Assembly (NCBI RefSeq): GCF_003952665.1
Contig: NZ_CP017946.1
Coordinates: forward strand, 124,001 to 188,000
Origin: Bosea sp. Tri-49
GTDB taxonomy: Bacteria; Pseudomonadota; Alphaproteobacteria; Rhizobiales; Beijerinckiaceae
Direction of reading: 5' to 3'
DNA: 64,000 nt
Below the pieces are notes generated by a model. It had not been told where the DNA came from and did not search any database. It worked only from the letters and a program-made list of their open reading frames with translations. Shown here piece by piece: positions 1 to 64,000 of the stretch. The position numbers and the translations under genes were made by a program. Position 1 is the first letter of the stretch, and each line of letters starts with the position of its first letter.

Positions 1-103
1 CCCGGTCGGCCGGGTGGACGTAGCGCCCGCCCGCAGCCTGGGCAGAGAGACCGGCCAGGCACAGCCCGGCGACGAGGGTCGAGAGAAGCGAAACGCGGCG
101 CAT
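1..103 (-). CDS. Exported protein, N-terminal fragment (runs off window)
   Basis: The reverse strand opens at an ATG (101-103) and stays open to the window edge. The 34 residues visible start with MRRVSLLSTLVAG, followed by a hydrophobic stretch and an AQA-like cleavage site, which is a Sec signal peptide. A GAGG stands about 5 bases upstream of the ATG. Only the signal peptide and about ten mature residues lie inside the window, so the product cannot be named. Confidence 0.6.
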   Translation of the reverse strand, partial: MRRVSLLSTLVAGLCLAGLSAQAAGGRYVHPADR

Positions 104-241
104 AGGGGCCTCGCGAAAGGGGGATCCGTTGCAAGCACGATGGCTGGGGGGGCGGCCACGGTCAAGGCGGATAGGCGGGGCGCCGCATGTCGAACGAGGC
201 CTGTGGCATTTCGATCCGGCCGCAGGCTAGGGCCAATAAAG

Positions 242-273
242 AAAAAAGGCCGGCGTCCCGAAGGAGCCGGCCT
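242..273 (-). terminator. Rho-independent terminator, minus strand
   Basis: The arms AGGCCGGC (247-254) and GCCGGCCT (266-273) form a perfect stem. On the minus strand the stem is followed directly by a run of T (242-247). It therefore ends a leftward transcript, but the nearest leftward gene (lysR at 561-1451) already has its own hairpin at 524-550. The terminator may close a small unrecognised transcript from 280-480. Confidence 0.65.
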
Positions 274-523
274 GAAAGTTTGAAACATCCAGCGCAAAAG
301 CGCCAAACATCTCAGAGGGGAACGGCTGGAACGAACTCAACGCCGGGAGGAGATGCGGAGCCCGTTCCGAACAACCGTGAGCTGAATATCGGGCAGACCC
401 TGCCTTTTCGCAATGCAGCATTGGTCGGGTCGGTTATGCGCTGGCAACATGACTTATTACTAGAATTCGTCACAATTGCCAGGAGACCGCGCGTGGCACG
501 CATGCGCAGCCGGCGTAAGGCAC

Positions 524-550
524 GGTGCTGCCGGATTTTCCGGCAGCACC
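524..550 (-). terminator. Hairpin after lysR
   Basis: Eleven-base-pair perfect stem: GGTGCTGCCGG (524-534) and CCGGCAGCACC (540-550) with a five-base loop, about ten bases past the stop of the leftward LysR gene. No T-run follows, so termination may be partial or Rho-assisted. Confidence 0.5.
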
Positions 551-560
551 TGCCTGTTGT

Positions 561-1451
561 TCAGTACGTCCAGCGCTGTGCCTTCTGGATCAGGAAATCG
601 CGGAAGACCTGCACGCGCGCGACCGACTTCATCTCCTCCGGATAGACCAGATAGCTCTCGAGCTGCGGCATCTCGGTCTCGCGCATCAGCTGCACGAGCG
701 GCGAGCCTGCCTCGATCAGATAATCGGGCAGGATGGCGATGCCTGCGCCCGAATCGACCGCACGCTTCATCGCCGTGATGTTGTTGACGGTGAGATGGAT
801 CGGTCGCGGGTTGCGCTGGTCGCGGCCAAGTGTGCCGAGCCAGTGCACCGCCGTCAGATAGGACGGCGAGGAGGCGCCGAAGGAGAGCAGCCGGTGATTG
901 TCGAGCTCCTCATAGCTCTTCGGCTCGCCGAAGCGCTTGATGTAGGCCGGCGAGCCATAGACGTGGAAGTGCACGGTGAAGAGCCGGCGCTGGATCAGGT
1001 CGGGCTGTTGCGGCTGGCGCAGGCGAATCGCGATGTCGGCCTCGCGCATCGAGAGGTCGAGTTCCTCGTCGGTGAGGATCAGCTCGACCTTGATGTCGGG
1101 GTAGAGATCGAGGAACTCGGCGAGGCGCGGCGTCAGCCAGTGGCCGCCGAGACCGCGCGTCGCGGTGACCTTGAGCTCGCCGGAGGGATGCTCGCGCGTC
1201 TCCGAGAGCTGGGCACGCGTTCGCTCCAGGCGCTGCGTCATCTCGCGCGCGGCGCGCCAGAGCAGCTCGCCCTGCTCGGTGAGAATGAGGCCGCGCGTGT
1301 GCCGATGGAACAGCGGCGCGCGCAATTCGCGCTCCAATGCCCCGATCTGACGACTGACTGCCGACTGGCTGAGACCCAGCCCGTCTCCGGCCTTGGTGAA
1401 GCTTCCCGATTCAGCAACCGTGTAGAAGATTCGGATGCGGTCCCAATCCAC
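561..1451 (-). CDS. LysR-family transcriptional regulator (trxB-linked)
   Basis: 296-residue LysR-type regulator. Residues 1-60 form the winged helix-turn-helix (SFTKAGDGLGLSQSAVSRQI), and the rest is a periplasmic-binding-like effector domain with the usual ILPDYLIEAG segment near the C-terminus. The start is GTG at 1451, chosen because the protein then begins MDWDRIRIF as in the family. It lies downstream of trxB on the same strand with a 142-base gap. The order trxB-lysR recurs in Hyphomicrobiales, but the targets of this regulator are unknown to me, and redox control is only suggested by the neighbour. A strong hairpin follows the stop. Confidence 0.85.
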   Translation of the reverse strand: MDWDRIRIFYTVAESGSFTKAGDGLGLSQSAVSRQIGALERELRAPLFHRHTRGLILTEQGELLWRAAREMTQRLERTRAQLSETREHPSGELKVTATRGLGGHWLTPRLAEFLDLYPDIKVELILTDEELDLSMREADIAIRLRQPQQPDLIQRRLFTVHFHVYGSPAYIKRFGEPKSYEELDNHRLLSFGASSPSYLTAVHWLGTLGRDQRNPRPIHLTVNNITAMKRAVDSGAGIAILPDYLIEAGSPLVQLMRETEMPQLESYLVYPEEMKSVARVQVFRDFLIQKAQRWTY

Positions 1452-1593
1452 CGCGTTCCCCCCGTGTTATGCGTTCAGCGCATGATGGGGGGATAGAGTT
1501 GTCCGGTCAACGACTCCTTTGCCGGGACGGTTGATTTTAGCCGTTAATATCGTGCTGGAACTGATCAATTCCAGTGATGGGAGCGGTTTTGAG

Positions 1594-2559
<966 letters not shown>

Positions 2560-2611
2560 TTATCTGGTTCCTGAGCCGGCACAAGCCGGTGATATTGGTA
2601 TCGGGGAGGCT

Positions 2612-3595
2612 TCATGCCAGCCCCATCGCAGCCTCGTGACGCCGCCAACCCTCGTAAACGGCGGCCGCAATCATTCCAGTCGAATCTAGCGGTTCGTAAG
2701 GGCCGCCTTCAAGCTTGCCCTGGAAGTGATGCACAGCGCCGTGGCGTTTCAGCGCCTCCAGGAACTTCGCCAGCTTGCCGTGGCCGCCATGCGGCTCGAA
2801 CACCAGGATCGGCGCGCCCGTCGCTGCCGCTTCGCCGATCATATTAGTCGAATCGGCGGTTGCGACGATGGCGTCGGCATTGGCGAGCAGCGGTACATAA
2901 GGATTGGCGCCGCTGCCATCCCACCACCAACCGCCATGGCGCCGGAAGACCTCGGCGATGGCGGCATCGAGAGCCGGCGGGGTTCGGCGCGAGCGTGAGC
3001 CCATCAGGGCGACGCCCGAAGCGGCGAGGGCGTCGAGCTGGTGCGCGAAGCGTTCGATGTCGTCCGGCCGGAAGCGATGGTGGCGGCTGTCGCCGCCGAC
3101 GAGCACGGCCGCGCGGGGCGAAGGCAGGGCGGCAAGCTCCGGCGGTGGCGCGGCGCGGGCGGCAGCGAGAGCTTCCGGCGCGAGCCGGTGCGGCGAGGTG
3201 ATCGTCACCAGCACGTTCTCGCCGCGCAGGCGGTCGTGCTCGGAAACCCAGATCAGGTCGGCGGCACCGGTGCCGATGCGGGGGTCTTTCAGAAAGACGG
3301 TGAAGGTCCGCTCGTTCGAGGCTTTCTTCACGGCACGCAGATAGGCGACGGCGCGGCGGCCCGAGGCGATGGCGATGTCGGGGAAGGGGGCTCGGATCGG
3401 GCTGCCTGGCCGGTCGGAGGCTTCGCGCGGATCTATCGGTCCGCGCGGCATCAGCCAGCTCCAGGGCCGGCCTGGATTGATCCGGCGGATCTCCGGGGTG
3501 ACGCCAATGCGCTCGGCGACGCCGAGGCATTGCACCTCGTCGCCGGCCTTGCCGTCGGTCAGCACCCAGAGGGAAGGCGTCGATTCTGGCGGCAC
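2612..3595 (-). CDS. Mitochondrial-fission ELM1-family protein
   Basis: 327 residues beginning PPESTPSLWVLTDGKAGDE after a GTG start. The opening LWVLTDGKAGDEVQ, the internal LVGGDSRHHRF and the late DSTNMIGEAAATG and FEPHGGHGK segments match the ELM1/DUF1022 family, which has a glycosyltransferase-B-like fold. In bacteria the family has no settled function; a role in envelope sugar chemistry is often guessed. It lies 52 bases upstream of trxB on the same strand, so cotranscription is possible. The start is not supported by a strong ribosome-binding site. Confidence 0.8.
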   Translation of the reverse strand: MPPESTPSLWVLTDGKAGDEVQCLGVAERIGVTPEIRRINPGRPWSWLMPRGPIDPREASDRPGSPIRAPFPDIAIASGRRAVAYLRAVKKASNERTFTVFLKDPRIGTGAADLIWVSEHDRLRGENVLVTITSPHRLAPEALAAARAAPPPELAALPSPRAAVLVGGDSRHHRFRPDDIERFAHQLDALAASGVALMGSRSRRTPPALDAAIAEVFRRHGGWWWDGSGANPYVPLLANADAIVATADSTNMIGEAAATGAPILVFEPHGGHGKLAKFLEALKRHGAVHHFQGKLEGGPYEPLDSTGMIAAAVYEGWRRHEAAMGLA

Positions 3596-3684
3596 GGCGG
3601 ACTGGCCCGGGTTTGACGTGGTCGACGCCTTGTATCGCGTCGATGGCGCGTCTACACCAGCGCGGCTGTTTTTCAGGAGGATTT

Positions 3685-4146
3685 GTGCGCGCCAAACTCG
3701 ACGAGATCGATCTCCGTATCCTGACGGAGCTGCAGAGCGACGGGCGCATGACCAATGTCGAGCTCGCGAGCCGGGTCGGCATCTCGCCGCCGCCCTGCTT
3801 GAGGCGCGTGCGCGCGCTCGAAGAGGCCGGGGTCATCACCGGCTATCGGGCGCTGCTCGACGAGCGCAAGCTCGGTATCGAAGTGGTGTGCTTCGCCTTC
3901 GTCCATCTCGCCAGCCAGGCCGAGGCCGATCTCGCCGCCTTCCAGGAGCGGATCCGCGAGTGGTCGCTGGTGCGCGAGTGCTGGACGCTGTCGGGCGATA
4001 TCGACTTCATCCTGAAATGCGTCGCGGCAGATCTGAAGGCCTTCCAGGACTTCGTCGCCGACCTGACGGCGCTGCCGAATGTGCGCAATGTCCGCACGGC
4101 GCTGGCGCTCGACCGGGTCAAGGACGCGCCGATCGCGCCGCTTTAG
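3685..4146 (+). CDS. Lrp/AsnC-family transcriptional regulator
   Basis: 153-residue regulator. Residues 1-60 form an AsnC-type helix-turn-helix (LDEIDLRILTELQSDGR, then NVELASRVGISPPPCLRRV) and the remainder is the ligand-sensing RAM domain with the family motif near LSGDIDFILKC. Start chosen at GTG 3685 because AGGAGG lies at 3675-3680; an earlier in-frame start at 3613 would add 24 residues without homology. It is divergent from the ELM1 gene, so it may act on that promoter. An amino-acid effector is likely from the family but not determined. Confidence 0.9.
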   Translation: MRAKLDEIDLRILTELQSDGRMTNVELASRVGISPPPCLRRVRALEEAGVITGYRALLDERKLGIEVVCFAFVHLASQAEADLAAFQERIREWSLVRECWTLSGDIDFILKCVAADLKAFQDFVADLTALPNVRNVRTALALDRVKDAPIAPL

Positions 4147-4155
4147 GGCGCTCGC

Positions 4156-4632
4156 TCAGTTGCCGACCGCGCGCCTGATCCACTGCGCATTGCTGGCGAC
4201 CAGCGCCTCGATCCGGCGCTGATCAGCGTCCGGCCGATACCAGGCGCCACCATAGCTCGGCGCCATGATCGCGAGGATAGGATAGCGGGCGATCTCGCGG
4301 CCATCGGCGCCGATCAAGCGCGCCTCGCTTTCGAGCGTGTCGTTGCCGAGCGTGACGGCCTGGCCGCCGGCATAACTCGTCAGATGGAGGCCGGTGACGG
4401 TGACCTGCAGGACCGCGCCGCGCCTGTCGTCGGCTGTGCGAAGGCTGGCGAGTTCGCGTTCCAGCCTCGGCTTGATCAGCGTGGCGGTGACGCTTTGTCC
4501 CTTGGCCGCCAGGGGCGAGGTGTCAATGCGGATTTCGCCGATCGCGACAGGCGAAGCGGTCCGGGCCGTCATCTGGCAGCCTGCCAGCAAGGCAGCGGCG
4601 AGGCTCGTCAGGACGATCCGGCGCGACAGCAT
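4156..4632 (-). CDS. Predicted lipoprotein, paralogue of the upstream gene
   Basis: 158 residues starting MLSRRIVLTSLAAALLAGCQ: a short basic n-region, a hydrophobic core and a LAGC lipobox, so cysteine 18 should be lipidated. The body matches its neighbour (4637-5119) in the pattern IGGIRVD/IGEIRIDTS at the start, a central beta region, and GGAWYRPDxDQRR near the C-terminus, then NAQWIRR. I do not know the function. It starts four bases after the neighbour's stop, which means one operon and a tandem duplication. Confidence 0.75.
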   Translation of the reverse strand: MLSRRIVLTSLAAALLAGCQMTARTASPVAIGEIRIDTSPLAAKGQSVTATLIKPRLERELASLRTADDRRGAVLQVTVTGLHLTSYAGGQAVTLGNDTLESEARLIGADGREIARYPILAIMAPSYGGAWYRPDADQRRIEALVASNAQWIRRAVGN

Positions 4633-4636
4633 TCTC

Positions 4637-5119
4637 TCAGGCGCCGAGATAGCGCCCGATCCACTGGGCGTTGTTCTCGAGCAGCGCGACGACGCGGCGT
4701 TGGTCGACATCCGGCCGGTACCAGGCGCCGCCCGAGGAGGAGAGCAGATGCGAGCGGACATCGCGGCTGAAGAGCACGCGGCCGCGGTCGATCACCTCGG
4801 CAAGGCTGTCCATATTGTCGTTGTCGCCAGCATCGCCGGCGCCGCCGGTGCCGGCCGAGCCGGTGAGCCAGAGTCCCTGCACGGTGACGTAAAGGGTCGG
4901 GCCGCCGCGCTGGCGTAGCGGTGCCAGCTGGCGCGCGAGCTCCTGCTCCATGGCGCGCGCGATCCTGGGGGCGTTCTCGCCCCAGCCCTGTGGGCCGAGC
5001 CGGCGTGCATCGACGCGGATCCCGCCGATGGCGATGCCTTGCGCCAGGGCCGGAAGCGAAGCGAGCCCGCCGGCGGCGAGCGCGGCGGACCCGGTGAGAA
5101 ATGCGCGGCGCGTGGTCAT
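4637..5119 (-). CDS. Tat-exported protein of unknown function, tandem paralogue
   Basis: 160 residues. The N-terminus MTTRRAFLTGSAALAAGG carries a twin-arginine motif (TRRAFLTG) and an ALAQ cleavage site, so the product should be exported by Tat and not lipidated. It shares SSGGAWYRPDVDQRR and NNAQWIGRY with the downstream lipoprotein. A low-complexity insert rich in Gly, Asp and Asn (around residues 95-110) is absent from the paralogue. The function is unknown. First gene of a two-gene operon; probably soluble in the periplasm. Confidence 0.75.
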   Translation of the reverse strand: MTTRRAFLTGSAALAAGGLASLPALAQGIAIGGIRVDARRLGPQGWGENAPRIARAMEQELARQLAPLRQRGGPTLYVTVQGLWLTGSAGTGGAGDAGDNDNMDSLAEVIDRGRVLFSRDVRSHLLSSSGGAWYRPDVDQRRVVALLENNAQWIGRYLGA

Positions 5120-5192
5120 GGGGCGGTCTCCGGCGGCAGGCTGATCTCTAATCTAGGGATTGCCGCCGGGCTGGCCAAGTCGCTCCGCTGTT

Positions 5193-5666
5193 TCAGCGGA
5201 AGGCGACGCTGACGACCTCGTAGGACTTGCCGCCGCCAGGCGTGTTGACGTGGACGGAATCGCCGACCTTCTTGCCGATCAAAGCGCGCGCGATCGGCGA
5301 GCCGATCGAGACTTTGCCGGACTTCACGTCCGATTCCGGCTCGCCGACGATCTGGTAGAGCTTCTCTTCCTCGGTATCGTCGTCGATCAGCTTGACGGTG
5401 GCGCCGAACTTGATCGTGTCGCCGCCGAGCTTGCTGATATCGATGATATCGGCGCGGCCGATCAGCGATTCGAGCTCCATGACACGGCCCTCGTTCAGCG
5501 ACTGGGCTTCCTTGGCGGCATGATACTCGGCGTTCTCCGAGAGGTCGCCCAGCGCGCGCGCTTCGGCGATCGCCTGGATGATCCGCGGGCGTTCGACCTG
5601 CTGGCGCTGCTTCAATTCGACCTCGAGCGCGGCGAAGCCGCCTGCCGTCATAGGAACCTTTTCCAT
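5193..5666 (-). CDS. greA: Transcription elongation factor GreA
   Basis: 157 residues, the normal length. The N-terminal coiled coil carries the acidic tip in [16 protein letters not shown] (around residues 40-56), and the C-terminal FKBP-like domain includes [16 protein letters not shown]. GreA enters the secondary channel of RNA polymerase and stimulates cleavage of backtracked transcripts. It lies downstream of carB on the same strand, with a hairpin and T-run at 5682-5718 between them, so readthrough from carB is likely reduced. Confidence 0.97.
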
Positions 5667-5681
5667 CGTCCCGTCCCAGTT

Positions 5682-5718
5682 AAAAAACGAACACGCGCGC
5701 CGGCCATGGCCGACGCGC
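5682..5718 (-). terminator. Possible terminator between carB and greA
   Basis: On the minus strand a GC-rich stem (5695-5718, one G-U pair) is followed after about seven bases by six T (5682-5687). It sits just upstream of greA, so it may end the carB message or attenuate readthrough into greA. The gap between stem and T-run is longer than ideal. Confidence 0.4.
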
Positions 5719-5764
5719 CCGCATCGCTCCTGATCGTCAGAAAACTATTCCGCCGCGCGGCCGG

Positions 5765-9097
<3,333 letters not shown>

Positions 9098-9377
9098 GGT
9101 CTCGACCGGTTCCGTGCGGGCGCGCACGGCCCGTCCGATCGAAAGGAGCGGAGGCCAGCGCGTGCCCAAAGATGAATGCTAGGCGCTCGCTATAGACGGG
9201 GGAGGCGGCGGGGGGAAGCGGAAAGCGCTTCTTCCTGTCATGCGCGCACAGGCAGCGCGTTTCCCCCTTTGCGCAGTTGAGTGGCGGCGGGTGGGGTATA
9301 GCATCCGCTTCCGCGATGGCGTCGAGCCGGTTCGCGTCAGCTCCGGCCACGCCCTCCCCAACCAGAGGAGCTTGGCC

Positions 9378-10439
9378 ATGCGTCAATCCGATCCGCAAAA
9401 GCTGGATGCCCTTGTCGGACGTCTCGTCGGAGACGTCGGAGCCTGCGTCACCGGCTCGCTCATCGTTCTCGGTGATCAGCTCGGCCTCTACCGGGCGATG
9501 GCTGATGGCGAGCCCGTCACTGCTGCGGAACTCGCCGGCAGGACCGGCCTGAAGGAACGCTATGTCCGCGAATGGCTCTCGGCCCAGGCCGCCGCCGAGT
9601 ACATCCAATACGACGAGGGAAGCGACAGCTTCAACCTGTCGCCGGAGCAGGCCATGGCCTTCGCCGAGGAGGGCAGCCCGGCCTTCTTCGCCGGCGCCTT
9701 CGAGATCGTCCAGTCGATGTGGGTCGACGAGCCCAAGGTCGAAGAGGCCTTCAGGACCGGCAGCGGCCTCGGCTGGCACGAGCACAGCAACTGCCTGTTC
9801 CGCGGCACCGAGCGCTTCTTCCGTCCGGGCTACAACACCAATCTGGTGAACAGCTGGATTCCGGCGCTCGACGGCGTCAAGGCCAAGCTCGAAGCGGGAG
9901 CGGTGGTTGCCGATGTCGGCTGCGGCCATGGCGCCTCAACCATCCTGATGGCGCAGGCCTACCCGAAGTCGCGCTTCTACGCCTTCGACTATCACGGTCC
10001 CTCGATCGAAAAGGCGCGGGAGATAGCTGACAAGGCCGGCGTCGGCGATCGCATCGTCTTCGAGCGGGCCAGCGCCAAGGACTTCCCGGCGGCGAGCTAT
10101 GATCTCGTCGCCATGTTCGACTGCCTGCACGATATGGGCGATCCGGTCGGGGCCGGCCGCCATGTCAGGGAGACGCTGGCCGAAGACGGCACCTGGATGA
10201 TCGTCGAGCCCTTCGCCCACGACAAATTGAAGCAGAATATCAACCCGGTCGGCCGGATCTTCTACGGGGCGTCGACGATGATCTGCACGCCGGCCTCGCT
10301 GTCGCAGGAGGTCGGATTGGGGCTCGGGGCGCAGGCAGGCGAGATGCGGCTGCGCAAGGTTGCCTTGGACGCCGGCTTCACCCGCTTCCGCCGTGCCACC
10401 GAGACGCCGTTCAACATGGTGTTCGAGGTCAGGGCCTGA
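9378..10439 (+). CDS. Class I SAM-dependent methyltransferase with N-terminal winged helix
   Basis: 353 residues. Residues 15-80 look like a dimerisation winged helix (AELAGRTGLKERYVREWL), as in plant-type O-methyltransferases. The Rossmann methyltransferase follows, with motif I VADVGCGHGAS around residue 174 and the acidic AFDYHG motif. The substrate is unknown; the family is often annotated by its similarity to Rv2258c-type proteins. GAGGAG at 9365-9370 supports the ATG at 9378. It is a single gene, convergent with the MFS transporter. Confidence 0.85.
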   Translation: MRQSDPQKLDALVGRLVGDVGACVTGSLIVLGDQLGLYRAMADGEPVTAAELAGRTGLKERYVREWLSAQAAAEYIQYDEGSDSFNLSPEQAMAFAEEGSPAFFAGAFEIVQSMWVDEPKVEEAFRTGSGLGWHEHSNCLFRGTERFFRPGYNTNLVNSWIPALDGVKAKLEAGAVVADVGCGHGASTILMAQAYPKSRFYAFDYHGPSIEKAREIADKAGVGDRIVFERASAKDFPAASYDLVAMFDCLHDMGDPVGAGRHVRETLAEDGTWMIVEPFAHDKLKQNINPVGRIFYGASTMICTPASLSQEVGLGLGAQAGEMRLRKVALDAGFTRFRRATETPFNMVFEVRA

Positions 10440-10464
10440 ATTCGGCTACGACTGGAACGCAGAA

Positions 10465-10489
10465 CCCGCCCGCCAGGAAGGCGAGCGGG
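10465..10489. terminator. Shared hairpin between convergent genes
   Basis: CCCGCCCGCC (10465-10474) pairs with GGCGAGCGGG (10480-10489) with a single mismatch and a five-base loop. It sits between the converging methyltransferase and MFS genes. There is no clear T-run on either strand. Confidence 0.4.
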
Positions 10490-10514
10490 CTTGCGTCTCT
10501 CCGGGTGATCCAGC

Positions 10515-11726
10515 TCAGCGCACCGGCGGCGCGATTGCGATCTCGCTGACGCGGGCGGCTTCGCGCGCCGCCGCCTTTCGGCGCTGTGTTGCGATCAGCA
10601 ACAGGCCGAGCGCGCCGAGCTCGCAGGCGGCTCCGACGAAGCCGAGCTCCCAGGAGGCGCCATGGCGCAGCACCTGCTGGCCGAGCGCGGCGCCGGCGGC
10701 AATGCCGACATAGAGCGCCGAAGCGTTGAGCGAGAGCGCGACCACGACGGCATCGGGCGCCATCGCGGCGAGACGCGACATCTGCGAGGGATGTCCGGCC
10801 CAGCCGGCGCCGCTCCAGATCATCAGGATCACCGGCAGGACGAAGATCGCCACGGTCGGCGGCAAGGTCACCGCGACGAGCGAGGCGGCGGCGAGCGAGG
10901 TCGCGAGAAGGGTAAGCACGAAGGTCAGCGTCGGCACCGGGCCGAAGCGGTCGCTGGCCTGGCCGCCGAGCTGGTTGCCCAGCGCCGAGCCGATGCCGGT
11001 CAGCACCAGCGTCGCGCTTAGCCAGTGACCGGAAATGCCGGCATGGGCCGAGAGGAAGGGCGCGACATAGGTGTAGAGCGTAAAGGCGCCGGTGGTCCAA
11101 AGTGCGGTGGTGCCGAGTGCCAGCAGTACGTCGCCGCGGCGCGCGACCTGCAGCCGCTCGGCGAGTGTGTTGGCACCGCGCGGCAGGCCGGCCGGCATCT
11201 TGAACAGCAGGCCGGCGAGGGCGAGCGCGCCGAACAGCGCCACGACGAGGAAGGGGAAGTGCCAGCCTAGGGTGGCGACGGCGGTGCCGAGCGGCACGCC
11301 GAGGATTAGCGAGACGGTCATGCCGCCGGTGACCAGGGCGATGGCGCGGGCGCGGCGCTCAGGCGGGACCAGCGCGACCGCGACGGCGTTCGCCGCCGGC
11401 ATGAACACGCCGGAAGCGAGCGCCATGACGATGCGCGCCAGCATCAGCGAGGAGAAATCGCTGGTGAAGGCGGCGACGAGATTGGCGAGCGTGAACACCG
11501 TGAGCGAGCCGACGAGCACGAGCTTGCGGTCGAGATTGCCGAACAGCGTCGAGAGCACCGGTGAGCCGATGGCGTAGGCGATGGCGAAGATCGAGATCAG
11601 CAGGCCGGCGGTGTCGACGCTGACGCCGAAAGCGGCGGCGAGGTTCGGCAGGATGCCGGTGATGACGAGGCTGCCCGTGCCGATGGCGAAGGCGCCGCCG
11701 GCCAGCAAAAGAAGACGGATGTCCAT
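10515..11726 (-). CDS. MFS transporter, DHA1/AraJ-like efflux
   Basis: 403-residue inner-membrane protein with about twelve hydrophobic helices. The DHA1 drug-efflux family is indicated by the conserved loop 2-3 segment (GNLDRKLVLVG) and by the helix 4-5 region RIVMALASGVFMPAANAVAV. The substrate is unknown. Divergent from an ArsR-type repressor gene, with two matching TTCAA-N6-TTGAA palindromes between the two, so the exporter is very likely controlled by that regulator. Confidence 0.88.
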   Translation of the reverse strand: MDIRLLLLAGGAFAIGTGSLVITGILPNLAAAFGVSVDTAGLLISIFAIAYAIGSPVLSTLFGNLDRKLVLVGSLTVFTLANLVAAFTSDFSSLMLARIVMALASGVFMPAANAVAVALVPPERRARAIALVTGGMTVSLILGVPLGTAVATLGWHFPFLVVALFGALALAGLLFKMPAGLPRGANTLAERLQVARRGDVLLALGTTALWTTGAFTLYTYVAPFLSAHAGISGHWLSATLVLTGIGSALGNQLGGQASDRFGPVPTLTFVLTLLATSLAAASLVAVTLPPTVAIFVLPVILMIWSGAGWAGHPSQMSRLAAMAPDAVVVALSLNASALYVGIAAGAALGQQVLRHGASWELGFVGAACELGALGLLLIATQRRKAAAREAARVSEIAIAPPVR

Positions 11727-11758
11727 GGCAGAGCGCTCCGTGGGGACTTGCCGACTAT

Positions 11759-11774
11759 TTCAATGATCGTTGAA
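11759..11774. promoter_or_regulatory. ArsR-type operator, MFS side
   Basis: Palindrome TTCAATGATCGTTGAA, form TTCAA-N6-TTGAA, 33 bases upstream of the MFS start. The same arrangement recurs at 11810-11825 with centres 51 bp apart, close to five helical turns. Confidence 0.65.
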
Positions 11775-11809
11775 TCATGGGCGCCGGCTGGCCATGAGTC
11801 AATCCTAAA

Positions 11810-11825
11810 TTCAAGGATCATTGAA
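11810..11825. promoter_or_regulatory. ArsR-type operator, regulator side
   Basis: Palindrome TTCAAGGATCATTGAA, the second copy of TTCAA-N6-TTGAA in this intergenic region. It lies next to the 5' end of the regulator gene, consistent with autoregulation. Confidence 0.65.
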
Positions 11826-11863
11826 ACTTGTCAGGAGCGGCCGATGCAATTAAGCCGGAGGTG

Positions 11864-12211
11864 ATGAAGCAGCTTTTCCATCCCGAGATCGAGGACGTCC
11901 TCCCGGCTGACGTTTTCGCGGCGCTGGGCGATCCGATCAGGCTCGGCATCCTGGTTTCGCTCGCCGATTGCGACGAGATCGACAAGGCGCGCTGCGGCGC
12001 CTTCACCGAGCTCGCCTCGCCCTCGCTGCTCTCCTACCATTTCGCCAAATTGCGCGAGGCGGGGATGACCCGCTCGCGGGCGGAGGGGACGGTGCGCTTC
12101 CTCAGCATCCGCCGCGAGGAGTTCAACCGGCGCTTCCCCGGCCTGCTCGACAGCGTGATCGAGACGGCGCGGCGCGACCCGTCGGTACCGCGGATCAAGC
12201 TCGACGTCTGA
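11864..12211 (+). CDS. ArsR-type helix-turn-helix repressor
   Basis: 115-residue DNA-binding protein with a winged helix: the segment VFAALGDPIRLGILVSLAD is the ArsR signature, and SPSLLSYHFAKLREAGM is the recognition helix. No pair of cysteines is seen at the classic metal site. The start ATG at 11864 has GGAG three bases upstream; TTG at 11828 is the alternative and would add 12 residues. A six-codon frame (11844-11864) ends in TGATG on this ATG. Its stop abuts the convergent amidohydrolase stop. Confidence 0.82.
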   Translation: MKQLFHPEIEDVLPADVFAALGDPIRLGILVSLADCDEIDKARCGAFTELASPSLLSYHFAKLREAGMTRSRAEGTVRFLSIRREEFNRRFPGLLDSVIETARRDPSVPRIKLDV

Positions 12212-13594
12212 TCAGCCGCAGCAGGGGCATCCCGGCCCGAACACCGCCCGGCTGCCGAGCGCGGCCAGCCTTCCGCGCCAGCCGGGAACGTGCTCCCTGA
12301 TGCGCGCCATCGTCCGCTCGCGGTCGAGACGGGTCGGGCGGCCATCCTCGACCACGATCGCCCCGTCGACGATGCTCGTCACCACGTCGCTCGCCCGGGC
12401 GTAATAGACCAGCGCGGCGTAGTCGCCGTAAAAGGGCTGGAGGTGCGGGCGGTCGATGTCGACCATGATCAGGTCGGCCTTTTTCCCAGTCTCCAGCGAG
12501 CCGATCTCGCCCTCAAGGCCCATGACCCGGGCAGCGCCGATCGTGTGCAGCTCCAGCGCCTGCGCGCAGGAGAGGGCGGTTGGGCTTCCCAGGCGCAGCC
12601 GCATGGCATTGAGGGCGTTGCGCATGCCCTCGAACGGGTCGTTCAGCATCCAGTCGGTGGCGAAGCCGGTCGGGATACCGCGTGCCATGATGTCTTCGAG
12701 CGGCGGATAGCGGCCGCGGCGCGGATAGATCGTCGGGCAATGCGCATAGGCCGCGCCGCTCTGCTGGACGGCGTCGAGATCGCCCGCGCCCGCGAAGACG
12801 AGATGGGCCAGCACGACATCCGGGCCGAGCATGCCGACGTCGCGCAGGAACTCGACCGGGCCGCAGCCATGGGCCGCCATGATCTGCTCGACTTCGGAGA
12901 CGCTCTGGGCGGCGTGGATATGCATGCCGATGCCGAGCCGGTTGGCTTCGGCACGAGCAGCCTTCAGCAGGTCGGCCGAGCAGGTGTCGGTGGCGTGCGT
13001 GCCGATGCGTGCGGTGATGCGGCCATTGGCGGCGCCGTGCCAGCGCTCGGCGAAGGCGACGCCGTCGCGCAGGCGTTCCTCGCCGATATCAGAATGGTGC
13101 GTGTAGTCGCCGCGCCAGAGTTCGTGCAGGCGGACATCGAAGACCTTGTGGGCGATCTGGGCGCGCAGCCCGCAGGCCTCAACCGTCCCGGCGAGCCGGT
13201 GCGGCGCGTACCAGATGTCGTTGATGGTGGTGATGCCGGACTGGAGCACGTCGGCGCAACCGGCTTCCGCCAGCAGCGCCCACTCGTCCTCCGAGATGTC
13301 CTTTTCCATCCTGAAGGCGACTTCGAGCAGCGCCGCCTTGGCGGCGTGGTCGTCAGTCTGGCTGCGGAAGACCAGTGATGCTGCATGCGAATGGCAGTTA
13401 ACGAAGCCGGGGAGGACCGCCCGTCCGGAGCCGCCAATCGTGCGGGCCGGCGCCCAATGTCCCTCCGGCCGGCGCGGGCCGGCATGGAGGATGCGCCCGC
13501 CGGCGATCGCGACCTCGCCATCCGGGATCACCGGCATGCCAGGGCTGACCGGATAGAGGAATTCGGCGCGCACCAGGAGGTCGATCTCGATCAT
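12212..13594 (-). CDS. Amidohydrolase, TrzN/SAH-deaminase-like
   Basis: 460 residues of the metal-dependent amidohydrolase superfamily with a beta-barrel plus TIM barrel. Metal ligands are visible: NCHSH (H68, H70), HIH (H225, H227), H264 in LAHLVFA, and D314 in FATDW. The glutamate usual in HxHxxE deaminases is a glutamine here (HIHAAQ), which weakens a deaminase call and fits hydrolases acting on other C-N bonds. It ends in an unusual CPCC motif. ATG at 13594 has GGAGG upstream. Substrate unknown. Divergent from the zinc-linked GTPase gene. Confidence 0.82.
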   Translation of the reverse strand: MIEIDLLVRAEFLYPVSPGMPVIPDGEVAIAGGRILHAGPRRPEGHWAPARTIGGSGRAVLPGFVNCHSHAASLVFRSQTDDHAAKAALLEVAFRMEKDISEDEWALLAEAGCADVLQSGITTINDIWYAPHRLAGTVEACGLRAQIAHKVFDVRLHELWRGDYTHHSDIGEERLRDGVAFAERWHGAANGRITARIGTHATDTCSADLLKAARAEANRLGIGMHIHAAQSVSEVEQIMAAHGCGPVEFLRDVGMLGPDVVLAHLVFAGAGDLDAVQQSGAAYAHCPTIYPRRGRYPPLEDIMARGIPTGFATDWMLNDPFEGMRNALNAMRLRLGSPTALSCAQALELHTIGAARVMGLEGEIGSLETGKKADLIMVDIDRPHLQPFYGDYAALVYYARASDVVTSIVDGAIVVEDGRPTRLDRERTMARIREHVPGWRGRLAALGSRAVFGPGCPCCG

Positions 13595-13706
13595 GGTGCG
13601 GGCTCCTCCATCGGCATGAGAAAGCGAGCTTAGGGCGCGCGCTGTGGAAGGCCAGCGGCGCGCCTGCACGGCAGCCTTGCGTCGGCAATCCGCTCTCGCT
13701 ATGAAA

Positions 13707-13721
13707 TGTTACAACGTAACA
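13707..13721. promoter_or_regulatory. Zur box upstream of the COG0523 GTPase
   Basis: Palindrome TGTTACAACGTAACA, arms TGTTAC and GTAACA around three bases, inside an AT-rich context. This closely resembles the alphaproteobacterial Zur operator (zinc uptake regulator). Two zinc-chaperone-type genes follow, which fits repression by zinc. Confidence 0.75.
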
Positions 13722-13737
13722 AAATATGAGATCCGAG

Positions 13738-14952
13738 ATGGATGGCCGCCTTCCCGTCACCGTGCTTTCCGGCTTTCTCGGCGCTGGCAAGACGACGCTG
13801 CTCAACCACGTCCTCAACAACCGCGAGGGCCGCAAGGTCGCGGTCATCGTCAACGACATGAGCGAGGTCAACATCGACGCTGATCTCGTGCGTTCCGGCG
13901 GCGGCGATCTCTCGCGCACCGACGAGAAGCTAGTCGAGATGAGCAATGGCTGCATCTGCTGCACCTTGCGCGACGATCTCCTCGCCGAGGTCGGCCGGCT
14001 CGCCCGCGACGGGCGCTTCGACTACCTGCTGATCGAGGGCACCGGCATCGCCGAGCCGCTGCCGATCGCCGCCACCTTCGAATTCCGCGACGAGGACGGC
14101 TTCTCGCTTTCCGATCTCGCCCGGCTCGACACCATGGTGACGGTGGTCGACGCGGTGAACCTGCTGAAGGATTATGGGTCGCGCGACTTCCTGCGCGAGC
14201 GTGGCGAGACGGCCGGTGAGGGCGACGAGCGCACGCTGGTCGATCTTCTTGTCGAGCAAATCGAGTTCGCTGACGTCGTCGTGCTCAACAAGGTCGGCGA
14301 TGCCGGGCCGGAGGCAGTGGCGCAGGCCAGGCTCATCATCCGGGCGCTCAATCCTGATGCGCGCCTGATCGAGGCCGATTTCGGCCGCGCGCCCCTGGAC
14401 GCGATCCTCGACACCGGCCTGTTCGACCATGAGAAGGCGCAGGAGCACCCGCTCTGGCACAAGGAGCTCTACGGCTTCAACGACCATGTGCCGGAGACCG
14501 AAGAATACGGCATCTCATCCTTCGTCTATCGGGCGCGTCGGCCCTTCCATCCGGAAAAATTCAACGCCTTCCTTGCCCGGAGCTGGTCGGGGTTGATCCG
14601 GGCCAAGGGGCATTTCTGGCTGGCGACGCGGCCCGAATGGGTCGGCGAGATGTCGCTTGCCGGCGCGATCTGCCGCACCGAAGCGATGGGCTTCTGGTGG
14701 GCCGCCGTGCCGCGCCCGCGCTGGCCCGACCATCCGGAATGGAAGGCAATCCTGAACCGGCACTGGCACTCCGTCTGGGGCGACCGTCGGCAGGAACTCG
14801 TCTTCATCGGCTCCGGCATGGACGAGCGCGCCATCCGCGCCGGGCTCGACGCCTGCCTGCTTGGCGAGACGCCGACCATCGCCTTCAAGCCCGAGCGCTA
14901 TCGCGATTTGCCCGACCCGTTCCCGGCCTGGCGCCGCGCGACCGCCGCCTGA
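13738..14952 (+). CDS. COG0523 GTPase, zinc metallochaperone type
   Basis: 404-residue G3E-family GTPase. Walker [10 protein letters not shown] is at residues 12-20, the metal-binding CxCC motif NGCICC at 70-75, and the NKVGD specificity motif follows, with a C-terminal CobW_C domain. Members under Zur control deliver zinc to client enzymes when zinc is scarce. Start at 13738 matches homologues ([11 protein letters not shown] close to the N-terminus); ATG at 13726 would add four residues. Zur box 17 bases upstream. AztD-like gene follows after 36 bases, so the two probably form one operon. Confidence 0.88.
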
Positions 14953-14988
14953 GACCTCACCCCCTTACTGTCCGCCCTGGAGACTGCC

Positions 14989-16287
14989 ATGCGTCCGCTT
15001 TCCCTATTGTCCACGCTCGCCATCTCGGCCGTGCTTTCGAGCCTGCCGGCCCTCGCCCATGACCATGCCGTGCTGCGCGGCCGGCTGGTCTTCGCCGACC
15101 ACGAGAAGCCGGTCGTGCGCGTGCTCGACCTCGATACCGGCGAGGTCACGCACAGCTTCGACGTCCCTAAGGCCAATCCCGGCTTCGCCACGGCGCAGGG
15201 CGGCCGCTTCGTGGTGATCAAGACCGGCGACGATGCCGGCACGATCCGCTTCCTCGACACCGGCCTGACGATCGAGTCGCATGGCGACCACAACGACATC
15301 GAGAAGGGGGCGGTGAAGCTCGTCGACCTCACGCTGACCGGCCAGAAGCCGGCCCATGTCATCTCCGGCCATGGCCAGCTCGCGCTGTTCTATGACGGCA
15401 TCCGCCCCTGGGACGGGCAAAGCACGGCGAAGGCGGTGCTGGTCGCGATCAATGATCTCGCGAAGGACAAGCCGGCGCTGACTGAATGGCCGAGCCCGGG
15501 GCCGCAGCACGGCATCGTCGTGCCGATGGGCGAGGGGCGCTGGCTGATGTCGGTGCCGAACCCGGCCTATGTCAAAGGCGATGACCGCAGCGCCTCGTCG
15601 CGGCCGGATGGCTTCGAGATCCTCGACCGGACGAAGGGCAGTTGGACCAAGCTCGCCAGCTTCAACGATCCGGCCAAGGCCGACGCCTCATGCAAGCTCT
15701 ATCACGGCCATGCTGCGGCCGATGGCCGCCATGTCTTCGGCTGCGCCGAGGGCGAGGGCGGTGGCATGCTGGTGCTGTCGCAGGCCGGCGGCAAGTTCAG
15801 CGCGCACAAGCTCGCCTATCCGGACGAGCGCCGGATCAGCGCGATCAAGGCCCGGGTCGGCGCCAAGTTCATGGTCGCCAATTACGGCAAGACCTCGCCC
15901 TATGACGGCCTGATCAGGGTCGATCCAGCCGCCAAGTCGCTGACCTCGGCTGATATCCTGCCGGTGCCCGGCGGCCAGTCGGCTTGCCAGTTCGAACTTT
16001 CCGGCAATGGCCGGCGGCTCGCCAATCTGACGCCGGACGGCAAGCTGCGGGTCTATGACGTCGCCGCCTGGAAGGAGATCGCCAGCTTCGACGCCGTGCC
16101 GGCCTTCGACTGCCAGTACGGCGCCAAGACACCGACACCCTCGCTCGCGGTGGTCGGCGGCAGTGCCTATGTCAGCGATCCGACCAATGGCCGGATCCGC
16201 GAATACAATCTCGAGACGCTGAAGCAGGCGCTCGATCTGCCGGTCGAGGGCATGCCGACCAACCTCGCCGGCAGCGATGCGGGCTGA
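14989..16287 (+). CDS. aztD: Zinc metallochaperone AztD, periplasmic
   Basis: 432 residues with a signal peptide (MRPLSLLSTLAISAV, cleavage after ALA at residue 23). The mature protein starts HDHAVLRGR and is repeat-rich in the manner of a beta-propeller; a second His cluster SHGDH is at residues 97-101. AztD delivers zinc to the periplasmic binding protein AztC of the AztABC uptake system. GGAG lies seven bases before the ATG. No aztABC genes are present in this window, so its partner must be elsewhere, or it works with another transporter such as ZnuABC. Confidence 0.8.
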   Translation: MRPLSLLSTLAISAVLSSLPALAHDHAVLRGRLVFADHEKPVVRVLDLDTGEVTHSFDVPKANPGFATAQGGRFVVIKTGDDAGTIRFLDTGLTIESHGDHNDIEKGAVKLVDLTLTGQKPAHVISGHGQLALFYDGIRPWDGQSTAKAVLVAINDLAKDKPALTEWPSPGPQHGIVVPMGEGRWLMSVPNPAYVKGDDRSASSRPDGFEILDRTKGSWTKLASFNDPAKADASCKLYHGHAAADGRHVFGCAEGEGGGMLVLSQAGGKFSAHKLAYPDERRISAIKARVGAKFMVANYGKTSPYDGLIRVDPAAKSLTSADILPVPGGQSACQFELSGNGRRLANLTPDGKLRVYDVAAWKEIASFDAVPAFDCQYGAKTPTPSLAVVGGSAYVSDPTNGRIREYNLETLKQALDLPVEGMPTNLAGSDAG

Positions 16288-16332
16288 TCGGCCATAGGCT
16301 TTCGTTCAGCATCCGGGGTATAGGCATCCCGG

Positions 16333-16737
16333 ATGCTGAACCGCCTTCCCCGCCATACGCGCCAGGTCATCGCCTACGCCTTCTCCGGCGTGATGGCGGC
16401 GGTTGCGCATTACGGATTGCTGATCGGCCTGGTCGAGCTCGGCGGGGCCGATCCCGTTCTGGCGTCGCTCGCCGGTTTCGTGCTCGGCGGCGTCGTCTCC
16501 TATCTCATGAACCGCTGGCTGACCTTCGACGCCACGCGGACCCATGGCGAGGCGAGCTGGCGCTTCGGCCTGATCGCCTTCGGCGGCTTCCTGCTCACCG
16601 GCGTGCTGATGCACCTCTTCGTCAAGGTCGCCGGCCTGCCCTATCTGCCGATGCAGGTCGTCACCACGCTGATCGTGATGGTCTTCACCTTTGCCGGGCA
16701 CAAGTTCTTCTCCTTCGCCGATCGCGAAGGCGCCTGA
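16333..16737 (+). CDS. GtrA-family membrane protein
   Basis: 134 residues with four transmembrane helices. The signature SYLMNRWLTF, between helices 2 and 3, and the terminal GHKFFSF match GtrA, a family tied to moving lipid-linked sugars across the inner membrane or to cell-wall sugar modification. No glycosyltransferase neighbour is present to indicate the sugar. The stop abuts the convergent DUF1772 gene without a spacer. Confidence 0.88.
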   Translation: MLNRLPRHTRQVIAYAFSGVMAAVAHYGLLIGLVELGGADPVLASLAGFVLGGVVSYLMNRWLTFDATRTHGEASWRFGLIAFGGFLLTGVLMHLFVKVAGLPYLPMQVVTTLIVMVFTFAGHKFFSFADREGA

Positions 16738-17235
16738 TCAGGCTTGCCCGGCGGCGTAGAGCGCCCAGCCGACCAACAGCAGGCTAATGAGACTCGCGAG
16801 CGTGCGGACATGGTTCCACAGCGTCCACGGGCCGGAATAGTTCCGCCAGAGCGTACGCGCCGCCTCGGGATCGATCGGGATCGTGGCAACGGCGAGCGCC
16901 TCGTTCATCGGCACATTGGCGAGAATGGTGAGCAGGAAGGCGCCGGCCAGATAGACGATGGCCGCGAGCGCCAGCAGCAGCGCGACCTGCCCGGCACCCG
17001 CCTTCCACCAGAGCCCAGCCGCTAGCAGCGCCACCACGGGCGTGCCGAAGAAGGCCGGGAAGAAGATGGCGTTGCGCACGACGATGTTGATGCTCTGCAT
17101 CGACGCGATCGCGGTCTTCGGATCGACCGCGTCGAGCGCCCACATCACCGACATCGAATAAGCATAGAAGAAGCCGGCCATGGCGCCGGCCAGCACCAGC
17201 GCGATGAAGGTGACAGCAAGCGCGAGCGAGGCCAT
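16738..17235 (-). CDS. DUF1772-family membrane protein
   Basis: 165 residues with four predicted helices. The N-terminal FFYAYSMSVMWALD segment and the central LANVPMNEAL match DUF1772 (anthrone-oxygenase-like) proteins, whose function in bacteria is unknown. It begins four bases after the stop of the upstream methyltransferase gene, so the two are cotranscribed. Confidence 0.82.
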   Translation of the reverse strand: MASLALAVTFIALVLAGAMAGFFYAYSMSVMWALDAVDPKTAIASMQSINIVVRNAIFFPAFFGTPVVALLAAGLWWKAGAGQVALLLALAAIVYLAGAFLLTILANVPMNEALAVATIPIDPEAARTLWRNYSGPWTLWNHVRTLASLISLLLVGWALYAAGQA

Positions 17236-17239
17236 GGCG

Positions 17240-17944
17240 TCAAACCTCCGGGATGAGCTGCTTCCTGGCCGAAAAGGCCATGCGATGCGGGTTATGGCCG
17301 AAGTTCTGGCGGCGCGCGACGCCCTTGAAGCCGGCCGCCTCGACCAGCGCGGAGATGCCGACGGCGCTGTAGGTCGAGAGACCGTATTGGGCGCGCAGCT
17401 TGCGGTAGTCCGAGAAGACGGTGCGGACCAGCCCGCCGAGCGCCGCGACGAGGAAGCCGCCGCGCCAGGCGAAGCCGAGCAACTCGGTCGCGTCGGTCAG
17501 CGGCGAGAGGTCCGGCGGGATCACGTCGGCGAGGATCAGCTCGCCGCCGGGCTTGAGCTTGGCGAGCCAGGTTGTCAGCGCCCGCTTCAATTCGTCCTCG
17601 CTCAGATACTGGATCAGCGAATTGGCGACGACGAGGTCGAGCGAATCATCCGGCAGCGCCTCGACCTCTTCCGGCGAGACGACCGAGAGATTGGCGAGCG
17701 CAGCGAAGCGGGTCTTGAGTTTGTCGCGGACCGTCGGGGCAGCCTCGCACAGGATCAGCCGGCCGCTGGCCGCGGCGACGAGATCGGCCGAGAGCGCTTC
17801 GCCGCAGCCGACATCGAGCACGGTTGCGTCCCTGGACGGCACGGCGGCGGCGATATCCTGCGCGATACGGCGATAATGCAGGGCCTTGTGGCGATCCGAG
17901 ACGTAGATCGCATGCTCGCCGTTCCAGAAATCACGCCAGGACAT
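17240..17944 (-). CDS. Class I SAM-dependent methyltransferase
   Basis: 234 residues. Motif I is ATVLDVGCGEALSADL around residues 40-55, and motif II/III is present in DDSLDLVVANSLIQY. The substrate is not evident. It heads a two-gene operon with DUF1772 and is divergent from cyclopropane-fatty-acid synthase across about 155 bases. Confidence 0.85.
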   Translation of the reverse strand: MSWRDFWNGEHAIYVSDRHKALHYRRIAQDIAAAVPSRDATVLDVGCGEALSADLVAAASGRLILCEAAPTVRDKLKTRFAALANLSVVSPEEVEALPDDSLDLVVANSLIQYLSEDELKRALTTWLAKLKPGGELILADVIPPDLSPLTDATELLGFAWRGGFLVAALGGLVRTVFSDYRKLRAQYGLSTYSAVGISALVEAAGFKGVARRQNFGHNPHRMAFSARKQLIPEV

Positions 17945-18099
17945 CGGGGTTCCCGTTTGGAGGATGGCGCGGAAAGCGCCTTCGCCTTAAGCCCTAGCAT
18001 GCCCGCGGCGACTGTGAAGTCAGGTTGATTGCACCAAGCATTTGTGCTGCCACAGCCGAGCCAATAGCCTGCGCGCGACCGACCGGAGCCGTGCCGACC

Positions 18100-19356
18100 A
18101 TGCTGCTTTTGCCGAAACTCCTGAAGCGCTCGATCCGCAAGGGGCGCCTGACCGTGATCGCGCCGGATGGAAAGCGACATGTCTTCGGGCCGGGCCGGAC
18201 CGAGTTCAGCTTCGCCGGAAAGCCGGTCGTCGCCGGCGAGGTGACGGTGCGCTTCAAGGATACGAAGATCGAGCGCGAGCTTTTCCTCAATCCCGAGCTG
18301 GCGCTGGCCGAAGGCTATATGGATGAGCGTATCGAGTTCGAGGACGGCTCGACCATCCACGACCTGCTGACGCTGTTCTGGATCCAGCGCAGCGAGCTCC
18401 GCAAGCACCCGCTGCAGGCGGCGATCCGCAAGATCCGCTTCAAGATCCGGCGCTGGCGGATGCACAACCCGCTTGGTGTCGCCGGCAAGAAGGTCAAGCA
18501 CCACTACGACATTCCGACCGATTTCTACCGGCTCTGGCTCGATGAGACGATGACCTATTCCTGCGCCTATTGGCATTCTCCGGATGTGGGTCTGGAGGCC
18601 GCGCAGAAGGCGAAACTCAGGCATCTCGCGGCGAAGCTGAAGATCGAGCCGGGCATGCGCGTGCTCGATATCGGCTCGGGCTGGGGCGAGCTTTCGATCT
18701 ATCTCGCCAAGGCCTGCGGGGCGAAGGTGACAGGGCTCAACGTTTCGCCCGACCAGATGGCGGCGGCGCAAAAGCGAGCCGAGGCCGCCGGCGTCGGCGA
18801 TGCCGTAAGCTTCATCAACAAGGACTATCGCGAGCTGACCGGGACCTTCGACCGCGTCGTCTCGGTCGGCATGATGGAGCATGTCGGCGTCGCGCATTAC
18901 CTCGAATATTTCGAGAAGATCCGCGACCTGCTCACTCCGGACGGGATCGCGCTGGTCCACTGCATCGGCCGCGTCGGCCCGCCCGGCTTCACCGGCCCGT
19001 TCTTCGACAAGTACATCTTCCCCGGCGGCTATGCCCCGGCGCTGTCCGAGGTCTTCGCCGCCGTCGAGCAGACTGGCCTATGGCATTCCGACTGCGAGTT
19101 CTGGCGCCGGCACTATCACTGGACACTGGAAGCCTGGCGCGAGCGCTTCATGGCGCACCGGCCGGAGGTGGTCGCAATGCTGGGCGAGCGCTTCGCAAGG
19201 ATGTGGGAGTTCTACCTCTCCGCCTGCTCGATCTCCTTCGACATCGGCGGCGACATGGTCTTCCAGCTGCTGCTCGGCCCGCATAAGAGCGCCGTGCCGG
19301 TGATCCGGGACTACATCACCGAGGCGGAAGCTGAGCTGGAACGGCGGGGCTTCTGA
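18100..19356 (+). CDS. cfa: Cyclopropane-fatty-acyl-phospholipid synthase
   Basis: 418-residue enzyme that uses S-adenosylmethionine to add a methylene bridge to unsaturated acyl chains of membrane phospholipids. Visible motifs: HHYDIPTDFY at 134-143, the substrate-pocket MTYSCAYW at 151-158, and the SAM-binding VLDIGSGWGE at 188-197, followed by VGMMEHVG. Start MLLLPKLLKRSIRKG (ATG 18100) matches the family. The next gene starts two bases after the stop, so they are cotranscribed. Confidence 0.93.
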   Translation: MLLLPKLLKRSIRKGRLTVIAPDGKRHVFGPGRTEFSFAGKPVVAGEVTVRFKDTKIERELFLNPELALAEGYMDERIEFEDGSTIHDLLTLFWIQRSELRKHPLQAAIRKIRFKIRRWRMHNPLGVAGKKVKHHYDIPTDFYRLWLDETMTYSCAYWHSPDVGLEAAQKAKLRHLAAKLKIEPGMRVLDIGSGWGELSIYLAKACGAKVTGLNVSPDQMAAAQKRAEAAGVGDAVSFINKDYRELTGTFDRVVSVGMMEHVGVAHYLEYFEKIRDLLTPDGIALVHCIGRVGPPGFTGPFFDKYIFPGGYAPALSEVFAAVEQTGLWHSDCEFWRRHYHWTLEAWRERFMAHRPEVVAMLGERFARMWEFYLSACSISFDIGGDMVFQLLLGPHKSAVPVIRDYITEAEAELERRGF

Positions 19357-19358
19357 CG

Positions 19359-20168
19359 GTGGCCGGAGATTTGCCGATCGAGCAGGTCTCTGACCTGCTG
19401 CGCGAGGTTGCGGCGCAGGCGGTGATGCCGCGCTTCCGCAAGCTGGTGGAGTCGGACGTCCGGGTGAAATCGCCGGGCGAAGAGGTCACGATCGCCGACG
19501 AGGAGGCGGAGCGGCTTCTGAATGTCCGGCTGCCGGCGCTGCTGCTGGGCTCGCGGGTGATCGGCGAGGAAGCGGTCTCGGCCCAGCCGGAGCTGCTGGA
19601 GGGGCTGGGCGAGGGCACCGTCTTCGTGGTCGACCCCGTCGACGGCACCTCGAATTTCATCAAGGGCAGTCCGTGCTTCTCGATGATGGTGGCGCTGCTG
19701 CGTGACGGCGAGCCCGTCGCTTCCTGGATGCTGAGCCCGGCGACAGGGACGCTCCATGTCGCCGAGCGCGGCTCCGGTGCGTGGGTCAATGGCGAGCGCG
19801 TCAGGGCCGGCCGACCACCGCAGTGGGCTGCGCTGCGCGGCGGCGTGCTGACCCGCTTCCTGCCGGCGGAGATCACGGCGCGGGTGCAGGCCAATGGCCG
19901 GGATTTGGCCGCCATCCTGCCGGGGATGCACTGCGCCGGCGAGGAGTATCCCGCGATCGTGCGCGGCGAGCAGCATTTCGTGGTGTTCTGGCGCGGCCTG
20001 CCCTGGGACCATGCGCCGGGCACGCTCTTCCTCGAAGAGGCCGGCGGCCGGGCGGCCCGCTTCGACGGGCGCCCCTACAGGCCGGCCGAACAGGGCTTCG
20101 GCATCCTGGCGGCGCAAACGCCAGAATTGTGGGACGAGCTGCAGCGGCGGTTGTTCGCCGAGATCTAG
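19359..20168 (+). CDS. Inositol monophosphatase-family phosphatase
   Basis: 269 residues with a GTG start two bases after the cfa stop. Mg-binding motifs of the family are clear: GEEAVS, VVDPVDGTSNFIKG (metal sites 1 and 2), and the C-terminal WDHAPGTLFLEEAGG. Members hydrolyse inositol phosphates, 3'-phosphoadenosine phosphates or histidinol phosphate; which one applies here cannot be read from the sequence. Confidence 0.88.
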   Translation: MAGDLPIEQVSDLLREVAAQAVMPRFRKLVESDVRVKSPGEEVTIADEEAERLLNVRLPALLLGSRVIGEEAVSAQPELLEGLGEGTVFVVDPVDGTSNFIKGSPCFSMMVALLRDGEPVASWMLSPATGTLHVAERGSGAWVNGERVRAGRPPQWAALRGGVLTRFLPAEITARVQANGRDLAAILPGMHCAGEEYPAIVRGEQHFVVFWRGLPWDHAPGTLFLEEAGGRAARFDGRPYRPAEQGFGILAAQTPELWDELQRRLFAEI

Positions 20169-20192
20169 ATCAGACCGCGGCCACGAGGTTGG

Positions 20193-20639
20193 TCAGCGCC
20201 TGCGCCAGACATAGTGGATGTCGGGCTCGCGCTCTTCATTGCGCGATCCGTCGGTCAGCTCGGCTTCGACGAAGCCGTGCCGTTCGTAGAAGCGCCTGGC
20301 GATCGCGTTGCGCTGAAACGTCCAGAGATTGAGCTCGGAGCAGCGCATCTGCGCGACCTCCAGCAAGGCGCTGCCCGCACCCTGACCCTGATGGGTCGGC
20401 AGCACGTAGAGCTGGTCGATCCAGCCGTCGCGGAAGGCTATGAAGCCGGCCAGCGCCGGGCCGTGGAACGTGCCCCACAGTTCGCATTCGCGGAAGACGA
20501 CCGTCCCGAAATAGGCGCGATCTTCCTCGGGCGTATGCAGCCCTGCCAGCCAGGGCAGGCGATCGTCGAGACTCGCGCGGTGCACGGCTGCCACCGCATC
20601 CATGTCATTGCGTTGGAGCCTGGTCGGGGGACTGAGCAT
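20193..20639 (-). CDS. GNAT-family N-acetyltransferase
   Basis: 148 residues. The acetyl-CoA binding loop is LYVLPTHQGQGAGSALL (Q/R-x-x-G-x-G/A) and the late segment NAIARRFYERHGFVE is typical of GNATs. Start ATG 20639 gives MLSPPTRLQRNDMDAV, preceded by GGGGA; a longer reading to 20738 is open but does not look like the family. Substrate unknown. Convergent with the phosphatase gene. Confidence 0.82.
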   Translation of the reverse strand: MLSPPTRLQRNDMDAVAAVHRASLDDRLPWLAGLHTPEEDRAYFGTVVFRECELWGTFHGPALAGFIAFRDGWIDQLYVLPTHQGQGAGSALLEVAQMRCSELNLWTFQRNAIARRFYERHGFVEAELTDGSRNEEREPDIHYVWRRR

Positions 20640-20947
20640 TTCCCCGAGTAGCAGAGGCCAGCTCAGCCCGGCAACGGCTGGTCGGTCGCACTCAAAACCC
20701 CGCCAGCTTTTGCCGCGAGGGTGTGAGGTAAACGCCATCCGAGGGAGGCGCGGGGTTAAGGCGGCGTCGCAGTCGACGGCTGCGTGCCGAATGTCGATGT
20801 CGAAATGTCGAGGCAGCGCCACTGGCCACTGCCCGAACCCCGCGCGCGGTTCTCTTGTGAGTTCTCGCCGTGTGTTGCGTCCGGCTGGACCGGGGTGCCT
20901 GCCCCGAACGACGAAACCCCTCCGTGGTGGAACGAGCAGGCCCTGGT

Positions 20948-20972
20948 CGCAAAAGTGGTTCGCACTTCTGCG
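20948..20972. repeat. Short palindromic element
   Basis: Arms CGCAAAAGTG (20948-20957) and CACTTCTGCG (20963-20972) pair with one mismatch. It resembles short dispersed palindromes common in rhizobial intergenic DNA; a single copy is visible here. Confidence 0.4.
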
Positions 20973-21139
20973 GAGCGCACTCATTCAGGCTCGCAAGGCC
21001 CTTTCGCCACGAACACCGCTCTCCCGCCCGGCCTCATGATGCCTCGCGAAGCCCCCTCGGTTCGGGCGGGACGGGGAGAAGCATAAAGCAGGTTTTCGGG
21101 GCGGGGATTGATTGGGGAGTTGTCCCCGTTGGCTCGACC

Positions 21140-21230
21140 GTCATGCTCGCCCTTGTGGCGAGCATCCACGTCTTGAACGCTGTGCTTCACGGAGGAAGAC
21201 GTGGATGGTCGGGACAAGCCCGACCATGAC
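21140..21230. repeat. REP-like four-arm palindromic element, copy 1
   Basis: The outer ends GTCATG and CATGAC pair. Inside are three arms: CTCGCC/GGCGAG, a long central arm CATCCACGTCTT/AAGACGTGGATG, and GTCGGG/CCCGAC. The same element occurs at 22785-22880 with a different central loop. It lies between genes and would fold as a cruciform or a structured RNA. Confidence 0.8.
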
Positions 21231-21284
21231 GAGGAGGCGCGGGGAACCCTTCTCCCATCAGGGAGAGGGGTTCTGTGGCGTACT

Positions 21285-21695
21285 TTACCCCGCCGGCATC
21301 GCCGCCATGTCGGCGAAGACCGCCTCGAAAGTGTGGCCGTCGGCGTCCTCGAAGGCGCGATTGTAGAGCCAGCCCAGATCGATCGCCGGGCGCGGATCGG
21401 CCTTGCCGCCGGCGTCTGCCGCAGCCTTGACCACCGCATCGACCGCGGCGCGGCTCTCCTGGGTGAGCGCCAGCAGGACCTGCGCGCCGGCATGGGCGTC
21501 GGCGACGGGCTTCGCGGTGAAGGTCGCGAAATAGTCGCGGGCGAGCAGATGGAAGGTGATCGTATCGGACCAGACCATGCTCGAAGCCTGGTGGTCGCTG
21601 AAGGCCGCATTCTGCGTGCAGCCGATCGCCTCGTAGACGCGGGTCGCGGCAGCGAGGTCGGCGACGGGCAGGTTGACGAAGAGCATCTTGGACAT
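21285..21695 (-). CDS. VOC-family (glyoxalase-like) protein
   Basis: 136 residues beginning MSKMLFVNLPVADLAAATR, with two beta-alpha-beta-beta-beta modules typical of the vicinal-oxygen-chelate superfamily and the late DADGHTFEAVFADM segment. The usual metal ligands are not all evident, so enzymatic activity is uncertain. It lies 29 bases after the cupin gene on the same strand; both face away from the MarR gene and its three operators, so MarR control is likely. Confidence 0.85.
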   Translation of the reverse strand: MSKMLFVNLPVADLAAATRVYEAIGCTQNAAFSDHQASSMVWSDTITFHLLARDYFATFTAKPVADAHAGAQVLLALTQESRAAVDAVVKAAADAGGKADPRPAIDLGWLYNRAFEDADGHTFEAVFADMAAMPAG

Positions 21696-21724
21696 GGTGT
21701 GCTTCCTTGCTGGGTGAGTGATCG

Positions 21725-22060
21725 TCAGAGGTTCTGCTGCAGGATCCGCCCGTTCGGGTGGACGCAGATCAGCTCGAGCCGGCCTTCGCCGACATTCTCG
21801 AAGCGATGTGGGACATCTGGTGCGGCAACCACGATGTCGCCGGCATGGCCGCGGGTGGTTTCGCCACCGACGGTGAACTCGGCCTCGCCCTTCCGGACGA
21901 TCCAGGTCTCGGAATAGGGATGGACGTGCAGCATCGAGCCCTGGCCGGGCTCGGCGTCGACGATGAAGAACGAGACCGGGCCGCCGAGCGCCTCGCCTTC
22001 GAAACGCACCGTGCGGTTGGCGCCGCGCTGCTGATCCTCGGACCGAAGAACGTTGAACAT
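21725..22060 (-). CDS. Cupin-domain protein
   Basis: 111-residue single-domain cupin. Motif 1 is MLHVHPYSETWIVRKGE (two His and a Glu-like position for the metal) and motif 2 is PDVPHRFENVG. It could bind a metal and act as a small dioxygenase, isomerase or sensor; the substrate is unknown. First gene after the three-copy MarR operator region, and probably cotranscribed with the VOC gene. Confidence 0.88.
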   Translation of the reverse strand: MFNVLRSEDQQRGANRTVRFEGEALGGPVSFFIVDAEPGQGSMLHVHPYSETWIVRKGEAEFTVGGETTRGHAGDIVVAAPDVPHRFENVGEGRLELICVHPNGRILQQNL

Positions 22061-22090
22061 GACTGCCTCCCTGTAAGCGGCGGATGGATT

Positions 22091-22108
22091 TATCTTTGCG
22101 AGAAGATA
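22091..22108. promoter_or_regulatory. MarR operator copy 1
   Basis: TATCTT-N6-AAGATA, a perfect inverted repeat 31 bases upstream of the cupin gene. Copies 2 and 3 follow at 31 and then 20 bases, near whole helical turns. Confidence 0.65.
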
Positions 22109-22121
22109 TATAATGGCGAGA

Positions 22122-22139
22122 TATCTTCCTGTCAAGATA
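22122..22139. promoter_or_regulatory. MarR operator copy 2
   Basis: TATCTT-N6-AAGATA, a perfect inverted repeat. It begins 31 bp after copy 1 and 20 bp before copy 3. Confidence 0.65.
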
Positions 22140-22141
22140 AT

Positions 22142-22159
22142 TATCTTCGTGTCGAGATA
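22142..22159. promoter_or_regulatory. MarR operator copy 3
   Basis: TATCTT-N6-GAGATA, the same repeat with one mismatch, exactly 20 bp from copy 2. It is nearest to the marR gene. Confidence 0.6.
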
Positions 22160-22224
22160 TCTTGGCCGGAGAGCACACGCCGTGTATGTCTCGCTGTCGG
22201 GGTAGCGACAGCCAAGGCTCGGAA

Positions 22225-22773
22225 ATGACAAACGAATCAGGAAACCAGGAAGGTGCAGCGGAGGACCATGTCGACCGGCTGCGCCGGCTATGGGCACGGG
22301 AGCTGCCGGATTTGAACACCGAACCGATGGCGATCCTCGGCCGCGCCTTCCGGCTCGGCAACATGGTCCGGCCGAGCATCGAGGCGACCTTCGCCGGCTT
22401 CGGGCTCGACCGCGGCGAGTTTGACGTGATCTCGACCCTGCGCCGTTCCGGCCCGCCCTACCGGCTGACGCCGACCGAGATGTATGCGCTCTTGATGATC
22501 TCCTCGGGGGGGCTGACCCACCGGCTCGACCGGCTGGAGAAGGCTGGGCTGATCCGGCGCGAGAAGTCGCCGCAGGATGGGCGTAGCGTGCGGGTCGCGT
22601 TGACGGAGAAAGGGGCGACGCTGGCCGAGCAGGCCTTCCGGACGGATATGGCGAGCGAGCTCGCCTTCCTGCAGTCGCTCGACGCAGGCGAGCGCGAAAT
22701 GCTGGCGGGGTTGCTGAGGAAGCTGATCCTCGGGATCGAGAAGCAGGTCAGCGAAGAAGGGGCGGCAACGTAG
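22225..22773 (+). CDS. MarR-family transcriptional regulator
   Basis: 182 residues with a winged helix: RLTPTEMYALLMISSGGLTH then RLEKAGLIRREKSPQDGRSV, the latter being the wing with the conserved D-x-R. Start ATG 22225 gives MTNESGNQEG; an earlier start at 22162 would run through the operator-proximal leader and is less likely. It is divergent from the cupin/VOC pair across a region with three matching palindromes, so it should repress both its own gene and that pair. Ligand unknown. Confidence 0.88.
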   Translation: MTNESGNQEGAAEDHVDRLRRLWARELPDLNTEPMAILGRAFRLGNMVRPSIEATFAGFGLDRGEFDVISTLRRSGPPYRLTPTEMYALLMISSGGLTHRLDRLEKAGLIRREKSPQDGRSVRVALTEKGATLAEQAFRTDMASELAFLQSLDAGEREMLAGLLRKLILGIEKQVSEEGAAT

Positions 22774-22784
22774 TCATCCTCAGC

Positions 22785-22880
22785 GTCATGCTCGCCCTTG
22801 TGGCGAGCATCCACGTCTCGAACACCACACGCGATCAGTGAGGCGAAGACGTGGATGGCCGGGACAAGCCCGGCCATGAC
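22785..22880. repeat. REP-like four-arm palindromic element, copy 2
   Basis: Same architecture as 21140-21230: GTCATG/CATGAC ends, CTCGCC/GGCGAG, a central ATCCACGTCT / AGACGTGGAT arm, and GGCCGGG/CCCGGCC. The central loop differs from copy 1. It lies between converging genes and may act as a bidirectional transcription stop. Confidence 0.8.
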
Positions 22881-22896
22881 GGAAAGTGGCAAGTAC

Positions 22897-23796
22897 TCAC
22901 CGCTTCAGGTTGACGATCACCACGCCGGCCAACGCCATGGCGCCGCCGATCAGGCCGAGCGTCGTCGGGATCTCGCCGAGCCAGAGGAAGCTGATCAGCA
23001 TCGCCGCCGGCGGCACGCAATACTGGAAGTTGGAGGCGCGGGCGGCCGGCAGGCGCGACAGGGTGATCGCCCAGGTGCCGTAGGCGACGACGCTCGAGAC
23101 CAAGGCAAGCCAGACCACCGACCAGATCGCCTGCGCCGGGGCTGTCGGTAGCTGCTCCAGCGCGCCGGGCAGGAAGGGCGTCAGCGCGATGCCGCCGAGC
23201 GCCATGTTCCAGGCCGCGACGGTGAGCGGCTTGTGACGCGCGAAGAGCGGCTTCTGGACCACGGTCGAGATCGAGTTGCACAGGGCAGCGCCAAGGATCA
23301 GCAGGACGCTGACGCCGATATTGAGATCGAGCCCGTTGCCGAGCGCGATCACGCCGATGCCGGCGAAGGCGATTGCCGTGCCGAGCCAGGCGATCAGGCT
23401 GAAGCGCTCGTTCAGGACCAGCATGGCGAGCGCCGCCGTCATGATCGGATTGGTGTTGATGATGAAGCTCGCAGCGCCCGCCGGCACAACGCGCTGGCCG
23501 AGATTGAGGAAGATCGCATAGAGCGCGATGAAGACGATGCCGCCGGTGAGGAAGCGCCAGATGTCGGCGCGCTCGGGCAGCTTCGGGCGCATCACGATCA
23601 GGAAGAGCGCCGCGAACACGCCGGCGATGGCAAAGCGCAGCGCCGCCAGCTCGAGCGCGCCGAAGCCGGCGAGGCCGGCCCGGATCGCCGGGAAGGAGGA
23701 GGCCCAGGCGATGACGGTGAAGGGGATGGTGAAGAGCAGCATGGCGTCGAGGGTGGAGCCGGGCCGGGAGGGCGCGGCAGAGGGGACGGTTGTCAT
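22897..23796 (-). CDS. EamA/DMT-family permease
   Basis: 299 residues with about ten transmembrane helices in two EamA repeats ([20 protein letters not shown] at the start; [15 protein letters not shown] opening the second half). Members export amino acids or metabolites; the substrate is unknown here. ATG 23796 has GAGG six bases upstream. It is divergent from a LysR gene, the usual arrangement for LysR control of a permease. Confidence 0.88.
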
Positions 23797-23851
23797 GGCA
23801 GGCCTCAAAGGCTGGTGACGGTTCGCCCTCGATAGACGCCCCGGGGAGCTG

Positions 23852-23873
23852 ATTGACAAACGAGTAATTCAAT
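23852..23873. promoter_or_regulatory. Possible LysR binding site
   Basis: ATTGA and TCAAT arms separated by 12 bases lie between the divergent permease and LysR genes. This fits the loose T-N11-A dyad of LysR boxes. Short arms make it tentative. Confidence 0.35.
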
Positions 23874-23887
23874 GACGAGCTGTGAGT

Positions 23888-24820
23888 ATGGATCACAGCT
23901 CTCCACTTCCGCCCTTGGACACGCTGCGCGCCTTCGAGGCGGCTGCCCGCTCCGGCAGTTTCTCGGCCGCGGCCGAGGCGTTGAACCTCACCCATGGCGC
24001 GATCTCTCGGCAGGTCGCCAAGCTTGAGCATTGGCTCGGCCTGCGCGTCTTCGAGCGCCAGGCGCGCGGCGTCGCGCTGACGCCAGAGGGGCAGCGCCTG
24101 TTCCAGCGCACGCAGGAGGCCTTCTCGGTCTTCGCCGACTCATCCGACCGCTGGAGCGAGCCGCGCGGGACGGCGGTGGTGCGCTTCAGCGCGACGCCTT
24201 CCGTCTGCTCGCTCTGGCTGATGCCGCGCTGGCAGCGCCTGGAAAGCGGCGATCCTACCGTGCGGATCATGCTGCAGGTCGACCATCGCAAGGTCGACCT
24301 TGAGGAGGAGGGCATCGACCTCGCCATTCGCTGCGGCCGCGGCGGCACGCCGGGGCGGGTCTCGGTGCAGCTCTTCGAGGAGTGGTGCTATCCCGTGGCC
24401 TCGCCCGAGCTGGCCAAGGCGATCGGCGAGGGCAGGCCGGAGCGCTTCCTCGACCAGCCGCTGATCCATGATTCGGACGCCGCCGGCTGGCGCGCCTGGT
24501 TCAATGCGCAGGGGCTCGACTTCCGGCCGCGCCAGCAGGACCGGCGCTTCGAGGACTACAATCTCGTGCTCGACGCTGCTGCGTCGGGGCTTGGCGTGGC
24601 GCTATCGCGCCCGCCTCTGGCGCAGGCGCAGGTCGATGCCGGGCGGGTCATCAGGGTCGATCAGCGCACGGCGCTCAATCCGGTCTCCTACTGGCTCGAC
24701 CGGCCGATGGGGCAGCCGCGCCCGGCAGCGGTGGCGCTGGCGAGCCGGATCGCGCATGAGGCCGGGCTGTCGGCGGGCAAGCTGGCGGGGTTCCTGCGGC
24801 TGGAGGCGAAAGCGGCTTAG
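23888..24820 (+). CDS. LysR-family regulator, GcvA-like
   Basis: 310 residues. The N-terminus LDTLRAFEAAARSGSFSAAA with LTHGAISRQVAKLE is the LysR helix-turn-helix of the GcvA subgroup, and the effector domain carries LEEEGIDLAIRCGRG, the subgroup's IR-x-G signature. ATG 23888 chosen; GTG 23882 would add two residues. Divergent from the EamA permease, which is the probable target. The last four bases overlap the convergent tyrA-like gene. Confidence 0.88.
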   Translation: MDHSSPLPPLDTLRAFEAAARSGSFSAAAEALNLTHGAISRQVAKLEHWLGLRVFERQARGVALTPEGQRLFQRTQEAFSVFADSSDRWSEPRGTAVVRFSATPSVCSLWLMPRWQRLESGDPTVRIMLQVDHRKVDLEEEGIDLAIRCGRGGTPGRVSVQLFEEWCYPVASPELAKAIGEGRPERFLDQPLIHDSDAAGWRAWFNAQGLDFRPRQQDRRFEDYNLVLDAAASGLGVALSRPPLAQAQVDAGRVIRVDQRTALNPVSYWLDRPMGQPRPAAVALASRIAHEAGLSAGKLAGFLRLEAKAA

Positions 24821-25617
24821 GAGACCGCGTCCGGCTGCAGCGCTTCTCGGGTTCCGTTTGCAGGTGACCGGTCCCGATCGAGATGCGCCCGCATCTCCTC
24901 GGCCAGGGCGAAGAAGCGGTCGCGTACCGGCCGCGCATGCGGGTTGGCCTGCTCGATGGCGAGGAAGACGCCGGGGCTGTCATGGCGCACCATCTCGGTC
25001 GCGCGCATCAGGAGGTCGAAGCTCGCCGTGGTCATCCGCCGCGGCAAGGGCTCCATCCGGACCAGGATCTTGGCGATGAGATGGGTCAGGCCCTGGACCA
25101 TCGCCGCCTCGCGGTCATGCGCCTCCGGCGTCGTCATGATGACCTTGAGGCGCAGCATCCGGCGCAGGAAGGCGGCGATGCGCCAGGCGCTGCGACCGCG
25201 AATCGGGCAGATCGCGATCTTAAGGCCGGCAATGCCGTCGCGCCCGCTCTGCGGGCCGAAGAGCGGGTGGGTGCCGACGATCTCGACGTCCTCGGGCAGC
25301 TGCGCCAGCATGGTCATGGCCGGGCCGATCTTGACCGAGCCGACATCGACGACGATCGCGCCGGCGCCCAGATGCGGCCGCAAGGTCGCGATCGCTTCCG
25401 AGAGCGCCGCGACCGGCACGGCGAGGATGACGATGTCGCAGGCGGCGATCTCGGCGGGATCGGCGGCGATGATGCCACCTGAGGTGGCATCTGCCGGCAG
25501 CGTCGGATCGAACGCCAACAGGCGGCAATGCGGCCTGAGATGACGGGCGATCAGGCGGCCGAAGGCGCCGAAGCCCATCAGGCCGATGGAGGGATTGGTG
25601 GTGTTGAGGGTATGCAT
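24817..25617 (-). CDS. Prephenate/arogenate dehydrogenase, TyrA-like
   Basis: 266 residues of the short TyrA type with no chorismate-mutase or ACT domain. An N-terminal NAD(P) Rossmann motif GLMGFGAFG is followed by DVGSVKIGP and the catalytic-loop signature VGTHPLFGPQSG. The enzyme oxidises prephenate or arogenate on the way to tyrosine; which of the two is not decidable. The upstream leader (25664-25793) carries a promoter-like site, a short peptide with two adjacent Tyr codons and competing hairpins, so tyrosine attenuation is likely. No other tyrosine-pathway gene is adjacent. Confidence 0.85.
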   Translation of the reverse strand: MHTLNTTNPSIGLMGFGAFGRLIARHLRPHCRLLAFDPTLPADATSGGIIAADPAEIAACDIVILAVPVAALSEAIATLRPHLGAGAIVVDVGSVKIGPAMTMLAQLPEDVEIVGTHPLFGPQSGRDGIAGLKIAICPIRGRSAWRIAAFLRRMLRLKVIMTTPEAHDREAAMVQGLTHLIAKILVRMEPLPRRMTTASFDLLMRATEMVRHDSPGVFLAIEQANPHARPVRDRFFALAEEMRAHLDRDRSPANGTREALQPDAVS

Positions 25618-25663
25618 CGCGTTTTCCTTGAGGAGGGCCGCGATGCCGGGTGACTGCCTGATT

Positions 25664-25686
25664 TCAACCGCCAGCGCGGCGGTTGA
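25664..25686 (-). promoter_or_regulatory. Attenuator hairpin upstream of tyrA
   Basis: Nine-base-pair perfect stem: TCAACCGCC (25664-25672) and GGCGGTTGA (25678-25686). The 25678-25683 part can instead pair with ACCGCC at 25701-25706, so two structures exclude each other. There is no T-run after the stem on the minus strand, which leaves open whether control is of transcription or translation. Confidence 0.5.
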
Positions 25687-25707
25687 GACATGAAAATGCC
25701 ACCGCCT

Positions 25708-25758
25708 CTATGAGGACGGGGCGTAATAGTTGCGGGCGAGCAGGCAGGCAAAGGTCAT
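25708..25758 (-). CDS. Candidate leaderless leader peptide (MTFACLLARNYYAPSS)
   Basis: Sixteen codons on the minus strand ending in TAG, with adjacent Tyr codons TAT TAC at 25723-25728, 12 bases before the stop. A TTGACA (25788-25793) and TTTATG (25765-25770), spaced by 17 bases, place the expected transcription start at this ATG. An in-frame ATG at 25767 would add three residues but overlaps the -10 site. Leaderless leader peptides of this sort are known for the trp attenuator of rhizobia. The peptide should sense tyrosyl-tRNA. Confidence 0.6.
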   Translation of the reverse strand: MTFACLLARNYYAPSS

Positions 25759-25764
25759 GGCGCG

Positions 25765-25793
25765 CATAAAGCGCGCGCCATGCAGGCTGTCAA
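25765..25793 (-). promoter_or_regulatory. Promoter of the tyrA leader
   Basis: A perfect -35 TTGACA (25788-25793), 17 bases, then TTTATG as a weak -10. It begins ten bases past the carA stop, so tyrA can be expressed separately from carA. Confidence 0.5.
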
Positions 25794-25802
25794 TGGCCGG
25801 GC

Positions 25803-27011
25803 TCAGGCCGCCTTCTTCGCCTTCTCGGCTTCCATCAGCTCGACGAAGCGGGCGAAGAGGTAGTGGCTGTCCTGCGGGCCGGGCGAGGCCTCGGGATGGT
25901 GCTGGACGCTGAAGGCCGGGCGGTCGGTCAGGGCGATGCCGCAGTTCGAGCCGTCGAAGAGCGAGACATGGGTCTCGGTCGCGTTGGCCGGCAGCGTCGC
26001 GGGATCGACGGCGAAGCCGTGGTTCATCGACACGATCTCGACCTTGCCGGTGGTCTTGTCCTGCACCGGATGATTGGCGCCGTGATGGCCCTGCTTCATC
26101 TTCAGGGTCTGGCCGCCGATGGCGAGCGCCAGCATCTGATGGCCAAGGCAAATGCCGAAGGTCGGGATATTCCTGTCCAGTAACTCCCTGATCACCGGCA
26201 CGGCATATTCGCCGGTTGCGGCCGGGTCACCCGGGCCGTTCGACAGGAAGACGCCGTCGGGATTGAGCGCGAGGATGTCCTTGGCTGATGCGGTCGAGGG
26301 CACGACCTCGACCTCGCAGCCGGCCTTGGCCAGCAGGCGCAGGATGTTGCGCTTGACGCCGTAGTCGATGGCGACGACGCGATGGCCCGCGCTCTCGCGC
26401 TTGCCGTAGCCACGCGGCCACTGCCAGGGCGTCTCGTCCCAGTCATAGCGCTGGGTTGCGGCGACGAGCGGCACGAGGTCGAGCCCGGCCATGTCGGGCA
26501 GGGCGGCGGCTTCCTGCTTGAGGGCCTCGATATCGAAATTGCTGGCCGGGTCATGGGCGATGACGGCGTTGGGCATGCCGTTCTCGCGGATCAGCGTGGT
26601 CAGCGCCCGCGTGTCGACGCCGCAGATGCCGACGATGTTGCGGGCCTTGAGCCAGGCATCGAGATGCTTGGCCGCGCGCCAGTTCGAGGGCTGCGTCACC
26701 TCGGCATGCAGCACGATGCCGCGCACGCCGGAGGAGGCAGCAGCGTTCACCGTCTCGGTGTCTTCCTCGTTGACGCCGACATTGCCGATATGCGGGAAGG
26801 TGAAGGTGATGATCTGCCCGGCATAGGACGGATCGGTCAGGATTTCCTGATAGCCGGTCATCGCCGTGTTGAAGCAGACCTCGCCGGGCGCCTGCGCGAT
26901 CGCGCCGAGGCCGAAGCCTTCGAGCACTGTACCGTCGGCCAGCACCAGCACGGCAGTCGCGCGTGGCTCGCTCCAGCCCTGGGAGGCGGGGTTTCCTTCG
27001 TGAGCGGTCAT
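25803..27011 (-). CDS. carA: Carbamoyl-phosphate synthase, small subunit
   Basis: 402 residues, the glutamine amidotransferase half that releases ammonia for CarB. The N-terminal CarA domain (GFGLGAIAQAPGEVCFNTAM) is followed by a class I GATase with the nucleophile Cys288 in FGICLGHQM and the His372/Glu374 pair in HHPEAS. Normal length. It is divergent from the yqeY-type gene. The large subunit lies 16.7 kb away on the same strand. Confidence 0.96.
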   Translation of the reverse strand: MTAHEGNPASQGWSEPRATAVLVLADGTVLEGFGLGAIAQAPGEVCFNTAMTGYQEILTDPSYAGQIITFTFPHIGNVGVNEEDTETVNAAASSGVRGIVLHAEVTQPSNWRAAKHLDAWLKARNIVGICGVDTRALTTLIRENGMPNAVIAHDPASNFDIEALKQEAAALPDMAGLDLVPLVAATQRYDWDETPWQWPRGYGKRESAGHRVVAIDYGVKRNILRLLAKAGCEVEVVPSTASAKDILALNPDGVFLSNGPGDPAATGEYAVPVIRELLDRNIPTFGICLGHQMLALAIGGQTLKMKQGHHGANHPVQDKTTGKVEIVSMNHGFAVDPATLPANATETHVSLFDGSNCGIALTDRPAFSVQHHPEASPGPQDSHYLFARFVELMEAEKAKKAA

Positions 27012-27145
27012 GTCTATGTCTCGTCCAGGCCGCTGGAAGCTGCGGCAAGCGTGAAGGCTGCGCGCGGGTGGCGCTGCCGGTCTGGAGCGCGAGCCTTAAT
27101 CAGGCGCCTGCGCCCCGTCAATGAATGAAGAAGGTTTGCACCATC

Positions 27146-27607
27146 ATGTCCAACCTGCGTGAGCAGTTCACTGCCGACCTCAAGACCGCGATGAAGGCCG
27201 GCGAAAAAGGCAAGGTCGCTGCCATCCGCCTGATCCAGGCGGCGCTGAAGGACAAGGACATCGAGGCGCGCGGCGCCGGCAAGGGAGAGGCCACGGCCGA
27301 CGAGATCCTCGCCCTGCTGCAGAAGATGATCAAGCAGCGCCAGGAATCGATCGCGATCTATGACGCCAACGGCCGGCCCGAGCTCGCTGACGGCGAGCGC
27401 GCCGAGGTCGCGGTGATCTCCGCCTATCTGCCCAAGCAGATGAGCGACGAGGAGATCAAGGCGGCGATCGAGGACGTCATCGCCGAAACCGGCGCCTCGG
27501 CTGTCAAGGACATGGGCAAGGTCATCGGCGCATTGCGCGGCGCCTATGCCGGCCAGATGGACTTCGCCAAGGTCTCGCCTATGGTAAAGCAGTTGCTGGG
27601 CGGCTGA
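27146..27607 (+). CDS. GatB/YqeY-domain protein
   Basis: 153 residues of the YqeY family (LREQFTADLKTAMKAGEKGK at the start, AYLPKQMSDEEIKAAIEDVI late). The domain resembles the tRNA-binding tail of GatB, but stand-alone members have no proven role. Start MSNLREQF at ATG 27146 matches the family; an upstream ATG at 27125 would add seven residues. Divergent from carA, an arrangement common in the order. Confidence 0.9.
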   Translation: MSNLREQFTADLKTAMKAGEKGKVAAIRLIQAALKDKDIEARGAGKGEATADEILALLQKMIKQRQESIAIYDANGRPELADGERAEVAVISAYLPKQMSDEEIKAAIEDVIAETGASAVKDMGKVIGALRGAYAGQMDFAKVSPMVKQLLGG

Positions 27608-27665
27608 TCCGCGGGCGGCATTTCCGCCAGATCGACGGGCAGCGTTTCGGCAAAGGAGGCTTCCG

Positions 27666-28163
27666 ATGTCGAAACAGTTGATCGCTGTGGTCGCGCTCGG
27701 GCTGGCCTTGCAGAGCTCGGCTGCGCTCGCCCAGTCGGAAGGCTGGGGCACCGGCTACCAGATGGGCACGTCCTATGCCGGGGTGAGCGGCGCCGATGGC
27801 ACGCGGCTCACCTTCTATTGCGGGGATCCGGCGGCGGCCCGCGCCAACCCGGCGATCGCGAGCGGCCCTTATCTGATGGCCGTTCTGCCCAAGACACAGC
27901 TCAAGGACGCCCTGCCGTCGGCGATCGAGATCGTGGCCGACGGCAAGGCGATACGCGTGCCGGTCAAGGCGCAATCGGGCGTCGACGAGGTCGAGCTGAC
28001 CTGGACACCCGACGAGGGGTTCGGCGTCATGCAGATGAGGCCGGTGGTGGCGAGCCTGCGCACGGCGACGCGGATCGAGTTGCGCGCTGCCGACGCTTCG
28101 ATCCTGCTGCCGACGGATGGCGTGGCGAAGGCCCTGACTGGCGATCCGCTGAGCTGTCCGTAA
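27666..28163 (+). CDS. Secreted protein of unknown function
   Basis: 165 residues with a clear signal peptide (SKQLIAVVALGLALQSSAAL, cleavage near LAQ). AAAGGAGG lies just upstream of the ATG. The mature part shows a beta-rich pattern with a lone cysteine in TFYCGD and another near the C-terminus (DPLSCP), which could form a disulfide. I do not recognise the family. Confidence 0.75.
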   Translation: MSKQLIAVVALGLALQSSAALAQSEGWGTGYQMGTSYAGVSGADGTRLTFYCGDPAAARANPAIASGPYLMAVLPKTQLKDALPSAIEIVADGKAIRVPVKAQSGVDEVELTWTPDEGFGVMQMRPVVASLRTATRIELRAADASILLPTDGVAKALTGDPLSCP

Positions 28164-28175
28164 GGAACCGGTTGC

Positions 28176-28592
28176 TTACGGCGAATAGCTCGTGCGCTGC
28201 ATCACCCGTTCCTCGATCGCGCCGACCATGCGGCCGTGCTCGGCGGCGCTGCTGTCCTTGATCTTCGACCACTCCGCATCCTGCATGAAGCGGGCCCAGC
28301 TTTCGCGCATCGTCGCCTCGTCGGGCCAGCGCAGGACATAGACGAACTCGGTGCGATCCTTGGCCTTGGCCTCCCACATCGCCGCGATGTCGAAGCCATA
28401 GGTCTTCATGATGCGGGCGGCATGGTCGCGGAAGCGGGCGTGGAAGGCGTCCTTGTTGTTCTCGAAGATCTCGTAGATGCGCAGTTGCTCGATCATGGTC
28501 GCTCGTTCAGTCGCTGAGGCAGGGATGGCGAAGGCGGCCGCCGCGGAGAGTGCGGCCGCAAGCAAGGCTGATCGCCGGATGGGGCGGTGCAT
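28176..28592 (-). CDS. Exported NIPSNAP-family protein
   Basis: 138 residues. Residues 1-28 form a signal peptide (RRSALLAAALSAAAAFAIP, cleavage near ASA), and the rest is a single ferredoxin-like NIPSNAP domain (MIEQLRIYEIFENNKDAFHA at its start; VYVLRWPDEATMRESW). Cytoplasmic NIPSNAPs are common, so an exported copy is less usual. GAGGAG stands about nine bases upstream of ATG 28592; an ATG at 28637 is also in frame. Confidence 0.75.
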   Translation of the reverse strand: MHRPIRRSALLAAALSAAAAFAIPASATERATMIEQLRIYEIFENNKDAFHARFRDHAARIMKTYGFDIAAMWEAKAKDRTEFVYVLRWPDEATMRESWARFMQDAEWSKIKDSSAAEHGRMVGAIEERVMQRTSYSP

Positions 28593-28667
28593 GAGCTGAA
28601 GCTCCTCGCTATTGCTGTGCGAGGAGGCTGCCTGCATGGCTGCCTTCAGTAAAATATATTGTTTGTC

Positions 28668-29585
28668 CTAGTTTGATATGTCCCGCATATCGACGACTGC
28701 CTGCCGGAGCACAGCGAGGAAGTTCTCTCGCGCCGGCGAGCTGCGCGTCGCGTCCCAGGCGGCAATCAGTTCGACATGCATCATCTCCGGCGGCGCCTCG
28801 ACAGCGATCGGCCGGAAGGCGACGCCGGTGCGCGGCATCAGCGCCAGCGAGCCCGGGATCAGCGCGACGCCAATGCCGCTCGCGACCAGGCTGGCGACGG
28901 TCTGCATCTGGCGGGCTTCCTGGACGATGCGCGGCGAGAAGCCGGCGAGACGACAGAGCCCGATGATCTGGTCGTGGAAGCCGATGCCAAGCTGGCGCGG
29001 CGTGCCGATGAAGTCGTCGCTGGCGAGAGCGGCGAGGGGAATGGTCCCCTGTCCAGCAAGCACGTGATCGTCCGGCAGGGCGGCGAGGATCGGCTCGCGC
29101 AGCAGGCATTCGCTGGCGAGCTGTGCGACCATGATGCCGGGGTGGCGCATCAGGCCGATATCGGCCTCGCCCGCAGTAATCGCCGCGAGCTGCTCGCCCG
29201 TGGTCGCTTCGCGCAGGACGAGCTCGATGCCCGGGAATTCGGTACGGAAACGGCGCAGCGCCAAGGGCAGCAGGTCGTGGGCGGTGCCGACGAAGGTGAT
29301 CGAGAGGCGGCCGGCCTGGCCGGCGGCGACAGCCTTTGCTTCCCGGATGCCCTCATCGAGCTGAGCGAGGACGCGCCGGGCGCTGACGAGGAAGGCTGCA
29401 CCGGCAGGCGTCAGCGCGACGCTGCGGTTGCTGCGCGCGAACAGAGATAAGCCGAGCGTGTCCTCGAGCTTGCGGATCGCCTGGCTGAGCGGTGGCTGCG
29501 CCATGTGCAGGCGCCCGGCGGCGCGATGGAAATTCAGCTCTTCGGCGACGGCGACGAACTGGCGCAGCAGCCGCGTCTCGATCAT
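28668..29585 (-). CDS. LysR-family regulator, BenM/CatM-like
   Basis: 305 residues: helix-turn-helix FHRAAGRLHMAQPPLSQAI at residues 19-37, then a LysR effector domain containing SITFVGTAHDLLPLALRRFR and VASLVASGIGVALIPGSL. The HMAQPPLSQ signature is typical of the BenM/CatM group, which senses aromatic acid metabolites. The reading frame continues open upstream opposite dnaG, but the protein starts at MIETRLLRQF (ATG 29585). It is divergent from dnaG; its own target is not evident. Confidence 0.88.
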   Translation of the reverse strand: MIETRLLRQFVAVAEELNFHRAAGRLHMAQPPLSQAIRKLEDTLGLSLFARSNRSVALTPAGAAFLVSARRVLAQLDEGIREAKAVAAGQAGRLSITFVGTAHDLLPLALRRFRTEFPGIELVLREATTGEQLAAITAGEADIGLMRHPGIMVAQLASECLLREPILAALPDDHVLAGQGTIPLAALASDDFIGTPRQLGIGFHDQIIGLCRLAGFSPRIVQEARQMQTVASLVASGIGVALIPGSLALMPRTGVAFRPIAVEAPPEMMHVELIAAWDATRSSPARENFLAVLRQAVVDMRDISN

Positions 29586-29711
29586 CGCACGCGCTCCTGC
29601 CTCGCTTCGCCAGCATGGCTGGCTATCACGCGCTGTGGATTGCGCCAATAATCGGGGGAGCGCTGCGATCGGTGATTGGCACAAGCTCTCCGCATCGCCA
29701 GATAGGAAGCC

Positions 29712-31604
29712 ATGAAGTTCCCGCCCTCCGTCCTTGAGGAGATCAAGGCGCGGCTGCCAGTCTCGGCGGTCGTGGGCAAGCGCGTGCGCCTCGCCAAGGC
29801 CGGCAGGGAATGGAAGGGGCTCTCGCCCTTCAATGCTGAGAAGACGCCGTCCTTCTTCGTCAACGACCAGAAGGGCTCGTTCTTCGATTTCTCCTCGGGC
29901 AAGAACGGCGACATCTTCAAGTTCGTGATGGAGACCGAGGGGTTGTCCTTCCCCGAGGCGGTCGAGAAGCTCGCCTCGGAGGCCGGTGTTGTCCTGCCGA
30001 AAGTCTCCGTCGAGGCGCAGGTCCAGGAGGAGAAGCGCAAGGGTCTGCACGAGGTCGTCGAGCTCGCAGCACGCTTCTTCGAGGCCGAACTGCAATCCGA
30101 GCGCGGCGGGCTGGCGCGGCGCTATCTTTCCGGGCGTGGGCTGGAAGCGCAGGCGCGCCAGCTCTTCCGCATGGGCTATGCCCCGCCCGACCGCTTCTCG
30201 CTGCGCGACCATCTCGCGGGCAAGGGCGTTGGCGCCGATGCGATGATGGAGACCGGGCTCCTGGTGCATGGCGAGGAGATCGCCGTGCCCTATGACCGTT
30301 TCCGCGACCGGGTCATGTTCCCGATCCACGATGCGCGCGGGCGGGTCGTCGCCTTCGGCGGCCGGGCGATGAGCGCCGATGTCCCTGCGAAATACCTGAA
30401 CTCGCCGGAGACGCCGCTCTTCCACAAGGGCGGGCTGCTGTTCAATCATCACAATGCCCGGAAAGCGGCGCATGACACCGGCCAGGTGATCGTGGTCGAG
30501 GGCTATGTCGACGTCATCGCCATGACGCTGGCCGGCTTTCCCCAGGTGGTGGCGCCGCTCGGCACGGCGCTGACGGAAGACCAACTCGGATTGCTCTGGC
30601 GCATGGCCGAGGAGCCGGTGATCTGCCTTGACGGCGACAAGGCCGGCCGCAAGGCGGCGGGCCGGGCGATCGATCTGGCGCTGCCGATGCTGGAGCCGGG
30701 CAAATCGCTCTCCTTCGCCCTGCTGCCGGAAGGGCAGGACCCTGACGATCTCGCTCGCTCGGGTGGCAAGCAGGCGGTTGCCGAGGTCATCGGGGCGGCA
30801 AAGCCGCTGGTCGATATGCTCTGGGCGCGCGAGTTCGAGGCGAGCCAGCTCGATACACCGGAGCGGCGCGCCGCCTTCGAGCGCAGGGTGAAAGAGCCTC
30901 TCGGCCTGATCCGCGACGAGGCGACGCGCCGGCATTACCGTCGCGAGATCGACGAGCGCGTCGGCCAGCTCTTTGCCCCGGCGCCACAACAGGAGCGCTT
31001 CGAAGGGCGCCGGCAGGGCGGGTTCGGCGGCAATGCGCGCGGCGGGCGCGGTTTTCAGCGCGGCCCGGAGAGGCAGCCGCTGTCGCTGGTGCGGCCGAGC
31101 CCGCAGCTTACCAATTCGGCGATGCTGCAGCGCCGGCATGGCGAAAATCCCCGCGAGGCCTTCATTCTGCTCGCGCTGGCCAGCCATGCGGATCTGGTCA
31201 TGCGCTGCGTCGATGAGATCGCGGAGCTTGCGCTCGACGGGTTGGCAGCCGAGCGTTTCCGGCAGGCACTGCTCGAGGCGGCCTTCGATGGCAGCTTCGA
31301 CCAGGAGGCCTTCGGGCGCCGGCTGGAGCAGACCCGGGTGGCCGAGGCGAGGGCGGCGCTGCTCGCCGTCACCCAGCCGGCCGAGCGGCTGAAACTCTTG
31401 CAAACGGCTGATCTGGAATCGGTTTTTGATTCGATTCGTCAGGCCCTCGTCTTGCATCATCGCGCACGAACGCTACATAGCGAGCTGAAGGCAGCCGAAC
31501 GCGCATTGGCTGACGAACCAACGGAAGCCAATTTCGCCTGGATGAAGGACGTCAAGGCCCGCCTCGAAGCAGTCGAGGGGACCGAGGCCAATCCTGAGGA
31601 CTGA
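29712..31604 (+). CDS. dnaG: DNA primase
   Basis: 630 residues. Lays RNA primers at the replication fork. Domain order: N-terminal zinc-binding-like domain (1-100), primase catalytic core with Toprim (VIVVEGYVDVIAM and DGDKAGRKAAG), then the helicase-binding C-terminal region. Oddity: all four zinc ligands of the usual CxxH-CxxC finger are replaced (S38, N41, D59, S62) while the surrounding PFNAEKTPSFFVN scaffold is kept. Followed by rpoD after 194 bases, the classic dnaG-rpoD order. Confidence 0.96.
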   Translation: MKFPPSVLEEIKARLPVSAVVGKRVRLAKAGREWKGLSPFNAEKTPSFFVNDQKGSFFDFSSGKNGDIFKFVMETEGLSFPEAVEKLASEAGVVLPKVSVEAQVQEEKRKGLHEVVELAARFFEAELQSERGGLARRYLSGRGLEAQARQLFRMGYAPPDRFSLRDHLAGKGVGADAMMETGLLVHGEEIAVPYDRFRDRVMFPIHDARGRVVAFGGRAMSADVPAKYLNSPETPLFHKGGLLFNHHNARKAAHDTGQVIVVEGYVDVIAMTLAGFPQVVAPLGTALTEDQLGLLWRMAEEPVICLDGDKAGRKAAGRAIDLALPMLEPGKSLSFALLPEGQDPDDLARSGGKQAVAEVIGAAKPLVDMLWAREFEASQLDTPERRAAFERRVKEPLGLIRDEATRRHYRREIDERVGQLFAPAPQQERFEGRRQGGFGGNARGGRGFQRGPERQPLSLVRPSPQLTNSAMLQRRHGENPREAFILLALASHADLVMRCVDEIAELALDGLAAERFRQALLEAAFDGSFDQEAFGRRLEQTRVAEARAALLAVTQPAERLKLLQTADLESVFDSIRQALVLHHRARTLHSELKAAERALADEPTEANFAWMKDVKARLEAVEGTEANPED

Positions 31605-31798
31605 CCAGGCTGGGTGCTTTGCTCGTTCGTCGGCAGATCCGGGGTGACTTTCGAGATGGTGCACGATTCATCAACGATGGTCGGCGCTATCTGTGACGGA
31701 TGAGTAGGTTGGGGTGCGCGGCAGCAACGGCAGCCGCGGCGCCCTTTTCTGCGTCGGAGCGGCTGCATCCGACGCGCAAGATGGCGGAGCGCTGATTT

Positions 31799-33814
<2,016 letters not shown>

Positions 33815-33843
33815 TCGTCCGGCCTTTGCCCTCGGGGGCACGC

Positions 33844-34734
33844 ATGGAACCATCCGACATGCGTGGTCCCGGGGCCAGTGCCGCGGCGATCTGGCCGCCG
33901 CTCGCCGGCTTCATCGATTTTGAACATCGCCTTGGCGAGCGCTGGGCCGGCCGTCCGGTCATGGCGGGCTTCTACGAGTTCATCCGCTTCGGGATGAAGC
34001 AGGCCTGGGCCTGCCTGTTCGGCGGCATCGTCGTCTTCTTGCTGATCGCGACTTATCTCGTCTATCCGCGCGATGCTGTGTTGGCGCGCTATGATTTCCT
34101 TTTCCTGAGCATGGTGTCGGTTCAGGCCGGGCTGATCCTGACGCGGCTCGAGACGGCCGAAGAAGCCAAGGTCATCCTGATCTACCATGTCGTCGGCACG
34201 GCGATGGAGATCTTCAAGACTGCTGTCGGCTCGTGGATCTATCCGGAGCCGAGCTTCTTCCGGATCGGCGGTGTGCCGCTATTCACCGGCTTCATGTACG
34301 CGTGCATCGGCAGCTATATCTGCCGGGCCTGGCGGCTGTTCGATTTTCGCTTTTCACATCATCCGCCACGCTGGGCCCTGATCGTCCTCAGCGTGCTGAT
34401 CTACGTCAATTTCTTCATGCATCACTATGTGGTCGATATCCGTATCGGGCTCTTCCTGCTCGCCGCGGTTTTGTTCGCGCGGACGAAAATCTACTTCAAG
34501 GTCTGGCGCGTGCATCGCTCGATGCCGCTCCTGCTCGGGCTGCTGCTGGTCGCGCTGTTCATCTGGTTCTCGGAGAACATCGGCACCTTCACACGGACCT
34601 GGCTTTACCCCTCGCAGTTGCAGGGCTGGTCGATGGTCTCGCTCGCCAAGCTCGGCTCGTGGTCGCTGTTGCTGATCATCAGCTACACGCTGGTGACGCT
34701 GGTCAACCGCCCGCAACCGCTCGACCGGCCATGA
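33844..34734 (+). CDS. DUF817-family integral membrane protein
   Basis: 296 residues with about eight hydrophobic helices. The segments FGMKQAWACLFGG, FKTAVGSWIYPEP, GVPLFTGFMYACIGSYI and QGWSMVSLAKLGSW match DUF817, a family of unknown function. It begins 29 bases after rpoD. Its stop overlaps the start of the next gene as ATGA, so the two are translationally coupled. Confidence 0.78.
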   Translation: MEPSDMRGPGASAAAIWPPLAGFIDFEHRLGERWAGRPVMAGFYEFIRFGMKQAWACLFGGIVVFLLIATYLVYPRDAVLARYDFLFLSMVSVQAGLILTRLETAEEAKVILIYHVVGTAMEIFKTAVGSWIYPEPSFFRIGGVPLFTGFMYACIGSYICRAWRLFDFRFSHHPPRWALIVLSVLIYVNFFMHHYVVDIRIGLFLLAAVLFARTKIYFKVWRVHRSMPLLLGLLLVALFIWFSENIGTFTRTWLYPSQLQGWSMVSLAKLGSWSLLLIISYTLVTLVNRPQPLDRP

Positions 34735-35147
34735 TGAGCACCCGGCTGTCGCGACGTGCCATGCTTGCGCTCGCGGCGATCCTCATCATCGCGATCGGAC
34801 TGACGACGCGCCTGCCGGGTATCGCCTGGCCGCCAATCGTCGCGAAATATCTCGGTTCGGCGCTCTGGGGCGCCATGGTCTACTGCCTCGTCGCGTTCCT
34901 GCGTCCGCAATGGCGCATGACGTCGGTCGCATTGCTGGCAGCGTGCATCGCGGCCACAATTGAGGCCAGCCAGCTCTGGCATCCGCCTTGGCTAGACGCC
35001 TTTCGAGAGACCAGGCTGGGCGTTCTGCTGCTCGGTCGCTTCTTCGCATGGGCCGATATCGCGGCTTACCTTGTCGGGATCAGCGTTGCCGCCGTTAGCG
35101 ACAGGTCGCTGTCGCCCGCAGTGGATGCGCGTCGTTCCGAAGCATAG
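34731..35147 (+). CDS. DUF2809-family membrane protein
   Basis: 138 residues with four helices. YLGSALWGAMVYCLVAF, EASQLWHPPWLDAFRETRLG and LLLGRFFAWADIAAYLVG match DUF2809, function unknown. The ATGA overlap with DUF817 indicates a two-gene operon downstream of rpoD. Confidence 0.75.
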   Translation: MMSTRLSRRAMLALAAILIIAIGLTTRLPGIAWPPIVAKYLGSALWGAMVYCLVAFLRPQWRMTSVALLAACIAATIEASQLWHPPWLDAFRETRLGVLLLGRFFAWADIAAYLVGISVAAVSDRSLSPAVDARRSEA

Positions 35148-35206
35148 GGATGCGATCCGAGGCCGTTTGCGGCAGTCCGGTGTCCCAGCGCTGCCTTGCA
35201 GGCTTC

Positions 35207-35973
35207 TCAGTGTCCGGCGATTTCCTGCTTGAGCCAATCCGTGAATGCCATGGCTGCCGGATTCATCTCGGCACGGCCCGGCAGTACCACCCAGTAGCCA
35301 AGCCCTGGCGCGGTCGCAAAACCCGGCAAGGGAGCGACCAGCGCACCACGGCGCAGATAATCGGCGACCAGAAGGCTCCGGCCCATCGCGACCCCCTGAC
35401 TGCCGAGGGCAGCCTGCAGGACGATGTTGTAGTCCGTCAGCTGCAACCGGCTGGCTGTGGCGAGATCGAGCGCGGCATGCCGCGACCAGGCCTCCCATTC
35501 GGTGGGGCGATGGCTGATCAGCAGGGTATGTCCGAGGATGTCCTCTGGTTTTACAAGAGGCTGACGCTCCGCCAGCTCCGGGCTCAAAACCGGCATGAGC
35601 CGTTCGGTGGCGAGCAGCTCGCAGCGTAGGCCTGGCCATTCGCCGACGCCGTAGCGAATGGCGATATCCGCCTCACCCTCAATGTCTGGCGCGTAGCGTG
35701 GGAGCGGACGTCGCGGGTTCCGTCGGCGACCAGCGCGAAGGCCTGCGAGATGCTGTCGAGATAGCGCGCGCCCGCTTCGGTCAAGGCGATGCTGCGGCCC
35801 CTGCGCTCGAACAGCTCTGTTCCCAGGGCCTCTTCCAGCGTCCGGATATGGTGGCTGACGGCACTTTGCGTGATCAGCAATTCCTCGCCGGCACGACGGA
35901 AGCTCAGGAGGCGGCCCACAGCCTCGAAGGCGCGCAGGGCATGGAGCGGTGGCAGGGCAGGTGAGGAGCGCAT
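35207..35973 (-). pseudogene. LysR (GcvA-like) regulator, broken by an internal deletion
   Basis: The N-terminal 93 residues from ATG 35973 are an intact LysR helix-turn-helix (LSFRRAGEELLITQSAVSHH). The C-terminal effector domain continues in another frame (DIEGEADIAIRYGVGEWPG, to the stop at 35207). Around 35685-35700 the frame changes and about 45 residues expected between the two parts are missing, so a deletion of roughly 130-150 bases that is not a multiple of three explains it. The remnant is divergent from a class V aminotransferase, its likely former target. Confidence 0.8.
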
Positions 35974-36262
35974 GCCGCGAGATCCCGAGCGATCGGGCGC
36001 AAAGCCTTACATGAAGCCCGACTCATGAGCCAGATCGATCGCAGTGCACCATCGTTCGAATTGGTCGGGTGAACGCAACGCTGGCATCGTCGCGATCGAA
36101 AGGGTTTTTGACAATGACGCTCACCAACTGTCTGCGGATGCTCGGGCAGGCCTTACCTGCTGCTGCCAGCTATCCGTCCTCGACACGGGAAAGGGCCTTG
36201 CGGTCCTCGTGCGGCGCCAGTTTCGAGGTCGGGGCGATCGCCCAGCTGGCGGAGACGCGGTG

Positions 36263-37450
36263 ATGGGCTGCCTCGATATCGAGATGCTGCGCGCAGCGAC
36301 GCCGGGCTGTGCGACTAGTGTCCACTTCAACCACGCCGGCGCCTCGCTGATGTCTGGCGCCACGCTCGCTGCGATCGCCGAGCAGCTCCGGCGCGAGGCA
36401 ACGCTCGGGCCGCATGAGGCGGCCGTCGCTGTGCAGGACAGGCTCGATCAGGCACGAGCGGATGCGGCCCGGCTCCTCAACGCCACGGCTGGCGAAATCG
36501 CCTTCACACCCAGTGGTTCGGCCGGCTGGGGGCTCGCCTTTGCGGCTCTGCCGCCGCTGCGGGCGGGTGATCGCATTCTGGTCGGGCGCCAGGAATGGGG
36601 CGGCAACCTCGCCACCATGCAGCGCGCGGCTGCTCGCGCCGGAGCGAGGATCGAGGTCATCGCCTGCCGCGACGATGGGTCGGTCGATCCGGACGCGCTC
36701 GCGGCGATGATCGACGAGCGTGTCCGCCTGGTCGCTCTGACCTGGCTGCCCGCCAATGGCGGCCTCATCAACGATGCGGCGTCGATCGGCCGGGTGACGC
36801 GCGCGGCGGGCATTCCCTATTTCGTCGATGCCGGCCAGGCGCTCGGCCAGATTCCGGTCGATGTCGAAGCGATCGGCTGCGATGTGCTCAAGGGCGCGGG
36901 TCGCAAGCATCTGCGCGGTCCGCGCGGGACTGCGATCCTTTATGTCCGCAGGTCTTTCCAGGCGCGGCTCGACCCCGTGTTCTCGGACGTCCTGTCGGCA
37001 CCCTGGACAAATGAGGGTCCGGCGCCGCGCAGCGATGCGAGGATGTTCGAGACGAGCGAACAACCGGTCCCCCTGCTGCTGGGGCTCGGTGTCGCGCTTC
37101 ACGAGGCGCTGTCACTCGGAGTGCCGGCGATCCGCGAGAGGATCGATGTCACCGCAAATCGGTTGCGGGCCGAACTCGCAGCCATCGACGGCATCACCAT
37201 CCGTGACCTCGGGCAGCAACGGTCCGGGCTGATTTCCTTCACGGTCGGGGATCTCGACGTCAATGTCGTCAAGAACCGGCTTGCAGGCGCCGGGATTTCG
37301 GTCGGAGCCAACGGGCCCGCCTACACGCCGTTCGACATGGAGGCACGCGCGCTCGCCGGCATCGTGCGTGCCTCCGTCAGTTATCTCACGAACGAGCGGG
37401 ACATCGATCGCCTGCTCGTCGGCGTTCGCGATATCGCGAAGGCACGTTGA
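36263..37450 (+). CDS. Class V aminotransferase/cysteine-desulfurase-family PLP enzyme
   Basis: 395 residues. Schiff-base Lys215 is seen in GAGRKHLRGPRG and the PLP-contact D189 in VDAGQALGQIPVD. The RKHLRGPRGT signature is found in the isopenicillin-epimerase-like and EgtE-like branches of the family. The reaction is not known. GGAG at 36251-36254 supports the ATG at 36263. It is divergent from the broken LysR gene. Confidence 0.85.
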   Translation: MGCLDIEMLRAATPGCATSVHFNHAGASLMSGATLAAIAEQLRREATLGPHEAAVAVQDRLDQARADAARLLNATAGEIAFTPSGSAGWGLAFAALPPLRAGDRILVGRQEWGGNLATMQRAAARAGARIEVIACRDDGSVDPDALAAMIDERVRLVALTWLPANGGLINDAASIGRVTRAAGIPYFVDAGQALGQIPVDVEAIGCDVLKGAGRKHLRGPRGTAILYVRRSFQARLDPVFSDVLSAPWTNEGPAPRSDARMFETSEQPVPLLLGLGVALHEALSLGVPAIRERIDVTANRLRAELAAIDGITIRDLGQQRSGLISFTVGDLDVNVVKNRLAGAGISVGANGPAYTPFDMEARALAGIVRASVSYLTNERDIDRLLVGVRDIAKAR

Positions 37451-37467
37451 GATCGCTTCGTCCCGGC

Positions 37468-37713
37468 TCACCCTGCCGGCGCGACGAGCGTCGCAGTGAG
37501 CCGGCGGGCCACTGGCAACGCCAGCAGCAGTACCGGGAAAGCGATCAGCCAGCTCAGGCCCCAGGCGCCGGGCCAGCCCTGCAGGAAGGCCGGCGTCGGG
37601 CCGAGGACGCGCAGCGTCGAGATGCCCGAGACGATCAGGGTCATCAGGCCCGACAGGATCAAAGGAGTGACGAGCGCGCCATAGCGCGCGGGCAATTTGC
37701 GGGAACGAGTCAT
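37468..37713 (-). CDS. DUF2798-family small membrane protein
   Basis: 81 residues with two transmembrane helices, matching DUF2798 in the pattern LILSGLMTLIVSGISTLR and WLIAFPVLLLALPVARRLT. Function unknown. ATG 37713 chosen over an upstream ATG at 37746. Convergent with the aminotransferase gene. Confidence 0.75.
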   Translation of the reverse strand: MTRSRKLPARYGALVTPLILSGLMTLIVSGISTLRVLGPTPAFLQGWPGAWGLSWLIAFPVLLLALPVARRLTATLVAPAG

Positions 37714-37941
37714 GGGAACATCCGTAAGGACAGGCCGCGCCGTCATGGCCTTGCTGCATCCTGGCGGCGCTAAAGCCGGGTGGATGCGTTGCCTGACGTG
37801 AGACGCTTACGGCCGTCCGAAGGGACGCACGGCGCTCACCTAGGTCGATGGCAGGCAGGAGGCAAGCAGAATCTGCTCAGTCCGCCACAGTTCTGCTAAG
37901 GTCACCGCGAGGATGGTGATCTTTGCTTGAGAGGAGCGCGC

Positions 37942-38211
37942 ATGACCGGCATCCCTGATCCCGCCCAGATCGAAGCCGCCCAGGTGGCGGTGCAGGCGGA
38001 AGTCGAGAAGGAAGCACAGAAGCAATCGGGTTCGGTCACAGATGTGCTCGGCAGCGCCGCCGACATCGCCGGTAACGTCATGTTCGAGGGGGTCGGCGAG
38101 GTCGTCTACGCTGCAGTCGGGACCGTGGCCGAAGGCGTGGGCACCGTCGCGGTCGCGACCGGCGAGGCGGTTGTCACGGTGATAGGGGGCATCTTCGAGG
38201 GGCTGGGCTAG
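37942..38211 (+). CDS. Small Gly/Val/Ala-rich protein of unknown function
   Basis: 89 residues: an N-terminal acidic helix (PAQIEAAQVAVQAEVEKEAQ) then a Gly- and Val-rich half (VGEVVYAAVGTVAEGVG and further similar turns) ending GIFEGLG. No signal peptide. AGGAG lies six bases before the ATG. I do not recognise the family; the composition suggests a membrane-associated or oligomeric peptide. Confidence 0.6.
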   Translation: MTGIPDPAQIEAAQVAVQAEVEKEAQKQSGSVTDVLGSAADIAGNVMFEGVGEVVYAAVGTVAEGVGTVAVATGEAVVTVIGGIFEGLG

Positions 38212-38274
38212 CAAGGCGTCCTCGACCGGGATATCGATGCGGCTCCGGCATCGTCGCAGGAAGTGGAGCAAGGC

Positions 38275-38886
38275 ATGTCCCTCGAATTCCTGCTGACCTC
38301 GCTGATCATCGTCGCTTCGCCCGGCACCGGGGCGATCTACACCATTGCCGCCGGGCTGACGCGCGGCGCCAAGGCGAGCGTGCTCGCCTCCTTCGCCTGC
38401 ACGCTCGGCATCGTGCCGCATCTGCTCGCCGCGATGATGGGCCTCGCGGCCCTGCTGCACGCTAGCGCGCTCGCCTTCGAGATCGTCAAATATGCCGGCG
38501 TTGCCTATCTGCTCTGGATGGCCTGGCAGACGCTGAAGGAGCAGGGTGCGCTCAGCGTCGAGACTAAAGCCGACAAGCGCTCGGCTTGGCGTGTGCTGGT
38601 CGACGGCATCGCGATCAACGTACTCAATCCGAAGCTCTCGATCTTCTTCGTCGCCTTCCTGCCGCAGTTCATCGCCGCCAACGAGGCGAGCCCGATGACG
38701 CGCATGCTCGAGCTCTCGGGCGTGTTCATGGCGATGACCTTCATCGTCTTCGCGCTGTACGGCCTGTTCGCAGCGGCGATGCGCGACAAGGTCGTGACGC
38801 GGCCCAAGGTCATGGCCTGGCTCCGCCGCACCTTCGCGGCCGCCTTCGTCGCGCTGGGCGCCAAGCTCGCGCTGACCGAGCGTTGA
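38275..38886 (+). CDS. LysE/RhtB-family amino-acid exporter
   Basis: 203 residues with about six transmembrane helices. The motifs SPGTGAIYTIAAGLTRGAKA and INVLNPKLSIFFVAFLPQF are those of the LysE/RhtB family. ATG 38275 follows GGAG. It overlaps the next gene as TGATG, so the pair is coupled. Confidence 0.9.
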   Translation: MSLEFLLTSLIIVASPGTGAIYTIAAGLTRGAKASVLASFACTLGIVPHLLAAMMGLAALLHASALAFEIVKYAGVAYLLWMAWQTLKEQGALSVETKADKRSAWRVLVDGIAINVLNPKLSIFFVAFLPQFIAANEASPMTRMLELSGVFMAMTFIVFALYGLFAAAMRDKVVTRPKVMAWLRRTFAAAFVALGAKLALTER

Positions 38887-39311
38887 TGGCGGGCAAACAG
38901 ACCCGCCTCGTCGTCGAAACGCGTGGGGCGGGACTTTACGAATTCACCGATGCGGTCGCCCGCTTCGTGCGCGAAGCGGCGGTCGATCTCGGCCTGCTGA
39001 CGCTGTTCGTGCGCCACACCTCCTGCTCGCTGCTGATCCAGGAGAATGCCGATCCCGATGTGCGTCGCGATCTTTCGGCTTTCTTCGCCCGGCTCGTGCC
39101 GCCGGCGGACGATCCGGCGATGGGCTATCTCACGCACCGCGCCGAGGGGCCGGACGACATGCCGGCCCATATCAAGGCGGCGGTGCTGCCGGTCTCGCTC
39201 TCCATTCCCGTGAGCGGCGGCCGGCTGGCTCTCGGCACCTGGCAGGGTATCTACCTGTTCGAGCACCGCACCAGCCCGCACCGGCGCGAGGTCGTGCTGC
39301 ATCTCGCCTGA
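38886..39311 (+). CDS. YjbQ/UPF0047-family protein
   Basis: 141 residues. Conserved FVRHTSCSLLIQENADPDVR and GTWQGIYLFEHR carry the family's His and Glu residues that bind metal. Family members have a weak thiamine-phosphate-synthase activity in some bacteria, but the true role is not settled. Coupled to the LysE gene by TGATG. Confidence 0.92.
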   Translation: MAGKQTRLVVETRGAGLYEFTDAVARFVREAAVDLGLLTLFVRHTSCSLLIQENADPDVRRDLSAFFARLVPPADDPAMGYLTHRAEGPDDMPAHIKAAVLPVSLSIPVSGGRLALGTWQGIYLFEHRTSPHRREVVLHLA

Positions 39312-39315
39312 GCCG

Positions 39316-39885
39316 TCAGCTGCCGGTAGTTGGGACGAGCAGCCGCATGAATGTGCGATAGCAATCGTGCAGCTCCTGCGGCGACAGGCCGAGATCGAGC
39401 TGCTGGAAACCGATGAAGGCGGCGTATTCGACGCGGGCGAGAGCGAGAGTCTCCTGCGGCGTGAAGCGCCCGCTCTCGCCATGGAGTTTCTCCAGATAGC
39501 CGATGCGCTCGCGGTCGACCTCGGCGCAGATTGCCGCGACGCTGGCATCGAGCTGGGCAAGGCGGCGCATGCCCTGTTCGACGTGGACGTCCAGGGCGAG
39601 CGCCATCCGGTCGAGTGCGATCAGCCGTTCCTGCGCCGCCTTGCCCTTGTCGGCCTCCTGCATCAGGCGAAGCGTATAGGTCTCGCGCCAATGGCTGGCG
39701 AGCGCGGCGAGATAGGCCTCGATCGCGGGAAAATGGGCGTAGAACGAGCCCTTGGTCTTGCCGGCGCGGCGGCAGAGCGCCTCGATGGTGAGCCCGGCCG
39801 GTCCCTGTTCGGCGAGCGCGGTGAGGCCGAGCGCGAGCCAGTCGCTCCGGCGGAAGCGCAGCGGGGCAGGGGAGGTCAGAGCCAC
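39316..39885 (-). CDS. TetR-family repressor
   Basis: 189 residues starting GTG at 39885, overlapping the stop of the gene before it (GTGGCTCTGA). The N-terminal helix-turn-helix is GLTIEALCRRAGKTKGSFYA. It forms an operon with the membrane protein 39876-40247, and a 35-base perfect palindrome sits just upstream of that operon, so this regulator very likely controls its own operon. Ligand unknown. Confidence 0.85.
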   Translation of the reverse strand: MALTSPAPLRFRRSDWLALGLTALAEQGPAGLTIEALCRRAGKTKGSFYAHFPAIEAYLAALASHWRETYTLRLMQEADKGKAAQERLIALDRMALALDVHVEQGMRRLAQLDASVAAICAEVDRERIGYLEKLHGESGRFTPQETLALARVEYAAFIGFQQLDLGLSPQELHDCYRTFMRLLVPTTGS

Positions 39886-40247
39886 AGGCCGATCGTACCG
39901 CTGACCGCGATCGCTGCGAACAGCGCCCATTGCGGGAAATGCGTGATCCGCAGGCGGAACAGGCCGACCATTGCGAGGCTCCAGAGGCAAAACAGTGCGG
40001 CGCCGACCGTCGCGAACAGTGCAAGGTCGCGGCTGCCGAGGCCGGTCGCGACAAGGCCGAAGGCGAGCGTTAGTGCAGCGAGCACGATCGTCACCAGATG
40101 CCAGCAATAGTACATGGTGAATTTCGGCACGGGATGCAGGCGTTCGACTGAGAGCAGCGGCACGGCGACATGCCTGCCACCGAGAATGGCGTGGATCAGC
40201 GTGGTGGCAGCAGCGAGCGCGGCGGCGATTGCAAGCCAGGCATTCAT
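39876..40247 (-). CDS. Small four-helix membrane protein under TetR control
   Basis: 123 residues with about four transmembrane helices (NAWLAIAAALAAATTLIHAI; YYCWHLVTIVLAALTLAFG; LFCLWSLAMVGLFRL; WALFAAIAVSGTIGLWL). I do not recognise the family. GGAGG lies six bases before ATG 40247. It is the first gene of the operon with tetR. Confidence 0.75.
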   Translation of the reverse strand: MNAWLAIAAALAAATTLIHAILGGRHVAVPLLSVERLHPVPKFTMYYCWHLVTIVLAALTLAFGLVATGLGSRDLALFATVGAALFCLWSLAMVGLFRLRITHFPQWALFAAIAVSGTIGLWL

Positions 40248-40255
40248 GAAGGCCT

Positions 40256-40290
40256 CCAGAATAATACCATCTAGTATGGTATTATTCTGG
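40256..40290. promoter_or_regulatory. 35-bp palindromic operator for the TetR operon
   Basis: Arms CCAGAATAATACCAT (40256-40270) and ATGGTATTATTCTGG (40276-40290) pair perfectly around CTAGT. It lies against the ribosome-binding site of the membrane-protein gene. TetR repressors commonly bind such sites near their own promoter. Confidence 0.75.
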
Positions 40291-40392
40291 ATTGAAGTGC
40301 AAGCCTGCTGATGTGGGAGGCGATATGCGAAGGGGGGCGATTTTCCTGCTCCGATGGGAGCGGCGTAACGCTGCTTTTCAGTCACCGGGGGC

Positions 40393-40707
40393 TCACCGCC
40401 CGGCGTAGTAATCGGGCTCTGGCGGCGGCTCCCAGGACTGCCCGGTGGCAATCAGGCAGCTCACGCCATGCGGCAGGGTCGCGAACAGGGTGAAGGAGCC
40501 GTTCGGGGCGGCGAAGAGTTCGATCACGCTGCCATTTGCGGCAAGACCGTAACCGATCCGGCGCTCGCCATAGAGTTCGTGCAGTTGTGTCGTCGCCATG
40601 CGGCGGTCGGCGCAAGGGATACCGGCAGGGGATTGCGCGCGTGCCGTAGCGGACATCAGCGGCAAGGCCAGCAAGATCGGCAGAAGAAGTTTAAGGAAGC
40701 GCGTCAT
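40393..40707 (-). CDS. Exported protein of unknown function
   Basis: 104 residues. MTRFLKLLLPILLALPLMS and an ARAQ cleavage site form a signal peptide. The mature part has MATTQLHELYGERRIGYGLA and a conserved-looking VIELFAAPNGSFTLFATLP stretch seen in many rhizobial proteins of unknown role. AGGAG stands five bases before ATG 40707. Confidence 0.75.
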   Translation of the reverse strand: MTRFLKLLLPILLALPLMSATARAQSPAGIPCADRRMATTQLHELYGERRIGYGLAANGSVIELFAAPNGSFTLFATLPHGVSCLIATGQSWEPPPEPDYYAGR

Positions 40708-40950
40708 GGCTGCTCCTGCGACAGAGCGGGCCAAGAAGAGCACGAAAGCTGGACGGGCCTCTATTCCGCCCTGTCTTCAAGAAACATGGTGATGCTGGCG
40801 CCGTTCCGCCAGTGGCCAGTACCGCAGCAGGCGCGCAAGCTCGTGCGGCGGGTCGCCATCGCCATTCTTCAGTCCCGCGAGGGATGGCTTGGCCCCTTGG
40901 CCAAGCAGGCAACATCTGCGCTATACAGCGCGGGTCAGACGGAGCTCGCC

Positions 40951-41238
40951 ATGTCCTTTCTCAAATCCCTGTTCGGCCGCAAAGAGGCCAAGCCGAGCGG
41001 CCCCGCCGCGCCGCTGAAGAGCACGGAGTATAAGGGCTTCACCATCCATGCGACGCCGTTCCCAGAGGGCGGGCAGCAGCAGCTTGCAGGTGTGATCGAG
41101 AAGGAAATCGACGGCGAGGTGAAAAGCCATCGCTTCATCCGGGCCGATCGTTTCCCGGGGGCCGAGGAGGCGGCGGACTTCGCCATCATCAAGGCCAGGC
41201 AGTTGATCGATGAGCAAGACGAACGCCTGTTCAAATAG
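40951..41238 (+). CDS. HlyU-family transcriptional regulator
   Basis: 95 residues of the DUF2082/HlyU type: STEYKGFTIHATPFPEGGQQ, then GVIEKEIDGEVKSHRFIRAD. GGAG at 40941-40944 supports the ATG. HlyU proteins are small DNA-binding or regulatory proteins named for a Vibrio hemolysin activator; the role here is unknown. Confidence 0.85.
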   Translation: MSFLKSLFGRKEAKPSGPAAPLKSTEYKGFTIHATPFPEGGQQQLAGVIEKEIDGEVKSHRFIRADRFPGAEEAADFAIIKARQLIDEQDERLFK

Positions 41239-41510
41239 GAATTTACGAACATCTCCGCTTCATTGCGAGAATTGTTTCGTTTCGACATGCATGGCAATTG
41301 ATTAAAAGCTTTATATTCGAGTGAATATCGTTGTTCCGTTAGGATACCAAAAGAATTTGATTCAAATTATACCGGTTTCATGAATTGTTTCTCGATGAAC
41401 CGATTTGGTATTTGGGTTGGGTCGCCGGCTGGGTTCCTGCCATTTAAAACTTTATTCGGTTTTTCGGGCTTTGATACCGTCACATCGCCTGTCGGATCGA
41501 GACCGTTTTC
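41239..41510. other. AT-rich intergenic region upstream of the EAL gene
   Basis: Distinctly richer in A and T than the surroundings. A perfect 7-1-7 palindrome, arms AATTTGA and TCAAATT, stands at 41354-41368. No gene is recognised. It probably holds the promoter of the EAL protein. Confidence 0.5.
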
Positions 41511-42725
41511 ATGCCTCCGAAGCCCCCCGGTGACCAGAAGCCGGACACATCCCAGGATATGGGGGCCGGCTGCGGTGACGACAGCTGGTTTCGTGAGGTC
41601 GTCGCGCGGTTGCCGATGGCGCTCTACACGACCGATGCTGACGGGTTCCTGACTTATTTCAATCAGGCGGCAGTCCGGCTCGTCGGGCGCGAGCCGCAGC
41701 TCGGCCGCGATCGCTGGTGCATCAGCCATAAGCTGTTCCAGATCGACGGCTCGCCCTTGCCGCTCGAAGATTGTCCCATGGCGGTTGCTCTGCGCGAAGA
41801 ACGCGAAATACGGGGCGTCGAAGCCCTGGCCGAACGGCCCGATGGCAGCCGTGTGCGCATCATGCCGTTGCCGACGCCGCTCTACGATGCCGAGGGCAAG
41901 CTCACCGGCGCAATCAATCTGCTCGTCGACGTCACGTCGGGGCAACAGCCTGGCCCGAGTGCTGCGAGCGAGCAGTATGATCTCGCCGAAGATCTCGAAG
42001 CCGCGATCACGCAGAAGCGGCTGCATCTGCACTATCAGCCGGTCTTCTCGGCGGCGGGCGCCCTGACCGGCTTCGAGGCGCTGGCGCGATGGATCCACCC
42101 CGAACGTGGCGTCGTTCCGCCGTCCGAATTCATCCCGGCAGCGGAGGCGAGTGGGCTGATCCTGCCGCTGGCACGGGAACTACTGCACCAGGCCTGCACC
42201 GAGGCGGCAAGTTGGGAGAAGCGGCTGCGCATCGCGGTCAACGTCTCGCCGCTGCAATTCCGCCATGGCGACCTGCCGGGGCTGATCGACGAGGTTCTGC
42301 TCGAGACCGGCCTCGAGCCGGAGCGGCTCGAGCTCGAGATCACCGAAGGAGTGATGATCACCGATTTCGACCGGACCATGCTGGTGCTGCACCGGATCAA
42401 GGCGCTCGGCGTGCGCATCGCGCTCGACGATTTCGGGACGGGCTATTCCTCGCTGTCCTATCTGCACATGTTCCCGCTCTCGACGTTGAAGATCGATCGC
42501 AGCTTCGTTGCCAATCTCGGCGTCGCCTCGGAGGCGGCGGCGATCACGCGCGCAGTGATCGCGCTCGGCCATGCGCTCGATATCGAGGTGGTTGCGGAAG
42601 GCGTCGAGACGCGCGAGCAGCTCGATTTCCTGATCGACGAAGGCTGCAACTACATGCAGGGCTATATGCTGGGCCGCCCGCTCCCGGCCGAGCAATATGC
42701 CGAGCTGACCGGGCGCAAGGGCTGA
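41511..42725 (+). CDS. PAS-EAL cyclic-di-GMP phosphodiesterase
   Basis: 404 residues, no transmembrane segment. A PAS-like sensor at about 27-140 is followed by an EAL domain from 160. Catalytic landmarks are all present: EAL (189-191), NVSPLQF (244-250), Glu279, DDFGTGYSSL (306-315), Lys327, VAEGVET (361-367) and QGYMLGRP. It should therefore hydrolyse c-di-GMP to pGpG, with the PAS sensing an unknown cue. A stand-alone gene behind an AT-rich stretch. Confidence 0.92.
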   Translation: MPPKPPGDQKPDTSQDMGAGCGDDSWFREVVARLPMALYTTDADGFLTYFNQAAVRLVGREPQLGRDRWCISHKLFQIDGSPLPLEDCPMAVALREEREIRGVEALAERPDGSRVRIMPLPTPLYDAEGKLTGAINLLVDVTSGQQPGPSAASEQYDLAEDLEAAITQKRLHLHYQPVFSAAGALTGFEALARWIHPERGVVPPSEFIPAAEASGLILPLARELLHQACTEAASWEKRLRIAVNVSPLQFRHGDLPGLIDEVLLETGLEPERLELEITEGVMITDFDRTMLVLHRIKALGVRIALDDFGTGYSSLSYLHMFPLSTLKIDRSFVANLGVASEAAAITRAVIALGHALDIEVVAEGVETREQLDFLIDEGCNYMQGYMLGRPLPAEQYAELTGRKG

Positions 42726-42726
42726 A

Positions 42727-43749
42727 CTAGCCCCGCCTGGCACTTGTTCGCAGTTCGGCCAGCAGGGCCTCGCCGCTCCAGCTCTGTCTTCCGCCGCTCG
42801 CCTCGGCTGTATGGACGAGCGCGACCAATCGCTCGTTCACCGGCGCCTGCCGCCCAAGGCGCTCAGCGAGGTGCACTATCTCGCCATTGATCCAGTCGAC
42901 CTCGGTCGGGCGGCCGGCGGCAAGATCGTCGGCCATCGAGGAGCGGGCCAGCGGGTCGATCGCCAGCATCTTGCGAGCAAGCCTGGCGAAGAGGGCATCC
43001 GGCAGTCGCAGCAGCGCGGGGATCAAGCGCGCCGGCAGCGGCGTCAGCCGGGCGGGCGTTATCCCGGCTTGCGAGAGCAGGTCGAGCGCCTCGGCCTGGG
43101 CGAAGGCAAGGCAACGGCGATAATCACGCTGCGCCAGTTCCTGCTGCAGCGGCAGGCCGGAGAGGGCGTTGACGGCATTGTTGAGGTTGAAGAGCAGCTT
43201 GGCCCACTGCACCGGCAGCATGTAGCGGTGCCGGCGCAAGGCGAAGCCGGCGCGAGCGAAATCGACGAGGAACGGAGCCAGCACGGTCGCGTCCTCGACC
43301 TCGGGTTCGCCCTCGGAGCCCTGATGGAAGGCGCCGGGACCGCGCCTGACCACGTTGAACGGTACCATGCCGGCGAGCACGGTGCGGCCGGGCAGGGCGG
43401 CGCGCAGCGTATCGGCATTGCCGAGCCCGTTCTGGAAGCTGATCACGACCGCATCCGGCGAAACCACGGCCGCAAGCTCGGCCGCGGCCTGCGCGGTGCC
43501 GCCTGATTTCACCGTGACGAGGATGAGATCGGCGTTCGCTGCTGCGTCCGGATCGGCCGCGAATGCGATCGCTTCCGGCGCGACCCGCCAACTTCCGCCG
43601 GCATAATGCGTCAGTGTCAGGCCATGAGCCCGGAATTTTTCGCCGACGCCGGGGCGGCCAACAAAGCCGACCTCGGCGCCGCCGGCGGCGAGTCGCCCGC
43701 CGAGATAGCAGCCGATCGAGCCAGCGCCGTAGATGCAGATCCTGGCCAT
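42727..43749 (-). CDS. Ketopantoate-reductase-family protein (PanE-like)
   Basis: 340 residues. N-terminal NADP motif GAGSIGCYLGGRL (residues 8-20), then VTVKSGGTAQAA with the family lysine, and WAKLLFNLNNAVNAL with the second conserved lysine. PanE reduces 2-dehydropantoate for coenzyme A synthesis, but many genomes carry several paralogues of unknown substrate. Start MARICIYGAGSIG at 43749. Confidence 0.85.
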   Translation of the reverse strand: MARICIYGAGSIGCYLGGRLAAGGAEVGFVGRPGVGEKFRAHGLTLTHYAGGSWRVAPEAIAFAADPDAAANADLILVTVKSGGTAQAAAELAAVVSPDAVVISFQNGLGNADTLRAALPGRTVLAGMVPFNVVRRGPGAFHQGSEGEPEVEDATVLAPFLVDFARAGFALRRHRYMLPVQWAKLLFNLNNAVNALSGLPLQQELAQRDYRRCLAFAQAEALDLLSQAGITPARLTPLPARLIPALLRLPDALFARLARKMLAIDPLARSSMADDLAAGRPTEVDWINGEIVHLAERLGRQAPVNERLVALVHTAEASGGRQSWSGEALLAELRTSARRG

Positions 43750-43940
43750 CACGCTCCCGCGGACAAGGCGCACAGCATGCCGAGCGGGCCGCTTCAATGG
43801 CAAGCGCTGCGGGCAAAATGGCATGATGCACCCACATCGGCGCTGCATCGCCCCGGCGCCCGCGCGCTTGTGGCGGGGTTCAACGCTGCCTAATGCTCGG
43901 GCAGAGAGAAGATCGTTCTCCGTCGCGCTCGCGAGGAAAC

Positions 43941-45164
43941 ATGGACGCCCAGGACGCGCGCTACGCACCGGATTCGCCCTATGCCTGGTTCAGGCTGGCG
44001 CTTGCCCTGCTGATCGGAACGGTGGCCTGCGTTGGCTCCTGGTCGGCCGTGGTGGTGGTGACGGCGGTGCAGCGGGAGTTCGGTGTCATGCGCGCCGATG
44101 CCTCGCTGCCCTACACCTTCGCCATGATCGGCTTCGGCATCGGCAACATCGTCATGGGCCGCCTGGTCGATCGCTTCGGCATCATGTGGCCGATCGTGCT
44201 CGGCGCATGTTTGCTAGCCGCCGGCTATGCACTGGCATCCGTGTCCGGCACGCTCTGGCAGTTCACGCTGGCGCATGGCTTCCTGATCGGGCTCGGCGCC
44301 GCGACCGGGTTCTCGCCGCTGATCGCTGACCTGTCGCACTGGTTCAAGCGCTATCGCGGCCTCGCCGTCGTCTTCGGGGCGTCGGGCAGCTATCTCGCCG
44401 GCATGTTCTGGCCGCAGCTGATCAACTGGGGCGTCGAGACGCATGGCCTGCGCACGACGCATCTGTGGCTCGGCATTGCGGCGTTCGCGGTGATGATGCC
44501 GCTGGCGCCGCTGTTCCGGCGCCGGCCGAATGCGGCGACCCTCGCGGCGGCTGAGGTGACGAGCGCTGGCGCACGCGGCAGCCTCGGGCTGTCGCCGAAC
44601 CAGCTGCAGCTGCTGCTGGTTGTCGCCGGCTTCTGCTGCTGCGTCGCGATGTCGATGCCGCAGGTCCATATCGTCGCCTATTGCAGCGACCTCGGCTATG
44701 GCGTGGCGCGCGGCGCCGAGATGCTGAGCGTGATGATGGCGCTCGGCATCGTCAGCCGCGTCGGCTCCGGCTTCGTAGCCGACAGGATCGGCGGCACCAT
44801 GACGCTCGCTCTGTCCTCGCTGATGCAGGGCATGGCGCTCTTCCTCTATCTCTGGTTCGACGGGCTGAGCTCGCTCTTCATCGTCACCGCCATCTTCGGC
44901 CTGTTCCAGGGCGGGATCGTGCCGATGTATGCGGTGGCGATCCGTGACTACATGCCGCCGCGCGAGGCGGGGGCGCGCATCGGCGTGGTAATGTCGGCGA
45001 CGATCTTCGGCATGGCCTTCGGCGGCTGGGCCTCGGGCGTGATCTTCGACGCGACTTCGTCCTACCGGCTCGCCTTCCTCAACGGCCTCGCCTGGAACCT
45101 GGTCAACCTCGCGATCGTCTGCTGGCTGATGCTGAAGGCGCGGCCGAAGCTGGCGGCGGCGTGA
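43941..45164 (+). CDS. MFS transporter, OFA/oxalate-formate-like
   Basis: 407 residues with twelve hydrophobic helices. The GRLVDRFGIMWP loop 2-3 motif and ADLSHWFKRYRGLAVVFGAS are typical of the monocarboxylate/oxalate-formate branch. Substrate unknown. GAGG lies before ATG 43941. Convergent with the VOC gene. Confidence 0.85.
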   Translation: MDAQDARYAPDSPYAWFRLALALLIGTVACVGSWSAVVVVTAVQREFGVMRADASLPYTFAMIGFGIGNIVMGRLVDRFGIMWPIVLGACLLAAGYALASVSGTLWQFTLAHGFLIGLGAATGFSPLIADLSHWFKRYRGLAVVFGASGSYLAGMFWPQLINWGVETHGLRTTHLWLGIAAFAVMMPLAPLFRRRPNAATLAAAEVTSAGARGSLGLSPNQLQLLLVVAGFCCCVAMSMPQVHIVAYCSDLGYGVARGAEMLSVMMALGIVSRVGSGFVADRIGGTMTLALSSLMQGMALFLYLWFDGLSSLFIVTAIFGLFQGGIVPMYAVAIRDYMPPREAGARIGVVMSATIFGMAFGGWASGVIFDATSSYRLAFLNGLAWNLVNLAIVCWLMLKARPKLAAA

Positions 45165-45584
45165 TCAAGTCGAGGCAGCTCCTGGCCTGTAGGTGCCGAA
45201 GACCCAGATGTGGCCTTCCGGGTCCTTGCAGATGAAGTCGCGGCTGCCATAGGTCTGGTCTGTCGGCTCCATGCAGATTTCGGCACCGGCTTTGCGGGCG
45301 CGCTCGCAGAGCGCATCGATATCGGTCGTCGCGATATAGGGCGAGGCGGTGGTACCGCCGAGCTCGGAGGGTGTTTGCACGAGCTTGGCGAAGTCGGTGC
45401 CCTCGCTCGAGCCGAACATCACGATGCCCTCGCCGAGGCGCAGCTCGGCGTGCACGACCTTGCTGCCGTCATCCGAGAGGAAGACGGCGTGCTTCTCGAA
45501 GCCGAAGGCCTCGACGAGCCAGTCGACCATCTTGACCGCATCGCGGTAGCGCAGGCTGAAATAGATGGCGGCGGGTTGCGGCAT
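45165..45584 (-). CDS. VOC-family protein, PhnB-like
   Basis: 139 residues beginning MPQPAAIYFSLRYRDAVK, with two VOC repeats. The internal ICMEPTDQTYGSRDFICKDP and HIWVFGTY are typical of PhnB-like members. Start at ATG 45584, but in-frame ATGs at 45593 and 45605 are possible. It follows the AraC gene after 70 bases on the same strand and is a candidate target of it. Confidence 0.85.
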   Translation of the reverse strand: MPQPAAIYFSLRYRDAVKMVDWLVEAFGFEKHAVFLSDDGSKVVHAELRLGEGIVMFGSSEGTDFAKLVQTPSELGGTTASPYIATTDIDALCERARKAGAEICMEPTDQTYGSRDFICKDPEGHIWVFGTYRPGAAST

Positions 45585-45654
45585 GGGCTGCATCTCCGGT
45601 TGCATGTCGCGCCAGCAAAGCCGATCTGGCGCCTGGTCTTGAACGAAACGGACT

Positions 45655-46467
45655 TCAGCCCGGTTCCAGGATGCCGTGCTCGCCGGCATCGTTGCGGGCG
45701 AGAGCGGCCGGCGGCAGGCCGCCCAGTGCGGTGAATTCGCGGGTCATATGGGCCTGATCGGCATAGCCGGCAGTCTGGGCGATCGCGGCCCAGCCACCCG
45801 GCCGGCCGCGCGCCGCCAGCTCGCGGGCGTGCTCGAAGCGCTGGATACGGGCGATGATCTTCGGCCCTACGCCGGTCTCGCTGACGAAACGCCGGGTCAG
45901 GTGGCGCTCGCTCCAGCCTGCCGCAGCCGCTAGCTCGCGCATGCGGCCCCTGCCGCGCCGCGCCGCCAGCCAGGCGAGGCCGGCGGCGACCTCCGGCGAC
46001 AGGCTGCGCCCGCGCGCCAGCCTGTCGCCGATGACGCGATCGAGCAAAGCGAAGCACTCGACCCAAGACCGGCAGTCGCGCAGGCGCGGGCCGAGATGGC
46101 GCAATTCACCGAGATCGTCGAGGTCGACGATGCGGCCGGCCATGTCGCGCTGGTCGAGCTGGAAGAAGCCATAGGCGCCCGCAGGGGTGAAATCGACCTG
46201 CACACAGGCGGCGAGGCCGGTGGAGGAGACCAGGACAGGGCGGTCGATCAGGCCGGCTGCGAAGCCTTGCGGCGCGCTGCTTTGCCCGCCCGCAACGGAC
46301 AGCCTGAAGGGGGCGGCGAAGTTGACGATCAGCGGCAGGACCAGCACGGGCACTTCGCGGCGCAGGACCGGTTCGGCGCGGTGCTCGCGATAGCCGGTGT
46401 AGCCGAGCACGGCGCCCGCCAGATCGGGCCGCGGCGGCGCCCGCACCAGTTCCCAATCCGCCTGCAT
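45655..46467 (-). CDS. AraC-family transcriptional regulator
   Basis: 270 residues. C-terminal AraC domain: RMRELAAAAGWSERHLTRR as the first helix-turn-helix and AIAQTAGYADQAHMTREF as the second. The N-terminal 150 residues are a poorly conserved sensor. It lies upstream of the VOC gene on the same strand. Confidence 0.88.
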   Translation of the reverse strand: MQADWELVRAPPRPDLAGAVLGYTGYREHRAEPVLRREVPVLVLPLIVNFAAPFRLSVAGGQSSAPQGFAAGLIDRPVLVSSTGLAACVQVDFTPAGAYGFFQLDQRDMAGRIVDLDDLGELRHLGPRLRDCRSWVECFALLDRVIGDRLARGRSLSPEVAAGLAWLAARRGRGRMRELAAAAGWSERHLTRRFVSETGVGPKIIARIQRFEHARELAARGRPGGWAAIAQTAGYADQAHMTREFTALGGLPPAALARNDAGEHGILEPG

Positions 46468-46606
46468 TGCCGGCCCCGTGGTGTTCGGCGGATAGTGGCG
46501 CGTATCGGCTGCCGGCTCAACGGCAAAGGGGGTATGCCATGCTCATGACCAGACGGTCCGACGCTCCGCCGGGGCTGCGCCGACCCGCCGAGCGGGGGAG
46601 GTGGCA

Positions 46607-46978
46607 ATGCTGCGCCTGATGCAATTCGAGCGCCGCCATGAACGGCTGATCCCGGTCAGGCTCTTCGTCCGGCGCATCAGCCGCGCGGTGCTGCTCTGGC
46701 TCGCGCTCACCATGGCGGGCCTTGGCATCGGCATGATCGGTTACGCCGCCAGCGAAGGCATGAGCGGGGTCGACGCCTTCGTCAATGCGGCGATGATCCT
46801 CTCCGGCATGGGACCGGTCACCGAGCTCAAGACCGCGGGCGGCAAGCTCTTCGCCGGCGTCTATGCGATCTTCTCAGGCCTGTTTGTGGTGATCGCCACC
46901 GGCTTCGTACTGGCGCCGATCCTGCATCGTGTGCTCCACTCCTTCCATATCGAGGAAGGGAAGGGCAACGATGACTGA
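46607..46978 (+). CDS. Small two-helix membrane protein with pore-like loop
   Basis: 123 residues with two transmembrane helices (VLLWLALTMAGLGIGMIGYA and LFVVIATGFVLAPILHRVL) and, between them, NAAMILSGMGPVTELKTAGG, which resembles the pore loop of two-helix ion channels though not with a canonical GYG. GGAGG is five bases before ATG 46607. The stop overlaps the thioesterase gene. Confidence 0.6.
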   Translation: MLRLMQFERRHERLIPVRLFVRRISRAVLLWLALTMAGLGIGMIGYAASEGMSGVDAFVNAAMILSGMGPVTELKTAGGKLFAGVYAIFSGLFVVIATGFVLAPILHRVLHSFHIEEGKGNDD

Positions 46979-47381
46979 GCCTGGCGTCAATCCTGCCGAG
47001 GAGCCGTGCGGCACGCTGACCGTGCGGACCATCGCCATGCCGGCGGACACCAACGCCAATGGCGATATCTTCGGTGGCTGGGTGATGTCACGCATGGACC
47101 AGGCCGGCGGCATTGCTGGCGTCGAGCGGGCGCAGGGCCGCGTGGTCACCGTCGCGGTCGAGGCGATGACCTTCATCCGCCCGGTCAAGGTCGGCGACGT
47201 GCTCAGCGTCTACACCTCGGTCAAGTCGGTCGGCCGGACTTCGATGAAGATCCAGGTCGAGGCCTGGGCCAAGCGCTTCCGCACGACGCTCCACGAGAAG
47301 GTCACCGATGCGAGCTTCACCTTCGTCGCGATCGACGATGACGGCCGGCCGCGGCCGGTGCCGCCGCTGCCGGCGGGCTGA
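46971..47381 (+). CDS. Acyl-CoA thioesterase, YciA-like hot-dog fold
   Basis: 136 residues. The hot-dog signature DTNANGDIFGGWVMSRMDQA and MTFIRPVKVGDVLSVYTSVK match the YciA/acyl-CoA thioester hydrolases. The ATG (46971) overlaps the previous stop, so the two are cotranscribed and probably coupled. Confidence 0.92.
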   Translation: MTEPGVNPAEEPCGTLTVRTIAMPADTNANGDIFGGWVMSRMDQAGGIAGVERAQGRVVTVAVEAMTFIRPVKVGDVLSVYTSVKSVGRTSMKIQVEAWAKRFRTTLHEKVTDASFTFVAIDDDGRPRPVPPLPAG

Positions 47382-47743
47382 TTTCGGCGCCCCAAATCCT
47401 AACGGAATCTGAACCAGCCCGCAGGCCGAGTGATTCAGAAGAATCCGGCAACTTAAGCGTTCTTTAAGCGAACCTCCGCAATTCTGCCGTCGATCGGTCC
47501 ATCGGGATCGGTCGGCCTGGGGCTGGGAGGTCCTGCATGATCGATCGCCGTCGCATGTCGGCGGACGTGGTCCGGCTCGCGCCGCCGCTCGCACGCGGCA
47601 CGATCGAGCCGGCGAGCCTTTGCCCCGCATTTTTCCAAGCGCATCCATTTCACGGCTGACCATCGTCGGCCGCCGCCTATCGTTCGTGATCCGCTACCGG
47701 CCAGCGCCGCGCTGCCGGACTTGTCTTCAGGAGTACCGCGTCA
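47382..47743. other. Gap with a candidate 40-codon small gene
   Basis: No established gene. A short reading frame at 47537-47659 has GGGAGG about six bases before its ATG and is listed separately. The rest is likely leader of the chemoreceptor gene. Confidence 0.4.
47537..47659 (+). CDS. Candidate small protein (40 residues)
   Basis: MIDRRRMSADVVRLAPPLAR and 20 further residues ending HPFHG, then TGA. The good ribosome-binding site (GGGAGG) is the main support. No family recognised; it may also be leader sequence of the chemoreceptor downstream. Confidence 0.3.
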   Translation: MIDRRRMSADVVRLAPPLARGTIEPASLCPAFFQAHPFHG

Positions 47744-50146
47744 ATGTCGAAGACTGAGAAGCCTGCGCGCCAGAAGGCGTCGCGTGTCGGCATCGCCGCC
47801 CGCATCTATGCGGCGCTCGGCGTCCTGACGGTGTTGACGATCGCGGCTTCGCTGGTCGCCTGGTTTTCCTATGGCCGGGTCGGCAGCACGGTCGCCGACA
47901 TGGTCGAGCGCAAGATGCCGGTGGTCGAGCTGGCGCTTGAACTGTCGCAGGCCGCTACGGCCTCGACGGCGCTGGCGCCGCGCTTCATGGAAGTGCAGAC
48001 CGTGCGCGAGCGCGCGGCCCTGACCGGCGAATTCGACAAGGTCGAAGCCCGGCAGTTCGACCTGGTGCGCAAGATCGGCGAGCAGGGCAATGTCGATAAC
48101 AAGAAGGCGCAGTCCGCGCTCGACAACCTCTCGCGCCAGATCAACGACATCAACGACCTGACCGGCGAGCGCCTGCGTGTCGCCTCGGAATCGGCCGCCG
48201 CGCTGGAGAAGCTCGGCAAGGCCTATGACGCCTTCGTCAAGGCGGCAAGCGGCGAGGCCGAGCAGGCCAAGTTCGCGGTGACCTTCGGGCTCGACGATCT
48301 CGCCGTGCTCTCCGGCGAGGCGCTGACCGGTGCGGTCAAGACGCTGATGGACCGCGACTTCGCCATCTTTGACCTGGCGCGGACGCTGCAGGCCAATGTC
48401 AACGAGATGGTCGGCGTGCTGCGCGAGATCGCGCAGATCAACGACAAGGAGAAGCTCGGCCTTGCCCGCGAGCGCTTCAACGGCATCGCCTACCGGCTGC
48501 GGACGCTCTTGGCCGACGCCGAGAAGATCACCAGTAACAAGGCGCGGGCCAGCACGGTCGAGGCCCTGATCGCGGTCGGCGAGGGCACCGAAGGTCTTGT
48601 CGACATCCGCAATCGCGATATCACCACCCGCGAAGGCATCGCCCGCGGGCTGAAGGAGGTCGATCAGGCGGCGGCTCAACTGCGCCGTGAGGTCGATGCG
48701 CTCGTGCAGGGCGCGCGCGGCGAGGCGCAGGCCGCCGTCGTTTCGACGCAGGCACTGATCGAGACAAGCAAGCTCTGGCTCGGCATCATCGGTCTTGGCT
48801 CGCTCGTCGTCGCGCTGGCGCTGGCGCTGTTCTATGTCCGGCGCCAGATCGTCGGCCGCCTCAACCGGCTCTGGGCCGCGACCCGGGCGATCGCCGATGG
48901 TCAGCTCGAGACTCAGGTCGAGACGAAGGGCAACGACGAGATCGCCGACATCTCGAAGAGCGTGCTGCTCTTCCGCGACAATGCGGTGGCGCTGCGCGCC
49001 GCCGAGCTCGCCAAGGTCGAGGACGAGGAGCGCGCCCGCGAGCAGCGTCAGCAGATGATGGCGGAGCTTGGCGAGGCCTTCGGCGTGGTCGTCGCGGCGG
49101 CCGCCCAGGGTGATTTCAGCCGGCGCGTCGACGCCAACTTCGCCGATGCCGAGCTCAACGCGCTCGCCGGTTCGGTGAACGAGCTGCTCGAGACCGTCCA
49201 GGCCGGCTTGTCCGAGACCTGCGAGGTCCTCGGCCATCTTTCCGACGGCCGCCTGGTCGCCCGCGTCGAGGGCCGCTACCAGGGCGCCTTCGCCGAGCTG
49301 AAGAACGGCACCAACAGCCTCGCCGGCGAGTTCGAGAGCACGCTGGCGCGCCTGTCGGAGACCGTCTCGGCCGTGCGCAGCGCGACCAGCGAGATCCTCG
49401 ACGGCGTCACCGACCTTGCCGAGCGCACCAGCGAAGAGAGCAACGCCGTCTCGGTAGCGACCAACCAGCTCGGCGCCTTCGCCAGCAATGTCCAGAAGAC
49501 CGCCAAGGACGCCGCCCAGGCGGTCGGCATGGCCCAGAGCGCCGAGGAGCGCGCCCAGCAGGGCGAGCAGGTCGTCGCATCGGCGCTGGAAGCGATGCAC
49601 CGCATCCGCGTCTCCTCCAGCAAGATCTCGGAAGTGATCTCGATGATCGACGAGATCGCCTTCCAGACCAATCTCCTGGCGCTCAACGCGGCGGTTGAAG
49701 CTGCTCGCGCCGGCGACGCCGGCAAGGGCTTCGCCGTCGTCGCCAGCGAGGTGCGCAGCCTCGCCAAGCGCTCGGCCGACGCCTCGAACGACGTCAAGAA
49801 GCTGGTCGAGGCGGCCCATGGCGACGTCAAGGTCGGCGTCGGCCTGGTCGAGCAGAGCTCAGCCGTGTTCGGCAGCATCCTGACCTCGGTCAACGATCTC
49901 TCGGCACTGATGAACGGCATCTCGCAGACCGCTCGCGGCCAGGCGACCGATGTCTCGACGATCAACCGCGAGATCGACGGCATCGGCACCATGGCGCACC
50001 AGAACGCCGCACTGGTCGAGGAGACCAATGCCGCGCTCGCTCTCACCGACGAGCAGACCCGCTCACTCACCGAGCACATCTCCCGCTTCAGCTTCCGCGA
50101 GGGCGGGGCAGCCGAGCACGAACACGAGCAGGCGAGAGCGGCCTGA
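47744..50146 (+). CDS. Methyl-accepting chemotaxis protein
   Basis: 800 residues. Topology: TM1 at about 18-42, a long periplasmic helical-bundle sensor to about 345, TM2 ([20 protein letters not shown]), a HAMP domain, a second HAMP-like helical segment, and the cytoplasmic signalling tip around residue 636 ([20 protein letters not shown]). It lacks a C-terminal CheR-docking pentapeptide. Ligand unknown. A strong terminator follows at 50177-50208. Confidence 0.95.
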
Positions 50147-50176
50147 GCCGCATCGTCGAAGACGGGTTCACCAGAA

Positions 50177-50208
50177 CGCCGCCGCTCTCATCGAGCGGCG
50201 GCGTTTTT
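50177..50208 (+). terminator. Rho-independent terminator after the chemoreceptor
   Basis: Stem CGCCGCCGCTC (50177-50187) with GAGCGGCGGCG (50193-50203), a five-base loop and five T after it. Confidence 0.88.
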
Positions 50209-50401
50209 CATGTGCTGCCGGCCGTCACCTCACGCCGGCATGACGGGAAGGTGATGGCCCGGCCGATGGACTTCGCCGGCGGTCGCTCCTTAGATGGGAC
50301 AGACAAGACGATGCGTCGGGCGGGGATGCCTGTGGCTGCTCCCCGGGCCATGCCGCCCAAAAGTCTTTCCTGACGTCAGATGCAATGGCGAGGATCAGAT
50401 C

Positions 50402-50926
50402 ATGACCGTGACGATCATCCATCCCAACCGCCGGATCCTGCTCCTTGGTGCAGCGGCTGCCGGCGTCGTCGGCCTGCTGCCGCGCCATCTTGCTTCCGCG
50501 AGTGCGCAGACCGGCGCCCATGCTCCGACCGAGACGATGCGCGGCGGCGCCAATAACTACATTCCGAACGCGCCTTTGGTCGAAAACCTCGGAACCGGCT
50601 TCGTCGCCTCGGGGCTCGTCCGGAAAGCCGGTAGCGGCGAGCCGCTGCGCAATCTCCGCATCCAGATCTGGGCGGCGACCGATCGTGGCGGCGAGCGCGA
50701 GCCGAGCAATCGCGGCAGTGTCATGACCGACGCGAACGGCCGCTATCGGTTCGATATCTCGCCGATCGTTCCGCAGTTCGGCCAGCCGCACATCCATATC
50801 GCCTATGATGATCCCGGCTTTGCGACCCTGTTCCTGCGGCCGGTGCTGAACAGCCGCCACGACAAGAGCATGGCCGTCGACTTCGTCCTCGCTCCCCCGG
50901 CGGGCAATGCCGGCAAGTCGAGCTGA
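50402..50926 (+). CDS. Intradiol-dioxygenase-like exported protein
   Basis: 174 residues. A twin-arginine-like leader (NRRILLLGAAAAGVVGLLP) is followed by the transthyretin-like core of intradiol dioxygenases (LRIQIWAATDRGG, RGSVMTDANGRYRFDI, PHIHIAYDDPGF). The two iron-binding histidines of PHIH are present. The two tyrosine ligands are not obvious: the position before PHIH has PQFGQ instead of the usual PxxYPxRPPH. It may not be a normal catechol dioxygenase. It overlaps the next gene by 20 bases. Confidence 0.78.
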   Translation: MTVTIIHPNRRILLLGAAAAGVVGLLPRHLASASAQTGAHAPTETMRGGANNYIPNAPLVENLGTGFVASGLVRKAGSGEPLRNLRIQIWAATDRGGEREPSNRGSVMTDANGRYRFDISPIVPQFGQPHIHIAYDDPGFATLFLRPVLNSRHDKSMAVDFVLAPPAGNAGKSS

Positions 50927-51545
50927 CAAGGGCCGGCGGAGCATCGCCTGGCTGGCGATCGCGGCCGTCGCCACCATACCCGTGGTTGCGGCGGGGCTAA
51001 GCCCGCTCCAGCGCGGCCGCGAGCTTCTCTGGGTCATCGGCGGCATGGCCGGCGTCGTGGCGCTCAGCCTGCTGTTCGTGCAGCCGCTGCTGACCGCGAC
51101 CGCTCCGGTGCTGCTGCCCGCCGCGCGCGGCTTGCGCTGGCATCGCTGGGGCGGAATCGCGATCGTCGCCGCAGTCGCGCTGCATATCGGGGCGCTTTAC
51201 GCCTATAGCCCCGAGGATGTGATGGATGCGCTGCTCTTGGTCGCGCCGACGCCGTTCTCGCTCTACGGCGTGATCAGCCTGTGGTGCCTCGTCCTCACCG
51301 CCATCCTCGCCGCGACGCGCCGGCACTTGCGCTTCTCCCATCGGAACTGGCGCATCGCCCACAGCGTGCTGGCCGTGGCGATCGTCAGCGCAGGGGCGGT
51401 TCACGCAGTCCTGATCGAAGGGGCGATGGAAGATATCTCGAAGCTCGCGATCTGCATTGCCGCGCTGGCTGCGACCACGGTCGGCGCGCTCGAGATCAAT
51501 GTCCTCGGCCCGTTGCGCCGGCGCCGCAATCTGCTGCGGGCCTAG
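50907..51545 (+). CDS. Ferric-reductase-like transmembrane protein
   Basis: 212 residues with about six transmembrane helices. Histidines placed as in b-type heme membrane domains occur in LRWHRWGG, VALHIGAL, RIAHSVLA and AVHAVLI. No FAD/NAD domain is attached, so it would need another electron donor. Its start overlaps the dioxygenase-like gene by 20 bases, so the two are cotranscribed. Confidence 0.82.
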   Translation: MPASRADKGRRSIAWLAIAAVATIPVVAAGLSPLQRGRELLWVIGGMAGVVALSLLFVQPLLTATAPVLLPAARGLRWHRWGGIAIVAAVALHIGALYAYSPEDVMDALLLVAPTPFSLYGVISLWCLVLTAILAATRRHLRFSHRNWRIAHSVLAVAIVSAGAVHAVLIEGAMEDISKLAICIAALAATTVGALEINVLGPLRRRRNLLRA

Positions 51546-51649
51546 CTCGGCGCATTTTTGCCGATGGCGTGAGCGTTACCGGACCGGTGCGTTCCACGCT
51601 CGCGGCAAAGCCGTTGCGCGCCTGACCGCCCGGATGCTAGGCGTGCTGC

Positions 51650-51725
51650 GGGCCGGTAGCTCAATGGTTAGAGCTCGCTGCTCATAACAGCGCCGGTGCC
51701 GGTTCGAGTCCGGCCCGGCCCACCA
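51650..51725 (+). tRNA. tRNA with CAT anticodon (Met, or Ile2)
   Basis: 76 nt including encoded CCA. Acceptor GGGCCGG (51650-51656) pairs with CCGGCCC (51715-51721). The D arm is GCTC/GAGC, anticodon stem CGCTG/CAGCG with loop CTCATAA, and T arm GCCGG-TTCGAGT-CCGGC. CAT tRNAs can be Met or, with lysidine, Ile2; which is not decidable by eye. The island follows directly and a recombinase remnant lies 80 bases on, so this is the probable integration site. Confidence 0.93.
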
Positions 51726-51768
51726 TTCAAATTGCTAAGCATCTGATATCCCTCTGTCTTTTGAGATC

Positions 51769-51799
51769 ATTCCCGCACCGGATTTCAAGGTGCGGGAAT
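51769..51799. repeat. Inverted repeat beside the recombinase
   Basis: Arms ATTCCCGCACC (51769-51779) and GGTGCGGGAAT (51789-51799), perfect over 11 bases. It is between the tRNA and the recombinase remnant and may be a terminator for the latter or an arm-binding site for the integrase. Confidence 0.45.
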
Positions 51800-51807
51800 A
51801 GGATGTT

Positions 51808-52449
51808 CTAATCCTGTCCCGGTAGGAGCTTCGAAGCGGCGTGCTTCGCCAGTCGTTCGCGATTGGCTTTCCGGGTGTAGAGCGACGCCATCCGGCCTCC
51901 GCGCCACCCGAAAATGGCCTCCAGCTCGCTTTCTGAAGCGCCTTGTTCGGCCGCCCTGGTGGCACCCGCCTTGCGCAGGCCGTGGGCGCTACCCTTGACG
52001 TTGGTTTTTCGGCAAACGTCGCCGAACCAGTTGCCGAAGCTCTCCTTCGTAAAGCCTCGACCGTGTTCGCCGATGATGTAAGTCAGGTCGCCAGTGGGCG
52101 CGGCCGCAATTGAATCCTTGAGTGGCTGGAGCACCGGAATGACGACGGTCTCGCCGGTCTTCTCGGTCTTGATCGTGATGATGCCGTTGCGCACATGCTG
52201 CCGCCCGAGCTGGCAGGCGTCGCCGCGGCGCAGGCCGGTGTACAACAGGATATCGTAGGCCAGACGCTCGCGCGTTCCGGTGGCCCACTTCTCCTCAAAT
52301 GCGTCGCACTCGGCTTGCGTCCAAGCGTGATGGCCATCCGTGCGCGGTCGCGGGGACTTCACGCCCTGCGTCGGGTCGGCAGAGACGTAATCCCCTGGCG
52401 GATGATGGTCAGTTCGCACAGCACGGACTATCGCGCCCGCTCGCTGCAC
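51808..52449 (-). pseudogene. Tyrosine recombinase/integrase, N-terminally truncated
   Basis: The catalytic C-terminal half is intact: TGLRRGDACQL (first Arg), AHGLRKAG (His-x-x-Arg), IFGWRGG and the tyrosine in MASLYTRKAN. The N-terminal core-binding domain of about 130-150 residues is gone; recognisable similarity starts near 52400, where a fragment of an unrelated gene begins on the other strand. The protein is probably inactive. It is oriented toward the tRNA. Confidence 0.75.
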
Positions 52450-52662
52450 AGCACGGATCTTAAGAACTGGACGTGGGATGTAGCCCCCGCAGAGGGGACG
52501 TTGCCGCTAGGCCCGCTCGGGAGTTTCGACGACAAAGCCACGGCCTATCCAGCCTGCGTCCGCGTCGGCAATACCTACCACTGCTACTACACGGGCAATG
52601 GATATGGGCACGTCAATTTTGGGCCGACCGGCATCGGCTATTGTACCGCTTCGGCGGTCTAA
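52402..52662 (+). pseudogene. C-terminal fragment of a GH43-like beta-propeller protein
   Basis: In one frame the fragment reads SLHSTDLKNWTWDVAPAEG, YHCYYTGNGYG and GPTGIGYCTASAV with TAA at 52660-52662. The RSLHSTDLKNW-type and YYTGNGYG-type blades resemble five-bladed glycoside hydrolase propellers. The N-terminal part is missing, cut at the junction with the recombinase remnant. Confidence 0.6.
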
Positions 52663-52767
52663 GAAGGCTCGCATCTGCATACAATATTTTTAACCTGGAA
52701 CCAGCATGCCTACTGGTCATCGCGTGGTTGCAACGTATAAAGCGGGTTGTGCAACCGAGGGGCAGTA

Positions 52768-53958
52768 ATGCGGCGGGGTCACATCCCGGAATTGGATGGC
52801 GTGCGTGGTCTCGCCTGCCTTCTGGTCATCTTTCTGCACGTCGTTATTGCGCCGCTTCCGCTGTCACCGGGGAGCTGGTTTGATCTCGCCCGGTTTCGCA
52901 TCCAGCCCTTTCTCATCGGGGGCGTCGACCTGTTCTTCATCCTGTCCGGATTCCTGATTGCCGGAATTCTGATGGATAGCCGCTCATCGCCGAATTATTT
53001 CCGCTCGTTTTGGCTCGCGCGAGCATCGCGGATTTTCCCGGTTTATTACCTGATGATCGCATTCTCGCTCGTCATGAACTGGGTCAACGCGAACTATCCT
53101 TCGGTAACGGCTCATCTCGTGGGCCATGCGACGTTGTCGATCTGGTATTATGTTGCATTTGTGCAGAACTTTGCTCTGGCGCTCTTGCCGGGCGGACGAG
53201 CTTCCCTAGGGGTTACCTGGTCTCTGGCTATCGAAGAGCAGTTCTACTTGGTACTGCCGTTCCTGGTGCTACTGTTTCGGCGCCGGGCGCTCGTGGCTCT
53301 GGCGATTGGTATCATTCTCGCGACGCCTGTCATTCGGGCGTGGGTGGTTCAGAGCGTCAATTGGAACGCAGGCTATATCATCACTGTTTGCCGTCTCGAC
53401 GCTTTGATGATGGGCTTTCTGGTTGCGTGCATTGTGCGGCACGATCGATCTCTGGATTTGGCGAGGCGAGCGCAGTGGTCGCTGAACTGGCTCGCAGTCT
53501 TCCTTATCGTGCTGCAGCTCGCCGATTTTTGGGGTGCGGTTGGCCAAATTTTGGAGCGTTCCGGTAATTCGACGGTCGCGCTGGTCCTTATCTGCGCTCA
53601 GTACCCTCTGATAAATCTCGCGATGGCGTGCTTGCTGCTGAACGTCTTCACGCGCGAGGCGGGGCCGTTGCGCTGGGTGTTCAAGACAAAAATACTCATG
53701 ACGGCCGGCTTAGTCTCGTACGGCGCCTACATGTACCATCAGGTCGTCAACAATGCGCTTTGGGGCTTGCTCTATGGCACGGGGCCTTCTTTCAAGGGCT
53801 GGCATCATATCTACATGCCGGTCTTAGTGCTGATGATCACCGCCGTGATCTCGTGGCTTTCCCTACGCTATTTCGAGATGCCTGTGCGCCGCTGGGCCAA
53901 GGAGCGCCGCGCGATTGACCGCGCATCGATAGGAACCATGGCAGCAGAGCGGGGCTAA
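52768..53958 (+). CDS. Acyltransferase-3 (OafA/YrhL) family membrane protein
   Basis: 396 residues with about ten transmembrane helices. Family landmarks: PELDGVRGLACLLVIFLH at the N-terminus (catalytic His), GGVDLFFILSGFLIAGIL, and TWSLAIEEQFYLVLPF. It would O-acylate a surface sugar or lipid. ATG 52768 follows GAGGGG. Local GC is lower than in the flanks; the gene looks acquired. Confidence 0.9.
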   Translation: MRRGHIPELDGVRGLACLLVIFLHVVIAPLPLSPGSWFDLARFRIQPFLIGGVDLFFILSGFLIAGILMDSRSSPNYFRSFWLARASRIFPVYYLMIAFSLVMNWVNANYPSVTAHLVGHATLSIWYYVAFVQNFALALLPGGRASLGVTWSLAIEEQFYLVLPFLVLLFRRRALVALAIGIILATPVIRAWVVQSVNWNAGYIITVCRLDALMMGFLVACIVRHDRSLDLARRAQWSLNWLAVFLIVLQLADFWGAVGQILERSGNSTVALVLICAQYPLINLAMACLLLNVFTREAGPLRWVFKTKILMTAGLVSYGAYMYHQVVNNALWGLLYGTGPSFKGWHHIYMPVLVLMITAVISWLSLRYFEMPVRRWAKERRAIDRASIGTMAAERG

Positions 53959-53990
53959 CTCCTCGCAAGCGCTTTTCCATCAAGTCGATA

Positions 53991-54013
53991 AGCCGCCTCC
54001 GGGCGGCTTTTTC
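53991..54013 (+). terminator. Rho-independent terminator after the acyltransferase
   Basis: AGCCGCC (53991-53997) pairs with GGCGGCT (54002-54008), a four-base loop, then a T-rich tail. It is close in front of the next gene, whose ribosome-binding site lies at 54021-54025. Confidence 0.82.
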
Positions 54014-54029
54014 TTTGCCCGGAGGCCCT

Positions 54030-54428
54030 ATGAGGCTGCTGTTCTGGCTCTCGCTGGCCCTGATCGTGGGGCCGGGCGCTAAACCCGCATGGGCGCATAG
54101 CTGGTACCCGGCTTCCTGTTGCTCTGGGGTCGACTGCGCGCCAGTCAGCCCGAGCGCCGTCCGAGAGAGCGCCGGGGGATATGTCGTCACCGTCGCTCCC
54201 GGCTCGCACCCAATGTGGCGCAACGACCGTCCCGCGCCCCTAGTCGTCCGCATCTCCCGCAGGCCGAGCGAAGCCTTGGCCGACGACGTGCCACTGTGCG
54301 CCGTCTGCGACGACGTCCGGTACGCCAATGAGGCGACGGCAGTCCGTGCGCTCGGTGGTCGAGCGGTGATGCTGCTGCGGCGCGGTGCGGGCTCGAAGAG
54401 TGGCTTCGGCTACCAGGGAGTATTTTGA
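54030..54428 (+). CDS. Phage-type small exported cysteine-rich protein
   Basis: 132 residues. Signal peptide MRLLFWLSLALIVGPGAKPA (cleavage at AWA), then HSWYPASCCSGVDCAPVSP. The HSWYP-CC-DC pattern is frequent in rhizobial prophage and phage-remnant loci, function unknown. GGAGG four bases before ATG 54030. It supports a phage contribution to the island. Confidence 0.72.
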   Translation: MRLLFWLSLALIVGPGAKPAWAHSWYPASCCSGVDCAPVSPSAVRESAGGYVVTVAPGSHPMWRNDRPAPLVVRISRRPSEALADDVPLCAVCDDVRYANEATAVRALGGRAVMLLRRGAGSKSGFGYQGVF

Positions 54429-54584
54429 CGCCGCTCGTCAGAGTAGACGAGCCTTGAACCTGCCTGCGGGATGATATGCGGTTTTACCAGCATTATTCGC
54501 CAGCCGGCACTGGCTTGTGGGTCAGCCAATTTGTTATAGCAAACACATCACCAAGGCGGCACTTGCCGACAGGATGGCTATATT

Positions 54585-57581
54585 TTGAGCAATGCATTCT
54601 CGGATGGCAACCCGGTTCAGGAGCTGATCGTATTCCTGGCGGTGGTTATGCTGGGCATCTGCTTTATAAATTTGTTGCGCCGAAGTGGTGCGCCTGACGC
54701 GCGCTCGCTGATGGCTCTTGCCAGCTTTCTGCGAAGAAAGCGGGCGTTCCCAGAGCATGATTTTACTTCAGATTTTGCGATGGTGGATCTCGCGCGAATC
54801 GCCGTCGGCCTCTTAGCGACGATCCGGTATGGCGAAATCTTCATCAGCGGCTGGATGGTTGGGAGTGCTTCAACCGCGGCGCTGGCCGGCGTGATGGTGC
54901 TGATGGCGCTATGCGTGCTGTTCGGTTTCATGACGCCGCTTGCAGTCTTCCTGCTCATGTCGACGTCAAACATTCTCGTCGATAACCTCCTCGGTGCATC
55001 CACGCTCGGCACGATGGTCATGTCGATCGTCCTGCTCCTGCTCCTGCTCGCACCGGCTGGCCGGCGTATATCGGCGGATAGCTTACTCGTCGCGCGGCAC
55101 GGATTACTCGCCAGGACTGTCTTATTGCAATGGCGGATTACAGGCGATCCAAGCAGTGACCGCCTCGTCATTGCAAAAATTGCCGCGATTTTTGCGTATT
55201 ACTGCGTGTGCATTTATTCGGTCACGTGGCACCTTCAAGACGAGGCTTGGCTTTCAGGCATGGTCATTGCCCGGGTCATGCTCTCGCCCGTATCAAACCC
55301 GGAACTTAACGAACAAGTATGGCGCCTGTATCAATTCAGCCCGTGGCTCGTCGTGAGCCTAAGCCGAATTTCAATCTATGGCATGTTTGCGTGGTATATC
55401 TTGGTCTTGCCTGGATTATTGATGGGTAAGGTGGTCCGTGCATTCGTGATCTGGTGGGGGCTTGCCTTTTTCCTGATCAGTACATTCGTTCTGCCACTTA
55501 GATTCTTAGGGTGGTATGAACTTGTTTTCTGGTTTGTGCTCTTCTTCCCTGCCCAATGGCTTGTCGGACGCAAACCGCTTTCGCTCGCTATTCTGTTTGA
55601 TGATCGATGCAATCTTTGCGATCGCACGGTGCGCTTTCTTGCGTTGATCGATATTTTTGGGCAATGCGAATTTCGTCCCATCAGGCGCAATACGTCCTTT
55701 GCGGCTGAACACGGCGTGACTCTCGCCGAGGGTTTGACCGACCTTGTCGGTATCGATCTTCATAGCGGCCGCCGCTACGACGGGTACGAACTTTATCTCA
55801 GGCTGGTTCGGCGCCTGCCGCTGTTATGGCCGGCCCTGATCCCGCTCGAGCTTGGTCGGCGGCTGTGGATCGGTCCGTGGCTCTATCGCCTTGTTGCTGA
55901 TCGCCGCATTGCCATGTTTGGCATTTGCACCACATCGGCAATTCCTGACCGTTTCACCGCTGCTCGCCAGTCAGTTTCGACAGCCGATCAAACTCGAACC
56001 TGGCCCGTTATGATATCGAGCCTGCTGGTGGCATTGGCGGCGCTATCGCTAGCTTTCCTCGTGCGGCTTCCGGTAGCCGGTTCCGACGACAATCCGAGCT
56101 TCTTGTCGCGCCTTTCTCGGACGGTGATAGGTTCGGCTCCATTGGGGTTCGGTGTTGGGAAGATTAATGTTTTCAACGAAAGCGATTTGCGCCTGTTTAG
56201 GACGAGCATATCGTTTCAATTCACTGATCGGAATCATCGAATTATCGATGTACCTGAAACTTTGACCTCGGTCGAAAGCTTCACTGACAGAGAGGGGTAT
56301 CAGCTCGTTGCGTATCTGAGGGCGATGTCGAGGGCAAATATTGGCTGCGATTCGAAGTATCTTTCTAGATTGGGTGAAATATATAGCGAATCTACGTTCG
56401 CTCGTGCGGTTAATTTTCACGCAGAACTTGCGGTTATTTCATTTATTCTGAATCCATGGCCTAGCAATGATGACCTTCTTAACTATCGATCGGTGTCTTC
56501 CGTTAAAAAATTGCTGTGCCGAAGCGTGTTCGAGTTGCCGACGGGTAATCTGGTATCTCTCGAATTCGATCAGGCGGGTGTCAACAAGGCACTAAAGAGG
56601 GCCAATCTGCCTCGTGTCTTTTCCGCTTCCGGAATGTCGCTGGCGTTGTCCTATCCGTGCCGGGCTGATGCCGCCTGGATCAATACGGTGGTCGAGACGG
56701 ATCGGCGCTTCGTTAGAAATCGGGCGCTGGTGGCTGCGGCGCTTGAGCTCATACCGGAACGCTATGGCGAGTTCGAACTCGCCTGTGCTGCGCGCGTCTA
56801 TGCCGTGGTGGAACGCGAGCCGCGCCTTGCTGACCCAACCGTATTACGTGGCAACCCTGCGAGCTGCACAGCTGGTCTTGCACTCCTGCGGGAGTTCCAA
56901 AGCATCGATGCTGGACTGGGCAGTCTTAAGCCCGAGATCGATGCAACTCTCGCCGCAGCGGAGGGAGCAGAGGCCGCAGGGAATTGGGCAACCTGCGTTG
57001 CAGCTGCCGCCACCGGACGCGCACGTTTGTGGGCCGCGATGCTGACCACACAATCATCGACGGGCAGTCTGTCACCTCTCGAAATGGCTCAGGCAGATTT
57101 GGACGAAGCATTAAAGAGGGCCGATCTGCCTCGTGTCTTTTCCGCCTCCGGGATGTCGTTGGCGTCAACCTATCCGTGCCGGGCTGATGCCGCCTGGATC
57201 AACACAGTGGTCGAGACGGATCAGCGTTTCGTTACAAATCAGGCGCTGGTGGCTGCGGCGCTTGATCTCATACCGGAACGCCATGGGGAATTCGAGCTCG
57301 CTTGCGCTGCTCGCATCTATGCCGTGGTCGAGCGCGAGCCGCGGCTTACTGATCCAGCTGTACTGATTGGCAACCCTGCGAGCTGCAGAGCTGGCCTTGC
57401 ACTCTTGCGGGAGTTCCAAAGCATCGATGCTGGATTAGGCAAGCTTAAGCCCGAGCTCGACGCAAACCTCACCGCAGCGGAGGGCGCCGAGGCCGCGGGA
57501 AATTGGTCGATATGCGTTGCAGCTACTGCCACCGGACGCGCGCGCTTGTGGGCAGCGATGCTGACCACGCATTCGAAGTGA
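54585..57581 (+). CDS. Large membrane protein: HTTM-like domain, DUF393, two C-terminal repeats
   Basis: 998 residues. Residues 15-330 contain many transmembrane helices in the style of HTTM proteins. A DUF393 (DCC1-like) domain follows, with the redox motif CNLC at 342-345 in ILFDDRCNLCDRTVRFL. One more helix is at 475-495. Residues 668-823 and 841-996 are two repeats of 156 residues, about 86% identical, of a domain I do not recognise. Start is a TTG at 54585; ATG 54648 is an alternative. GC is low for the window, consistent with transfer. A membrane thiol-disulfide role is suggested only by DUF393. Confidence 0.8.
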   Translation: MSNAFSDGNPVQELIVFLAVVMLGICFINLLRRSGAPDARSLMALASFLRRKRAFPEHDFTSDFAMVDLARIAVGLLATIRYGEIFISGWMVGSASTAALAGVMVLMALCVLFGFMTPLAVFLLMSTSNILVDNLLGASTLGTMVMSIVLLLLLLAPAGRRISADSLLVARHGLLARTVLLQWRITGDPSSDRLVIAKIAAIFAYYCVCIYSVTWHLQDEAWLSGMVIARVMLSPVSNPELNEQVWRLYQFSPWLVVSLSRISIYGMFAWYILVLPGLLMGKVVRAFVIWWGLAFFLISTFVLPLRFLGWYELVFWFVLFFPAQWLVGRKPLSLAILFDDRCNLCDRTVRFLALIDIFGQCEFRPIRRNTSFAAEHGVTLAEGLTDLVGIDLHSGRRYDGYELYLRLVRRLPLLWPALIPLELGRRLWIGPWLYRLVADRRIAMFGICTTSAIPDRFTAARQSVSTADQTRTWPVMISSLLVALAALSLAFLVRLPVAGSDDNPSFLSRLSRTVIGSAPLGFGVGKINVFNESDLRLFRTSISFQFTDRNHRIIDVPETLTSVESFTDREGYQLVAYLRAMSRANIGCDSKYLSRLGEIYSESTFARAVNFHAELAVISFILNPWPSNDDLLNYRSVSSVKKLLCRSVFELPTGNLVSLEFDQAGVNKALKRANLPRVFSASGMSLALSYPCRADAAWINTVVETDRRFVRNRALVAAALELIPERYGEFELACAARVYAVVEREPRLADPTVLRGNPASCTAGLALLREFQSIDAGLGSLKPEIDATLAAAEGAEAAGNWATCVAAAATGRARLWAAMLTTQSSTGSLSPLEMAQADLDEALKRADLPRVFSASGMSLASTYPCRADAAWINTVVETDQRFVTNQALVAAALDLIPERHGEFELACAARIYAVVEREPRLTDPAVLIGNPASCRAGLALLREFQSIDAGLGKLKPELDANLTAAEGAEAAGNWSICVAATATGRARLWAAMLTTHSK
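56586..57053 (+). repeat. In-gene tandem repeat, unit 1
   Basis: Encodes residues 668-823 of the large membrane protein. The unit recurs 519 bases later with about 134 of 156 residues identical and a shared linker motif (SLEFDQAG / PLEMAQAD) in front. Confidence 0.85.
57105..57572 (+). repeat. In-gene tandem repeat, unit 2
   Basis: Encodes residues 841-996, three codons from the stop. High identity with unit 1 at both DNA and protein level points to a recent duplication. Confidence 0.85.
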
Positions 57582-57639
57582 ACTCCGTTCTTCGGTCGAT
57601 CTCTCTCGATGCTCGCCGGCACGCTGTCGGATCGCCCCG

Positions 57640-57814
57640 TGGGCTCGAAAAGTGAGAAAGAGGCCGGCAATGCGGGCGAGGTGACGCACCGTTTCAGGTT
57701 CGCACCTTGGCGGATCATGAGCTATCTCGTTTTTTCGGACGAGGAGCAGGCTTTCGTGTTCGAGAGCTATCTGAATCCGCCTCTGGCTGCGCCTTTGCGA
57801 AGAAGCGCCTGTAG
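57640..57814 (+). pseudogene. GIY-YIG nuclease remnant, frameshifted
   Basis: In one frame AGEVTHRFRFAPWRIMSYLV and FSDEEQAFVFESYL match the C-terminal half of GIY-YIG endonucleases. The expected ending SGSGRAFAKKRL is found in another frame as SASGCAFAKKRL, stop TAG at 57812-57814. The N-terminal half with the GIY and YIG motifs is missing or unrecognisable. A broken gene at the island's right edge. Confidence 0.7.
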
Positions 57815-57864
57815 CCTTCGGGCTAAACCTTGGCGAGTCGAAGGTAAAATCGCGACTCTTTGCT

Positions 57865-58143
57865 CTAGCCCATGACGATATCATTATATTCCGGATGCCG
57901 GCTGACCCAGCCGGCCATGAAGGAGCAGCGCGGCACGACCTTGCGGCCCGACGCCCGGATCTGCTCGAAGACGCCCTTGGCCAGCCGCGAGCCTACCCCC
58001 TGGCCTGAGAGCGCTTGGGGAACCTCGGTGTGGGTGAGCACGACGCGGTCACCGTCGAGCCGGTAATAGGCGAGGGCGAGCTCGTCGCCGACAGCGAGTT
58101 CGAAACGGTTCTGGTCGGGCTGGTCGACGACGCCGGTATCCAT
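57865..58143 (-). CDS. Small GNAT-type acetyltransferase
   Basis: 92 residues of the short YidJ/Acetyltransf_CG type: ELALAYYRLDGDRVVLTHTE, VPQALSGQGVGSRLAKGVFE and CSFMAGWVSRHPEY. The family is found in many bacteria with unknown substrate. ATG 58143 follows GAGGA. Chromosomal core-like base use resumes here. Confidence 0.85.
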   Translation of the reverse strand: MDTGVVDQPDQNRFELAVGDELALAYYRLDGDRVVLTHTEVPQALSGQGVGSRLAKGVFEQIRASGRKVVPRCSFMAGWVSRHPEYNDIVMG

Positions 58144-58256
58144 GGCAGTTCCTCTCATAGTTTGCCGCATCCAGACGATTCAGATGCAGGCCGGGCAGCA
58201 ATGTGGAGGGGGCCCCGGCTCGGGGCAAGCGAGCCTTCATTGGCCCCCGGCAGCGC

Positions 58257-58288
58257 AAAAAAAAAGCGGCCGGAGTTCTCCGGCCGCT
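58257..58288 (-). terminator. Rho-independent terminator, minus strand
   Basis: AGCGGCCGGA (58265-58274) and TCCGGCCGCT (58279-58288) pair perfectly; on the minus strand nine T follow. It ends the exported-protein gene at 58317-58763. Confidence 0.9.
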
Positions 58289-58316
58289 GTCTTCAATCCC
58301 GTGCGGGCTGTCCGCC

Positions 58317-58763
58317 TTACTTGAACGCGATCACCACGCCGTCGGCGCCGATCGTGGCCTGCAGGCCCTGGCGGCGCGTGTCGAGGCTGAGGGTCACGCC
58401 CTTGTCGTTTTTGAGCCAGACACGGCCCTGGCCAGCGCGGCCGACCGCCCAGCCTTCCTTGAGCTGGACGTAGGGGCCGGCGAGGTCGTTGCGCTCGGTC
58501 AGGCCGTAGACGCGCCCGCTGGCGACGACGCGCGCTGCGCCGATGCCGCCGATGCCGAGTCCGCCGACCGAGATCGGATAGGAGCGGCCGCGATAGGTGA
58601 AGGTGCCACCGCCGAGCTCGCCGGAGGCGATGAAGGCGACGGAGATCTGTTCGATCTTGACCGTGCCGGTCTGCGGGCCGAGCGTGCGCGGCTGGGCCAT
58701 GGCGGAGCCGGTGACGAGGGCAAGCGCAGCAGCGCCGGCGAAGAGGGACTTGATGGCGGGCAC
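58317..58763 (-). CDS. Exported protein of unknown function
   Basis: 148 residues from GTG 58763, selected because AAGGAG lies eight bases before it; ATG 58787 would put that sequence inside the gene. Signal peptide around PAIKSLFAGAAALALVTGSA, cleavage MAQ. The mature part is beta-rich and Gly-rich (SVGGLGIGGIGAARVVASGR). Family not recognised. Ended by a clear terminator. Confidence 0.75.
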   Translation of the reverse strand: MPAIKSLFAGAAALALVTGSAMAQPRTLGPQTGTVKIEQISVAFIASGELGGGTFTYRGRSYPISVGGLGIGGIGAARVVASGRVYGLTERNDLAGPYVQLKEGWAVGRAGQGRVWLKNDKGVTLSLDTRRQGLQATIGADGVVIAFK

Positions 58764-58842
58764 GGTCAGTACTCCTTGGTGATGCAACGGAGTCTACAAC
58801 TGCCGGGAAGTCCGGCAGTTCCGTGTGCCCGCCTCGCAAGGC

Positions 58843-59862
58843 TTACCGGAAGGGCGGGCTGTACTGGATGCCGCCCCTGCTCCAGAGCTCGTTGGGGCCG
58901 CGTGCCAGCTGCAGGCGCGAGCTCTTGCCGAGATGGCGCTCGAAGCTCTCGCCGTAATTGCCGACGGCGGAGATGATGCGCACGACCCAGTCGTTGCTGA
59001 CGCCCATTGCCTCGCCCATCTTGCCGTCGAGGCCGAGGAAGCGCTTCACCTCCGGGTTCGAGGATTTCAGCATCTCCTGGACATTGGCCTTGGTGATGCC
59101 GAGCTCCTCGGCGTTGATCAGGGCGAGCACGGTCCAGCGCACCAGGTTGAACCAGGTCTCGTCGCCGGTGCGGACCCAGGGGCCGAGCGGCTCCTTCGAG
59201 ACGACCTCAGGCAGGATGACGTGATCGTCGAGGTCCTGCAGCTTCATCCTGACGGCCGAGAGGGCCGAGATGTCGGTGGTGTAGGCGTCGCAGCGGCCGG
59301 ACTCGTAGGCCTTGAGCGCCTCCTCGGAGGTGCCGAAGGCGGCGGCCTCGTATTTCATGCCGAGCTTGCGGAAGTAGTCGGCGAGGTTGAGCTCGCTGGT
59401 CGTGCCCTGGGCGACGCAGACCGAGGCGCCGCCGAGCTGCGCGGCGGAGGAGACGCCGAGCTTCTTCGAGACCATGAAGCCCTGGCCGTCATAGTAGTTG
59501 ACGGTGGTGAAGGTGACACCCTGGCCGGCATTGCGCGACAGCGTCCAGGTCGTGGTGCGCGGCAGGACGTCGATCTCGCCGGCCTGTAGGGCGATCAGCC
59601 GGTCCTTGGAGGTCAGCGAGACGAAGCCGGCCTTCTCGGTGTCGTTGAAGATCACCGCTGCGAGCGCCCGGCAGATGTCGATGTCGAAGCCCTGCCAGCG
59701 ACCGTTGGCATCCTGGGTCGAGAAACCGGCGACGCCGGGGCTGGTGCCGCAGATGATCTTGCCGCGGTCGCGGATCATCTTGATCGTGTTGGCGTCGGCA
59801 GGCGTCGCGAAGCCGGCGGCGAGCGCCAGCACGGCGGTCAGGCGAAGCAAAATCCGTTTCAT
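58843..59862 (-). CDS. Periplasmic amino-acid-binding protein (AapJ-like)
   Basis: 339 residues with a signal peptide (KRILLRLTAVLALAAGFATP). The general L-amino-acid binding protein AapJ is indicated by RGKIICGTSPGVAGFSTQD, GFDIDICRALAAVIF and FGTSEEALKAYESGRCDAYT. No permease or ATPase gene lies beside it, so it must pair with a transporter elsewhere. It follows the cystathionine beta-lyase gene on the same strand after about 90 bases. Confidence 0.88.
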   Translation of the reverse strand: MKRILLRLTAVLALAAGFATPADANTIKMIRDRGKIICGTSPGVAGFSTQDANGRWQGFDIDICRALAAVIFNDTEKAGFVSLTSKDRLIALQAGEIDVLPRTTTWTLSRNAGQGVTFTTVNYYDGQGFMVSKKLGVSSAAQLGGASVCVAQGTTSELNLADYFRKLGMKYEAAAFGTSEEALKAYESGRCDAYTTDISALSAVRMKLQDLDDHVILPEVVSKEPLGPWVRTGDETWFNLVRWTVLALINAEELGITKANVQEMLKSSNPEVKRFLGLDGKMGEAMGVSNDWVVRIISAVGNYGESFERHLGKSSRLQLARGPNELWSRGGIQYSPPFR

Positions 59863-59953
59863 CGTCGATCCCCTGTTGTTGTTTTTAGGCAAAGCTCTCC
59901 CGCCGCGGCGGAGACGTGCCCCCGCCGCGTTCGTCATCTTCAGTCTTTCGGCC

Positions 59954-61138
59954 TCAGGCGACCTTGGCGGCCGCCGGCTGTTCCAGCGCGATCAGCAGCG
60001 CATCGAGATCGTTCCAGAGGTCGTCCGGGTCCTCGAGGCCGATGCTGATGCGCAGCGCCGGTCCCGGATGGGGCCAGGGGATGACGGTGCGTTCGCCATC
60101 CGGCGCCAGCGGTGCGACCAGGCTGCGCGTGCCGCCCCAGGAGGCGCCGATGGCGAAGACCTCGAGCGCCGAGAGTGCCGCCTCGAATAGAGCGTGCGGC
60201 ACCGGTTTCAGCACGATGCTGAACACCCCGGACGAGCGGCCCATGTCGCGCTTCCAGAATTCATGGCCAGGGCAGGAGGGCAGGGCCGGATGCAGCACCG
60301 TCTCGACCGCGGGCGAGCGGGTGAGGCGCCGGGCGAAATCCTCGGAGACCTTGCCCATATGGGCGAGGCGCAGCGCCAGGGTTTCCAGGCCGCGCAGAGC
60401 GAGCTGGCATTCGTCGGGCGAGACGCCGACGCCGAAGCCGCGCAGCGTCTCCTTCAGCTTCTCGCGCAGGCCGAGATCGGCGACGGTGACCGAGCCGAGC
60501 AGTAGGTCGGAATGGCCGCCGACATACTTGGTCAGTGCCTCGCAGGCAAAGTCGGCGCCATGAGCCAACGGCTTGAAGATCAGCGGCGTCGCCCAGGTGT
60601 TGTCGCAGCCGACGAGCACACCCTTGGCCTTGGCCGCCTTGACGATGGCCGGCACATCCTGGACCTCCATCGTGTTGGAGCCCGGCGACTCGACCCAGAC
60701 CAGCTTCACCGTCTCGTCGATGAGATCGGCGATGCCGGCGCCGATCAGCGGGTCGTAGACGGCGTAGTCGATGCCGCGCGGCTTCAGGTACTCCTCACAG
60801 AAGCTGCGCACCGGCTGGTAGACCTGATCGGGGATCAGCACCTTGTCGCCCGGCAGCAGCACCGAGAGCAGGACGATGGTGACCGCGGCCTGGCCGGAGG
60901 GGACGAGCACCGTGCGCACACCGTCATGCAGCGCGGTCAGTTGTGCTTCCAGCGTGCGCGTCGTCGGAGTGCCATGCAGGCCGTAAGTATAGCCGTCGAA
61001 GCCGCGATGCCTGCGGGCGAAGAAGCTCGCCGCATCCGGGTAGACGATGGTCGAGGCGCGGTGGGTCGGCACCGTCAGACTGGCATAGCCCTCCTCGTTG
61101 ACGGCCGGATGGTGAACGCTGCGGGTGGTGTCGTGCAT
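59954..61138 (-). CDS. metC: Cystathionine beta-lyase / Cys-Met metabolism PLP enzyme
   Basis: 394 residues. The PLP lysine is in EALTKYVGGHSDLLLGS, and the family's YTYGLHGTPTTRTLE, VPSGQAAVTIVLLS and CDNTWATPLIFKP blocks are present. It cleaves cystathionine or a related thioether. AAGGAG is five bases before ATG 61138. The amino-acid-binding protein downstream may be cotranscribed and bring in a sulfur amino acid, as inference. Confidence 0.9.
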   Translation of the reverse strand: MHDTTRSVHHPAVNEEGYASLTVPTHRASTIVYPDAASFFARRHRGFDGYTYGLHGTPTTRTLEAQLTALHDGVRTVLVPSGQAAVTIVLLSVLLPGDKVLIPDQVYQPVRSFCEEYLKPRGIDYAVYDPLIGAGIADLIDETVKLVWVESPGSNTMEVQDVPAIVKAAKAKGVLVGCDNTWATPLIFKPLAHGADFACEALTKYVGGHSDLLLGSVTVADLGLREKLKETLRGFGVGVSPDECQLALRGLETLALRLAHMGKVSEDFARRLTRSPAVETVLHPALPSCPGHEFWKRDMGRSSGVFSIVLKPVPHALFEAALSALEVFAIGASWGGTRSLVAPLAPDGERTVIPWPHPGPALRISIGLEDPDDLWNDLDALLIALEQPAAAKVA

Positions 61139-61250
61139 GGGGGCTCCTTTGAAGGGCATGTTCCCTCCACGGCGCCCTGCCGGCTATCAGCGAAAACTCA
61201 TGGCTCGATGCCTGGGCGTTATGAGCAGGGTGTTTGCGACAAGATCACGC

Positions 61251-61466
61251 CGTCATTCCGGGGCGGCGCGTCAGCGCCGGGCCCGGAACCCATGAACACG
61301 ATAATGCCGAACGAAATGCCGTCATTGCGAGCGTAAGCGAAGCAATCCAGAAGCGGCAGAGCTCCACATCCCCCTGGATTGCTTCGTCGCTACGCTCCTC
61401 GCAATGACGATGAGCGTCGTGGTCATGGGTTCCGGGCTCAGCCGTGCGGTCTGCCCCGGAATGACG
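61251..61466. repeat. Palindromic element interrupted by another palindromic element
   Basis: Outer ends CGTCATTCCGGGGC (from 61251) and GCCCCGGAATGACG (to 61466) pair, as do GGAACCCATGA and TCATGGGTTCC further in. Between them sits a second palindrome (61321-61408), GTCATTGCGAGCG...CTCGCAATGAC with AAGCAATCCAG / CTGGATTGCTT. This looks like one REP-type element inserted in another. Confidence 0.82.
61321..61408. repeat. Inner REP-like palindrome
   Basis: Long imperfect hairpin, ends GTCATTGCGAG (61321-61331) and CTCGCAATGAC (61398-61408), with AGCGAAGCAATCCAG against CTGGATTGCTTCG. It is the inner member of the nested pair. Confidence 0.8.
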
Positions 61467-61479
61467 TGGAAGCTTCCGG

Positions 61480-62355
61480 CTAGCGCACTTCCATCAGGCA
61501 ATCGATGAAGTCTCGCACCAGCTGCGATTTCGGCCGATCGAGCGGCAGGATCAGCAGGCTGCGGCTCTGCACCTCCGGCTCGAACGGGCGCAGCACCAGC
61601 CGGGACGGATCGGCGCCGGCGACCGCATAGGGGCTGACCAGGCCGATGCCGACGCCTTCGGCGACGAGGGCGCAGACGGTCGCGGCATAGATGGTCTCGA
61701 CGACGATGCGTGGCTTGACGCCGGCCTCGTCGAAGATGCGGTCGAGCCTCTGGCGGGCGCGGTCTTCCGGGACATAGGCGATGAACGGGACGCCATCGAG
61801 GTCGGCCGGGCTGATCACCTCCTTCTCCGCCAGCGGGTGGCCGAGCGGCATGGCGCAGAGCGCGCGCGGCTGGACGAAAGGCTGGTGGAGGACGCCGGAT
61901 GTGTCGATCTCGTCGGCGGCGAGGCCGATGTCGAAGGCGCCGGAGGCGACGCCGTCGCGGACATCGCGCGAGGGCAGGACCATCAGCGTCACCGCGATGT
62001 CCGGGCGCCTGTCGCGGAAGCGGCGCACCGCCCTTGGCACCAGCGAGGAGCCGAGCGCCGAGAGCGAGCCGATGCGCAGTTGCCCGGCGCCGTGGTCGCG
62101 GATGCGGGCGGCGGTGGCGCGCAGCGTGTCCATGCCGAGGAAGGAGGCCTGGACCTGGGCGTAGAACAGCTTGCCCTCGGGCGTCGCGACGATGCGGTTG
62201 CGGATGCGGTCGAACAGCATGAAGCCGAGCGTGCGTTCGAGCTCGGCGATGGCGCGGCTGACGCCGGGCTGGGTGACACCGAGCAGCTCGGCGGCGCGCG
62301 AGATCGTGCCGGCCTTCATCACCGCGGCGAAGGTTTCGAGCTGTCGGCTGTTCAA
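61480..62355 (-). CDS. LysR-family regulator
   Basis: 291 residues. Helix-turn-helix ISRAAELLGVTQPGVSRAIA at residues 18-37 and an effector domain with RIGSLSALGSSLVPRAVRRF and VCALVAEGVGIGLVSPYAVA. The start appears to be TTG (62355), which is unusual but gives the family's NSRQLETFAAVMKAGTISR opening. Probably related to LysR proteins of the opine/nopaline regulator type, whose targets lie elsewhere. Divergent from the soluble chemoreceptor gene. Confidence 0.85.
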   Translation of the reverse strand: MNSRQLETFAAVMKAGTISRAAELLGVTQPGVSRAIAELERTLGFMLFDRIRNRIVATPEGKLFYAQVQASFLGMDTLRATAARIRDHGAGQLRIGSLSALGSSLVPRAVRRFRDRRPDIAVTLMVLPSRDVRDGVASGAFDIGLAADEIDTSGVLHQPFVQPRALCAMPLGHPLAEKEVISPADLDGVPFIAYVPEDRARQRLDRIFDEAGVKPRIVVETIYAATVCALVAEGVGIGLVSPYAVAGADPSRLVLRPFEPEVQSRSLLILPLDRPKSQLVRDFIDCLMEVR

Positions 62356-62531
62356 GCGGTGCGTGCCCCAGGCTGTCCTGCGACGGGCAGCCTAGTCGTG
62401 GTGCCGGGCGGAGGAAACCGCTCGAGCACGGGCCCGGGACGCGATTTTGCGGAAGGGCCGCCCTTAACCGCGGGTTTACCCTGTTTCCGTAGGGTCGCCG
62501 GGCAGAACTCCAAGATGAAAGCGCAGCGTCA

Positions 62532-63986
62532 ATGCACGCACAGGCTCTTAAGCTGCCTGATCCTGCCAATGAGGATGCGTCGAGCGCAGGGGCTGCGGCT
62601 CAGGCCGTGCGCGAGATCGCCGAGCGTTTCGGCAAGCTCAGCGCCGAGATCACCGATATGTCCGGTCGTATCGGTGACGTCAATGCCGAGCTCGACCGGC
62701 AGACCGACGGGTTGCACCGCGTCGTCGCCTCGGTCGACCAGGTCTCGCGCTCCAATCAGGCGATCCAGCATTCTGCCGAGGCCGCCCAGGAAGCGGCGTC
62801 CGTGGTCAAGAGCGGGCTGGAACGCGTCACAGGCGCCGTCCGGCAGGGGCTCAATGCGGCGCAGAGCGACATCGCCGCACTGTCCGATGGCGCGCAGTCG
62901 ATCTCGCAGGCGCTGGGCGAGGCGGTGAGCCGGGCGCACAAGGTCCGCGAGGCCAGCGAAGCGATCCAGACGATCACGCGCGAAATCCAGCTGCTGTCGA
63001 TCAATGCCGGCGTCGAGGCCGCGCGCAGTGGCGTCGCCGGCCGTGGCTTTGCCGTCATCGCCGCGGCGGTGAAGCAGCTCGCCGAGCAGACCCGCGACGC
63101 CACCTCGGCGAGCGCCAAGCAGCTCGACGCGCTGGTCGCGACCGTCGACCAGTTGGCCAAGCAGAGCGAGGCGAATGCACAGGCGGCGCGGCGCGCCAGC
63201 GAGGAGAGTCAGGGCATCTCGCAGCAGATCGGCGAGCTCGACCATTTCGGCCGCTCGGTGGTCGGCCTGATCGGCGAGATCGACTCGATTTCAAATCCTG
63301 CGCGCGAGAATGCCATCGCCTTCGCCCAGGTCGGCGATGAGCTGAGGGACCTCGTTGCCGGCGTCGACCAGTCCGGCCGCAACCTCGAGGTCGCGGCGCG
63401 GCGAGGGGCGTCGCTGGTCTCGACCAGCGAGGCGATCCTCGGCGCGATCGCGGGCTCCGGCGTGCGCACGCCGCAATCCGACATGATCGAGATCGCCGTC
63501 GAGGCGGCAGCGACGATGTCGGACCTGTTCGAGCAGGTCGTCGCGAAGGGCGAGGTCGGCCTGGCCGAGCTGTTCGACGAGGCCTACCGGCCGGTCCCGG
63601 GCAGCGATCCCCAGCAGTTCATGAGCCGCTTCACAGCGCTGACCGATCGGCTGCTACCGCCGGTGCAGGAGAGACTGCTGACGGTGAACAAGCGCATCGT
63701 CTTCTGCGCAGCGATCGACCGCAATGGCTACCTGCCGACGCATAACCGCAAATATTCGCAGCCGCAGGGATCGGACCCGGTCTGGAACAACGCCAATTGC
63801 CGCAACCGTCGGATCTTCAACGATCGCACCGGGCTCGCTGCGGCGCGCAACCAGAAACCGTTCCTGCTCCAGACCTACCGGCGCGACATGGGCGGCGGCA
63901 ATTTCCTGGTGATGGAAGACCTATCGGCGCCGATCTTCGTCCGGGGCCGCCACTGGGGCGGGGTCCGGTTCGGGCTCAGTGTCTGA
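62532..63986 (+). CDS. Soluble methyl-accepting chemotaxis protein with a C-terminal sensor
   Basis: 484 residues without a transmembrane segment. The N-terminal 270 residues are a shortened MCP helical bundle with the tip at LLSINAGVEAARSGVAGRGF. The C-terminal part (about 320-484) holds a conserved AIDRNGYLPTHNRKYSQPQ, NNANCRNRRIFNDRTGL and RRDMGGGNFLVMEDLSAPIF block found in many alphaproteobacterial MCPs, so the sensor follows the signalling domain. It is cytoplasmic; ligand unknown. Confidence 0.9.
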   Translation: MHAQALKLPDPANEDASSAGAAAQAVREIAERFGKLSAEITDMSGRIGDVNAELDRQTDGLHRVVASVDQVSRSNQAIQHSAEAAQEAASVVKSGLERVTGAVRQGLNAAQSDIAALSDGAQSISQALGEAVSRAHKVREASEAIQTITREIQLLSINAGVEAARSGVAGRGFAVIAAAVKQLAEQTRDATSASAKQLDALVATVDQLAKQSEANAQAARRASEESQGISQQIGELDHFGRSVVGLIGEIDSISNPARENAIAFAQVGDELRDLVAGVDQSGRNLEVAARRGASLVSTSEAILGAIAGSGVRTPQSDMIEIAVEAAATMSDLFEQVVAKGEVGLAELFDEAYRPVPGSDPQQFMSRFTALTDRLLPPVQERLLTVNKRIVFCAAIDRNGYLPTHNRKYSQPQGSDPVWNNANCRNRRIFNDRTGLAAARNQKPFLLQTYRRDMGGGNFLVMEDLSAPIFVRGRHWGGVRFGLSV

Positions 63987-64000
63987 GAGGCGGTAGGGGA

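Follow-up and report, generated by a model that had tools for sequence, protein, structure and literature searches.

The tyrA gene examined here lies on the minus strand of a 64,000-nucleotide stretch of Bosea sp. Tri-49 DNA (NZ_CP017946.1, positions 124,001 to 188,000), which we call the window and number from its first letter. The gene is preceded by a short leader open reading frame (ORF), and carA is the gene 5′ of this leader. The promoter, leader and gene are arranged as follows.

25788..25793, minus strand: −35 box TTGACA, read from the sequence; TTGAC is kept in 96 of 96 distinct leaders
25765..25770, minus strand: putative −10 box TTTATG; three of six bases match TATAAT
25708..25758, minus strand: leader ORF MTFACLLARNYYAPSS, 16 codons with a TAG stop at 25710-25708, probably leaderless; assigned from sequence and conservation
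25723..25728, minus strand: neighbouring Tyr codons TAT TAC, where sensing presumably takes place, 12 bases 5′ of the leader stop
24817..25617, minus strand: accessory tyrA of the prephenate/arogenate dehydrogenase type, 266 amino acids, the putative regulated gene; matches PF02153 and PF20463

An earlier note on this DNA had described TTGACA, 17 bases, TTTATG and then an ATG, and each element is present on the minus strand exactly to the base, with six bases separating TTTATG from the leader ATG (25758). The 16-codon peptide with adjacent Tyr codons 12 bases before its stop was likewise found as described, as were GGCGGT (25706-25701), TCAACCGCC (25686-25678) and GGCGGTTGA (25672-25664) on the same strand, and the observation is therefore confirmed. 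Most Bosea loci carry −10 sequences resembling TTTAAG, TTTATG or TCTAAG, and the element is variable outside this genus. A consensus scan of positions 25500-27200 listed no promoter and no terminator. Because the promoter is poor relative to the consensus and no terminator was listed, conservation had to decide. A perfect 10-bp palindrome (CATGGCGCGC/GCGCGCCATG, 25756-25782) that runs across the −10 box could have been taken for an operator or for the terminator of carA, but arms of at least 7 occur in just 10 of 96 relatives (versus 1.5% of shuffles), so this palindrome is no general part of the leader.

The gene that the earlier note had called tyrA-like does carry the PDH_N and PDH_C domains (PF02153 and PF20463; Pfam), and matches of its product to the NCBIfam prephenate dehydrogenase models fall below their cut-offs. 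A profile search places three structures of prephenate dehydrogenase 1 (5t9f, 5t95 and 5t9e), which we take to be plant enzymes, nearest to this protein at E values of about 1e-33, and the next structure, 4wji, follows well behind (E 1.7e-20). The same genome holds an extra TyrA-type gene elsewhere, whose product is 36% identical to the accessory TyrA over part of its length. The distribution of the accessory gene is patchy, because only 8 of 289 class genomes yield a match at E 1e-40 in a class-wide protein search.

Conservation of the leader

Among 61 genomes of the genus Bosea, the leader is present at 48 of 48 tyrA orthologues (best E below 1e-50), and inspection by eye indicates that it is kept also at Bosea loci where a gene other than carA lies 5′ of it. 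Named genomes yielded 573 tyrA relatives, of which the best 80 were kept. The leader is present at 77 of these, and its peptide has Tyr-Tyr in 68, a single Tyr in 8 and no Tyr in 1 (L158); the ORF finder detected none at the other three of these 80 (L112, L152 and L157). The genera represented include Bosea, Methylobacterium, Methylorubrum, Thalassospira, Brucella-named species, Hyphomicrobium, Chelatococcus, Roseomonas, Jhaorihella and Microvirga, among others, together with one record titled Solirubrobacterales.

An order-wide search returned 29 loci, and the leader was sought at the seven best only (L032-L038). The same finder detects it at L032, L033 and L035, a fourth leader (L175, genome G177) was detected by an RNA model, and none was found at L036-L038, where TyrA is 32–37% identical. 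At the G177 locus (L175/L034), which has the leader, the tyrA match starts late, and a TGA lies inside the matched stretch according to one search and not according to another. Four of the eight class genomes with a tyrA match at E 1e-40 carry the leader (the Bosea genome itself, G177, G474 and G231), and the ORF finder detects none at L161, L163, L165 and L166 in the remaining four. The leader is thus often missing before distant tyrA homologues, where absence is a score that very different peptides would also receive, as the ORF filters required a Tyr (for L158, His-Cys) near the end of the peptide.

Since the two genome collections share entries, the total of 130 leader records represents 96 distinct sequences. 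TTGAC is located 34–39 nt 5′ of the leader ATG in 96 of these 96, and this spacing indicates that the peptide is probably leaderless, with the predicted transcript start on the ATG or immediately beside it. The earlier note had proposed to check in relatives whether the Tyr codons are conserved, and they are well kept: 87 distinct leaders have Tyr-Tyr, 8 have one Tyr and 1 has none. Counted from the peptide end, residue −6 is Tyr in 95 of 96 and residue −5 in 87 of 96, although a Tyr six codons from the end is partly built in by a filter that allowed 5–7. The Tyr pair is kept while the N-terminal half of the peptide varies. A C-terminal YY-A-P is well conserved, and the residues after YY differ widely (APSS, APLP, PPST, GPAT, ALFS, RLSS and SLTT). 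The tyrA start lies 87–110 nt 3′ of the leader stop in the 130 records, a distance that is partly built in because starts were sought within an interval after the stop. A simple pattern search finds a Shine-Dalgarno (SD)-like motif in 76 of 96 leaders and none in the other 20.

The second Tyr codon is replaced by an Arg codon at five Methylobacterium/Methylorubrum loci (L117, L134, L147, L149 and L151), and both Tyr codons are gone in Microvirga L158. Taken as a whole, this conservation excludes a chance origin of the leader, and as judged by comparison of the sequences the leader is almost certainly real and conserved.

Covarying helices between the leader and tyrA

Alignment of 44 representatives, and then of 27 at under 75% identity, defined six RNA segments that extend from the end of the leader ORF to the tyrA start codon.

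25712..25722, minus strand: segment 1, pairs with segment 2 when ribosome-free; weak covariation with 2
25698..25708, minus strand: segment 2, GAGGCGGTGGC, directly 3′ of the leader stop, can pair with segment 3; 2:3 is conserved
25678..25686, minus strand: segment 3, TCAACCGCC; 3:4 covaries
25664..25680, minus strand: segment 4, GCCGCGCTGGCGGTTGA, loop side and 3′ arm of the hairpin; pairs with segment 3 (via 25664-25672) or segment 5
25637..25654, minus strand: segment 5, pairs with segment 4 or 6; 4:5 and 5:6 covariation
25614..25629, minus strand: segment 6, AAGGA (SD) and CGCGATGC, including the tyrA start codon (25617-25615); 5:6 covaries

In the window, 4:5 is exemplified by CGCGGC (25642-25637) with GCCGCG (25680-25675), the part of segment 5 that faces segment 6 is GCATCGCG (25646-25639), and folding predicts a stem over the tyrA start codon. 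Set A3 comprises 44 of 49 representatives, leaving out L079 and L029 (near copies) and L148, L164 and L035 (hard to align); set A4 comprises 41 of 49, leaving out L079, L092, L108, L111, L130, L141, L151 and L029; and set A2 comprises 13 TyrA proteins.

We used a swap test, in which the pairing energy of a sequence's own two segments is compared with that obtained using the segments of other sequences, on 27 of the 130 records at under 75% identity. Three helices score strongly (3:4, z −6.6; 4:5, z −5.1; 5:6, z −6.7), each with 0 of 5,000 permutations as good, on permutations that take no account of relatedness. Helix 1:2 exhibits weak covariation (z −1.97; 134 of 5,000 permutations), 2:3 exhibits none in these 27 sequences (z +0.42), and five control combinations range from z −0.6 to +2.8.

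Counts of alignment cells in which both partners of a pair have changed agree with this pattern among the 44 sequences: 11 for 3:4 versus 4.3 in shuffles, 35 for 4:5 versus 8.8 and 18 for 5:6 versus 3.7, each with 0 of 500 shuffles reaching the count, where the structures were voted from the same sequences and the shuffles, too, ignore relatedness. Other measures were reached by shuffles, namely the number of pairs with a double change (3:4, 37 of 500; 4:5, 9 of 500) and the number of pair types (3:4, 107 of 500; 4:5, 86 of 500; 5:6, 41 of 500). For 2:3, a single doubly changed cell is seen versus 1.1 in shuffles, yet the helix is conserved, with 80% of cells paired versus 26–50% when the segments are slid against one another. 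Of the two competing stems that the earlier note had drawn, the hairpin 3:4 therefore exhibits the compensatory change looked for in relatives, whereas its competitor 2:3 is conserved but without such change. The element also continues past the 9-bp hairpin, beyond what that note had drawn, since the further helices 4:5 and 5:6 reach the tyrA start.

The exchanges can be followed by eye. The 4:5 pairing GCCGCG:CGCGGC of Bosea reads GCUGCG:CGCAGC in Thalassospira, and Methylobacterium has GUCGGCGG:CCGCCGAC for 4:5 and GACCUCG:CGAGGUC for 5:6, where CGAGGUC contains the ribosome-binding site. Helix 5:6 covers the SD sequence and/or the AUG in 27 of 27 representatives, the search having been made in that region. 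Helices 4:5 and 5:6 overlap by 5–12 nt in 27 of 27 as well and are thus mutually exclusive. Comparison of the leaders therefore places a set of mutually exclusive predicted helices after the Tyr codons, in which 4:5 overlaps both 3:4 and 5:6 and all three covary. The helices are kept in L117 and L158, the two loci with altered Tyr codons that were examined.

A tyrosine attenuator model and its alternatives

The comparison reveals the peptide with its Tyr codons, the promoter spacing, the helices 3:4, 4:5 and 5:6, and the overlap of 4:5 with both of the others. From these components we infer a relay in which transcription would start on, or no more than a few bases from, the ATG that opens the 16-codon, two-Tyr peptide, and in which the position of the ribosome would determine the helices that follow. 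When charged tRNA-Tyr is plentiful, the ribosome would reach the stop and cover segment 2, such that 3:4 and 5:6 form and the tyrA SD sequence and start codon are hidden (OFF). When the peptide is not translated, 1:2 would form, again allowing 3:4 and 5:6 (OFF). A shortage of charged tRNA-Tyr would make the ribosome wait at the Tyr codons 12 nt 5′ of the stop, where it covers segment 1; 2:3 could then form, leaving segment 4 free to pair with 5 and segment 6 open (ON).

Tyrosine attenuation is very probably the function of this leader, and the interpretation of the earlier note as a tyrosine attenuator is supported. We consider a leaderless, Tyr-responsive leader-peptide attenuator that acts on tyrA translation through the six-segment relay to be the best explanation, and a likely one. 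The earlier note had left the mechanism as either translational or Rho-linked; the exclusion between 4:5 and 5:6 ties the hairpin to the tyrA start and so favours the translational option. Its remark that no T-run follows the hairpin holds generally, since TTTT occurs near the 3:4 stem in only 5 of 96 distinct tyrA leaders, and the lack of a T-run in most of them fits control of translation. An intrinsic terminator (GC stem plus T-run), as in attenuators of the trpL type that act on transcription, was not found before tyrA. Against the proposed mechanism stand L158, which keeps the helices without a Tyr codon, and the eight leaders with a single Tyr. The lack of covariation in 2:3, the slight covariation of 1:2, the measures that shuffles reached, the 20 of 96 leaders with no SD-like motif and the distant tyrA homologues with no leader count against it as well.

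Folding computations agree with the hairpin and mostly not with a switch at equilibrium. In a comparison with 200 shuffles, an 81-nt stretch around 3:4 outperforms 199 (z −3.58), and the 141-nt leader as a whole stands out less (z −2.16, with 5 of 200 shuffles equally good). The fold of the window sequence also pairs the peptide codons CUGCCUG with CAGGCAG 3′ of the hairpin. At equilibrium, the tyrA start has nearly the same mean accessibility whether the RNA is free of ribosomes (0.33), has a ribosome at the stop (0.33) or has a stalled ribosome (0.34). Helix 4:5 forms in some ribosome state in few sequences (L121, L140, L156 and L164), and in L121 it does so in the wrong states, with a shift opposite to the model. 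Holding 2:3 opens the tyrA start by more than 0.1 in just 2 of 27 sequences, and raises those with at least six expected 4:5 pairs from 2 of 27 when free to 10 of 27. The 4:5 state is worse than the 3:4 state by a mean of 7.3 kcal/mol with a stalled ribosome, 8.7 at the stop and 9.7 with no ribosome, a gap that changes in the direction the model needs but by a small amount, and stalled beats stop in only 15 of 27. When the RNA ends at segment 5, however, 4:5 dominates in 22 of 27 sequences with 2:3 held, compared with 13 of 27 at the stop, 7 of 27 when stalled with nothing held, and 4 of 27 for the full RNA with 2:3 held.

Equilibrium folding thus failed as proof of switching, and a start that is mostly closed even with a stalled ribosome counts against the claim. 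This result implies that the switch, if the model is correct, must be kinetic and would depend on the order of folding during transcription.

An unlikely alternative is that the same Tyr leader acts on transcription, either because 3:4 halts RNA polymerase without a T-run or because untranslated RNA past the stop recruits Rho. In its favour, the related leaders before other genes described below are mostly T-rich after the corresponding hairpin, the tail of L035 is rich in U, and the trpL of Sinorhizobium meliloti, also leaderless, is presented in the available part of PMC7298713 as a transcription attenuator. The scarcity of TTTT near 3:4 and the lack of any terminator listed in the window argue against this possibility, which also leaves unexplained why covarying 4:5 and 5:6 helices extend to the tyrA start.

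It is very improbable that the RNA is a mere structured 5′ untranslated region that confers stability or constitutively low translation with no response to tyrosine. Such a role would accommodate the closed state predicted for most ribosome positions and the retention of helices in L158 without Tyr; it would not account for the Tyr that 95 of 96 distinct leaders keep at residue −6 beside a variable first half, for covarying helices that exclude each other, or for related leaders that fit their genes. A nascent-chain arrest peptide (YYAPSS and similar) that stalls the ribosome in response to a signal other than tyrosine is similarly improbable: the C-terminal YY-A-P is well conserved, but the wide variation in the residues that follow YY would be expected if selection preserved the pairing of segment 1 in the RNA and not the peptide, and the aromatic residue of the related leaders matches the gene they precede.

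Related leaders and known attenuators

A covariance model of the promoter, leader and hairpin (R1) yields one strong match in the Bosea genome, the tyrA leader itself (E 2.5e-26; next match 0.04). The model matches 17 of 299 phylum genomes at E 0.001 and 26 of 385 class genomes at E 0.01, where matches above about E 0.001 appeared chance-like in a reading that covered part of the E 0.001–0.01 range. A second model (R2) was built from 13 related leaders; at E 1e-4 it matches 16 of 385 class genomes, a count that takes in the sources of the model.

Several of these leaders precede other genes. Tyr leaders of the same layout are located before tyrS at L183 (named by reading) and at L209 and L210 (TIGR00234), and one before a different TyrA (NF005694) at L182 has a leader ORF that starts with GTG and lacks a stop at the usual place. 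In alphaproteobacteria, GNAT acetyltransferase genes, a family checked for L178 and L212, are preceded by leaders of this layout with a terminator-like hairpin and either Trp-Tyr-Phe (L178-L181 and L187) or Tyr-Phe-Trp (L212). R2 adds a Trp-Trp leader before trpS (L223) and aromatic-rich leaders (MITVATSYFWYFSYDS... and MINSFAAFWFYFSYPG...) before DAHP synthase (L226 and L228), all with T-rich terminators and with genes named by reading. A T-rich tail follows the hairpin in most of the related leaders and is missing in L208, L209 and L210; the tyrA type therefore differs from most of them in output.

Further leaders were noted beside these. L208 resembles the tyrS-type leaders, the genome that carries L210 does not belong to the class, and L207 resembles the GNAT-type leaders (L178-L181, L187 and L212, the last from position 1501). 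By reading, aromatic leaders (WYF, YYYWF and YF) that R2 also adds precede small free-standing S4-domain-like proteins at L217, L220, L224 and L225, and a Tyr-Tyr leader with a T-run hairpin precedes a SnoaL-like protein at L205.

On balance, we lean towards a joint reading in which a Tyr-specific, leaderless and purely translational attenuator, with a helix chain from 1:2 to 5:6, travels with accessory tyrA across Alphaproteobacteria and is one member of a broader group, so far undescribed, of aromatic leader peptides that are leaderless and mostly end in a terminator, located before tyrS, trpS, DAHP synthase, GNAT and S4-domain genes.

Leader-peptide attenuators are textbook regulators for several amino acids, and the leader ORFs of Escherichia coli pheL, trpL and pheST carry a Shine-Dalgarno sequence. 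Antibiotic-resistance genes of Gram-positive bacteria can be under translational attenuation, in which stalling within the leader ORF causes a rearrangement of the hairpins that otherwise mask the ribosome-binding site of the next gene. A 2004 survey of proteobacterial attenuators by Vitreschak et al., cited in PMC10117765, is not known to include a Tyr case. Among the matches listed in a search of open full-text literature, none describes a Tyr-responsive leader peptide for tyrA or tyrS. Rfam reports one tRNA only in the whole window at gathering scores, no match in 25500-25850 at E values up to 1, and no match (T-box included) at 12 relative loci at gathering scores.

The closest counterpart is the leaderless trp attenuator trpL/rnTrpL of S. 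meliloti (PMC7298713 and PMC10117765, in the parts available), which is likewise alphaproteobacterial and combines a very short ORF carrying cognate codons with mutually exclusive RNA structures. According to these same parts, its RNA begins at the ORF ATG, the position at which we predict the RNA of the tyrA leader to start. The S. meliloti system has Trp codons, trpE(G) and a transcription terminator in those accounts, whereas the tyrA leader has Tyr codons, no T-run in most cases and a chain of conserved helices that reaches the start codon. The AroR leader peptide of Corynebacterium glutamicum likewise contains aromatic codons (Phe-Tyr-Phe) and precedes a gene of aromatic biosynthesis, aroF, but the accessible portion of a review (PMC11802643) describes it as transcriptional and as responding to Phe and not Tyr, unlike our proposal. 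In E. coli pheL, trpL and pheST, as summarized in that portion of PMC11802643, a ribosome waiting at cognate codons similarly selects among alternative hairpins, although these systems use transcription termination.

Gram-positive translational attenuators of antibiotic resistance are mentioned in the available text of PMC7298713; such attenuators sense a drug, whereas the tyrA leader would respond to charged tRNA-Tyr and control a biosynthetic gene. T-boxes are the RNA-level tyrosine control named in the available text of a comparative survey (PMC1262725), which also describes an actinobacterial ileS translational T-box that hides the Shine-Dalgarno box. The T-boxes of Gram-positive tyrosine genes and of actinobacterial ileS share with our proposal an RNA-level response to charged tRNA, but as presented there they bind tRNA directly and have no leader peptide, and the tyrA leader has no Rfam match.

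Within ribosome-mediated attenuation, what would be new is the proposed tyrosine control by a leader peptide, for which we found no earlier description. Because the helix relay exhibits clear covariation, as in the 35 double-change cells of 4:5, each step predicts a specific mutant. Leaderless attenuators are easily overlooked by annotation, since their ORFs are very short and have no ribosome-binding site, and Alphaproteobacteria may hold a larger repertoire of them, as suggested by the related leaders that precede other aromatic genes.
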